Shown: positions 1 through 36,361 of the stretch, in pieces
Layout: every line of letters starts with the position of its first letter
How positions within the stretch are numbered: position 1 is the stretch's first letter
DNA from: a virus
Length of the DNA stretch: 36,361 nucleotides
Virus record (IMG/VR): IMGVR_UViG_3300030331_003452
Coordinates: 1 to 36,361 of that record
Reading direction: 5' to 3' (one strand)
The notes under the pieces: model-generated
Told to the model about the DNA's origin: nothing
The model's database searches: none
What the model saw: the letters and a program-made list of their open reading frames with translations, nothing else
Program-made: the position numbers and the translations under genes

Positions 1-1150
1 GCCGAGGCAAGACAGTGTAGCGGTCAATCTCGCCATCCTCGGTGTGGTAGGTGATGACTCGAGCACCGCGGCGGGATATGTAGCCGCCCCTGGCTGCGTA
101 GGCGTCCCTTGCGGCCAATGTGGGGTGTCTCTCGACTATCGCCCCGCCCTGCTCTGCCATATCTTGCTCTGCGTGGTGGTAGTGCCCTGTGTGGATGTAG
201 GTGTAGCTGGCCTGCCCCCACATTTCGCGGTATCGGGGTTCGGATGAGAACAGCGCCGGTAAATCCTTGTTCTTTTTCTTGTGCCCGTGGTGGAAGCCCA
301 GCATGGTCTTGCCGTGGAGGTAGGCGTAGTACGGGAAAGCGGTATCGTCCACCGTGACGCGCTTGTTTTGGGCGTAGAGCTTTTTCATGGCTTTGCGTAA
401 CCATGCACTGCCCGCCAGATCGTGATTGCCCTCGCACACTATTAGCAGCACTTGCTTGTGCTTGCGTAACAGTATCTCGATGGCCTGCATAGTCAGATCA
501 AGCGCGAGCTCTATCATTCTCTCAAAGCGCGTGTCTGCGTCCAATACGTGGTGGCTGGTGGGCGTTATAGCGTCCAATCCATCCCAGTGCAGGAAATCCC
601 CTTGCATGTTGAGTATGGCCGTTTCTGAGTCGGGAGCCTTGCGGGCCATCTCACTGATTGCGTTAATAAGAACCTTGCTGGCTATATCGGTGTCCCAATC
701 GTCGCCGGTTTCCTCTGACCACGAGTACATGCCAAGGTGAAAATCGGTGAGCGTGTAGAGAGACAGCAGATCCTTTGTGGTTTTCTTTGGTGCCTTAATG
801 ACCGGCGCTGGCTTGTATTGCAGATTTTCTAGGCACTGAATAATGGTGTCGGCTGCACGACCTTCTGGCGTCTGCCTGTCCCAAGAGCGCTGAATCTCAC
901 CATCTGGCCCGCGCTGTACCGTCACCTTTCCAAGCGTAAAACCGGAAGCTGTGCCGTGCGTCCAGTGGCCGGGCGCGAATCCTCGCCTCGAAGCGTTGCG
1001 TCTTATGCAATCGATGGATCGTTCTACAGAGCGCGAGTGCTTTCCCAGCACCTTCGCAGCTTTGTTTTGGGAGCCTTCGGAGATAACGGCCTCCAATGCC
1101 TCCCTCTGGTTTTGCGTTTCGCAATATGGCCTTAGTGATGCGTAGTCCAT
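1..1150 (-). CDS. Metallophosphoesterase with N-terminal HTH (partial, runs off left edge)
   Basis: The reading frame is open from an ATG at 1150 to the window edge (383 codons, C-terminus missing). Residues about 1-55 look like a helix-turn-helix of the AsnC/Hin type (NKAAKVLGKHSRSVERSI). The remainder carries the calcineurin-like phosphoesterase motifs in order: TDFHLG (D-x-H), GDFLHWD, GNHDLAG, FHHGHK and GHYHH, so the two-metal site appears intact. Such proteins are common in siphophage late or accessory operons, often annotated as oxidoreductase or DNA-binding metallophosphatase. The substrate is unknown. GGAG lies 6 nt before the ATG. It is the last gene seen of the late operon, 3 bp after the DUF4406 gene. 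Confidence 0.85.
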   Translation of the reverse strand, partial: MDYASLRPYCETQNQREALEAVISEGSQNKAAKVLGKHSRSVERSIDCIRRNASRRGFAPGHWTHGTASGFTLGKVTVQRGPDGEIQRSWDRQTPEGRAADTIIQCLENLQYKPAPVIKAPKKTTKDLLSLYTLTDFHLGMYSWSEETGDDWDTDIASKVLINAISEMARKAPDSETAILNMQGDFLHWDGLDAITPTSHHVLDADTRFERMIELALDLTMQAIEILLRKHKQVLLIVCEGNHDLAGSAWLRKAMKKLYAQNKRVTVDDTAFPYYAYLHGKTMLGFHHGHKKKNKDLPALFSSEPRYREMWGQASYTYIHTGHYHHAEQDMAEQGGAIVERHPTLAARDAYAARGGYISRRGARVITYHTEDGEIDRYTVLPR

Positions 1151-1152
1151 AA

Positions 1153-1509
1153 TCAGCTCCAGAGCGCTTCCAGCTTGGGGACATGGTGCTCCGTCTCGTA
1201 AACCGTGAGATTGAGCCGCTTGGCTTCTTTGATTTCGGCGAGGGTGCCGGATGAGTTTTGCCAGCCGGGGCACAGGACTACTGCCCAGCATCGCCGCATT
1301 AGCTCCATCGTGCCTTCGAGCCAGAATTCATCCTTCAGCTCCGGTGCGATCAGCTCAAACTCACAGGTGTTGAGGTGCGGGATAACGGGCATCCAGCCTT
1401 TCTGGGCAACCAGCTTGCCAACCTGTTTTGCCACTGCGATATTGAGTTTGATGGCTTCTTGCGTGACGCCTCGGTATGGCCCCGCCACATAGATCAATTT
1501 AGTCTGCAC
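1153..1509 (-). CDS. DUF4406 / nucleoside 2-deoxyribosyltransferase-like protein
   Basis: A 118-residue Rossmann-like protein. It opens with KLIYVAGPYRG, the phosphate-loop signature of DUF4406 and nucleoside 2-deoxyribosyltransferases, and carries a C-terminal GTLAEIKEAKRLN helix with the expected glutamate. The start is GTG: AGGTG lies 7 nt upstream and the codon overlaps the end of the preceding gene by 11 bp. Family members are thought to act on nucleosides or nucleotides, but phage versions are uncharacterised. It sits in a small accessory group after the lysis genes. Confidence 0.8.
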   Translation of the reverse strand: MQTKLIYVAGPYRGVTQEAIKLNIAVAKQVGKLVAQKGWMPVIPHLNTCEFELIAPELKDEFWLEGTMELMRRCWAVVLCPGWQNSSGTLAEIKEAKRLNLTVYETEHHVPKLEALWS

Positions 1510-1780
1510 GGCGCTTCACCTCATCCCGCATCATTTCGATTACGCGGAAGTAACCCGCACCATCAACCAGATTGTCTCGCTTGTGCTTGGTCGCCTCTCT
1601 GGCCACTTTGCACAGCACCATAAACATGCCGGCGTCTTGAGCCGTCAGATCGCCATTTAGACGCGCCCCGAGATAGCCGGTCATCATGTCGGCTAGTCGC
1701 TGATAGTTGTCCAGCGGGTGCCCGTAGTCTTGTTGGCGATCACCGCCTGTCAGTTCATTGGCTTCTTCCAGTATGTTCAT
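1499..1780 (-). CDS. DUF6378 family phage protein
   Basis: A 93-residue all-helical protein with the hallmark GGDRQQDYGHPLDNYQRLAD followed by a helical core. This is typical of DUF6378, a small phage family possibly related to all-alpha NTP pyrophosphohydrolases of the MazG type (that relation is my inference). The start ATG overlaps the stop of the upstream gene as ATGA. It lies next to the DUF4406 protein, and the pair may act on the nucleotide pool. Confidence 0.75.
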   Translation of the reverse strand: MNILEEANELTGGDRQQDYGHPLDNYQRLADMMTGYLGARLNGDLTAQDAGMFMVLCKVAREATKHKRDNLVDGAGYFRVIEMMRDEVKRRAD

Positions 1781-2037
1781 TCAGCCTCCGGCCATAGCGC
1801 ATCAGTGTTGGTCAGCTTCACGTAATCGGTCATCAGTGCCACCTCTGCGTAGGTGCAGTTGTAGTCGATTGGCGTGATAAGTGGCGGGTTTTGTCGAGAG
1901 TCCATTGCGATGAGCAGGAAGCAATCTGCCTGCAGCTCTCCGCGCTGAATGGCCGATGCCAGGTTCATCAGCTCGCGTACCAGATTGGCCGTTTTCTCCG
2001 CGTCACTCTGGACGGGAATCTGCTTTAAGTTCCCCAT
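1777..2037 (-). CDS. Hypothetical phage protein
   Basis: An 86-residue soluble protein with no family I recognise. A helix near residues 12-35 is followed by a beta-rich stretch (ADCFLLIAMDSRQNPPLI). The ATG is preceded by GGGAGAAG. It overlaps the end of the Rz gene by 35 bp and the DUF6378 start by 4 bp, so it is translationally embedded in the late operon. Confidence 0.65.
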   Translation of the reverse strand: MGNLKQIPVQSDAEKTANLVRELMNLASAIQRGELQADCFLLIAMDSRQNPPLITPIDYNCTYAEVALMTDYVKLTNTDALWPEAE

Positions 2038-2536
2038 AGAACTTCTCCCATCCGAGCCTCACCCGTTCAACGTCGCCGCATTCCACATAGTTGTTTGTAA
2101 TGGCTTCGAGGGCTTTATCGTCTCTAGCAATAAAGGCGGGCGCGTTAGCTCGGCAGGTGGATTCGGAAGCGCCGGACACTCGACAGGCTGTGTAGTTGTG
2201 GCTGAACACCCAGCCAGCAGGAATAGGAAAACGATCAGTAGTCGAGACATAAGCATTTTGCTCCACCTGGATTGATTCTTTGGCGCGCTGGCGCTCGATT
2301 CTGAGAACCGCTAAGTGCTTGCCGGCCTCATCGGCAGCGTCCTGATAGCGGCGTTCCTGCCATCGGGCTTCCTGATGAGCTTCTGCCAAGCTCGCCGCCT
2401 GCTCGGCGCGAATGTCTGAGACAGCAGCAACACACTGCCAGTCTCTGGCCTGCCATCCACCCAAGAAGGCGGCACACAAGACAACGACAGCCAGCACGGC
2501 TTTGGCTTTAAAGGAGAGGGAGGGAAAAGAGAGCAT
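2003..2536 (-). CDS. Rz: Rz-like i-spanin
   Basis: A 177-residue protein with an N-terminal signal-anchor (AKAVLAVVVLCAAFLGGW, about residues 11-28), then a long charged helical region (residues 35-100) with coiled-coil character, and a globular tail. This is the layout of the inner-membrane spanin subunit Rz. Together with the lipoprotein Rz1 it fuses inner and outer membranes at the last step of lysis. The identification rests largely on the fully embedded lipoprotein gene in another frame (2059-2256), the classical Rz/Rz1 arrangement, and on the neighbouring amidase. Confidence 0.85.
   Translation of the reverse strand: MLSFPSLSFKAKAVLAVVVLCAAFLGGWQARDWQCVAAVSDIRAEQAASLAEAHQEARWQERRYQDAADEAGKHLAVLRIERQRAKESIQVEQNAYVSTTDRFPIPAGWVFSHNYTACRVSGASESTCRANAPAFIARDDKALEAITNNYVECGDVERVRLGWEKFYGELKADSRPE
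2059..2256 (-). CDS. Rz1: Rz1-like o-spanin lipoprotein, embedded in Rz
   Basis: A 65-residue lipoprotein encoded wholly inside Rz in a different frame. A short signal sequence (RLLIVFLFLLAGC) ends in the lipobox LAGC, so the mature protein begins at the lipidated cysteine near residue 17. It is then proline-rich (PALPNPPAELTRPP), as Rz1 proteins are. GGAG stands 4 nt before the first ATG (2256) and 10 nt before a second in-frame ATG (2250), so the exact start is uncertain by two codons. It is expected to sit in the outer membrane and bind the C-terminus of Rz. Confidence 0.85.
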   Translation of the reverse strand: MLMSRLLIVFLFLLAGCSATTTQPVECPALPNPPAELTRPPLLLETIKPSKPLQTTMWNAATLNG

Positions 2537-2603
2537 ACAGGAACAGTCCTATGCCGCAGGGAAGCGCGACAAGTAGCGTGATAAACCCGTTAGGCGTAAG
2601 CAT
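2508..2603 (-). CDS. Possible 31-residue single-pass membrane microprotein in lysis block
   Basis: A short frame starts 5 bp after the holin-like gene stop and overlaps the start of Rz by 29 bp. The product (MLTPNGFITLLVALPCGIGL then FLYALFSLPLL) is almost entirely one hydrophobic helix. A weak GGGGGT lies upstream of the ATG. Its position between a holin candidate and Rz fits a holin partner, antiholin or other small lysis protein. It could also be a chance frame, since short hydrophobic frames occur easily. Confidence 0.4.
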   Translation of the reverse strand: MLTPNGFITLLVALPCGIGLFLYALFSLPLL

Positions 2604-2607
2604 TGAG

Positions 2608-2805
2608 CTACCCCCGATTGATTTTGTCCGAAGCGAGATCGTGAAGCTTGAAAGCGCTCACAACTGTAGTGATGACAGCAACGAACTCGCCGCCGTTAAT
2701 GTGGTTGGTGAAGAGTGCAATCGCCGTGCAGATGAGCGCAGTCATGGTTACGAGGAAGCGCGTTCTGAGCCAAGGCTTAGGCCTGTCCATGCCATGCGCC
2801 AACAT
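2608..2805 (-). CDS. Small membrane protein, putative holin
   Basis: A 65-residue protein (59 if the second ATG at 2790 is used; neither has a clear ribosome site). A basic N-terminus is followed by one or two hydrophobic segments (FLVTMTALICTAIALF and GEFVAVITTVVSAF, about residues 17-32 and 39-52) and a short charged tail. Size, topology and the position between the amidase and Rz suggest a class II-like holin that permeabilises the inner membrane. I do not recognise a named holin family, so the role rests on context. Confidence 0.6.
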   Translation of the reverse strand: MLAHGMDRPKPWLRTRFLVTMTALICTAIALFTNHINGGEFVAVITTVVSAFKLHDLASDKINRG

Positions 2806-3190
2806 CGAAACAAGGGCAGGACTTGCCGGGGTCTACATCCCTATGACCGATCACACGGAGTGGCCCATGATCTTGTAGAATTTCGTCAACAAGCGCCGAA
2901 AGGCTAGACCACTGCGCTTTAGTAAAATTCGACACTGGATGCTGATTCCCATCCACGCCACCAACCAAACAAGCTGCAATAGAAGCAGCATTATGGCCGC
3001 GCGCATGAGCACCAGATCTTTCCACTGGCCTACCCTGCTCAACAGACCCATTTCTCCGTATGACATAGTGATACCCCACGTCGCTCCAGCCATTTCCGTT
3101 AACATGCCAGTCACGAATTTGAGTTACGCCAATATCCATATTTGGCGGGGTTGCTGAGCAATGAATTATCAGCGTGTCGATATTTCTCAT
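2777..3190 (-). CDS. N-acetylmuramoyl-L-alanine amidase (T7 lysozyme type endolysin)
   Basis: A 137-residue single-domain amidase_2/PGRP-fold enzyme that cuts the bond between N-acetylmuramate and the stem peptide. The expected residues are present: zinc ligands His10 (LIIHCSA), His116 (VIGHRDVDPG) and Cys125 (GKSC), plus Tyr40 (VGYHY) and Lys123, matching His17, His122, Cys130, Tyr46 and Lys128 of T7 lysozyme. The start at 3190 overlaps the upstream stop as ATGA. The frame is open further upstream, but those residues are not family-like. There is no signal peptide, so export needs the holin. It is the endolysin of the lysis block. Confidence 0.93.
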   Translation of the reverse strand: MRNIDTLIIHCSATPPNMDIGVTQIRDWHVNGNGWSDVGYHYVIRRNGSVEQGRPVERSGAHARGHNAASIAACLVGGVDGNQHPVSNFTKAQWSSLSALVDEILQDHGPLRVIGHRDVDPGKSCPCFDVGAWHGQA

Positions 3191-3393
3191 TTTTTCCACC
3201 CATCCATCATCAAGATGAACGTAATAACAGCGCCAATACTGGCCACTCCCAACACGCGCAAACTGAACCACCCGAATTCGCGCACGTAGTCGCCCATCAG
3301 CTCTTTGACGCCCTCTTTCGCGCCCTCGCGCAATTCTCTGCGGTATTCTGCGGGGGATAGATCAGCGAGCCTTCTTTTCTCTTGCTCGGTCAT
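3187..3393 (-). CDS. Single-pass membrane protein of the lysis block (holin or antiholin candidate)
   Basis: A 68-residue protein. A charged amphipathic N-terminal half (about residues 1-42) is followed by one transmembrane segment (LRVLGVASIGAVITFILMM, residues 45-64) and a lysine-ending tail. It overlaps both neighbours by ATGA junctions: the PagL-like gene upstream and the endolysin downstream. It may be a pinholin-like or antiholin-like partner of the 65-residue membrane protein downstream of the amidase. The family is not recognised. Confidence 0.65.
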   Translation of the reverse strand: MTEQEKRRLADLSPAEYRRELREGAKEGVKELMGDYVREFGWFSLRVLGVASIGAVITFILMMDGWKK

Positions 3394-3854
3394 AACTTCA
3401 GCCTTAGCATCAGGCCATCGATGCCGGTGTTGGGCTTATGAATCCCCGCACTTGAATAGTGGAAATATTCGACCTGGAAAACCCTTGTCTCGATGCCCAG
3501 ACCGTTACGGTAGTTTGTATCGCCAATAAGCAAGGCATCAGGCGTGTGAGCCACCCCTATCCTGAAGTAGCCGCAAACCGAGCCGACACACCAACCAGGC
3601 CTCACCATTTTTGAAAGCGAGTAAAGATTAATAGCCTCGTCGCGCCTGCCCTTATTGGTCTCGCCTTGGCCCAGCTGAGTGGCGGCAAGTTCCCAATCGT
3701 TCATCTCGTAGCTAACCTCTCCCGCAGTCACGTCAGACGTTCTAAACGTCTTGCCAAGGGACAGCCTGACGCCGTCTGCCTTAGCATCAGCCGAATACAA
3801 TGCTGCGATTAACGCGCATACGAATACCGCAACTGCCGCCGCTGTTTTGTTCAT
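3390..3854 (-). CDS. PagL-like lipid A 3-O-deacylase / outer membrane beta-barrel
   Basis: A 154-residue exported protein with an N-terminal signal sequence (residues 1-27, cleavage likely after AKA). The C-terminal signature FHYSSAGIHKPNTGID matches the active-site strand of PagL outer-membrane deacylases (HYSNAG...PN.GIE in Pseudomonas). His132, Ser134 and the acid at 146 keep the exact +2 and +14 spacing of the PagL triad, with Asp replacing Glu. The mature chain is shorter than PagL, so a complete eight-strand barrel is uncertain. In a phage it could trim or mask LPS after lysogeny or at lysis. AGGCGAAG precedes the ATG. Confidence 0.65.
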   Translation of the reverse strand: MNKTAAAVAVFVCALIAALYSADAKADGVRLSLGKTFRTSDVTAGEVSYEMNDWELAATQLGQGETNKGRRDEAINLYSLSKMVRPGWCVGSVCGYFRIGVAHTPDALLIGDTNYRNGLGIETRVFQVEYFHYSSAGIHKPNTGIDGLMLRLKL

Positions 3855-3889
3855 AGCTTCGCCTGTAGATTAAAATTGAGGAGGGGTGG

Positions 3890-4201
3890 TTACGCTGCGA
3901 TAATCCGCGCTGGCGTGGTCGGTGCCGACAGCTCATAAGCGGCAAGCGGTGCAGGCAGAGATTCGGTGCTGTAAACATTGCAATGAAATCCGCCTACGCT
4001 TGCCATTTCGGGCCGTTCGTCGTCCGTGCCTTCGTCCAGAGTGTTTCCGGTTGGCTCGAATATCTCACCAATAAAGTCAACGGCAAAAAGACCGCATTGG
4101 CCGTAGTAGGGCTTGTTATCGTCGCCAGTGTTTAGCCCAGCAGAGTCAAGGGCATCGGTAAGCTCAAGAGCGGTATTGGCCTTCAGGTAATAGGCATTCA
4201 T
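3890..4201 (-). CDS. Hypothetical protein downstream of tail fibre (possible fibre assembly or tip protein)
   Basis: A 103-residue acidic protein with two cysteines, no membrane segment and no family I recognise. It overlaps the tail-fibre stop by ATGA, a position often held by fibre chaperones or small tip proteins. The function is inferred from position only. Confidence 0.6.
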   Translation of the reverse strand: MNAYYLKANTALELTDALDSAGLNTGDDNKPYYGQCGLFAVDFIGEIFEPTGNTLDEGTDDERPEMASVGGFHCNVYSTESLPAPLAAYELSAPTTPARIIAA

Positions 4202-5940
4202 AGGATTGACATTGCCTCCAGTTCAGCCGTGGATACAGGGCCGGAATGCTCGCTTATCCGCGTGATGGTCGTATTTCCGTAGGCGGAAGCTGAGGCGTTC
4301 GCAGCAATGCGTCTCGTGTCAATAACAGGCACGCTCCCAGATGTATCGACCGCTGCAGGCTGGCCATCAACCGACAAGGCGAAATCATTGGCTTTTATCT
4401 TGATGGCGGCCTTGAACGGCGCGCCGGCTGTCAAAGTCAATGGCGCTTGCGTCAATAGCACCTGATTCGTTGTATCAGTGACATTCAGCCTTATGGTTCC
4501 TGACTGAATGTAGGCGTATATGAATATGTTGGTGTCCGACTCCCATGTGGCGAATGACTTAATGTCGTCATCGTCTGGGCTGGCGGGCACGGTGCCCTCA
4601 ATAACGGCGGCAAATTCGGATACATTTAGGTCACTGCCTATGCTGCTTGTGGCCGTTTCAGCCAGCCTGGTAACCGCGCTGCCTGATGTTGGTATCGGAG
4701 TGGTTGCATAGTCAGCGCTCTGCTCTAATCCGCCAAAATCATATACACATGAACCCGTGGCAGCATTGTTCGCCGTACCTGCCGTGGTGGCCCTAGCTGG
4801 GTAAATATAATATGCAGCACTGGCCCCGTTATTGTTCGTGACCGTCACCGATACCTGCCAATAGCTGCCTCGATCAACGACATAGTGACTACCGCCCGTA
4901 GTAAGCGCAGCCTCGACAGTGGCAACCCCGGTTTGTGTGTTGAGGTGCACGGTTCGCTGTTCGCCTACGCCGCATGAAACCCTGAACGCAGGGAATCTGG
5001 TCTGGTCTGAGTCCTTCGAAATGTATATCGTCCCTGTCAGCGGGTTTGTATTGCTGGTAATAGAGACCGATTGAACCCTGTTGCGAGAAGCTGCACCGTC
5101 CGAATCTGTAACCGTGTGCGCGCTGTTGGCCACCCCATCAAGACCAACTGCATCGGCTGCGTATGATGCAGTACCAGACCAGACGCCATTGCTCAGGTCT
5201 CGGTTATACAAAAGAGAATTGGTGCGCTGCTCCTCAAATCGCTGCCCTATAGCGCGCCCTGTTGCGGGATCATAAGCGTAGCGCTCATTGCCGGTGGTGA
5301 ACTCCTTCAGGTATCCATCTGAACCCCAATCCCATGCAGATGAGGCACGAGCAAGCGTAATGTCTGAGGTAACATCAATGGAATCGCCCGCCTTGCTCGA
5401 TGCCGGCCTGTTGGCGAAGTCATATCGAAGAGTCTCTGCAGCACGCGGTATAGCGCCATCAGCAACAAGCGCTCTGCGAATCCAGTAGGACAGGCTTTTG
5501 TCCTGAGTCAGATAGGAAAAGTCAGAATTGTTGAAGGCATTAACGATGAACTTGAAAACGAGCGCGCTGGATTCAACCCGATAGCGCGTCCTCTCGTTAT
5601 CGTAGTTTTCATCTGCGATAACCTCAACTATCTGGCTTTCACTGAGGCCACCAACAGCCGCATTAGCCGTTGCGTAATCGTCATAAATTAGAATGTCGCC
5701 AGATGCCTCTGCCGCCGCCTTGGATTGATCGCGGTATATCTCTGCCTGATCAGTGGCGGATTGAGCCGCAGCCGCCGCCTCAGTGGGCAGGTTTATCTCA
5801 AGGTAGTCGGATAGCGCATTAAGCTCCGTCCGAAAATTTGGCAGCGCGCCAAGAAACGCATCCGCGTTGGCGCTGAAGGTTTCGCCGTCATCCGCCCGAC
5901 TGGGAGATGTTGGCAATTCGGTAATGGTAGGCGCTGGCAT
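4198..5940 (-). CDS. Tail fibre / receptor-binding protein
   Basis: A 580-residue protein. Residues 1-90 form a helical N-terminal tail-attachment region with an alanine-rich coiled stretch (EAAAAAQSATDQAEIYRDQS). Next comes a linker, and from about residue 235 a beta-rich lectin-like module introduced by RTNSLLYNRDLSNGVW, a motif seen in many phage fibre and spike proteins. The C-terminal 150 residues resemble a LamG-type sandwich. It lies at the distal end of the tail operon, and receptor binding is the natural role. No chaperone-type autoprotease motif is seen. Confidence 0.8.
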   Translation of the reverse strand: MPAPTITELPTSPSRADDGETFSANADAFLGALPNFRTELNALSDYLEINLPTEAAAAAQSATDQAEIYRDQSKAAAEASGDILIYDDYATANAAVGGLSESQIVEVIADENYDNERTRYRVESSALVFKFIVNAFNNSDFSYLTQDKSLSYWIRRALVADGAIPRAAETLRYDFANRPASSKAGDSIDVTSDITLARASSAWDWGSDGYLKEFTTGNERYAYDPATGRAIGQRFEEQRTNSLLYNRDLSNGVWSGTASYAADAVGLDGVANSAHTVTDSDGAASRNRVQSVSITSNTNPLTGTIYISKDSDQTRFPAFRVSCGVGEQRTVHLNTQTGVATVEAALTTGGSHYVVDRGSYWQVSVTVTNNNGASAAYYIYPARATTAGTANNAATGSCVYDFGGLEQSADYATTPIPTSGSAVTRLAETATSSIGSDLNVSEFAAVIEGTVPASPDDDDIKSFATWESDTNIFIYAYIQSGTIRLNVTDTTNQVLLTQAPLTLTAGAPFKAAIKIKANDFALSVDGQPAAVDTSGSVPVIDTRRIAANASASAYGNTTITRISEHSGPVSTAELEAMSIL

Positions 5941-6827
5941 CAGGTCATTCCCTCTACTTCTAAAGTGCAGTCGGATTTTTCAGGGCCTGACAGAACAATC
6001 TCAAAGTTCTTGTAAAACCCATATATGATGGTTTCTGCTCTCGCGGCATCACCCACATATAGCGTGGGAATAGACCGGACATTGGATAAAGCCCGCTGGG
6101 TGCCGGATACTTTTGCCGTATCCACCTTCACCGCAAAATTTCCACGCTTGCTAAAGCCTCTCTCGACAACGGTGAAGTTCCCAAAAGCGTCACGCTCCTT
6201 CCGGCTGTAGTCGTCGATAAATACCGAGCTTCCAAACAGCGACTCTCCAACCTCGCGCTGCTTTCCGACAATGACCGTTCCTACCTTCGCTGTTCCCGCG
6301 TCGGCGTCGATAATGATTTCAATGTCTGCGTCTCGGTACTGAGGAAGATCGATAAAAACCACATCCGACAGGGATGAAATGTCATCGAAGAAGTAAGCAA
6401 ACCAATCATCAATTTCTGTGTTGTCAACGAGAGGCTTTGTTGTGTTGTAGACTTCGCCATCGGTAGGATCGGTGACGATCACTTGAGCGGTGTTTCCTGA
6501 AAGGTTAAGCAGAGAAACTGCGTTGTTTACCTCGCCCGGAGTAACCGTAAATTCAACGGTTCCGCTGTTCTCGGTCTGCGAGGCAACAGCCTGATCAAAC
6601 GCCTTATATCTGTTTGTTGGCCCTAGATCGTTCCATTTAGTCGGGTTCTCGTCGGGCTGGTTTCCCGTGTTACTGTCCTCCAGAGACTCATAGACCCTGT
6701 GCTCGTAAATAACCTGATCGTCGGTGTCATAAGTGGTTGCTCCGCTATAAGCAGGAGCGTCATTCTCAGCCACATTGGTTGCAGTCAGATTGTTTTCGTC
6801 AATCGCTATAGGAACTACTAACCTCAT
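5940..6827 (-). CDS. Tail tip protein with carbohydrate-binding (CBM5/12-like) module
   Basis: A 295-residue protein. Residues about 24-72 form a chitin-binding-type module (YSGATTYDTDDQVIYEHRVY ending in W-DLG), followed by GPTNRYKAFDQ and a beta-rich body. The same head segment opens a widespread siphophage protein encoded just after the tape measure gene. It probably forms the distal tail or hub ring joining tube to fibre. It is coupled to the tape measure stop (ATGA) and to the fibre start (TGATG). Confidence 0.75.
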   Translation of the reverse strand: MRLVVPIAIDENNLTATNVAENDAPAYSGATTYDTDDQVIYEHRVYESLEDSNTGNQPDENPTKWNDLGPTNRYKAFDQAVASQTENSGTVEFTVTPGEVNNAVSLLNLSGNTAQVIVTDPTDGEVYNTTKPLVDNTEIDDWFAYFFDDISSLSDVVFIDLPQYRDADIEIIIDADAGTAKVGTVIVGKQREVGESLFGSSVFIDDYSRKERDAFGNFTVVERGFSKRGNFAVKVDTAKVSGTQRALSNVRSIPTLYVGDAARAETIIYGFYKNFEIVLSGPEKSDCTLEVEGMT

Positions 6828-9800
6828 GCTGTTTCTCTCTCGGGCGGCAAGCCCTCGCCGTCCCAGCGCCGAACATATTTGCTGGTTTCGCCTGTGTTTT
6901 TGGCTATAGAGAACAGTCCTGAATGCAGAGATTCAGCTATTGATGAAAGGCGGGATTCAATTGATTCAAGGCGCTCATTCTCGCGCAAATCCGACTCACT
7001 GCTAGCCGAGGTGGCTACTGCCGGGAGGTTCGCAGTGGACAACTGGTTGTCGATACCGATTGAATCTCGTATCTCCTCCAGAACGCTGAGCTGGTTTTCC
7101 TGAACAATAAGAGACGGGTCGATTTGGTTCGCAATGGTTTTGGCCGTGGCACTTGCCGCTTCGGATACCGTCGCAACAATCCTGTTCAGCTCAATGCTAG
7201 AGCCAACACTGTTACGAGCCAGGTCGATGACTTTCTGGCCCAGCGTAGCGGCCTCTCTAGCCGCCTCTATGTCGCCACCCCTGAATTCATTCAGCGCCGC
7301 AAAGAATTTCTGCTGGGTTGCTACTAGGCCTAGCTGTTCCGACCCCAACCCACCCCGAGCAGAGTCTGCAAAATCTGACAAGGTTTTAGCCGCGCTGAGC
7401 AGGCTTGACGCTGTTCTTTGGGCAGCCGCATTAGCCGCTTCTTGCGCCCTTTCTTGCTCTTTAGCTATTTTTGCCGCTTCTGCATTGGCCGCGTTGAGGT
7501 CTTCCTGAGCAAATATCTGTTCAAGTATCGCTCGCTCAGCCTCGGTCGCCTTTTCCAGCTCGCGCTCCCTTGATCGGAGCAAAATCTCTGTTTCTTCTCC
7601 TTGAGCTTTGAGCAGGCGCATATTCAGAGAAAACAAGTCCTCTTGAGACTGCGTTTGCAGGGCGTAGTACTCGCGCAAAAGGTCGGTGTTTTCTGTAATG
7701 GCGGTAAAGAACTCAGCGCCAAACTCCTGCGTTGTGTCAGGAAGGTTCTCGACAAGGTTTCTGAGTCCGTCCAGAGTTTCAGGAACACCCGAACCGAAAG
7801 ACGCAAACAGCGCTGAGACAGCGGCTTCCGTTCTTTGAATTTTCTCCGCATCTGTGGTCAGCAGAGAAATAATGTCCTCGACATTGGCCGCGAACCGCTC
7901 TACTCCTCCCGCCTTCTCGGCCAAGAGATCGGAAGCCATAATCAAGCTATTGATGCCAATCGCATCTAGGTCGTAATCGAATGCCCTCCCGAAATCCCGG
8001 AGAATTTCGGTCTGCGTGACGATGCGGGAAACGGTCTCTATCGCACCCTCTCCAAGCTGCTGCAGGCTGGCTATAAGAGGACTGCCGATGTTCAGCATAT
8101 TGTTGAAAACATCGTCAAAAAATGCCGCTATCTTGTCCCTTATCGCGTCATTCCCTTCCGAGGCATCAATGGACAAGTCTGGAAGGATGGCTGAATTAAT
8201 ATCGCCCGCAGCAATGCCAATCGCGCCAAGCGACTCACGCATCAATTCCGCTGCGTCGATTATTCCCTGCTCAATAGAACGGGCGAACGTGGAATTTTGG
8301 GCGTTCTGCGCCGAATCTCTGGACTGAGCCTCAGCCAAAGCAACAAGGTTCGCGTTAAGGCTTTCAATGTTAAATTGCAGCGTGTCGTTGCTCATAAAGT
8401 CGCCGCCTGCAACCAGTGCCGCTTTACTGCCAAGCCCGGACATCCTCTGGTCTTGACCGATAGCAACCTGGCTCCTGAAGTAGTCAACGGCTTGCTGCAG
8501 GGCTATTGTGTCCGCGCCCGTGAACGTTCCACCGAGCTGACCCATAATGGCTTCACCGACACGGTTTCCGCTTAGGCTCAATGTTCCGCTGCCGAAATTT
8601 CCCTTAACAAAGGCCTCGGCAGACCTAAATGTAGCCTCTTCAAGATTTTTCAAAGAGCGGGTCATATCGGCCAGATACGGGATCTGTTCGCGGCTTAGGG
8701 ATGCGATCATTTCCAAGCCGTTTTGAATGCCCTCTGATTGCTCAGATATGTCCGCAATAGGCCCAACGGTTTGATATAGCCCTGCTGTGTCTATCGCCTG
8801 AACAGGATCGCTGGGCGCGCCTGTAGAGCCGCCACCACCGCCACCGAATACGCTTTGCCCAAGCTTCTGGAGGACAACAACTGTCGCAGCCAGTGCGGCC
8901 AGATTTGCCGGAAATGGAAGCCCTGCCATTGAGCTGATAGCTGCAGTAACCGCAGACGCCGCCTGCTTAAGACCTTCGCTGGCAATATGAGCCAACTTTT
9001 CAGCCTCCATCAGACCAAGCTTCACAGCCAGGTTCTCAAGAGCCAGAGCAATCTCAACGGCGCGGAAAGCCTTCTCGGCCTTCTCCATTGTTTTGTAGCC
9101 GCTCGAACCTTCCTTGAAGTACTGTTTTGAGTGAGAGAGAAGATCGCCGTATAAACCAATTTGCTGGCGCTGGTGCTTTGACTCGACTTCTGCAAGCTTC
9201 ACCGAGTCTTTACCCGCCGCATCGCGGGCTTTGTAGTAGGCTTCGCTCTCAGCAGCCAATCCTTCCAAAGCCTCAACCGATCCAACGATGGCCCTGCTTA
9301 TTCCATCGAAGCCCTCAATAGCTCCCGTGAAATCCGCATTCAGATAGTCATCAACCTCAGCTTTTGCTTCTTCTGCTGCTAGCTGCTTCTCTCTCTCTTG
9401 TTCGATGAGGCGTCTGTTGGCGTCTTGAACCAAAACAACTTCGCGCTCCAACCCTCTGGACTGGTTAAAGGCGGCTATGAACTTTGCTTCTTCCGCAGCA
9501 TGTCCCGCAGCAATCAGGCTATTCTCTTCGCGCAGAAGTGACAGCCTTTCTGCCAGCTTTCTGTTGGATTCTTCCTCGTTATTGTTCCCAGACAGCGATC
9601 CGCCGCCTGATCCGCCTGATCCGCCTGATCCAGATGAGTCAGTCGACCCAGAATTAAGCTGCTGGTTAAGCCGTATTAAATTCTGAACGGCATCAAGCTC
9701 TGCGTTTAAAGCTTGCAGCCTTTTGTTCTCCGAAAGCGGCGTACCCTGTGCCTGAGCTTGCAACTGAATCCCAATAAGACCCATAAGCTCTCTCTGGCGC

Positions 9801-10816
9801 TCGATAAGCCGATCAGTGTCGTCCATCGAAATGCCGCCAACCGCAGCGGCCAAGTTTTCACCGATGGCTTTTGCGAGCCTGGTTACTCCCGAAGCGGCTT
9901 TTATGCCCCACTCGGCAAATTGAACCATCCCGTTAATCAGCGAGGTCAACCCCTGCTTGGTTGCAGGGTCTTGCAGTGCCGAGGCAAGATCACTAATGCC
10001 CTCAGCAACTCCGTCAACACTCCCTTCGGCTGCAAGTTCAAAGAAAGCGTTATCGAGTCTATTTATCTGGGCAGTCAGCTGCTTTGATCCTTCCACAGCT
10101 TGCGATCCGAAGGACTTCCTCAATTCTGCGGCAAGTGCGGGCAATGCCTTCTCTGCAAGAACTTCCCCTTGCTCTAGCATCTTGTTTAGCTCAGCAGTCG
10201 TTACGCCCAAACCCTTGGCCATAAGATTGAATGCACCGGGGATGCGCTCGCCAAGCTGTCCGCGCAACTCTTCCGCCTGCACCGTTCCCTTCGACATCAT
10301 TTGCTGCAACGCCCGAAGGGCACCTTCAGACTGATCGGCGCTCAAACCCAGCGCAGCCGAGGCTTCAGATACAGCAGTGAATACCTCCCGAGTCTTTCTA
10401 CCTTCTAGAGCAGAACCGCGAGCAGCTGCGGCCAGTTGCGCATAACTTCTTGCGGTCTTTTCAAAGTTCAGGCCAAGACGATCCGACTCCTTGCGTGCAA
10501 ATTCCATTTCGGCTGCACCGGCCTGAATTGATCCGGTAGCGGCGATAAATGTTCTATTCATGGACTGAACGGACTGCTCTACCCGGACAACTTCGCGTAC
10601 TAATCTTGCGGCACCAAATGCCGCAAGAGCCGCACTAGCAGCGCGCACATATCCGCCCATCTCTCTAAATCTTCTGGATGAAATCTCTGTCTCTTTATTC
10701 ATCCGATCAGTGGCCGTTTCGGTTTTCCGGGCGCTACTTGAGTGCTTATCCAAAGATCGAGATGCGCGGTCTACGTCTGTAGAACTAATCCGATATGAAA
10801 GCTCTGCTACGTCCAC
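6824..10816 (-). CDS. Tail length tape measure protein
   Basis: 1330 residues starting at GTG with GGGG upstream. The N-terminal 240 residues carry the tape-measure domain (MGGYVRAASAALAAFGAARL, LGERIPGAFNLMAKGLGV). Then come long helical, alanine- and glutamate-rich coiled stretches, a glycine/serine linker near residue 400, and a hydrophobic region about residues 610-665 (AALAATVVVLQKLGQSVFGG). The C-terminus ends ...NTGETSKYVRRWDGEG, as in many siphophage tape measures. By the usual 0.15 nm per residue it implies a tail of about 200 nm. It is the largest gene here and follows the chaperone pair, as expected. Confidence 0.95.
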   Translation of the reverse strand: MDVAELSYRISSTDVDRASRSLDKHSSSARKTETATDRMNKETEISSRRFREMGGYVRAASAALAAFGAARLVREVVRVEQSVQSMNRTFIAATGSIQAGAAEMEFARKESDRLGLNFEKTARSYAQLAAAARGSALEGRKTREVFTAVSEASAALGLSADQSEGALRALQQMMSKGTVQAEELRGQLGERIPGAFNLMAKGLGVTTAELNKMLEQGEVLAEKALPALAAELRKSFGSQAVEGSKQLTAQINRLDNAFFELAAEGSVDGVAEGISDLASALQDPATKQGLTSLINGMVQFAEWGIKAASGVTRLAKAIGENLAAAVGGISMDDTDRLIERQRELMGLIGIQLQAQAQGTPLSENKRLQALNAELDAVQNLIRLNQQLNSGSTDSSGSGGSGGSGGGSLSGNNNEEESNRKLAERLSLLREENSLIAAGHAAEEAKFIAAFNQSRGLEREVVLVQDANRRLIEQEREKQLAAEEAKAEVDDYLNADFTGAIEGFDGISRAIVGSVEALEGLAAESEAYYKARDAAGKDSVKLAEVESKHQRQQIGLYGDLLSHSKQYFKEGSSGYKTMEKAEKAFRAVEIALALENLAVKLGLMEAEKLAHIASEGLKQAASAVTAAISSMAGLPFPANLAALAATVVVLQKLGQSVFGGGGGGSTGAPSDPVQAIDTAGLYQTVGPIADISEQSEGIQNGLEMIASLSREQIPYLADMTRSLKNLEEATFRSAEAFVKGNFGSGTLSLSGNRVGEAIMGQLGGTFTGADTIALQQAVDYFRSQVAIGQDQRMSGLGSKAALVAGGDFMSNDTLQFNIESLNANLVALAEAQSRDSAQNAQNSTFARSIEQGIIDAAELMRESLGAIGIAAGDINSAILPDLSIDASEGNDAIRDKIAAFFDDVFNNMLNIGSPLIASLQQLGEGAIETVSRIVTQTEILRDFGRAFDYDLDAIGINSLIMASDLLAEKAGGVERFAANVEDIISLLTTDAEKIQRTEAAVSALFASFGSGVPETLDGLRNLVENLPDTTQEFGAEFFTAITENTDLLREYYALQTQSQEDLFSLNMRLLKAQGEETEILLRSRERELEKATEAERAILEQIFAQEDLNAANAEAAKIAKEQERAQEAANAAAQRTASSLLSAAKTLSDFADSARGGLGSEQLGLVATQQKFFAALNEFRGGDIEAAREAATLGQKVIDLARNSVGSSIELNRIVATVSEAASATAKTIANQIDPSLIVQENQLSVLEEIRDSIGIDNQLSTANLPAVATSASSESDLRENERLESIESRLSSIAESLHSGLFSIAKNTGETSKYVRRWDGEGLPPERETA

Positions 10817-10830
10817 AGGCTATGCCCCTA

Positions 10831-11235
10831 TCACGAAAAGCGTCTTGATTTAGGCGCTGGTTTATCGCGATTTCGTTGTTCTCGCGATTCGGCGGCACTT
10901 GCCGACAAATACGCATCATCCATCGCGGTTAACATTTCAATTTCTTCTGGCCGAACTTCGATACACAGGCGAGATGCCCAGGAATCAATTTCGGTGTAGG
11001 TAAGAGGTAGCGGCCCTGATTCAGAGTGCCCGCAACGACGGCGAAGCATCCAAAACCATTGCCAGACATGGCTGACAACATCTTCAACCTCCGATTCAGG
11101 GCCGGGATCGACCCCAAAGCGAAGGTTGTATTCTCTGCGCGTTTCCGGGCCATCCTTGTGCCCGAAGTCTCGCGGTATGTCGTAGCGAACAGCCGTTTCA
11201 ACAGCTTCCGCAAGGTCTGCTGTCAGCCCTCGTAA
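10831..11235 (-). CDS. Tail assembly chaperone T extension (expressed as G-T fusion by -1 frameshift)
   Basis: The frame -1 relative to the upstream chaperone is open from 11235 to a stop at 10831 (134 codons). It encodes LRGLTADLAEAVETAVRYD, then a W-rich core (HVWQWFWMLRRRCGHSESGP) and PLTYTEIDSWA...EIEMLTAMDDAYL, typical of the T part of siphophage tail chaperones. There is no good independent start near its beginning. A shift at the TTTTTAC run (11232-11238) just before the G stop would give a G-T fusion of about 255 residues that recruits tube subunits to the tape measure, as in lambda. An ATG at 11049 is internal. Confidence 0.75.
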   Translation of the reverse strand, partial: LRGLTADLAEAVETAVRYDIPRDFGHKDGPETRREYNLRFGVDPGPESEVEDVVSHVWQWFWMLRRRCGHSESGPLPLTYTEIDSWASRLCIEVRPEEIEMLTAMDDAYLSASAAESREQRNRDKPAPKSRRFS

Positions 11236-11597
11236 AAAGATTCGCGGTCGTCAAACTCGGCTTTCACCTGATCGCGGATAAAGACGACTTTCTTGTAAAC
11301 CTTGCGCACGTTTTCTTCTGTGAACTCAGGTTTTTCACCTTCAAAGTCGGCATCGCCGTACCAGTCCCACCCATCAGTAGCCGCTACCAGCAATTCAAAG
11401 CTCTGGGCCTCAAGTTGAGCTGCAGTCAGCTTCAATTTCCGCTTACCCAATTGACGGTCAGTAATTTCACGCTGCACCTTTTTCACTTTCGGGTCAGATT
11501 CGGGCAGCACAGTAATGCGCAGTCCAATCTTCTCCTCGGTGTGCGGGTGCAAAATTTCTACGGGGCGAGCGTTCGCCTTGATGCTGGAAATATCCAT
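11223..11597 (-). CDS. Tail assembly chaperone G
   Basis: A 124-residue protein with a beta-rich N-terminus (MDISSIKANARPVEILHPHT) and a helical C-terminus, encoded between tail tube and tape measure. That is the position of the gpG-like tail chaperone. Its stop (11223-11225) follows a T-run where the -1 frame continues into the T extension. The start ATG is preceded by the leader motif TCGAGGATCA, also found before three other genes in the window. Confidence 0.8.
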   Translation of the reverse strand: MDISSIKANARPVEILHPHTEEKIGLRITVLPESDPKVKKVQREITDRQLGKRKLKLTAAQLEAQSFELLVAATDGWDWYGDADFEGEKPEFTEENVRKVYKKVVFIRDQVKAEFDDRESFYEG

Positions 11598-11640
11598 TGC
11601 ATTGATCCTCGAATTAATAAGAAGCGATCCAAATGAATTC

Positions 11641-11699
11641 CCCGGCAGCCATCACAGCAGGTCGGATCAGGCCAACCGTGATTGCTACTAACTGCCGGG
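11641..11699 (-). other. Structured leader hairpin between tail tube and chaperone genes
   Basis: A perfect 8-bp stem (CCCGGCAG at 11641-11648 with CTGCCGGG at 11692-11699) encloses a second inverted repeat (ATCAC / GTGAT). There is no U-run, so it is not an obvious terminator. It may protect the 3' end of the abundant tail tube message or control chaperone translation. Confidence 0.5.
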
Positions 11700-11708
11700 A
11701 AAACTTGC

Positions 11709-12173
11709 TTAGGAGGTTGCGTCTACAAAAAGCGGCTCTTGAACGAGCGCCAGGGTGAAAACCCACAGGTCGAAATCTTCATTGCGACCATTGGGAGCTA
11801 CGGGGCCGGCGACCAGACCGCGCAGGTAGTCGATAGATCCGTCCTGACGAAGCACCTTGAAGGCGTGCGCGTTGTAGTAGGTGGGAGCGCCAGCCACTTT
11901 CATGGCGAGCTGGCCTGCGTCATCGCTGTTTCTGGCGCATTCAATAGCCGGATCACCCGCGTTGGTGATGCCTTTGGCTTTCTGTGAAACAACGGTGTCA
12001 AGCGTGTCGTATGACAGCATGTTGGTGCTAACACCGTATTCGCCGATTGAGCCGACTTGGGTGACTTGCGTGAACGAGAGCGCTTCAAAACCAGTCTGAT
12101 CAAGGTTGGAACTTTGAGCAGTCGTGGAAATGTAGAACTTATCGCCAGCATGGCTGTAAACAATATTGGTCAT
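11709..12173 (-). CDS. Major tail (tube) protein
   Basis: A 154-residue protein located between the tail terminator region and the chaperones, with the beta-rich composition of siphophage tube proteins (SFTQVTQVGSIGEYGVSTNM, LKVLRQDGSIDYLRGLVAG-like pattern). The chosen ATG at 12173 has GGAG 9 nt upstream. An in-frame ATG at 12197 lies immediately after the U-run of a terminator and is less likely. It is separated from the upstream glycan cassette by that terminator, so high-level expression probably depends on antitermination or separate processing. Confidence 0.8.
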   Translation of the reverse strand: MTNIVYSHAGDKFYISTTAQSSNLDQTGFEALSFTQVTQVGSIGEYGVSTNMLSYDTLDTVVSQKAKGITNAGDPAIECARNSDDAGQLAMKVAGAPTYYNAHAFKVLRQDGSIDYLRGLVAGPVAPNGRNEDFDLWVFTLALVQEPLFVDATS

Positions 12174-12197
12174 GGGATTTCTCCAAATTTCAGGCAT

Positions 12198-12222
12198 AAA
12201 AAAACCGCCAAGAAGGCGGTTT
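12198..12222 (-). terminator. Rho-independent terminator after the glycan cassette
   Basis: On the minus transcript an 8-bp stem AAACCGCC / GGCGGUUU (12222-12215 and 12209-12202) with a 5-nt loop runs straight into a U-run at 12204-12198. It lies between the sialyltransferase-like gene and the tail tube gene, that is, inside the late operon. Confidence 0.85.
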
Positions 12223-12248
12223 GTTGAGATACCGGCGATACCGGCGAT

Positions 12249-12728
12249 TTAAGCGGGGGAACCCCCATTCAATAGCTGGGCAGTCCATCCGCCCAAACTA
12301 CGAACTTTGCCCCTGAGTACCGGAGCGACTTCGATCCATGTTTGTTGAAACTTCTTGGCCTCGTGCCAATCACTCGGATTGTAAAAATGCGGGGCCTCAT
12401 CAATGCCCACGCCGGCCAAGGTTATGTCGGTCGCATCAAGCCTTTGCAGTGCATACTTAACTGCGTACAGGCCGGAAGACCCTGACGATCCACCTGTTCT
12501 CCACATACACGGGAATACCTCATCAACGCCTTTCAGCTTGATATGGCTGACGAAGTACCCCGCCCTGATCGGCGCGTAATCTCTCGGATGCAGTGAGCAG
12601 TGAATATCTACGGGGCCAAAGTGGATTGCCGCACGATTAACGCCTATGACGTAATCGAAGGTATGGCGGTTGATTTGTGACAGCTCGGCCTTGACGTTAT
12701 GGCCGGAGCCGATCACAAGAACCTTCAT
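12249..12728 (-). CDS. Sialyltransferase-like / DUF115-like Rossmann protein
   Basis: A 159-residue protein. VLVIGSGHNVKAEL (residues 3-16), a GVNRAAIHFGPVD strand and GSSGLYAVKYALQR...ITLAGVGID resemble the nucleotide-sugar fold of GT42/GT29 sialyltransferases and DUF115 motility-accessory proteins. The likeness is to fold and motif order only, and the donor sugar cannot be told. It ends the four-gene cassette, overlaps the upstream gene by 4 bp and is followed by a terminator. Role: probable sugar addition to a phage or host glycan (inference). Confidence 0.55.
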   Translation of the reverse strand: MKVLVIGSGHNVKAELSQINRHTFDYVIGVNRAAIHFGPVDIHCSLHPRDYAPIRAGYFVSHIKLKGVDEVFPCMWRTGGSSGSSGLYAVKYALQRLDATDITLAGVGIDEAPHFYNPSDWHEAKKFQQTWIEVAPVLRGKVRSLGGWTAQLLNGGSPA

Positions 12729-13501
12729 TCAAATATCCGGCTCAGCGTTGGCCAGAAATCACCGGCCTCGACTTCATGCGGTAGCCACTGGCAATACGCC
12801 AGCTTGCGACCCCATTCGTCACGGTCGCCTAAATCTTTGTCATCCTGCCAGCCATGCCCAGCCACTTCCCACGCCATAGCGCCGTCGTTTTCACAGGTAA
12901 CACGTTTGCCTGCCATTGCGGCTAAAACGCCTACGTTGCTGTTGTAGGTGATCACGCTGTCACACTGACTGATTGCTTCATCGAAGCTGCGCGGGTCTGC
13001 TGTGAATGGCTGCCTCTGCCCTCTTCTCAGAGATTGAGGGTGTGGGCGATATGACCACGGCACACCGCAAGCGCTAAGCCCGTTGGCAACGCTTTTGGCC
13101 CACTCATTAAGGTTCACGCCAACCGTGGCCATATCGCCCGTAACTTGCCCGACAATGAGCGCACCATTGCCGCGAGAAGGCTCTTTTACCCCAGACTTCC
13201 AGTATTGATCCCATCGGTCGCTTGGCGCATCTTCGTTGCAGAAGTTGGCCCGACCATTCAATCCATCCCAGCCGAGAGATACCCACTCAAAGCGATCGCC
13301 GAGATAGGCCCGCTCCATCACGAGAACATGCGGACACGTTAGGAATGGACGCCTGCCGCGCACACCCCAGCCGATTGCAAAATCAGCTTTCGTCCGATCG
13401 GCTACCCGCTCAACACCGTGGCGCTTGAGGCCTTCGGTAACCCTATCCGCCCACTCTCGTTGATGCTGAGCGCCCGCCCATACACTGACCGTCAATCCCA
13501 T
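12725..13501 (-). CDS. Glycosyltransferase-like protein (capsule/Kdo transferase-like, GT-B)
   Basis: A 258-residue protein. The second half carries YRPHPQSL (about residue 152) and CDSVITYNSNVGVLAAMAGK, the arrangement seen in GT-B capsule transferases related to KpsC/KpsS (H-P motif, then S/N near a glycine turn before the sugar-nucleotide helix). The first half (AIGWGVRGRRPFL) fits the acceptor-side Rossmann domain. ATG at 13501 is preceded by TCGAGGATCACCA, a leader motif shared with three other genes. It overlaps the methyltransferase by 10 bp. The acceptor is unknown. Confidence 0.55.
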   Translation of the reverse strand: MGLTVSVWAGAQHQREWADRVTEGLKRHGVERVADRTKADFAIGWGVRGRRPFLTCPHVLVMERAYLGDRFEWVSLGWDGLNGRANFCNEDAPSDRWDQYWKSGVKEPSRGNGALIVGQVTGDMATVGVNLNEWAKSVANGLSACGVPWSYRPHPQSLRRGQRQPFTADPRSFDEAISQCDSVITYNSNVGVLAAMAGKRVTCENDGAMAWEVAGHGWQDDKDLGDRDEWGRKLAYCQWLPHEVEAGDFWPTLSRIFE

Positions 13502-14091
13502 TGGTGATCCTCGAGTGATCCATCACAGCCCTGAAAGACGCCGCCAGGGAATCTATTGGCCAAGGTATCCAGGTCGGCAGAATCGAATTCCAGCGCCGGT
13601 AGCGGTTCTGGATCAACTGAACAGATAGCAGAAAGGTTGTAGCCGTAGCTGCCAATGCGCTCGACTTTAAAGCCAGCCAATATCAGGTTGTAGATGAGCG
13701 TACCCATCGTAAACAGGTTGATATGCCCGCCAACCAATGCCGTCTTGAGTGGCGGCACAGTGACAGCCAGCGTGCCACCTTCATTCACCATTTCCCGGCA
13801 CTTGGCCAGAAACGCACCCACATTCGGCACATGCTCAAGCACATGGCAAGCCCATACACAATCAACAGGAGGGCCGTCATACTCCATGAAGTCGCCCACG
13901 TAGTCGGCGGGCTCAATCATGCTGATTGTGGTTACCCGAATGCCTGCTGTTCGCATAATGGCAGCGTGCTTGCCATCACCAGAGCCGATATCCAGAACAG
14001 TGCCCGGATTCATCGCCAGAACGTGATCCAAGCACTCGCCGCCCTGCAGACCCTTGTAGGGCCTCAGCTCCTTTTTCAGAGTGAATGCCAC
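13492..14091 (-). CDS. Class I SAM-dependent methyltransferase
   Basis: A 199-residue methyltransferase-11/23 type enzyme. Motif I is VLDIGSGDGKHA (residues 32-43), the post-I acid lies at SMIEPAD, motif IV is CVWACHVLEHV, and GGTLAVTVPP follows. The start GTG has AAGGAT 8 nt upstream, inside the end of the sulfotransferase gene. Neighbours (sulfotransferase, two glycosyltransferase-like genes) point to O-methylation of a sugar rather than DNA methylation, and no DNA-methylase NPPY/DPPY motif is present. Confidence 0.8.
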   Translation of the reverse strand: MAFTLKKELRPYKGLQGGECLDHVLAMNPGTVLDIGSGDGKHAAIMRTAGIRVTTISMIEPADYVGDFMEYDGPPVDCVWACHVLEHVPNVGAFLAKCREMVNEGGTLAVTVPPLKTALVGGHINLFTMGTLIYNLILAGFKVERIGSYGYNLSAICSVDPEPLPALEFDSADLDTLANRFPGGVFQGCDGSLEDHQWD

Positions 14092-14660
14092 AGGGCGATA
14101 TCCTTTTGGTAGAGTTCGGCTATCAGACGCTCGGCTTCTGGCGTGTAATAGCTCTGCCAGTCTGATTTACTGGATCTGTTTTTGTGCGGAAGCACTGGCA
14201 ACCAATCATGCTGTGCGCGAATCTCATCCCACGCGCTCGACATATCCTCGAAGCGGTAAAGCCTGGTGTTAGCCTTCGGCAAATACCGACATTGCGTTGT
14301 GATATGCCCCTCGTGTCGCAGCTTGCCCGGTAGGTGCGCTACAAACTGCGGGAATGTCATATCCTTGCGAAAGCCAAGCTTTTTCAGTCGCTCAAAGCCT
14401 GCGCCGTTGTCATCAACAATCTTGTTTGTATAGGCTGATACAATCCGGTCAAAGGGATTGCGGATAAAAGCCACCAGCTCCAGACCTTCGGGGCTGAATG
14501 TATATTTCAAACGATCATCAGCATGGATTCGCTGCGAGGCATCAAGCCCCATCCCTTCGCGCACAGCACACTTAATCGACGTTCCTCCACATTTGGGAAT
14601 GATCACAAACCCAAGCCCGTTATGGTGGAGAATGTTGGGCTTCACCGCGTGGCGCGCCAC
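14076..14660 (-). CDS. Carbohydrate sulfotransferase family protein
   Basis: A 194-residue protein with the two PAPS-binding signatures: 5'-phosphosulfate loop IIPKCGGTSIK (residues 20-30) and 3'-phosphate site FIRNPFDRIVSAY (65-77, with Arg67 and Ser75). This places it in the Sulfotransfer_2 group that sulfates carbohydrates. The start is GTG without a clear ribosome site, overlapping the tail terminator gene by 19 bp, so translation is probably coupled. It is the first gene of the cassette. The target is unknown: a virion glycan or host surface polysaccharide are the options. Confidence 0.85.
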   Translation of the reverse strand: MARHAVKPNILHHNGLGFVIIPKCGGTSIKCAVREGMGLDASQRIHADDRLKYTFSPEGLELVAFIRNPFDRIVSAYTNKIVDDNGAGFERLKKLGFRKDMTFPQFVAHLPGKLRHEGHITTQCRYLPKANTRLYRFEDMSSAWDEIRAQHDWLPVLPHKNRSSKSDWQSYYTPEAERLIAELYQKDIALWHSL

Positions 14661-15043
14661 CGGATCGTGACGGATAGCATTGTCTTTTCGTCGCTTTGCA
14701 CAGGGCCGGTAATCGACGGCGATTCATACACCAGTGCACCGCCGAACGTAGTCCCCTTGCCAAAGGCTGATACAACTTCCTCGGCAAGCGTCTGGGCGCT
14801 CACAAAGCCCGTCCGGTAGCTAACCAGGATGCGGAAAAAACCGCGCTCTACGGTCGGGCCTTCGTCGGCCAATCCGTAGTTCTCGCCCTGATTCCATACC
14901 GGCACCAACTCTAGCCAGTTGCCTTCGTCGGGCGGGTCGAAACTCACACCGGGATAAGCCACAGGGATAGCAGGGCTGTATCCGCCAGCAAAGGCGGTCA
15001 CCAGCGGCGCGAATGCGTTGTATATGTCGGTTGTCAGACTCAT
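14642..15043 (-). CDS. Tail terminator / minor tail protein U-like
   Basis: A 133-residue alpha/beta protein (DIYNAFAPLV..., LVPVWNQGENYG, GFFRILVSYRTG, VRSVTIRW-like end) in the size range and genomic position of DUF4128 tail terminators, which cap the tube and join it to the head. It overlaps the gp10-like gene as ATGA. The family match is by pattern and position. Confidence 0.7.
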   Translation of the reverse strand: MSLTTDIYNAFAPLVTAFAGGYSPAIPVAYPGVSFDPPDEGNWLELVPVWNQGENYGLADEGPTVERGFFRILVSYRTGFVSAQTLAEEVVSAFGKGTTFGGALVYESPSITGPVQSDEKTMLSVTIRWRATR

Positions 15044-15447
15044 CGTATCCTGCGCTTAGCTTCTGCTACGGCTTTGCGGACAAACTCAGGCCATCGTTGG
15101 GCCGCTGCATCACGAAAGCCGTCATAGGCTTCGCGGTACTTGGCATAATTAGCCGACCATCCCAAATATATCGTTTCGCCAGGTCTAGCGTTGGCGATAA
15201 TCAGCGATACATCACCGTCGCCATTTGATTCAGTTGCCCTATCGCTTGGGCCGGTCGGTGGAGAATTGATAGAGCCGACAAACGATCCGATCAGAAAGCC
15301 AGTGTCTACCCTGACCCTGCCGCCCTTGGATACGGGCTTGTTTGCTTCTTCGGCCAGCTCCTGAACCGCTGTTTTGATAACAGCCTCTGTTCTGCGCCTG
15401 GACTTCAATATCCAGCTGTCTACCTGAGCGCTAAATGACTTGGCCAT
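15040..15447 (-). CDS. HK97 gp10-like / tail completion protein
   Basis: A 135-residue protein. It begins MAKSFSAQVDSW, has a helical N-terminus (RRTEAVIKTAVQELAEE), RVDTGFLIGSFV and YAKYREAYDGF...FVRKAVAEAKRR, the pattern of the gp10/minor tail Z family that completes the tail-head junction. I prefer ATG at 15447, with GGA 7-9 nt upstream. An in-frame ATG at 15462 abuts the terminator U-run. Confidence 0.75.
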   Translation of the reverse strand: MAKSFSAQVDSWILKSRRRTEAVIKTAVQELAEEANKPVSKGGRVRVDTGFLIGSFVGSINSPPTGPSDRATESNGDGDVSLIIANARPGETIYLGWSANYAKYREAYDGFRDAAAQRWPEFVRKAVAEAKRRIR

Positions 15448-15462
15448 AGGATTTCCAGACAT

Positions 15463-15486
15463 AAAAAAACCGGCGCTTGGCCGGTT
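15463..15486 (-). terminator. Rho-independent terminator inside the late operon
   Basis: On the minus transcript a stem AACCGGC / GCCGGTT (15486-15480 and 15474-15468) with a 5-nt loop leads into seven U at 15469-15463. It lies between a small hypothetical gene and the gp10-like gene, and is laid out like the terminator before the tail tube gene. Confidence 0.85.
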
Positions 15487-15507
15487 CGGGGTGTGCTTGG
15501 TGTGTTG

Positions 15508-15702
15508 CTAGGCTTTTATCAGTGTGAATTCGTATCGCTCCAAGTTTGCCACGCCACATCCGTCATCATGTATACTTTGGCTCACAACAAAGTAGTCGCA
15601 GCCAAGTATTTGAACTTTTCTGCCAGAGTGCATCAAATCAACAAGCGCCATCTGCTCTTCGGTCGCTTCGCGCCTAATAAATTTCAATTCTAATTTATTC
15701 AT
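15508..15702 (-). CDS. Hypothetical small phage protein
   Basis: A 64-residue basic/beta-rich protein (KLELKFIRREATEEQMALVD, GRKVQILGCDYFVVSQ). No family recognised. ATG is preceded by AAGGGG. It sits with the 53-residue gene between the minor head protein and the gp10-like gene, an accessory slot ended by a terminator. Confidence 0.6.
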   Translation of the reverse strand: MNKLELKFIRREATEEQMALVDLMHSGRKVQILGCDYFVVSQSIHDDGCGVANLERYEFTLIKA

Positions 15703-15744
15703 TGCCGCGCCCCTTCTCTATAACTTAAAACTCTAAAATCAATA

Positions 15745-15906
15745 TCATTCAGCAGCCGGTAATTGCCCGGTTATCTTCATCGCCTCAACGCAAGACAAAA
15801 ACCTATCGGCGCGCTCACTGAACGAAAGAGATAGTATCTCGTCCGATTCCAGAAGCTCCCGATACTCCGATATTTGCTTTTCAGCCTGCTCAACGCATTC
15901 ATTCAT
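15745..15906 (-). CDS. Hypothetical 53-residue helical protein
   Basis: A short frame with a good ribosome site (AGTGAGG, 8 nt before ATG at 15906). It overlaps no neighbour except the first 12 bp shared with the end of the minor head gene side. The product is highly helical and acidic (EQAEKQISEYRELLESDEIL) and may form a coiled coil. No family recognised. Confidence 0.55.
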   Translation of the reverse strand: MNECVEQAEKQISEYRELLESDEILSLSFSERADRFLSCVEAMKITGQLPAAE

Positions 15907-15918
15907 AGATAGACCTCA

Positions 15919-16935
15919 CTAAGCAGCTCTGCGCGCCGCATCCTCTAGATAAGAGTATCTTACTCTTTTCATGCACTTGCAACGTACAGTATCCGAAGCT
16001 CCAGCGCCTAGTGAGCTATCCCCCGGATACATCAACTTGGCACCAGTAGGCGACTGGAACGGTACGCCAATTGGCTGCTTTTGGCCATTCATTGATATGT
16101 GAAAGTCGCGAGGATTGCGGCTGCTGGTGTGAACCCATACCGCCGTTGTTAAGCCCTGATCGATGATGCCTTGATCAATAGCCTGTTGTGCTGCTTCCTG
16201 ACGCGCTGCATTGAACGATTGCAGCGATTCGGTAATGGCTATATCTACCCCTCGCTTCTCAAGCAGTCGGTCAGCGTAGCGCCCCGCTATGCGATCAACG
16301 TCCCTTGATGCAACGGGCTTTCCCGCTGCGATGGCTCGCTTGACAATCCCATCGAATCGACGGTCGCGCCGTGTGCGGTTGAAGTATTCCCGCATCGTTG
16401 CAGGGTCGCCGCTCAGAAGCTGCTCCCGCGCATTGCTAACGTACTGTGACTGAGGGCCAGACAATCCAACAATGCCGCCAGAGCGCCTGCCAGTGGCACC
16501 CACGCGGCCAACAATATCAAGCGCCGTCTGGCGAGGATTGCGGCCAATCCGCATTGACGATTCCAGTGTGATGCGTATGGCATCGCGCTGGGCCTGAGTA
16601 ATGCGAGTTACCAAGTCGCTTGACTGAAAACGCAACCACGACTCGGCGCGAGGGTTGCGTATGTCGAACTGTATTCGTGCTGCCGGGGCTTCAAATTCGC
16701 CGCCTGACAGATAAGCATTGCGGATCGCTTCGTTAACGCCACCCAATGCCGCGCCAGTGATGGCCAGATCACGCAGCAGCGCGTCAACGTCCTGCTCTCG
16801 CAAGTGTTTTTCGAGTATCAGAATCGTGGCGCTAGCAGTTGTTACCCGAACATACTTCCTGTACTCATCAGCGACAGGCTTCTCAGACTGCTCAAGTGCT
16901 TTCAGGTAGTCGCGCTGGGTATTTTCTTTGGCCAT
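15919..16935 (-). CDS. Minor head protein (phage Mu F / SPP1 gp7-like head morphogenesis)
   Basis: A 338-residue protein with a largely helical body. The C-terminal signature WVHTSSRNPRDFHISMNGQ, then PIGVPF, MYPGDSSLGAGASDT and VRCKCM is the hallmark of the minor head protein family encoded near the portal. It probably binds portal or DNA and helps head assembly. It is coupled to the upstream connector gene (ATG over stop at 16935). Confidence 0.85.
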   Translation of the reverse strand: MAKENTQRDYLKALEQSEKPVADEYRKYVRVTTASATILILEKHLREQDVDALLRDLAITGAALGGVNEAIRNAYLSGGEFEAPAARIQFDIRNPRAESWLRFQSSDLVTRITQAQRDAIRITLESSMRIGRNPRQTALDIVGRVGATGRRSGGIVGLSGPQSQYVSNAREQLLSGDPATMREYFNRTRRDRRFDGIVKRAIAAGKPVASRDVDRIAGRYADRLLEKRGVDIAITESLQSFNAARQEAAQQAIDQGIIDQGLTTAVWVHTSSRNPRDFHISMNGQKQPIGVPFQSPTGAKLMYPGDSSLGAGASDTVRCKCMKRVRYSYLEDAARRAA

Positions 16936-17279
16936 TATTTCCTCGCCAAAAACTCAAACAAAAGCACAGCACCGCCCGGATTCAACGGCTGCAAATCCAC
17001 AAAGGAATACCGCTCGCCGTCTATTTCAATTTTGTCCGCCATTGCAGGCGCAAGCCCCGCCGTCGAGATAATCCCAAGCTTGTCGCCCACCTGAACCAAA
17101 GAATCGTTGCGATTGGTCAGGCTGTAATCAGTCTCAACCAGTGTGATATCTGACGGGTTTTCGTTGATCGTGGGGTTATGTGCAGGGCCTGATTTAACAA
17201 ATTTCACCAGGGTGGCGGATTTTCCTCGCTTGGCAATTAGCCGGGTTGCTGTCTCTTCCATTCGGCCATAGAACGTCAT
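16935..17279 (-). CDS. Head-tail connector / head closure protein
   Basis: A 114-residue beta-rich protein (MTFYGRMEETATRLIAKRGK, NDSLVQVGDKLGIIS, DKIEIDGERYSFVDLQPLNP) in the connector slot between the DnaT-like adaptor and the minor head gene. These features match siphophage head-closure proteins of the 110-residue class. The overlap with the adaptor gene is 4 bp. Confidence 0.7.
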   Translation of the reverse strand: MTFYGRMEETATRLIAKRGKSATLVKFVKSGPAHNPTINENPSDITLVETDYSLTNRNDSLVQVGDKLGIISTAGLAPAMADKIEIDGERYSFVDLQPLNPGGAVLLFEFLARK

Positions 17280-17809
17280 ACCACCCTCACGCCGGGATAG
17301 TCATAACGCGCAACAAGTACGGGCGCTATGATTTCGTCAATCTCAGAAATGATTGGCCGGTTTGGCGTTTCAACGCCCTTTGGCATCATGGCCTTGGTAG
17401 TGTCTGCATACTGAACTTCAATCGGGCCGACTTTCTCTTTAGTTACTTGCTCAGTCATCGTGAAGTCAGGCGACAGACTCCCCGGTGTGGCCGCTTCACG
17501 CAATGCTGCCTCGTAGGCGGCATTCTTGACTTCAACGGGGACTTCACTGCTGCCGATCTCGTTACCTTCGTAATCGGTCGCGCCAGTGCGAGGCCATTCG
17601 TTTTCCTGACTGCGCCCATCAGTGCGAGAGCCGGAGAACATCGACACCCATTTGCCAGACTTCAGCCGCTCGCGATAGCGCTGATCTAAGTAGTCACTGC
17701 CACGGGTCAACGCTGCCTCTTGCTGCTCTGCGGTATAACCCGACCACGCGGAATTTCCCCGCGCATCGTGATACACCGCCGCATCTGTCAGGGTGCCGTA
17801 ATAGATCAT
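17276..17809 (-). CDS. Head-tail adaptor with DnaT-like domain
   Basis: A 177-residue protein. The N-terminal helical domain AAVYHDARGNSAWSGYTAEQ...RGSDYLDQRYRERLKSGK is the phage DnaT-like (DnaT_2) domain, in structural terms a gp6-like portal adaptor. The C-terminus has a beta-strand ending on DYPGVRVV. Position right after the capsid genes supports head-tail joining rather than DNA replication. Confidence 0.75.
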   Translation of the reverse strand: MIYYGTLTDAAVYHDARGNSAWSGYTAEQQEAALTRGSDYLDQRYRERLKSGKWVSMFSGSRTDGRSQENEWPRTGATDYEGNEIGSSEVPVEVKNAAYEAALREAATPGSLSPDFTMTEQVTKEKVGPIEVQYADTTKAMMPKGVETPNRPIISEIDEIIAPVLVARYDYPGVRVV

Positions 17810-17819
17810 GATTATTGCC

Positions 17820-18044
17820 TTAGAATGTTGATGGCTTTGCTACGCCGCGAATAGCCCACATAAAGCCCTGCTGCAAACTGGTTTTACCCAGAGCAACGCT
17901 GCGCTTGTCGGTGGTGTCGTTCGCTTCCAACTTGGCAATAAAGTTGCCGCACTGTTCCGCAAGGGCTTTACCTTCGTTCATCAGGTCAATTTCCTCCTGC
18001 GTCAGATCGCGGTAGCCCTTTATTTTCTTGTGCTGGTTATCCAT
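17820..18044 (-). CDS. acb2: Acb2-like anti-CBASS cyclic nucleotide sponge
   Basis: A 74-residue helical hairpin protein. It starts DNQHKKIKGYRDLTQEEIDL and ends SLQQGFMWAIRGVAKPSTF, the conserved head and tail of the Acb2/Tad1-hairpin family. Tyr11 and Lys26 fall at the positions I recall as the cyclic-dinucleotide contacts of the Pseudomonas phage Acb2. Such proteins form hexamers that bind CBASS second messengers (and cyclic trinucleotides) and so block effector activation. GGAG lies 7 nt before the ATG, which overlaps the upstream gene by 8 bp. A late-operon location between capsid and connector genes is usual for this family. Confidence 0.8.
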   Translation of the reverse strand: MDNQHKKIKGYRDLTQEEIDLMNEGKALAEQCGNFIAKLEANDTTDKRSVALGKTSLQQGFMWAIRGVAKPSTF

Positions 18045-18384
18045 TGTCTGACTCCTGCGAGGAAATAGCCTCAGCCAGCATCGATTCCAGACGCTCTACG
18101 CTGGATCGACGGTCACGGTTAATGCCGAGCTCTGCCAATTGGGCGATAAGCTCATCTTTGCGTGACATATCGTCCGTTGCTTCTACTGCCGGAACTTTTG
18201 CGGCTGATTCCTGATATTCGGGCGATTGCTCGCCAGCCGTCAGAACGCGCTTCACAAGCCACGCCTGCACAATTTTATTGTCCTGAATTTCATCCCAATT
18301 CAGACAGATTATGCTCTGCCCCGGCTCAAGTAGCGGATTGCCGGGAATACCAAGCGGGGCTTTGCCGTTGTTGGTCAGTTTCAT
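18037..18384 (-). CDS. Small capsid-region protein with C-terminal HeH/LEM-like domain
   Basis: A 115-residue protein. A beta-rich N-terminus (GKAPLGIPGNPLLEPGQS) looks like a head protein strand domain. The last 35 residues (KDELIAQLAELGINRDRRSS, then ERLESML) form a HeH/LEM-like helix-extension-helix. It lies directly after the major capsid gene and may be an accessory head protein. The start is preceded by the shared leader motif TCGAGGATCA. Confidence 0.65.
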   Translation of the reverse strand: MKLTNNGKAPLGIPGNPLLEPGQSIICLNWDEIQDNKIVQAWLVKRVLTAGEQSPEYQESAAKVPAVEATDDMSRKDELIAQLAELGINRDRRSSVERLESMLAEAISSQESDNG

Positions 18385-18406
18385 GTTGTGATCCTCGAAT
18401 TAGATA

Positions 18407-18427
18407 GGCGGGTGATCCAATCCCGCC
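18407..18427 (-). other. Intergenic hairpin after the major capsid gene
   Basis: GGCGGG at 18407-18412 pairs with CCCGCC at 18422-18427. No U-run follows on either strand, so it is not a clear terminator. It lies just upstream of the TCGAGGATCA leader of the next gene and may mark the 3' end of the capsid message. Confidence 0.45.
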
Positions 18428-18434
18428 ATAGGTT

Positions 18435-19361
18435 TTACACGCCTTCGATGTAGGCCACTTCTTTCGGCAGGCGGATATCAAGACCGCCCAAGCGGAACAC
18501 GCCGGGAACCTCAAAGCGCAGCGGTCCAGCCTGGTGAACAGGCATGAACCGGTGAGGCATGGGAATGTGCAGCTTTAGAACATCAGGCGAACGGCGATAC
18601 ACAACCATGCGAGGCTCACCAGAACCGCCCAAGCTATCCAGACCGCGCAGACCGCGAATGGTCAGCTCCTGCCCAGTGGCAGCGGTGTAGATGTTGTTGC
18701 GCTTCAGGAAGCCCAGCACAGTCTCGTTAGTGTCGCCAACACGCTTGGTGCTGATCAGATTGAAGCGAGACCACGGCAGAAGAACAGTATCCGCCATCGC
18801 TACGGTGTTAGTCGCAGTGATGTGGACATACGACAGGCCGTCGTTAATGTCCTGCAGAATCTGGTCAGCCGTTTTGCTGGTCCAAGTGCCGTTGGTGGAC
18901 GCCACAGTAGGCACCGAAGAGTGGTTCAACAGACCCTCGAAGCCCTTGGATGTATCACCATTCAAGGCAACCCGATCAACCATCTCCTCGTATGCACGGC
19001 GAGCCGCCATTGCATCATCGGCAGTCAGATTGATACCCAGCATTTGTGCGTGCTGAATCTCTTCCCAGCCGTAGGCATAGCCGATGCCAGCGGTATACAC
19101 CGGAGTCTCAAACTTGGAGCGCTCACCACCAACCAGAGGCACATCGTCAGCATTGCCGTTGATCCAATTCGCAGCACCGAACTTGTCAGAGCTGAAATAG
19201 GTCACGGACTTGGCCAGCGGGTGCGCAGAGGTATCGACAGGAATCAGGCCCGGATACTGAATATCAGCATAGCGGGTTTGATAGACCTGCGATTCAATGT
19301 GCGAAGTTTGCGACAGGACAAAGCCCAGAGCCGCCTGGGCATCAAACATTTGATTCTTCAT
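18435..19361 (-). CDS. Major capsid protein (DUF2184-like)
   Basis: A 308-residue protein without a long removable N-terminal region. YTAGIGYAYGWEEIQHAQML, the DAMAARRAYEEMVDRVALNG helix and FEGLLNHSSVP are the conserved core of DUF2184 capsid proteins, an HK97-fold group. It follows the protease/scaffold and decoration genes. The protein has moderately hydrophobic loops and no decoration domain. GGAG precedes the ATG. Confidence 0.88.
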   Translation of the reverse strand: MKNQMFDAQAALGFVLSQTSHIESQVYQTRYADIQYPGLIPVDTSAHPLAKSVTYFSSDKFGAANWINGNADDVPLVGGERSKFETPVYTAGIGYAYGWEEIQHAQMLGINLTADDAMAARRAYEEMVDRVALNGDTSKGFEGLLNHSSVPTVASTNGTWTSKTADQILQDINDGLSYVHITATNTVAMADTVLLPWSRFNLISTKRVGDTNETVLGFLKRNNIYTAATGQELTIRGLRGLDSLGGSGEPRMVVYRRSPDVLKLHIPMPHRFMPVHQAGPLRFEVPGVFRLGGLDIRLPKEVAYIEGV

Positions 19362-19372
19362 TGATTCACTCC

Positions 19373-19822
19373 TTAACCGAGTCGCACGAGGGCCAGACCC
19401 TCGCCAGTAGTGCTTGTTTCCCAGCGGGCGTTAGCGATCAACACCGCAGACGAAGCACTGGTTTTGGCGTAAGCGCCTGTTGCCGGAATCACGTAAACGG
19501 GATCGCCTGCGTTTACTGCCACGCTGGCCGTAACCCAAACGCAGCCCTTGGTCATAATTCGCGCATTTTCGTACTGAGCGAATTTGCTGGGGGTTGCCGG
19601 GTCAACGTCACGCTCACGAGCAACGATGCCGATAATCGCAGTGTCACCAGAACCGAATGCAGAACATTCGTAGTCCTCGGTGCCCTGGGCAGCGGCCAAA
19701 CCAAAGGCGATACCAGCTGCGTCCTCTACGGTGCGGCTGATGAAGGTTGCAGGAACCATATTGCCGACCATGCCGGCAACGGCTGCGCTAAGTGTTGCTG
19801 AATAAGTTGACTGAACAGCCAT
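19373..19822 (-). CDS. Capsid decoration / structural cement protein
   Basis: A 149-residue, glycine/alanine-rich beta protein (TYSATLSAAVAGMVGNMVPA, VYVIPATGAYAKTS) with the pattern of Gp24-like cement proteins that coat capsids of phages with DUF2184 coats. It lies between scaffold and coat genes. No catalytic motif. Confidence 0.75.
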   Translation of the reverse strand: MAVQSTYSATLSAAVAGMVGNMVPATFISRTVEDAAGIAFGLAAAQGTEDYECSAFGSGDTAIIGIVARERDVDPATPSKFAQYENARIMTKGCVWVTASVAVNAGDPVYVIPATGAYAKTSASSAVLIANARWETSTTGEGLALVRLG

Positions 19823-19824
19823 GA

Positions 19825-20373
19825 TTAAGCCTCCTTCTGACCTTTCCAGGCGGTTTGCAGGTAGTTGACGTTATCCGCATAAGCGGTGTCAGCATCTGAC
19901 ACTTGATGACTCTGCTTTTGCTGGCTCATAGCCGTTCGCACAGGGTCGGGGTTGCCGGTTTCGACGAGAATGTCAAACCGTGCATCGATGTAGTCTTGCG
20001 ACTTGCCTTCGATTGCCGAGTCACCGAACTTGGCCGCAACAACTTCTTTGCGGATATCGGCGTCTGACTTGCCGGAGTAGTCGGCATCGTGGATAGACTT
20101 GGCTTTGGCCACCAATTCGGCGCGATCAGCCACTTTCTTGTCCATGTCCGCATCAGACAGGGCTTTGCTTTTCAGGTCGTCAATTTCGGCGTCCTTCTGA
20201 GCAATTTCCCTGTCCTTATCAGCCAACTGGGCGTTAAAGCTAGACTCGCTGTCAGTCAGAGCTTGAGCAGAATCAGCGATTTGCGACTGCAGTTTTGCAA
20301 TTGCTTGTTCGCCTTGCTCTGTGGTTTCGATAGTGAGGCCGTCCAGCACGACCTTCCTCAGATTGTCAGCCAT
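19825..20373 (-). CDS. Nested scaffold protein from internal start
   Basis: A separate 182-residue product from the same frame as the protease. ATG at 20373 has the near-perfect ribosome site AAAGGAGG (20381-20389 complement) 8 nt upstream, better than that of the full-length gene. It would give MADNLRKVVLDGLTIETTEQ plus the coiled coil with no protease domain, like lambda gpNu3 inside gpC. The evidence is sequence only. Confidence 0.7.
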   Translation of the reverse strand: MADNLRKVVLDGLTIETTEQGEQAIAKLQSQIADSAQALTDSESSFNAQLADKDREIAQKDAEIDDLKSKALSDADMDKKVADRAELVAKAKSIHDADYSGKSDADIRKEVVAAKFGDSAIEGKSQDYIDARFDILVETGNPDPVRTAMSQQKQSHQVSDADTAYADNVNYLQTAWKGQKEA

Positions 20374-20955
20374 GTGGTGGCCTCCTTTGTCAAAGTTAAA
20401 TGGCACTTGATCCACCTCGTTCGGGTTGTGCCTGTCCCCGATACGAAGCTGGTCTCCTCCTCTAGCCCGAGATACGAGCGCGAGATGGTTCATGCGTAAA
20501 TTGGTTTGTACTGCGTCATATTTCTCGCCGGAATCTGTTTCGCCGTCCTGAAAGACGATCTCGGCTTCGTAGCCCATAGACAGCTCACGCTTGCCATCTT
20601 CAAATTCTTTGATTGCTGCCGAGTCCATAAGCACCAGAGGAACGCGCACAAACTCACCGTCGCGCACAACATCGCCTCCGGTTTGCCCTACGGCAAAGTC
20701 CTTCCAGTTGTCAGCAGTAACGGGGTGGCTTGGATGGTCGTTGGTCATCGGCCTGTGAGCGTAGGTGTTGAGCGCATCGCGGCTGAACACTTCTGCCTCG
20801 GGGCGATACACCCTCACGGTCTGCAGGTCTGGTCGGCCAACTTCCGCACCGAGGTAGGTTTGTATGCCAGTGCGCGCAACCTTGGCGTCTGCAACAAGGT
20901 AGCCGTCAGCCGTCCGGCGAGGCTTGCCCGCCATAACGCGATCATAGAATTTCAT
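19825..20955 (-). CDS. Capsid maturation protease fused to scaffold (DUF2213)
   Basis: 376 residues. The N-terminal half (about 1-165) is a DUF2213 prohead-protease-like domain (MTNDHPSHPV, ELSMGYEAEIVF, NHLALVSRARGG supply His and Ser candidates). The C-terminal half is a charged coiled coil (EQAIAKLQSQIADSAQ through KDREIAQKDAEIDDLK) typical of scaffolds. An in-frame ATG at 20373 with a strong AAAGGAGG marks a nested scaffold start. It acts in procapsid assembly and then cleaves scaffold. Confidence 0.85.
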   Translation of the reverse strand: MKFYDRVMAGKPRRTADGYLVADAKVARTGIQTYLGAEVGRPDLQTVRVYRPEAEVFSRDALNTYAHRPMTNDHPSHPVTADNWKDFAVGQTGGDVVRDGEFVRVPLVLMDSAAIKEFEDGKRELSMGYEAEIVFQDGETDSGEKYDAVQTNLRMNHLALVSRARGGDQLRIGDRHNPNEVDQVPFNFDKGGHHMADNLRKVVLDGLTIETTEQGEQAIAKLQSQIADSAQALTDSESSFNAQLADKDREIAQKDAEIDDLKSKALSDADMDKKVADRAELVAKAKSIHDADYSGKSDADIRKEVVAAKFGDSAIEGKSQDYIDARFDILVETGNPDPVRTAMSQQKQSHQVSDADTAYADNVNYLQTAWKGQKEA

Positions 20956-20986
20956 GGGTTATTCCTGAGTGAATTTCACAGGGCGG

Positions 20987-22204
20987 TTATTCAAAAACCC
21001 CGAAAATATAGTTGGTGACCGAACCGCCGCCGCCCGGATCAGGTAAGTCATCGGCATCAAGGCAGAGCCTGAACGATGAAATTTCACCGACTCCAATGGC
21101 ATCAAACTGGCGCACGAAGGTTACTACCCGATCAATTGACCCCACTCCTTGCCCGGCAGCATCGAATTGACGGTAGGCTTGCCACTCTCTTTCAATGCTG
21201 CCAGCACCGATGCCCTCAACCAGATCAAAAGCCTTCGACACTCTCGCGGTTCGCGTCGACACGCCCTCCCCAACAGCATCGAAGGTATCCTTGAACACCT
21301 TCGCGGTTCTCACGGATGACCCTATTCCTGTCGCAGGTAGCGAAAGAGACAGCTTTTTATCAAGCGATGGATTAGCCTCACCTACTGCGCTGAAAAGCCT
21401 GTAGGCCTGCATATCTCGATAAATAGCCCCCGAGCCAACCGCAGTTGCGTCAAAATCCTTGGCAATCCCGAGAGCCTGTCTTGAGCCAGCACCGACACCA
21501 ACCGAGCTGTAGTCGCGAATAGATTTCGTGCGTATACCAGGGGCGGGAACGCGAAACATTCTGACGCTTCCAGGGTTGTGCGTTATAACAATCGTTCCAG
21601 CCGTTGTTGCCCCAAACAGGCCGGCAACCTGCCTATTTGTTGTCGTTAATCCAACGTGAACCGTTTCATCTGGGTTCAAAATGTACTCGGGCTGCGATGC
21701 TGATATGGTTGTAACCTGCGAGTTTGTAACGCCAAAAAGCCCAACCGAAAGCTCCGTTGATGTTGCCGTGAAAAGCAGCGTTCGCGTGTAGCTTGGAGGC
21801 GGACCTACCCGGTAAACCTTCCATGTCAGCGTGACGTTGTGCGAACCCGTTACCGCGCCTGCGGATGGAATGGTTAATCCTGCATAAAACGTCCATTGCC
21901 CCGCAGGCATAAACCGTAAATCAGTGGCAGACGACCCGATAGAATCATCACTCGACTCGATGGCGTTCCAAGCCCACCCAAAATCACTTGTCACATCGTT
22001 CTGCGTGCTGCGAGAGCTAAACGGATCAACCGTGATCGTTGTTGTGCCAGCAGAGTTTGGGTGCGCGCATGTCGTGTCAGGGCCGTTTGACGTAGGCGTA
22101 TCGAACATCGCCTGAACATCGGTGCCCCAACCGCCATCTTGCGAGACGGGGCCACCAACACCGGGATCAGGCGAATAGAAATCCTGTGCGGTTGTTTTGG
22201 CCAT
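20987..22204 (-). CDS. Virion structural protein with about 20-residue tandem repeats
   Basis: 405 residues. Residues 1-220 form a beta-sandwich-like head. Residues about 225-385 contain roughly seven imperfect 20-residue repeats built on a hydrophobic-D/S-A-x-G-x-G core (KDFDATAVGSGA, RLFSAVGEAN, DTFDAVGEGV, RQFDAAGQGVGS, RQFDAIGVGE). The C-terminus has a short acidic, glycine-rich tail. Location between the fibre-like genes and capsid genes suggests a head or connector-attached fibre. No named family. Confidence 0.6.
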   Translation of the reverse strand: MAKTTAQDFYSPDPGVGGPVSQDGGWGTDVQAMFDTPTSNGPDTTCAHPNSAGTTTITVDPFSSRSTQNDVTSDFGWAWNAIESSDDSIGSSATDLRFMPAGQWTFYAGLTIPSAGAVTGSHNVTLTWKVYRVGPPPSYTRTLLFTATSTELSVGLFGVTNSQVTTISASQPEYILNPDETVHVGLTTTNRQVAGLFGATTAGTIVITHNPGSVRMFRVPAPGIRTKSIRDYSSVGVGAGSRQALGIAKDFDATAVGSGAIYRDMQAYRLFSAVGEANPSLDKKLSLSLPATGIGSSVRTAKVFKDTFDAVGEGVSTRTARVSKAFDLVEGIGAGSIEREWQAYRQFDAAGQGVGSIDRVVTFVRQFDAIGVGEISSFRLCLDADDLPDPGGGGSVTNYIFGVFE

Positions 22205-22356
22205 CAGTCAGTTACGGTTTTCTCTGCAACTATCCGGTAATTCTCAGCATCGGAAGTCAGGATCGTAAATCCGGCATCAATGACGCGCTGTAGTTCAACG
22301 TCATACTGGCCAGACGAATCGCACTGAACGTCAACCGTATGGGTTGCAGTCGCCAT
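22204..22356 (-). CDS. Hypothetical 50-residue structural-region protein
   Basis: A short frame coupled on both sides: its ATG overlaps the upstream stop (TAATG) and its stop overlaps the next start (TGATG). The product MATATHTVDVQCDSSGQYDV continues with ELQRVIDAGFTIL. Its perfect fit in the overlapping gene chain supports that it is translated. Function unknown. Confidence 0.6.
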   Translation of the reverse strand: MATATHTVDVQCDSSGQYDVELQRVIDAGFTILTSDAENYRIVAEKTVTD

Positions 22357-22739
22357 TACTCAGATTGATCTTTCAGAAGCAAGTCGAACGTGTATTCCAC
22401 CCTGTCGCTGGTTTCGATGTTCAGCGTCGAGTGCGTTCCGCGAAGAATCAGGGTTCCGGTTGACGATGCGTCGAATATTCCAGCCTCGTTGACCGTGCGG
22501 TTTCCGGTCGCCGTGATTTCAAACACATTGCGCCAAGTATTAGCAGCTGGCTGTGATTCGGTTGTCGCCACCCGAGCTTCGGCGTTTTCGCTAACCAGCG
22601 CAGCATCAGTGACCGCTGCAGCGGTTGCACCACTGCCCCACGCGCCGTAGTAAGTCGTGCTCACCGCGCCCCTGGTGGCAGTGTTAAGAAGATCAATCGC
22701 TTGCTCCTGACCATCATCAACCCATACTGCAGTAGCCAT
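22356..22739 (-). CDS. Hypothetical phage structural protein
   Basis: A 127-residue beta-rich protein (ISTTYYGAWGSGATAAAVTD-like region, AGIFDASSTGTLILRGTHST, VEYTFDLLLKDQ). The pattern resembles small beta proteins that bind fibres or heads. No named family. Coupled by overlap to both neighbours. Confidence 0.6.
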   Translation of the reverse strand: MATAVWVDDGQEQAIDLLNTATRGAVSTTYYGAWGSGATAAAVTDAALVSENAEARVATTESQPAANTWRNVFEITATGNRTVNEAGIFDASSTGTLILRGTHSTLNIETSDRVEYTFDLLLKDQSE

Positions 22740-22981
22740 TATTCAGATTCTCTCAATTGCTTTATCGTCGCCGGATGGAATGCTTTTTCGGCATCCTCAG
22801 AGCGAACAACAAGTTTCTTTTGCGGATGCAGCTTGCCTTCTACCTCTATGCACTCCATAAGCACATAGACAGGCTTATACTCAGCAACCGCATCGCCTTT
22901 TAGGTGATAAACCTCGCCGCTTTTTTTTGTCACCTTGACCCCCATCTCTGCAGAGGCCTTGCCCAGCGCTGTCGCCTGCAT
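22739..22981 (-). CDS. Hypothetical small protein
   Basis: An 80-residue basic protein (MQATALGKASAEMGVKVTKK). The start chosen is the ATG at 22981, which overlaps the upstream stop as TGATG. One codon further upstream would be a TTG. No recognised family. Confidence 0.55.
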   Translation of the reverse strand: MQATALGKASAEMGVKVTKKSGEVYHLKGDAVAEYKPVYVLMECIEVEGKLHPQKKLVVRSEDAEKAFHPATIKQLRESE

Positions 22982-23334
22982 CAATCCACTTCCTCAATTT
23001 CGTAATTCACATGAACCGTCTGGTTGGCGCTCAGCGTGACTTCAAGACCTCCGTCCGCTTCACCTTCAACGTATCCATCGCCCGCCTTGATGTTTCGTGC
23101 GTAGGGCTGTCCGGCAGCAGAGAGGTATTGCGCATCAAAAGCATCGCCGCTGTTGTAGCCTTCGAGCTTGAGTTGAACCAGGCAGCCATTGACGTTGCTG
23201 CCTGCCGAATAGCCGAAAAAGTAGAGCCGTATTTTCTTGCCGATGGCCGGCGTGTGGACGGTTGTATCGCCGACCGTGCTGGCAGTTATCGTGCGCTTAA
23301 CCAATTGCGCAAAAGGATGAACGTTATTAGCCAT
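22981..23334 (-). CDS. Hypothetical structural protein
   Basis: A 117-residue beta-rich protein (VKRTITASTVGDTTVHTPAI, KIRLYFFGYSAGSNVNGCLV, LEVTLSANQTVHVNYEIEEV). The alternating strands fit a small virion protein. It is stop-start coupled with the collagen-like gene (ATGG). Confidence 0.6.
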   Translation of the reverse strand: MANNVHPFAQLVKRTITASTVGDTTVHTPAIGKKIRLYFFGYSAGSNVNGCLVQLKLEGYNSGDAFDAQYLSAAGQPYARNIKAGDGYVEGEADGGLEVTLSANQTVHVNYEIEEVD

Positions 23335-24179
23335 CAGACCACCATCCAGTCGCCATTCGGCAGCTGCTCAAGGTCAACAGAGAATAAATCGACGTTAAGC
23401 GTCAAATCGGAATTGCGCTCTACCTTCTGGCTACCTGGCGTAACGATTGTTACGTCATCGGTGCCGTAGTTTTTGATTGTGAGTCGCTTGGAGCTGGTAG
23501 CGGGCAAGGTAACCGTCAGTGATTCGGTGCAGGCCACGGTATCCACGTCTGGCGTTATCGTGTAGTCGATATCAGTGACGTGAACCACTCGGGCATTGCT
23601 GCCGCCAGACTCTATGCTTTCAACTAACTGGATCACCTCAGATCGAGGCATGCCGCCTCCGATTGAGACACCAGCAAGATCAACCGACTTGCCCCATGAG
23701 CCATCAGGATTCTGGAATTGCAGTCTGGTGCCGCGCCATTGGTGTTTGGGGGCCTCTCCATCCTTACCGTCAACTCCGTCACGCCCGTTAGCACCGGGCT
23801 GGCCGTCTGCGCCATCCTTTCCGTCTACACCATTGCGGCCATGCTTGCCGTCTTTGCCCCGCTCGCCCTTCTCACCTCTCGGGCCTTTATCGCCGCGCTT
23901 ACCGTTTATTCCGTCGCGGCCATCTTTCCCGTTCTTGCCGTCTAGGCCGTCTTTACCGTCAATACCCTTGGGGCCGCGCTCGCCCTGTTTGCCGTCCTGA
24001 CCATCTGATCCATTACGGCCACGCAGCGTATCGATCTCGACAATAGGGTGCCATTCAGAACCAGAAAAGCGCCACGCTATCGAACCGTTAACCGCTGACA
24101 GCTCAATGCTGCCTATCTGCTGACCAAGCCTTTGTATCCGTTTGGCTATGACTGCCAGTAGCGCCTCATTCGTCGCCAT
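23334..24179 (-). CDS. Collagen-like virion fibre protein
   Basis: 281 residues. A short helical/beta head (1-53) is followed by about 30 consecutive Gly-X-Y triplets (residues 54-143, rich in GKD, GRD and GER), forming a charged collagen-like triple helix. A C-terminal beta domain (about 145-281, with SLTVTLPATSSKRLTIKNYG) could act as trimeriser or binding tip. Bacterial and phage collagen-like fibres are trimeric. It lies next to the portal, so it may be head-attached rather than a tail fibre. Confidence 0.75.
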   Translation of the reverse strand: MATNEALLAVIAKRIQRLGQQIGSIELSAVNGSIAWRFSGSEWHPIVEIDTLRGRNGSDGQDGKQGERGPKGIDGKDGLDGKNGKDGRDGINGKRGDKGPRGEKGERGKDGKHGRNGVDGKDGADGQPGANGRDGVDGKDGEAPKHQWRGTRLQFQNPDGSWGKSVDLAGVSIGGGMPRSEVIQLVESIESGGSNARVVHVTDIDYTITPDVDTVACTESLTVTLPATSSKRLTIKNYGTDDVTIVTPGSQKVERNSDLTLNVDLFSVDLEQLPNGDWMVV

Positions 24180-25557
24180 CGTTAAGCATGTCCATGACCT
24201 TGGCGCGTATGTCGTTGTCCGTTACAGGCGGCTTGTAGTCTGTCGGGGTGACGGGAACAAAGTCATCGCCATCCTCGCCGTCTTCTTCGGTTGAATAGTC
24301 ATCCATCGCCTGCTCAAGACCTGGCAGTACGCCGCGCTCGGTCAGTACGTTAACCGCCGCCTCGCTCAGCGCATCATCAGGAATAAGCTTGGTATCGGCA
24401 AGGGTCTTGATCGTGTCGGCTACGGTTTTGCCAATTTCCGCACGCTCAGAGTCAGTGCTTTGCCACAATGAGGCCCAGCGATACCAAACATCATCAGGGC
24501 GATTGCCCAGAGCATTACGAACGATGAGATTGTCTAGCGTCTCAAGCGCTGGCTGAATCTCAAGCTCCTGTATAGCCGATACCCGGTCGTAATAGTTGCG
24601 CATATCGCTATCGCCGGAAGCCTGCAATCCGCCCGGAGATTGTCCCAGCAGCCGCGTAACAGGAATGTCAGCCGCACCGGACACAAGTTGCATAAACGAC
24701 ATTAATATATCGTTCAAATTGCTGAAGCTGGCGTTCTTCTGCTCGTACTCTTCTTCCTTGTCCAGCAATAAAGCGCCGTTAATGCCCTTGGCGGTAGCGG
24801 CGAGGGTCAAGCGCTCAAGTACCAATCGCTCATAGGCCGGATCAGTAAGCCCCGCCATGAAGTCGGGAATCTTGATTACGTCAACTTTCGCCTCAAACAC
24901 CAGGCTGGCGATATTGGCCGTTGTGCCGTCTGCCTGACGAATAGCGTCAAAAATGGCTGTCAGGACAGAATCACCCCAGCCCCACTGGTTGGCCGCGATG
25001 CTTGGCGTGTCTTCGTCATCGGGCATGGGTGCGCCAATGAAGCGTACTACCCGCGACGGGTGAACTCTTACCGCCGTGTTGGCCAGCGTGTAATACGCCG
25101 GGAGGCCGTAATACGGCGAGTCTGGGTTAATGTCCATCTCGCCAGCGGTCAGCCTAAGCCGCGTCAACACAGTCAGGTGCTTGATCTTGGTGTTGTCGGT
25201 AACAGGCTTAGATGGGTCAGCGTCATTGGTGCCGATGTAGATAGCAGCACCGCCGTACAACCTGGCCTTGGTCATGGCCTCAAGCGTCTTTTTCTTGACC
25301 TTGAGCCGCTTTTCAAGAGCCTCAATCTTTGCGATCTGATCCTTGTCTGCCTGCCACTCTCGCCACTTTCGGCACGAATCGAGAGCCGGGATATCAACTA
25401 TCTTGCGCGGCAACCATGCGCCGCGGTAGGCATTCACCAAATCAAGATCAGTGACAACCGGCGCGGCATAGGTGCTGTGGTACGCCTTATCTCTGGACGT
25501 GCCGAGATTGGCCACCAGATTGGTCAGCTTGTCTTTGGTGTATTGGACAACGCCCAT
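24166..25557 (-). CDS. Portal protein (DUF1073 type)
   Basis: 463 residues. The N-terminus (MGVVQYTKDKLTNLVANLGT, YRGAWLPRKIVDIPALDSCR) and the LYGGAAIYIG and GGLQASGDSDMRNYYDRVSA segments are characteristic of DUF1073 portals. It is encoded directly downstream of the large terminase, as expected for the ring through which DNA is packaged. Public annotation sometimes calls this family anti-CBASS Acb1, but the portal core fills this protein and no separate Acb1 domain is seen. Confidence 0.9.
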   Translation of the reverse strand: MGVVQYTKDKLTNLVANLGTSRDKAYHSTYAAPVVTDLDLVNAYRGAWLPRKIVDIPALDSCRKWREWQADKDQIAKIEALEKRLKVKKKTLEAMTKARLYGGAAIYIGTNDADPSKPVTDNTKIKHLTVLTRLRLTAGEMDINPDSPYYGLPAYYTLANTAVRVHPSRVVRFIGAPMPDDEDTPSIAANQWGWGDSVLTAIFDAIRQADGTTANIASLVFEAKVDVIKIPDFMAGLTDPAYERLVLERLTLAATAKGINGALLLDKEEEYEQKNASFSNLNDILMSFMQLVSGAADIPVTRLLGQSPGGLQASGDSDMRNYYDRVSAIQELEIQPALETLDNLIVRNALGNRPDDVWYRWASLWQSTDSERAEIGKTVADTIKTLADTKLIPDDALSEAAVNVLTERGVLPGLEQAMDDYSTEEDGEDGDDFVPVTPTDYKPPVTDNDIRAKVMDMLNDGDE

Positions 25558-26813
25558 TATCTAACGCCTGCGAGTGAGTATGATCGCCGGGTAATCAAGG
25601 GGCCAAGCCCATAGCGAATTGCATCAATGTAGTGATTGTTTGCGTCCACGATATCGGTCAACACGTCACCGGTCAGGCGGTCTACTTTGTAACTGTACAT
25701 ACGCGCCTCCTTGAGTGTTTCCCTGCATCGTGGGTGGATTATGATTTCGGAATAACTGCGCAAGTGAGCAATGCCATCCTCGACACTGCCTTTCCACTTT
25801 TCGCATGAGATGATTCTTGGTAGCGCCGGTCGCTTATTGCCGCCCGTTTGCTTGACGTGGCTGATCGTTTCCGGTCTGGCGTTGTCTGCCCTGACCGTGT
25901 GCCGCTCTATGCCGGGAAGCCGATCAATCATGTATCGGGCTATATCGTCGTTCTCAAGGCCTACCCTGCCCGCCTCATATTCAACGTACAGCTTGCGGTC
26001 GTTAATCCAGAGCTTCACCCCGGCTGTCGGGTCTTGCGAGAATCCCCAGTCGATGCCGAAATACGGGCCATCCCATGCCTTATCAGGCTGGAATTCTGCC
26101 ACTCGATACTTGCCAGAAAGGATTTGAGCCTCGCTATTCTCGCGATACGCTCCGTCCCATATCCAGGCGTAGGTTTGATCGTCAAGAACAGCCTGATCGT
26201 TACGCCGTTCCTGCTCTAATACATCAGGAAACCAGGGATTGTCGGTGTAGTTCAGCTCGGCAATTTTGGAATTATCAGGTGGGGACTTGCGGAACCGCTT
26301 ATCAGTAGGGCTTTCGTCCTTCTCGGGATTCCAAGTTATCCATATTTCTGAGCCTTCCTCGCGAACAGTAGGATTCAGCTTGATCCATGCTGTCTCGCTC
26401 ACGTTCTCAGCTTCGTCAATCCACGCGATCAAAACGCGGGCCTTTGACTTTATGCTGTCGATATTGTGGCGAAGGCCGGTGAACGTGTACCAGACCTTGC
26501 GATTGCGAGTGCGAATGTACTTCTCGCCTATCTCGTAATAGGCATCAAGCCACGGCACAGAGCGGATAGCCTGCTTGACTTCCTCCATCGAAGATTCTTC
26601 GAGGCTGTTCATGTACTCCCGACCGCAGAGTATCTGGCCTGATACACCAGCCTCGGCGAACATATAACCACGCACAGCAGTCATCAGCGCGAAGCTGCGA
26701 GTCTTTGCCGAACCCCTGCCGCCGTATGCGCCCCTGTACCTAGCAGGCCCGCTGAATACGGGTATCAGCTTAGGCGGTAGTTCAACTCTCGCCTTTGTCA
26801 CTTGGGGCGACAA
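25557..26813 (-). CDS. terL: Terminase large subunit
   Basis: 418 residues of the PBSX/Terminase_3 type. Walker A GGRGSAKT (residues 31-38), Walker B VLIAWIDEAEN, ATPase coupling TWNPEKDESP, and nuclease residues in GIDWGFSQDP and DANNHYIDAIRYGL. It is encoded after terS with a 32-bp overlap. The first codon is probably TTG at 26813 or GTG at 26801, as no ATG is in place. It drives DNA translocation through the portal. Confidence 0.93.
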   Translation of the reverse strand: MSPQVTKARVELPPKLIPVFSGPARYRGAYGGRGSAKTRSFALMTAVRGYMFAEAGVSGQILCGREYMNSLEESSMEEVKQAIRSVPWLDAYYEIGEKYIRTRNRKVWYTFTGLRHNIDSIKSKARVLIAWIDEAENVSETAWIKLNPTVREEGSEIWITWNPEKDESPTDKRFRKSPPDNSKIAELNYTDNPWFPDVLEQERRNDQAVLDDQTYAWIWDGAYRENSEAQILSGKYRVAEFQPDKAWDGPYFGIDWGFSQDPTAGVKLWINDRKLYVEYEAGRVGLENDDIARYMIDRLPGIERHTVRADNARPETISHVKQTGGNKRPALPRIISCEKWKGSVEDGIAHLRSYSEIIIHPRCRETLKEARMYSYKVDRLTGDVLTDIVDANNHYIDAIRYGLGPLITRRSYSLAGVR

Positions 26814-27213
26814 GCTCTATGGTTGTTGGCTTTGGAGACATTGAGCCATCTGAGCTGGTGTGGTCTTGCTCGGTTTTGTCTTTCCATTCTTCGGAGCTGC
26901 GATTCTTGACGCCAAAGATTGCGGCTGTCGCGTTGCCATCCTCGCCCTTTGCAATTGCGCGCAGCCTATCCTCCCACCACATAGCCGCTAATGCCTGGGC
27001 AGTCTTTAGGGCGTCCGAAAACTCTGGGTTTTGTTCTGCCCATTTGAATACGGTTGAACGGGCAACGCCTATGTGCCCTGCGAGTGCGGTTACAGAATAG
27101 CCGTCCTGCATATAAGCAATGGCCATTTCACAGTAGCGCTTGTCGTACTTTGTGGGTCTACCACCAGCGCCCTTAGTGGTTTTTTTCTTCACTGGCGCTT
27201 TTGTTGTAGCCAT
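26782..27213 (-). CDS. terS: Terminase small subunit
   Basis: 143 residues. A basic linker is followed by an HTH domain (GRPTKYDKRYCEMAIAYMQD, GHIGVARSTVFKWAEQNP) typical of terminase small subunits that recognise the packaging site, then an oligomerising helical region (MWWEDRLRAIAKGE). Located directly upstream of terL. Confidence 0.88.
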   Translation of the reverse strand: MATTKAPVKKKTTKGAGGRPTKYDKRYCEMAIAYMQDGYSVTALAGHIGVARSTVFKWAEQNPEFSDALKTAQALAAMWWEDRLRAIAKGEDGNATAAIFGVKNRSSEEWKDKTEQDHTSSDGSMSPKPTTIELVAPSDKGES

Positions 27214-27226
27214 TACAGGTCAGCCA

Positions 27227-27715
27227 TCAAATATTCAAACTGAAGATAAACGCAACACCAGCGCCAAAGTAGGCAACCTTTCCGCGTGCGTCATCGGTTA
27301 TAGGGAAATCGGCTGTGAGCATGCCCCAGGGGTGAACCTTGCCAAGTACATTCCATGCTTGCTCGCCGAATTGAGCCTTTAACGCCGGATTCAACAATTT
27401 AGCGAAGCTCGGTATCTTGTCGCGATAGCCGCTCACCATTCCAGCCTCCGCGCCAAGCTCTACGCCGCCGACTGTGGCAGCGTGTAGATAGCGGGTGACT
27501 AAGAAAGAATCCCAATCGTGCGAGTTTTTGAAGTACCGCACCGACCATTTGCTGCCGAATGCGCGCTCACAGCCCAGCAACGGGCCGTACTCGTTATATT
27601 CACCGCCGCCGAAATGACTGACGGCAATAGCTACGTTCAAGCGCTCGCAAGCAAAGGCAGGAGCCGCGCAGCAAAGCACCGCCAGCGACATTAGCGCCGG
27701 AATAAGTGTCTTCAT
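27227..27715 (-). CDS. Secreted protein, possibly a small outer membrane barrel
   Basis: 162 residues after an N-terminal signal peptide (MKTLIPALMSLAVLCCAAPA, cleavage near AFA). The mature chain (GGGEYNEYGPLLGCERAFGS, SKWSVRYFKNSHDW, VELGAEAGMVSGYRD) has the alternating strand pattern of small OM barrels and the E-x(2,3)-G-x-L-G-C-E motif of a phage family I recognise only by appearance. Start ATG at 27715 is preceded by the TCGAGGATCA leader. It is encoded between the late leader and terS, a position for lysogenic conversion or superinfection exclusion genes. Confidence 0.55.
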   Translation of the reverse strand: MKTLIPALMSLAVLCCAAPAFACERLNVAIAVSHFGGGEYNEYGPLLGCERAFGSKWSVRYFKNSHDWDSFLVTRYLHAATVGGVELGAEAGMVSGYRDKIPSFAKLLNPALKAQFGEQAWNVLGKVHPWGMLTADFPITDDARGKVAYFGAGVAFIFSLNI

Positions 27716-27733
27716 GGTGATCCTCGAATAGAA

Positions 27734-27792
27734 CACCCACCATCCCAGCCATCGGCTAGGGGAGTGCTGAGTATTTTTGCTGGGTGGTGGGT
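27734..27792 (-). other. Long structured hairpin upstream of the secreted protein gene
   Basis: CACCCACCATCCCAGC (27734-27749) pairs with GCTGGGTGGTGGGT (27779-27792) with a single bulge, enclosing a short palindrome AGCCATCGGCT. No terminal U-run in the minus transcript, so it is not a simple terminator. Between 27716 and 27851 only this and the leader motif are seen. Confidence 0.5.
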
Positions 27793-27851
27793 GGGTTAAC
27801 TGGTTAAGCATCCCGTTAGGGAGCGTCCCATAGCCTAAGCCGTGGGAGGGG

Positions 27852-28040
27852 TCAGGGCTTCGTGCTGCCCTCAATCATTCGCTCTATCTGGCGCTGCAGT
27901 GTCACCAATCTGGCAAACATCTTATCGCCGCTGTAAGCCGGTGGCTTTTCGCATACTACGTGGTACGGCATCCAAGGCTGATTGGCGTAATCTCTGGCCC
28001 TTTGGATGCGCGCTTTCTCGAAATAGCTTGGCTCACTCAT
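27852..28040 (-). CDS. Hypothetical 62-residue protein, first gene after the late terminator
   Basis: A basic, helical protein (MSEPSYFEKARIQRARDYAN and RLVTLQRQIERMIEG). The ATG at 28040 lies directly after the U-run of the terminator and lacks a clear ribosome site, so translation start is uncertain. No family recognised. Confidence 0.5.
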   Translation of the reverse strand: MSEPSYFEKARIQRARDYANQPWMPYHVVCEKPPAYSGDKMFARLVTLQRQIERMIEGSTKP

Positions 28041-28044
28041 AAAC

Positions 28045-28071
28045 AAAAAAGCCCGAACTTTTCAGTCGGGC
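28045..28071 (-). terminator. Rho-independent terminator in the late leader (tR'-like)
   Basis: On the minus transcript GCCCGA / UCGGGC (28071-28066 and 28056-28051) with a 9-nt loop is followed by U-rich sequence at 28050-28045. It lies about 60 nt downstream of a promoter and directly before the first late gene. That is the arrangement of lambda tR', where Q must act for late expression. Confidence 0.8.
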
Positions 28072-28092
28072 CGAAGGGATGGCGAATGCAGT

Positions 28093-28118
28093 GTGCGAAA
28101 AAGTTGCTTCTATCGCAC
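28093..28118 (-). other. Inverted repeat in the late leader
   Basis: GTGCGA (28093-28098) and TCGCAC (28113-28118) flank 14 bases just downstream of the predicted late promoter start. It may be a pause or antiterminator loading element (inference). Confidence 0.35.
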
Positions 28119-28134
28119 GATGCATTAATTAACC

Positions 28135-28162
28135 CTGATAGTAGCCTTGCGGGGGGTGCCAA
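28135..28162 (-). promoter_or_regulatory. Putative late promoter (pR'-like)
   Basis: On minus: -35 TTGGCA (complement of 28157-28162), 16-bp spacer, -10 TATCAG (28135-28140). It begins 14 bp after the stop of the Q-like gene and faces the terminator and late genes. The -35 matches consensus at five of six positions and the -10 at four. Confidence 0.5.
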
Positions 28163-28175
28163 TAAATAAGTAATT

Positions 28176-28802
28176 TTACCTAGTGTCGGCATTTATTTTC
28201 GCCCACCATGAGCACAAGGCTTTTTCCTCCATTGCGCGGATACCCCGCTTAACGTCTTTGAATAAATCGCGGACGTAGCTGGAGTCCCACGTTTTTTTAT
28301 CCATATCGATAAAGTCCCACTCCCAAGGAGTTGAGAATGACCTTCTCCGAATGGCTGTATCGGCCATCTGGGCCATCAACACGCGGGCTTTCATTGATCT
28401 GCCCGCGCTATCAGACATAACCACACCGATAATTCCGCCTCGGTATTGGTCTCTCTGGCTTGGGCTGTTGTGGTGGAGTGCCTTGATTATCGCTATATCA
28501 GGATGGCTGAGTGTATGAAGCAAGTGAACGTATCGCGCCTTGCCGTAGTCCTTCGGGTGGATAAGCTCGCGACTGAATCTGGCCTTGTTCGATTCCGTGG
28601 CCGTTACCTGCCGTGACCATTCTTTGCTGCACGGCTTCAAGATCGCCTCACCCTTGGCATTCCTTGTGACCATATGGCCGGAAGGTGAGCTTCCATCGCG
28701 GCGAGTGATCTGGAATACCCATTTGGCAAAATTTTGCATCTCGCCGAGATCGAAAGAATCACTCTCCATCCTTAACGCTTCCACTGCAGCACCCCCGATC
28801 AT
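28176..28802 (-). CDS. Putative Q-like late antiterminator (function from position)
   Basis: 208 residues (197 if the ATG at 28769 is used, which has GGAAG upstream and barely overlaps the previous gene). It is basic and helical, with a tryptophan-rich C-terminal part (WDSSYVRDLFKDVKRGIRAM then EKALCSWWAKI) vaguely like Q antiterminators of phages 21 and 82. I do not recognise a defined family. It occupies the Q slot: after ninG and a small HTH gene and immediately before promoter and terminator of the late operon. It may act on RNA polymerase to pass the leader terminator. Confidence 0.5.
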   Translation of the reverse strand: MIGGAAVEALRMESDSFDLGEMQNFAKWVFQITRRDGSSPSGHMVTRNAKGEAILKPCSKEWSRQVTATESNKARFSRELIHPKDYGKARYVHLLHTLSHPDIAIIKALHHNSPSQRDQYRGGIIGVVMSDSAGRSMKARVLMAQMADTAIRRRSFSTPWEWDFIDMDKKTWDSSYVRDLFKDVKRGIRAMEEKALCSWWAKINADTR

Positions 28803-28860
28803 GACATGATTTGCAAACCACCCCGTCGATCAGGTGGGAATCCCAGCGCTTGCAGTCCAT
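28759..28860 (-). CDS. Small zinc-ribbon protein
   Basis: 33 residues from the ATG at 28860, which has AAGGAGGG 7-8 nt upstream (55 residues if the ATG at 28929 is used; there the first CxxC is complete). Sequence elements CMDCKRW and VCKSCHDRGCC supply two CxxC pairs for one zinc. It overlaps the Q-like gene start. Such zinc-ribbon microproteins are common in the nin region of lambdoid phages. Confidence 0.5.
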   Translation of the reverse strand: MDCKRWDSHLIDGVVCKSCHDRGCCSGSVKDGE

Positions 28861-28909
28861 GCAATAACCCTCCTTGCGTTCGCGGTAGACTGTAGCTGTC
28901 TTGAACCTA

Positions 28910-29146
28910 CTAACATTCTCTGCCTGCATGGTCACTCTCCTGGTTGTTCAGAACGATCAAACCCTTTTCTGCTGCCAGCATGGCCGCATGGGCCAAGTGG
29001 CCGGCACCCAGCTTTTTGCAGGCGCTTTGAAGCTGAAATTCTATGGTTCGCTTCTGCTTGCCAAGCCGGTCTGCCACCACCTTGATGTAGTGTCCGTTGG
29101 CGTACTCCTGCAAAGCTCTGATTTCTTCGGGCGACGGTTTGCTCAT
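28910..29146 (-). CDS. LuxR-type HTH DNA-binding protein
   Basis: 78 residues, almost all of it a GerE/LuxR helix-turn-helix (EEIRALQEYANGHYIKVVAD, RLGKQKRTIEFQLQSACKKL, GAGHLAHAAMLAAEKGL). There is no response-regulator domain. It overlaps ninG by ATGA. The role may be like NinH or a regulator of the late switch. Confidence 0.75.
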   Translation of the reverse strand: MSKPSPEEIRALQEYANGHYIKVVADRLGKQKRTIEFQLQSACKKLGAGHLAHAAMLAAEKGLIVLNNQESDHAGREC

Positions 29147-29718
29147 GCTGCCTTCCTCTCAATCTCTCGAGCCAAGCCGGCGTACATCGACTTGATCTCT
29201 TTCAGCTCATCGATCGTGTACTTATTGGGATCGTGCGGGCCTTCAATCCATGCCAGGCTTTCCTCGCCTATGCGCTTGATTAAGCGAAGGCGGTACTCAA
29301 CCGTATTGCCTGACAAATCCCGATTGCATCTAACGCACTGAGCATGACAATTTAGCGGGTGAAATCTCAGCGCTGGACAAGCCCCTACGGAACGATAGTG
29401 GCCAGCATCCCAGCGTGAGCCCGTGAGCAAATCCTTGTCGTTTGGGCTGTTGCCGCAGCTGATGCATGGCTTTCCGGCATCGCGCAGCCTTACCCACCGA
29501 TTGAAAGCAGTCTGAGCCTCTTGCTCCCACTGCTTGCGCGGTTTATTGGCCTCACGAAACTTTTCTTTTTCTCGGCGGTGCCTTTTCTCTGCTTGACGGT
29601 CTTTGTTCTCCAGCACGCACTTTGGATTCATGCAGCAAGCCTGCAGGGTGCTGAAAGGCTTGAACTTGCCTTGGCATCCCTCAGCTTTGATCTTGCAGGT
29701 GCGCTGGCGGGGTTTCAT
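29143..29718 (-). CDS. ninG: Recombination protein NinG
   Basis: 191 residues from the ATG at 29718 (GGTGAG upstream). The N-terminal zinc-binding head (RTCKIKAEGCQGKFKPFSTL, CMNPKC) is followed by a charged coiled coil, then an HNH-like core (CISCGNS, DAGHYRSVGACPALRFHPLN and CHAQCVRCN). This is the lambda NinG family (Rap), which helps Holliday-junction or recombinational processing. Its place in the nin region agrees. Confidence 0.9.
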   Translation of the reverse strand: MKPRQRTCKIKAEGCQGKFKPFSTLQACCMNPKCVLENKDRQAEKRHRREKEKFREANKPRKQWEQEAQTAFNRWVRLRDAGKPCISCGNSPNDKDLLTGSRWDAGHYRSVGACPALRFHPLNCHAQCVRCNRDLSGNTVEYRLRLIKRIGEESLAWIEGPHDPNKYTIDELKEIKSMYAGLAREIERKAA

Positions 29719-30287
29719 TTGCTCACCGCCAAATCCCAAAATCTAAGGTTTGCCAACCTGGCAATATGTATTGCCGTCGCAGCATCAACTGGCTCGGCAT
29801 CGCGGTTAGGCCTCGCTCGCTTTTTTACAAAGGCGCTATTTTTCCCATAAACCAAAATAACACCGCAGTTCTTTGATGGTAGATACGACAGAAGATCATC
29901 TGTCCAAATATCTGCGGGAAGCGCGAAATAGTGCTTCCAGACTCTCGGCGGCCACTCTCTTGCTTCTTTTTTGTATAAATTCCGGCGAATTTTTAGGCGT
30001 CCCTTGTTGCGGCCTTCTGTAAAATATTGATCCTCGTATCCCGCGTGAATGCGATCCCACCACTTCTCCTTTTTTGCGTCTGCCTTAAAATCTGACCGGC
30101 TGATTTTTATTTCTACATCCACTATCCGCAACGACTTATCCACACACAAGAGATCGCACTCATGGCCAGTCCAGTTGCAATTCGGAACCAATACTACAGA
30201 GCGCATGCTAAAGAACGTGCGGAACAAAGCCCTGGCCATAACCGGCTCGCTCCAAGCTATTTTTTCCTTCGCCTCAACAAAAGCCAC
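29715..30287 (-). CDS. PD-(D/E)XK nuclease-like protein (MmcB/VRR-like)
   Basis: 190 residues from a GTG at 30287, with GGAGG 8 nt upstream and overlapping the stop of the 53-residue gene. Catalytic pattern: CDLLCVD (Asp45) then VDVEIKIS (Glu59, Lys61), the D-x(n)-E-x-K of the restriction-endonuclease fold, preceded by a basic helix. It looks like a DNA repair nuclease subunit of the MmcB group. Between ninB and ninG, so a recombination or DNA-end role is likely. Confidence 0.6.
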   Translation of the reverse strand: MAFVEAKEKIAWSEPVMARALFRTFFSMRSVVLVPNCNWTGHECDLLCVDKSLRIVDVEIKISRSDFKADAKKEKWWDRIHAGYEDQYFTEGRNKGRLKIRRNLYKKEAREWPPRVWKHYFALPADIWTDDLLSYLPSKNCGVILVYGKNSAFVKKRARPNRDAEPVDAATAIHIARLANLRFWDLAVSK

Positions 30288-30448
30288 TACCCAACCCTCC
30301 GATAAACAGCCAGAGCCTCGCCCTGACCTCTCCAATAACGACGAACACGACCGGCGCTAAGCTCTACACAGAGCCAGTCAAGCGCTGCGTGATGACTGCC
30401 CATGTCTGTGAATAGCTCGCTAAGGGTGAAGCCGCGCAGGTCGCTCAT
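30287..30448 (-). CDS. Hypothetical 53-residue nin-region protein
   Basis: A short frame starting MSDLRGFTLSELFTDMGSHH, with a W- and R-rich tail (WLCVELSAGRVRRYWRGQGE). ATG overlaps the upstream stop (ATGA) and the stop overlaps the nuclease GTG. No family recognised; the coupling makes translation likely. Confidence 0.55.
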   Translation of the reverse strand: MSDLRGFTLSELFTDMGSHHAALDWLCVELSAGRVRRYWRGQGEALAVYRRVG

Positions 30449-30615
30449 AATTCCTCCAATCCTTTCAGCTCCTCGGCTATCTCATCCGACAGGCGCGTAG
30501 CATCAAGCAGCATTTCAACTGGTAGTGGCGGCTTCCACACAACCCAACTCCTATCAAGTCTCGGCTCACATCCGATTGCTTTTGCACTTCGTATAAAATC
30601 GCTTGCCTCGCTCAT
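30445..30615 (-). CDS. Hypothetical 56-residue nin-region protein
   Basis: MSEASDFIRSAKAIGCEPRL continues with a W-V-V-W-K motif, then an acidic helical tail (LSDEIAEELKGLEEL). The stop overlaps the next start as ATGA. No family recognised. Confidence 0.55.
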   Translation of the reverse strand: MSEASDFIRSAKAIGCEPRLDRSWVVWKPPLPVEMLLDATRLSDEIAEELKGLEEL

Positions 30616-30625
30616 GCTGCCTCCC

Positions 30626-31096
30626 TCACCCTGCCTGAAATTCTGGATAACTCTGCCATCCTGAATCTTCCGGAAATTCCAGAAAGATTCCTTGCTTGCA
30701 GTATTCTTGCTGCATCACTTCTAGGTACTGACTCAGTTGCGCTTTGCTCATCTGGCTTGTGACTGGCACAAAGTCCATCGCCTCTAGCTTTTCTTCGTAG
30801 GTCAGCGTGTTCTTCATGGCCTTGTCGTAGAATGCGCGGAAATCATCGTCTTCAGCTCGCAGGATCGGAACGCCCAATCTCAACTTGCACTCCCGCTTAA
30901 CTTCCTTAGGGGATTCGTCGCCTTTGTGCTTTGATATTTCGGCATACCAAGCATGGGAAATAGAGTTTTGATCGATAGATCGCTTCTCCGGGATTTCCTC
31001 AAAGGTCGGTTTCTTGCCAACCATGCGGAGCTTTCCAACATGCTCCATGAAAGCCTTAACCTTGAACTCGTTATCCAGTACCCAGCGAATAGCCAT
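30626..31096 (-). CDS. ninB: NinB-like recombination protein
   Basis: 156 residues from the ATG at 31096 (TGATG overlap with the helicase stop). Helical, basic N-terminus, with KRSIDQNSISHAWYAEISKH near residue 39, matching the DQN-x(n)-W pattern of NinB and YbcN-like single-strand DNA-binding recombination proteins. Position directly after the helicase and before ninG fits. The match to lambda NinB is moderate. Confidence 0.65.
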   Translation of the reverse strand: MAIRWVLDNEFKVKAFMEHVGKLRMVGKKPTFEEIPEKRSIDQNSISHAWYAEISKHKGDESPKEVKRECKLRLGVPILRAEDDDFRAFYDKAMKNTLTYEEKLEAMDFVPVTSQMSKAQLSQYLEVMQQEYCKQGIFLEFPEDSGWQSYPEFQAG

Positions 31097-32520
31097 CAGC
31101 AATCCATCCCTGTTGATTTGGATTTGTTGTCAGTGGGGCCGGTGTATTCGGGTGGCTCGTAGCCGTAGGCGAGGTCATCAAAGCGGGAGATTTCCAGGCG
31201 ACTGCAAACACGGTCTGTGCCGATAACACCGTTGCGGTATTTGCTCCATATCAACTCGGCAATACCCTTCTCCGCCGTGTTTTCGTTGTAACGCTCGTCG
31301 CGGTACACAAAACATATCAAGTCGGCATCCTGCTCAATCGATCCTGAGTCACGCAGATCGGACATCATGGGGCGCTTATCCGTGCGAGATTCACAGTTGC
31401 GATTGAGCTGCGACAAAGCCACCACAGGACAATTCAAATCCTTAGCCAGCGCCTTCAGGCCTTTGGTGATACTCGATATGCGCTCGTTCGGGCTTTTCCC
31501 CTCAGCTTCCATGAGCTGGATATAATCGACCACAATGAGCTTCAGCGGTGTTTTTGCGTGCATCCGGCGAGCCGTGGCGGCTATCTGGCTAACGCGCAGA
31601 GCTGAGCGATCATCAACGAAAAACGGCTTGTCCTTCAGCCTGCTGACCGCTCCTGTCAGCGCCGCCCAATCCTCGTTTTGCAGTTGGCCGGTTTTCATGC
31701 GCTCAAGCGGTATTTTCCCGAGACCGGCACCAACCTTGTCGTAAATCTGGTTGCGCGGCATTTCCATACTGAAAACCATCACCGCCTGATCGTTTACCGC
31801 CGCATCACCGGCAATCTGGAATGCCAGGGTTGATTTGCCCATGCTCGGGCGACCGGCCACGATGACCAAATCTGCCGGCTGAAGCCCGTTGGTGCGCTTG
31901 TCCACTTCGCGCAGCCCAGTCATCAAACCCTTGCAGCCGCCCCCGCGAAAACGCTCATCGACTGATTCAACCCACGCGGCTAAAGCAGGATTGCCATAGA
32001 GTTGAGTTTCTGCCTCGACTTCACCGATACCCATGATCAGGCCTTGAGCCTCAGCCAAAATCTCAGCCGAGCTGCGACCGTCAGGGTTAAATCCAGAATC
32101 GGCAATGCGCTGCGCGGCCTCGATCAAAGTGCGCAGGGTGGATCGCTCTCGCACAACCTTCGCGTAAGCCCGGATATTCGCGACAGCCGGAGTATCCACC
32201 ACAAGCTCGGCCAGGTAAGCAATACCGCCAAGCCGGTCAATGTCGTGCGTGTTTTCGGCAACCGTGACCACATCGATTCCGTCACCGCTTCGGCTCACAC
32301 GACCCATAGCCTCGAATAGCTCACGGTGCCTCGGCTGGAAAAAGTCTTCGGCGCTGACAATCTCGGAAACATCGTCGAACAACTGCCCACGAATCAGCAG
32401 CCCACCCAAAACAGACTGCTCAGCTTCGAGCGAGTGCGGCGGCATCTTCAACGTGGCCGTGTCGATGTCGTCAAAGGGTGGTGGTGTGTCGTCGTATTCG
32501 ATTTGAGCCAGGTTGTTCAT
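31096..32520 (-). CDS. Replicative DNA helicase, DnaB family
   Basis: 474 residues. N-terminal domain (PPHSLEAEQSVLGGLLIRGQ) interacts with primase. The RecA-like C-terminal domain has Walker A GRPSMGKST, Walker B LIVVDYIQLM, the motif ALSQLNRNCESRTDKRPMM and the arginine finger region DLRDSGSIEQDADL. The phage carries its own DnaB-type helicase instead of a P-like loader. It follows the replication initiator gene directly. Confidence 0.95.
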   Translation of the reverse strand: MNNLAQIEYDDTPPPFDDIDTATLKMPPHSLEAEQSVLGGLLIRGQLFDDVSEIVSAEDFFQPRHRELFEAMGRVSRSGDGIDVVTVAENTHDIDRLGGIAYLAELVVDTPAVANIRAYAKVVRERSTLRTLIEAAQRIADSGFNPDGRSSAEILAEAQGLIMGIGEVEAETQLYGNPALAAWVESVDERFRGGGCKGLMTGLREVDKRTNGLQPADLVIVAGRPSMGKSTLAFQIAGDAAVNDQAVMVFSMEMPRNQIYDKVGAGLGKIPLERMKTGQLQNEDWAALTGAVSRLKDKPFFVDDRSALRVSQIAATARRMHAKTPLKLIVVDYIQLMEAEGKSPNERISSITKGLKALAKDLNCPVVALSQLNRNCESRTDKRPMMSDLRDSGSIEQDADLICFVYRDERYNENTAEKGIAELIWSKYRNGVIGTDRVCSRLEISRFDDLAYGYEPPEYTGPTDNKSKSTGMDC

Positions 32521-33281
32521 GCCGCTTTCCCCGTTTTCCGGTGTTTAATCTCAGCCTGCTTGCCAGTCGTGGTCAGCAGGTACTCCTCGCCGTCAAGCCA
32601 CCAGAGCTTGTACCAGTTAGCCCGGACGCAATTACGAAACGCCGCCCGCCAATTCTTCTGCCGCTTGCCTGCCGCCTTGTTGCGCTCAACGAATTCCAGC
32701 AGGCAGAGCTTCAGGAACTCATCGGGAATTCCGGTTTCGTGGGTGTAATCAAAAATCGGGTCATCAGGTGGCAGGAACTTCTGGCCTTGCGCTTTGCACT
32801 CATCGATGAATGTTTGAATACCCACAGGATTGCGCGCCGTTTTTTCGGCGGGCTTATCTTCTTGTAATTCTTTAAATTCTTTAGGTGTTGCGGCTGGCTT
32901 GTCGTTTGCTTGTCGTTTGCCTGTTGCTTTGCCTGCTTCTTGGCTGTCACCTTGCCTGTCGTCAATCTGGTACTCGTCGTAGTTAACTATTGATATAACA
33001 GAATATTTGTTTGTTTTTTGCCTGCTAATCATCTGCTCTTTTTCTAACAAACTTATGAAGCGTCTGAGTTTGGAAATGCTAATTCTGCTTGTCGCTGAAA
33101 ATGCCTCCAAACCGAACAACATTTGGCCGCGCTCAATCGTGATCAAAGCTCCGTTGAATAGCTTTTTCTTGTCGCAGTGATTTGCTTCCATCAACATAAT
33201 CGTCCACGCCTTAAAGAACTCTGCGTCTTCAAAGAGCCAGTGATCCCGTATCCGGCGATGCAGCTTTATCCATCCAGCCAT
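32517..33281 (-). CDS. Replication initiator / replisome organiser (winged helix)
   Basis: 254 residues. The N-terminal winged helix (MAGWIKLHRRIRDHWLFEDA, SISKLRRFISLLEKEQMISR) resembles the DnaD/replication-initiator domain of phage O-like proteins. A low-complexity basic linker (residues about 105-140) is encoded by tandem 11-bp repeats, followed by a C-terminal domain (FIDECKAQGQKFLPPDDPIF). By analogy with lambda O it binds the origin iterons inside its own gene and recruits the helicase encoded next. Confidence 0.75.
   Translation of the reverse strand: MAGWIKLHRRIRDHWLFEDAEFFKAWTIMLMEANHCDKKKLFNGALITIERGQMLFGLEAFSATSRISISKLRRFISLLEKEQMISRQKTNKYSVISIVNYDEYQIDDRQGDSQEAGKATGKRQANDKPAATPKEFKELQEDKPAEKTARNPVGIQTFIDECKAQGQKFLPPDDPIFDYTHETGIPDEFLKLCLLEFVERNKAAGKRQKNWRAAFRNCVRANWYKLWWLDGEEYLLTTTGKQAEIKHRKTGKAA
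32897..32941. repeat. Iteron-like 11-bp tandem repeats (putative replication origin)
   Basis: GCTTGTCGTTT occurs at 32897-32907 and 32908-32918, with degenerate copies GCCTGTTGCTT (32919-32929) and a further partial copy to 32941. The 11-bp unit is not a multiple of three, so protein repetition does not explain it. An AT-rich tract lies nearby at about 32990-33025. The placement inside the initiator gene mirrors lambda ori. Confidence 0.55.
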
Positions 33282-33497
33282 TCAAGCAGCAACCATGTAA
33301 ATCGCTGTCTGACCGTCAAGGCCTCCGATTTTTAGGTTCTCCAGCTCTCCGCTTTCCCGCATGAACTGCAACGCGAGTGACACTTTGAAAGGCTGTGAAC
33401 CGATGGCTGTAGCAGCCTCCTCAATTGACACACGTCCCAGCATTCGACCGCCCCTGTATGGCGTCGCCTTCTCTCTCAGGTACTGTTCAAGTGTCAT
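33282..33497 (-). CDS. Small helical DNA-binding-like protein
   Basis: 71 residues with an HTH-like stretch (SIEEAATAIGSQPFKVSLAL, then FMRESGEL). It is followed directly by the initiator gene. It may be a second replication or regulatory factor. The family is not recognised. Confidence 0.6.
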   Translation of the reverse strand: MTLEQYLREKATPYRGGRMLGRVSIEEAATAIGSQPFKVSLALQFMRESGELENLKIGGLDGQTAIYMVAA

Positions 33498-33705
33498 GAT
33501 CCAACCTCCAATTCTTTAGGGTGTCACGCCAGCTACCCGGGGAAAGTTCAGAATCCTGCATCTCTATTCGAGGGCCGTGGGCATCGCGAGGAATGCGGTT
33601 GCAAGATAGGCATGAGGGAGTAGGTGGAATTACGCCCAACCAGACTGCTGGCACCGCAACGGCTCCCCCTCATACATCACAAGTGCCGATTACTATGTGG
33701 CTCAT
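33487..33705 (-). CDS. Zinc-ribbon protein gene with in-frame UGA at codon 12
   Basis: Reading from an ATG at 33705 (ATGA overlap with the CII-like stop) gives MSHIVIGTCDV, then TGA at 33672-33670, then GGAVAVPAVWLGVIPPTP, SCLSCNR and a C-terminal tail to 33487. The UGA stands exactly at the second cysteine of the first CxxC (C-D-V-C-G-G expected from the phage zinc-ribbon family as I recall it). So the gene is either a nonsense mutant, recoded at UGA, or translated from the downstream GTG at 33654, which has GAGGGGGAG 8 nt upstream (55 residues, keeping only CLSC). Confidence 0.55.
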
Positions 33706-34124
33706 GCTGCCCCCTGCTCTATGTCGCGAAGCTCGCGCAGCAATTCGGCCTTGCGCGCCTCGATGGATCGCTGGCAATCGAGAAGCCCCTTGGCGCGAAG
33801 CTCCAAATACTGCTGCATACCGCGATTCCCGCAGGCGTTCTGGAAGTCTGCCAATAGGTCAATATCGAGATTGCGCTTGCGCCGCGGCTCACCAGTGCTG
33901 GTCAGTCGCTTGTCTTGATTAACCAGAGTGTTGAATGCACCGCGGGTCATGCCGAGAATGTGAGCCCAGCTTTCGTCGTCGCGGCTTGTTCGGGAATACT
34001 TCATACACAGGCGCATGGCCTGAGCCCAATGGCTGCACCGAACAACGTCCTTGTAGGGTAAGTCCACGATTTCAGTGGATATTTCAGCTATTAGCGGCAT
34101 TTCCTTCTGCATTCTGTTGCTCAC
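33702..34124 (-). CDS. CII-like transcriptional regulator (HTH)
   Basis: About 140 residues (GTG at 34124, ATG at 34112 or ATG at 34100; no clear ribosome site). Core pattern CSHWAQAMRLCMKYSRTSRD, AHILGMTRGAFNTLVNQDKR and CGNRGMQQYLELRAKG resembles the lambdoid HTH proteins encoded after Cro that act as CII-like regulators, with LCG-N-x(3)-QW/QY near the end. It occupies the cII slot and its start overlaps three TTGC half-sites spaced as in lambda pRE. Likely promotes lysogeny (inference). Confidence 0.65.
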   Translation of the reverse strand: MSNRMQKEMPLIAEISTEIVDLPYKDVVRCSHWAQAMRLCMKYSRTSRDDESWAHILGMTRGAFNTLVNQDKRLTSTGEPRRKRNLDIDLLADFQNACGNRGMQQYLELRAKGLLDCQRSIEARKAELLRELRDIEQGAA

Positions 34125-34140
34125 TGTTGCTTACTGTTGC
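34117..34140 (+). promoter_or_regulatory. CII-type recognition sites (pRE-like)
   Basis: On plus: TTGC at 34117-34120, 34127-34130 and 34137-34140, each separated by six bases, giving two overlapping TTGC-N6-TTGC sites as bound by lambda CII. A possible -10 (GATAAA) lies at 34155-34160. Transcription would be towards the repressor gene, antisense to cro, as in lambda pRE. Confidence 0.6.
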
Positions 34141-34157
34141 TTATCCAAAAAGGCGAT

Positions 34158-34183
34158 AAAAAAAGCCCCGGTGGTGCTGGGGC
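34158..34183 (-). terminator. Rho-independent terminator after cro (tR1-like)
   Basis: On minus: GCCCC / GGGGC stem (34183-34179 and 34169-34165) followed by seven U (34164-34158). It lies between the Cro-like gene and the CII-like gene, where lambda tR1 limits early transcription. Confidence 0.8.
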
Positions 34184-34212
34184 GACGACCTAGATGGAGC
34201 TGAATATGGAAT

Positions 34213-34224
34213 TGGTTAAGAGCA
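34213..34224 (-). promoter_or_regulatory. boxA-like antitermination element
   Basis: The minus strand reads TGCTCTTAACCA, close to the boxA consensus (TGCTCTTTAACA). It is immediately after the start of the cro-to-terminator region, where a nutR-like site is expected. No clear boxB follows. Confidence 0.4.
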
Positions 34225-34235
34225 TGGGTGAATCC

Positions 34236-34463
34236 TCAAGCGGCTTGGGTCGGTTCGGAGTCTTCGTATCGCTCCGGGTACAGAATCTCCAGCTCAGTCA
34301 TGCTCCCGCCAGAGCTTTCAGCCAAGCGCTCCGCGAGCTTCTTTCCGCACGAGCCGCTGGCTATGGCTATCTGCTTGAAGTTGTCGAAAGTCGTGTTTGC
34401 AGAGCGGCAAATCTTCTCGATCTGGTCGCGAGGAGTGGACTGGTAAAATTGTCGTGGTGTCAT
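34236..34463 (-). CDS. Cro-like repressor (YdaS-type HTH)
   Basis: 75 residues from ATG at 34463; the preceding in-frame TTG would add four residues. HTH features: MTPRQFYQSTPRDQIEKICR, ANTTFDNFKQIAIASGSCGK. It is transcribed from the promoter at 34496-34523, which overlaps the operators, and diverges from the repressor gene. This is the Cro position: it would keep lytic genes on by binding the operator sites. Confidence 0.8.
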   Translation of the reverse strand: MTPRQFYQSTPRDQIEKICRSANTTFDNFKQIAIASGSCGKKLAERLAESSGGSMTELEILYPERYEDSEPTQAA

Positions 34464-34495
34464 ATCTATATGCAAAATTGGCTTCGGATATGATC

Positions 34496-34523
34496 ATCAT
34501 AGTGAATTACTAATATAAGTCAA
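34496..34523 (-). promoter_or_regulatory. Early promoter pR (minus), overlapped by operators
   Basis: TTGACT (complement of 34518-34523), 16-bp spacer, TATGAT (complement of 34496-34501), each matching consensus at five of six positions. It drives cro and downstream genes. Operator 1 covers the -10 and spacer, and operator 2 lies just upstream of the -35, so repressor bound there would block it. Confidence 0.75.
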
Positions 34524-34557
34524 TAGTGATCTACTGTTAACGGGTAGTTAATTACTA
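34500..34557. promoter_or_regulatory. Three operator sites (TAGT-N5-ACTA) in the right operator region
   Basis: TAGTGAATTACTA (34500-34512), TAGTGATCTACTG (34524-34536, one mismatch) and TAGTTAATTACTA (34545-34557). Centres are 24 and 21 bp apart, close to two helical turns. They lie between divergent repressor and cro genes, matching the lambda OR layout. Confidence 0.8.
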
Positions 34558-34573
34558 TGGGTAAGATTCGGTT

Positions 34574-34927
34574 ATGGATGTAATCGAAAAACGAAAGCGG
34601 AATTTCTGCGCGCTGTGCGACAAACATAGTAGGGGCACTATCGCCCAAAAAATGGGTTACTCAGACACCAACTATGTCAACCAGCTTTACAAAGGGCATG
34701 GCAGCTTCGGCGGCAAGACCGCTAGGAAGGTTGAGTCTGCACTTAACCTCCCGCTTGGCTGGATGGATGAGCTTCACGCGGACGCGCCCGACGAATCTGA
34801 CGAACACAGAGCAAGACGCGAATCACTGCGTCGGCTTTTGGAATTAGTTCCCGAGGAAAATATTGATGCTGCTGAAACAGTTCTGCGCGCACTGACTGCG
34901 GCTCCTGGAAAGCAAGCCAACCAATAA
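34574..34927 (+). CDS. CI-like repressor, short, lacking a peptidase domain
   Basis: 117 residues with an XRE-type HTH in the N-terminal half (GTIAQKMGYSDTNYVNQLYK, SFGGKTARKVESALNLPLGW) and a helical C-terminus (RRLLELVPEENIDAAETVL). There is no LexA/CI-type Ser-Lys autocleavage domain, so SOS induction must use another route. It is divergent from cro across the operators. The start ATG at 34574 has no clear Shine-Dalgarno sequence. Confidence 0.75.
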   Translation: MDVIEKRKRNFCALCDKHSRGTIAQKMGYSDTNYVNQLYKGHGSFGGKTARKVESALNLPLGWMDELHADAPDESDEHRARRESLRRLLELVPEENIDAAETVLRALTAAPGKQANQ

Positions 34928-35003
34928 AGCCTTCTAATGCCGTGAGTTCTGTCTGAGTAAAGCCCTTCAGTTCATCGTCTAGTTGTTGAATGATTGATTG
35001 CAT
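34743..35003 (-). CDS. Putative SOS-inducible antirepressor, antisense to repressor 3' half
   Basis: 86 residues, ATG at 35003 with GAGGG and a 7-nt gap upstream (an in-frame TTG at 35021 would extend it by 6). The helical N-terminus (MQSIIQQLDDELKGFTQTEL, FIGWLAFQEPQ) looks like a protein-binding domain. It lies under a strong promoter whose -10 is inside a LexA box. The gene overlaps the repressor gene by 185 bp on the other strand. The sequence family is not recognised. The arrangement (short repressor without autocleavage plus LexA-controlled ORF) suggests an antirepressor that inactivates the repressor after DNA damage. It might also act by antisense transcription. Confidence 0.5.
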   Translation of the reverse strand: MQSIIQQLDDELKGFTQTELTALEGFIGWLAFQEPQSVRAELFQQHQYFPRELIPKADAVIRVLLCVRQIRRARPREAHPSSQAGG

Positions 35004-35059
35004 TATTGCACCCTCACTCAAGCCGGTTTCCGCATGGTGCTTCGTTTGGATCGGCTGAG

Positions 35060-35075
35060 CTGTATTTATAAACAG
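35060..35075. promoter_or_regulatory. LexA (SOS) box
   Basis: CTGTATTTATAAACAG is the canonical CTG-N10-CAG palindrome with an AT-rich core (E. coli consensus CTGT-N8-ACAG). It overlaps the -10 of the minus promoter at 35065-35093. Confidence 0.75.
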
Positions 35076-35093
35076 TATTTACGCTGGTAGCAA
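35065..35093 (-). promoter_or_regulatory. SOS-controlled promoter facing the antisense ORF
   Basis: On minus: -35 TTGCTA (complement of 35088-35093), 17-bp spacer, -10 TATAAA (35065-35070). The -10 is inside the LexA box, so LexA would block it. The predicted transcript start is about 55 nt before the ATG at 35003. Confidence 0.65.
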
Positions 35094-35287
35094 TTCCTAA
35101 CTTCCAGCACCAGTAATCAATGTCGCACTCAAAAAAATTGCGTCAAATTGGCGAGAAGGCTAGCCAACTGATTCCAGTTAAACACGGATACTGAGAATGC
35201 AACCCCGCGCCGCACGTGGGTTTCAGAGGGCTTGCTAAATTTGGCGGCTGTGTTATTTGCGACCTTACTCTTTATGAGGGAATAAAT
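35076..35287. other. Non-coding stretch between the SOS promoter and the exported protein gene
   Basis: No supported gene. It includes an inverted repeat TTGGC-N10-GCCAA (35148-35152 with 35163-35167) and an A-run at 35131-35137. No clear plus-strand promoter was found for the 35288 gene. It may be expressed from the repressor promoter. Confidence 0.5.
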
Positions 35288-35857
35288 ATGAAAGCATCGA
35301 GAAAGCTATTGCCAGCAATCTTTCTGGCGACCTCTGTAGGGACTAACGCCGCCCCAACATACACGGAGAAAGATATCTACATTGATGATAAGACTAGGCC
35401 CTACAAGGACTTAATAGTTGCCGGAATCAACAAGGTTGCGAGAGAGAACAGCCGATGCAAGAGAATGGAGCCTAGTTCCGCCTACATCTCCGGCAGTCGC
35501 GGCACGAAAGATAATCCCGTGTTTTTTGTGACCTGCTACGAGGGTAACAATCCGTTTAATGTCTGGTTTTCAAAATCAGACATTGAAGGCGGCAAGCACA
35601 TAGCAGCAAAGGGCAATATTTCACGGCGTGATGCCGTATCCGCTTGCCGAAAGCGGGCCAAACAGCTGGCCAACCACCCATCCACGGTCAGGTTCTCAGC
35701 CATAATGGACGCGGCCTACACCCCTCATCCTGGGGGCAATACATCGCTTTATAGTACGTTTACGGCCAAAAATTCCTTTAACTTGGAGCAAAAGTTCAAG
35801 ATAAAGTGCCTATTCAAAGGCAGCACCATGGTTGAATCCGTTGTAACCGAGATATAA
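35288..35857 (+). CDS. Exported hypothetical protein (lysogenic conversion candidate)
   Basis: 189 residues from the ATG at 35288 (GAGGG upstream). Signal peptide about residues 1-21 (MKASRKLLPAIFLATSVGTN), then a mature protein with several cysteines (SRCKRMEPSSA, FFVTCYEGNN, SACRKRAKQ, KIKCLFKG). A disulfide-stabilised periplasmic or surface protein is likely. Unrecognised family. It is on the same strand as the repressor and is followed by a terminator, so it may be expressed in the lysogen and alter the host envelope or block superinfection. Confidence 0.6.
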   Translation: MKASRKLLPAIFLATSVGTNAAPTYTEKDIYIDDKTRPYKDLIVAGINKVARENSRCKRMEPSSAYISGSRGTKDNPVFFVTCYEGNNPFNVWFSKSDIEGGKHIAAKGNISRRDAVSACRKRAKQLANHPSTVRFSAIMDAAYTPHPGGNTSLYSTFTAKNSFNLEQKFKIKCLFKGSTMVESVVTEI

Positions 35858-35921
35858 CGGCATCAAAGTAGCCAGAAGCGCCCAACGCACACCGGCTTAG
35901 AAAGCCTAACCACCCCGCCGC

Positions 35922-35947
35922 AGCCGCCCTCCGAGGCGGCTTTTTTT
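35922..35947 (+). terminator. Rho-independent terminator after the exported protein gene
   Basis: A stem GCCGCC / GGCGGC (35923-35928 and 35935-35940) with a 6-nt loop is followed by seven T (35941-35947). It ends the plus transcript of the exported protein before the left operator. Confidence 0.9.
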
Positions 35948-35988
35948 CGCCCCGAATAAATTCTTCGTAGTAACTTTTTACAATCTAA

Positions 35989-36023
35989 TAGTAATTCACT
36001 ATTGACGACAAAGTATTTTACTA
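35989..36023. promoter_or_regulatory. Left operator pair (TAGT-N5-ACTA)
   Basis: TAGTAATTCACTA (35989-36001, the exact complement of the first right operator) and AAGTATTTTACTA (36011-36023, one change). Centres are 22 bp apart. They flank and overlap the early promoter at 36002-36030. This gives a bipartite repressor switch like lambda OL and OR. Confidence 0.75.
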
Positions 36024-36030
36024 ATACGAT
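36002..36030 (+). promoter_or_regulatory. Early promoter pL-like (plus strand)
   Basis: TTGACG (36002-36007), 17-bp spacer, TACGAT (36025-36030). The second operator lies in the spacer, the first overlaps the -35. It drives the plus-strand early genes that run off the right edge. Confidence 0.75.
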
Positions 36031-36040
36031 ACACCCATAC

Positions 36041-36058
36041 CAACTCACACCGGAGTTG
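36041..36058 (+). other. Hairpin in the early leader
   Basis: CAACTC (36041-36046) and GAGTTG (36053-36058) form a perfect 6-bp stem with a 6-nt loop about 10 bp after the promoter start. It could be a boxB-like element of a nut site or an mRNA-stabilising hairpin. No matching boxA was seen close by. Confidence 0.35.
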
Positions 36059-36152
36059 ACCGCCCCACCAAAGCAGGTCGTTAAACGTGAGGCATACGGA
36101 CTAGCGAAAGCCCCGTGTGCGGGTAGACCAAGCGAATAGATAAGGGGATGGC

Positions 36153-36361
36153 ATGACTACCACAGTAACCACAACAGAACAGCTTCTGGCCATGCGCGGG
36201 AAAGATGGCGTTATTCGAGTAGAGGATGACCTGCGCATTGAATGCGATGTGCCTTGGTCAGCTGGTAAAGAAATCTCAGGTATTGAGGTCGATGGCAACC
36301 TAGACTGCAGTGGCTACCTCTACTGCAGTGGCTACCTCGACTGCCGTGGCAACCTCTACTG
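36153..36361 (+). CDS. Pentapeptide-type repeat protein (partial, runs off right edge)
   Basis: Starts MTTTVTTTEQLLAMRGKDGV with AAGGGG before the ATG. From about residue 48 it becomes a tandem five-residue repeat G-N/Y-L-D/Y-C-S/R, encoded by 15-bp DNA repeats (36286 onwards). Each unit is likely one coil of a beta-helix. This type occurs in temperate phage early regions. Function unknown; the C-terminus is not in the window. Confidence 0.75.
   Translation, partial: MTTTVTTTEQLLAMRGKDGVIRVEDDLRIECDVPWSAGKEISGIEVDGNLDCSGYLYCSGYLDCRGNLY

Follow-up and report, generated by a model that had tools for sequence, protein, structure and literature searches.

A candidate LexA-repressed antirepressor gene encoded antisense to a peptidase-less phage repressor

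How does a phage lysogen respond to DNA damage when its repressor lacks the domain for self-cleavage? Phage repressors that are unable to self-cleave are common, and to our knowledge damage sensing by such short repressors is known for few of them only. The question is posed here by an IMG/VR virus record (IMGVR_UViG_3300030331_003452) of 36,361 bases, which was analysed over its whole length and is referred to below as the window. The large terminase shares 78% identity with its counterpart in Pseudomonas phage phi297; a search for related phages by means of the helicase loader returned none, and one by means of DnaB returned distant relatives only. The immunity region of the window has a lambda-like order, with a Cro-like gene, operator-like palindromes, the repressor gene, and a second operator pair. 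The Cro-like gene (34236-34463, minus strand, 75 amino acids) is the first gene of the opposite operon. Between it and the repressor gene lie three operator-like palindromes TAGTNANNNACTA, at 34500, 34524 and 34545 (34500-34557), and the second pair lies at 35989 and 36011 (35989-36023). Near the right end of the record, at 36153-36361, an open frame containing short repeats LDCSGYLYCSGYLDCRGNLY runs off the end.

The repressor gene (34574-34927, plus strand) encodes 117 amino acids, with a helix-turn-helix (HTH) at residues 3-56, a C-terminal helical hairpin at residues 76-108, and no S24 peptidase. The original prediction of a 117-residue repressor without an autocleavage domain is borne out, as Pfam and PHROGs recognise an HTH repressor alone (phrog_5736, E 4.4e-10) and the AlphaFold model (AF2, mean pLDDT 82) is all helical, consisting of the HTH and the hairpin, the latter with pLDDT values of 78-88 across most of its length. 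The HTH matches that of the SPC32H Rep protein (PDB 5d50, E 3.5e-6), which was also on top of a Foldseek structure search in which all matches were driven by the HTH and none had E < 0.001.

On the opposite strand lies the candidate antirepressor gene, an ORF of 86 codons (34743-35003, minus strand; ATG at 35003-35001, stop at 34745-34743), codirectional with the Cro-like gene. Its overlap with the 3' end of the repressor gene, previously put at 185 bp, is confirmed and spans 34743-34927; its start lies 76 nt past the repressor stop. A ribosome site GAGGG can be read from the sequence at 35011-35015 on the minus strand, and 8 nt separate its GAGG core (35015-35012) from the ATG; the site that had been described as good is thus present, but moderate in strength. 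ORF length carries no evidential weight here, because the antisense frame is open equally far in 19% of synonymous recodings of the repressor gene (P = 0.19), and the open frame as an argument for coding was rejected across the loci discussed below, with P values of 0.12-0.47 per locus. Homologues of the ORF product were found neither in the viral_contigs and genome_contigs collections, nor in phages by tblastn, nor in PHROGs and the PDB. An AF2 prediction from the single sequence places helices at residues 2-13 and 17-31, which would form an N-terminal hairpin; it is weak, the best model having a mean pLDDT of 71 and four of the five models values of 62 or less. The evidence for the ORF is its promoter, the LexA box on it, the geometry of its start, and its relatives.

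The promoter consists of a -35 hexamer TTGCTA (35088-35093) and, 17 bp from it, a -10 hexamer TATAAA (35065-35070), both read from the sequence of the minus strand. A promoter scan omitted this pair because it demands a T at the last position of the -10. The -10 lies inside a LexA (SOS) box, CTGTATTTATAAACAG (35060-35075; CTGTTTATAAATACAG as read on the minus strand), which matches by both pattern and matrix. Of the earlier description of a LexA box overlapping the -10 of a strong promoter, the box and the overlap stand, and the word strong is justified for the promoter, which has nine of twelve consensus matches but is not exceptional. None of the operator palindromes of the window falls in this promoter. 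No plus-strand hexamers comparable to the minus-strand pair were seen by eye at the box, and no minus-strand terminator is predicted between the promoter and cro.

The box is the only CTGTN8ACAG in the window, where 0.39 would be expected; as at least one occurs in 32 of 100 shuffled versions of the window, the bare pattern is weak evidence. With a matrix built from 16 E. coli SOS boxes, the window box scores 24.9, within the range of 13.9-27.3 spanned by those boxes, and the second-best site of the window reaches 11.3. Across a background of 490,442 positions the sole site equal to it was the same site, carried by L001. The motif is shared by the recA regions of three genomes with related modules, which score 23.8 (G227), 21.0 (G001) and 24.2 (G215).

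Relatives of the module were retrieved through Cro (and the repressor) and not via the antisense ORF. The Cro relatives led to L049, L050 and L129 (Teredinibacter), and less clearly to L053 and L133; the Cro proteins of L049 and L050 are 65-67% identical to that of the window. In L049, L050 and L129 a peptidase-less repressor gene is followed by a small antisense ORF (77, 58 and 54 amino acids, respectively), which begins 79, 91 and 73 nt beyond the stop codon of the repressor gene, is preceded by a Shine-Dalgarno match of 5-6 nt, and occupies the same antisense frame as in the window. A wider search with the repressor added L143, a more distant relative of the window module, in which a 123-aa peptidase-less repressor is accompanied by an antisense ORF of 62 amino acids at +49, again in the same frame. 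L143 is a prophage whose region includes terminase small subunit, endolysin, replication, and SSB genes, and it carries a LexA box (score 20.1) over the promoter region of the ORF, 42 nt before the ORF start. The antisense ORFs of L133 and L053 were rejected as support, being in the same frame but having a weak start signal or no hairpin.

The matrix scan found no LexA box at L049, L050, L129 or L133, so that SOS control is not conserved together with the layout. Two of the five convincing members, the window and L143, have a box. What all five share is therefore the small protein encoded antisense, and the trigger differs from phage to phage. Two further occurrences of CTGTN8ACAG were rejected as SOS boxes, one (L053:1861) lying inside a plus-strand gene and another, near L191, having a low matrix score. 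The idea that the ORF arose as an inverted copy of the repressor 3' end was likewise rejected, since the window, L049, L050 and L129 are free of inverted repeats; L143 has one inverted-repeat pair, which is AT-rich and involves the LexA-box region. Within the overlap of L129, near 3503-3520, a palindrome TTGTTCGGAGTGAACAA translates to (L/F)V(R/H)SEQ whichever strand is read.

The Cro and the DNA-binding domain are shared by five prophage loci of the G001 family, L201, L202 and L204-L206, where the repressor C-terminus is an S24-type peptidase. No LexA box was found within 1,200 bp of the repressor stop in these five loci, and no antisense ORF of the window kind in L201 and L204, the two dereplicated representatives scored. 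A set of 73 dereplicated loci, from which the window was excluded, was used to count antisense ORFs with a ribosome site: they occurred in 7 of 28 peptidase-less loci versus 2 of 45 peptidase-bearing ones (Fisher P 0.023), a count in which L203, L145 and L053 are unconvincing and some ORFs lie in other frames. The rule is not absolute, because the cousin L203 has neither a peptidase nor a convincing antisense ORF. LexA boxes were not enriched in the same set, with 1 of 28 versus 0 of 45 (P 0.38), L143 being the only case. As an observation on the repressors themselves, the window and L129 have a hairpin where L201, L202 and L204-L206 have the S24-type peptidase, the Cro and the HTH being common to both, which looks like an apparent domain exchange at the repressor C-terminus within one immunity family. 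The same Cro and DNA-binding domain joined to either a peptidase or a hairpin would offer a natural comparison of two routes of SOS induction.

The family of the antisense product had not been recognised in the original prediction; comparison of profiles suggests that it probably resembles the repressor's own C-terminal hairpin. When a profile of four ORF N-termini was aligned by hhalign with one of five repressor C-termini, the match had a probability of 84% (E 7e-6), and against the whole repressor profile the ORF N-termini landed on positions 84-112, that is, on the hairpin (E 1.8e-4), while the controls, the HTH part and Cro, gave 0.1%. Of the cognate pairs of ORF and repressor, those of L050 and L129 are individually significant and that of L143 is borderline (0.064), the pooled P being 0.002; in the window's own pair the similarity is not significant (P 0.21). 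The similarity in L050 is not an artefact of antisense coding, because most of the similar region lies outside the overlap; in L129 it lies partly inside. Since short helical profiles are promiscuous, the match supports resemblance and not common origin, and PDB matches of the short hairpin profiles to cytochromes and a geranylgeranyl transferase were judged spurious.

The best reading of the locus, which we hold to be probable, is that the 86-residue ORF product is a LexA-repressed antirepressor, a decoy of the repressor's pairing hairpin that is encoded antisense to its target. Such a switch would unite two known principles, the LexA-repressed antirepressors of the Tum/AntC/GfoA kind and the pairing of SinI with SinR. 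It is preferred because the repressor is peptidase-less, the box lies on the promoter, the antisense position is conserved, L143 presents a second case, and the arrangement is absent from the peptidase-bearing cousins. SOS induction through such a protein, as first proposed, is thus the favoured reading, and the original proposal as a whole is supported in part. The input from LexA is not general, L049, L050 and L129 having the antisense ORF and no box. In the lysogen, host LexA would occupy the -10 of the ORF promoter and keep the ORF off. Upon DNA damage, activated RecA (RecA*) would trigger LexA cleavage and the 86-aa protein would be made; its N-terminal hairpin may then pair with the repressor hairpin, breaking repressor dimers or higher forms, so that the repressor would leave its operators and the lytic genes would be expressed. 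Binding of the repressor by the ORF product is inferred from the sequences, as are LexA binding at the box, SOS induction and readthrough into cro. As a secondary effect the ORF transcript might interfere with the repressor mRNA and deliver cro, which is possible because its gene lies antisense to the repressor gene and points at cro with no predicted terminator between. A wider proposal is offered tentatively: one LexA-controlled transcript would make the decoy, oppose the repressor mRNA and deliver cro, and an antisense decoy with an exchangeable trigger would replace the peptidase across phages.

Three other explanations have to be weighed. The RNA itself could be the output: an SOS transcript would traverse the repressor gene in antisense, continue into cro and the early lytic genes, and so bypass the repressor, the 86-aa frame being incidental. 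The direction of the promoter, through the repressor into the codirectional cro without an intervening minus-strand terminator, would suit this, as would a frame that could be open by chance; but a start codon and ribosome site would then be superfluous, and the recurrence of start position, Shine-Dalgarno sequence, frame and hairpin similarity in relatives, of which three lack a LexA box, makes the explanation unlikely. It also seems improbable that the ORF encodes an SOS-controlled accessory or host-modulating protein in the position of lambda rex, with the repressor inactivated in another way. The family-level match of ORF N-termini to the repressor hairpin and the association of antisense ORFs with peptidase-less repressors speak against such a protein, and this incomplete record has no second LexA box that might drive an antirepressor elsewhere, even if other phages have a variety of genes behind cI and the window's ORF bears no significant similarity to its own repressor. 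A spurious ORF beside a LexA-like box that is fortuitous, or that serves the plus-strand gene at 35288-35857, could be argued from the shuffles, the recodings and the lack of a homologue, but is very improbable given a matrix score unmatched elsewhere in the background, a minus-strand -35 and -10 that are 17 bp apart, the latter within the box, and that no plus-strand hexamers seem by eye to equal, the second case in L143, and the position and frame that recur in relatives. The gene in question (35288-35857, plus strand) lies between the antisense-ORF promoter and a terminator at 35922-35941 and encodes a secreted-looking protein of 189 amino acids that matches phrog_29597, a family without an assigned function; it is perhaps a lysogenic-conversion gene.

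As a LexA-repressed antirepressor, the ORF product would join those of other phages with short repressors, namely GfoA/GftA of Gifsy (Lemire et al. 2011, PMC3121763), Tum of 186, and AntC of N15. Like Tum, AntC and GfoA it would be a small antirepressor whose gene has a predicted LexA box on its promoter, facing a repressor without an autocleavage domain; homology to described antirepressors was not found in phages (tblastn), PHROGs or the PDB, and the class is one defined by logic and not by homology. In Gifsy, however, the modules are spatially separate, with the antirepressor after dinI in an operon (PMC3121763), whereas the window gene lies antisense within the immunity region. The Salmonella phage SPC32H offers a Rep with a homologous DNA-binding domain and an Ant whose target is Rep's C-terminal domain (PMC9986798). 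The SPC32H Rep, of about 198 amino acids, dimerises by a middle domain and tetramerises by a beta-alpha domain, in contrast to the 117 residues, all helical as modelled, of the window repressor; a weak local match of the latter to Rep's last helix is not significant, and the ORF product matched nothing in the PDB, Ant included.

A small antirepressor candidate facing a short repressor made of an HTH and a C-terminal helical hairpin recalls SinI and SinR. SinI has a hairpin that resembles SinR's own, and it is through this hairpin that it pairs with SinR. In Bacillus subtilis this small antirepressor forms a heterodimer with SinR (PMC4238804). Unlike the window pair, SinI and SinR do not belong to a phage, sinI responds to Spo0A~P instead of LexA, and the genes are not antisense; the Pfam SinI domain had no match in the window proteins. 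In TF-smORF modules a homologue-less small protein inactivates the cI of its own phage and the triggers vary (Silpe et al. 2023, PMC10432266), and the varying trigger of the antisense-ORF loci is reminiscent of these exchangeable inputs. Those modules work independently of SOS, are driven by the gene of a transcription factor that is divergently oriented, and were looked for in phages whose cI cleaves itself (PMC10432266), whereas the window has a peptidase-less repressor and, as neighbour, the secreted-looking 35288-35857 product instead of a divergent transcription factor. The layout suggests a mechanism, the decoy of a pairing hairpin, and also where similar genes may be found: on the antisense strand, some 50-90 nt beyond the stop codon of the repressor gene.

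Other LexA-like sites were encountered during the survey. In another lineage, sites scoring 17.3 at L141:1411 and L150:1540 lie about 60-80 bp upstream of the start of peptidase-less repressors of 124-125 amino acids, where LexA control may possibly be exerted at the repressor/Cro promoter itself. In Pseudomonas phage vB_Pae_CF3a (L196:2821) a LexA box CTGTCTGTATATACAG lies roughly 30 bp beyond the stop codon of a CI of the self-cleaving type and is followed by a hypothetical gene on the plus strand; here the slot has an SOS-type gene that is not antisense. Finally, a strong LexA-type site (21.6) is present in Pseudomonas phage AUS531phi (L003:6010), far from the repressor gene.
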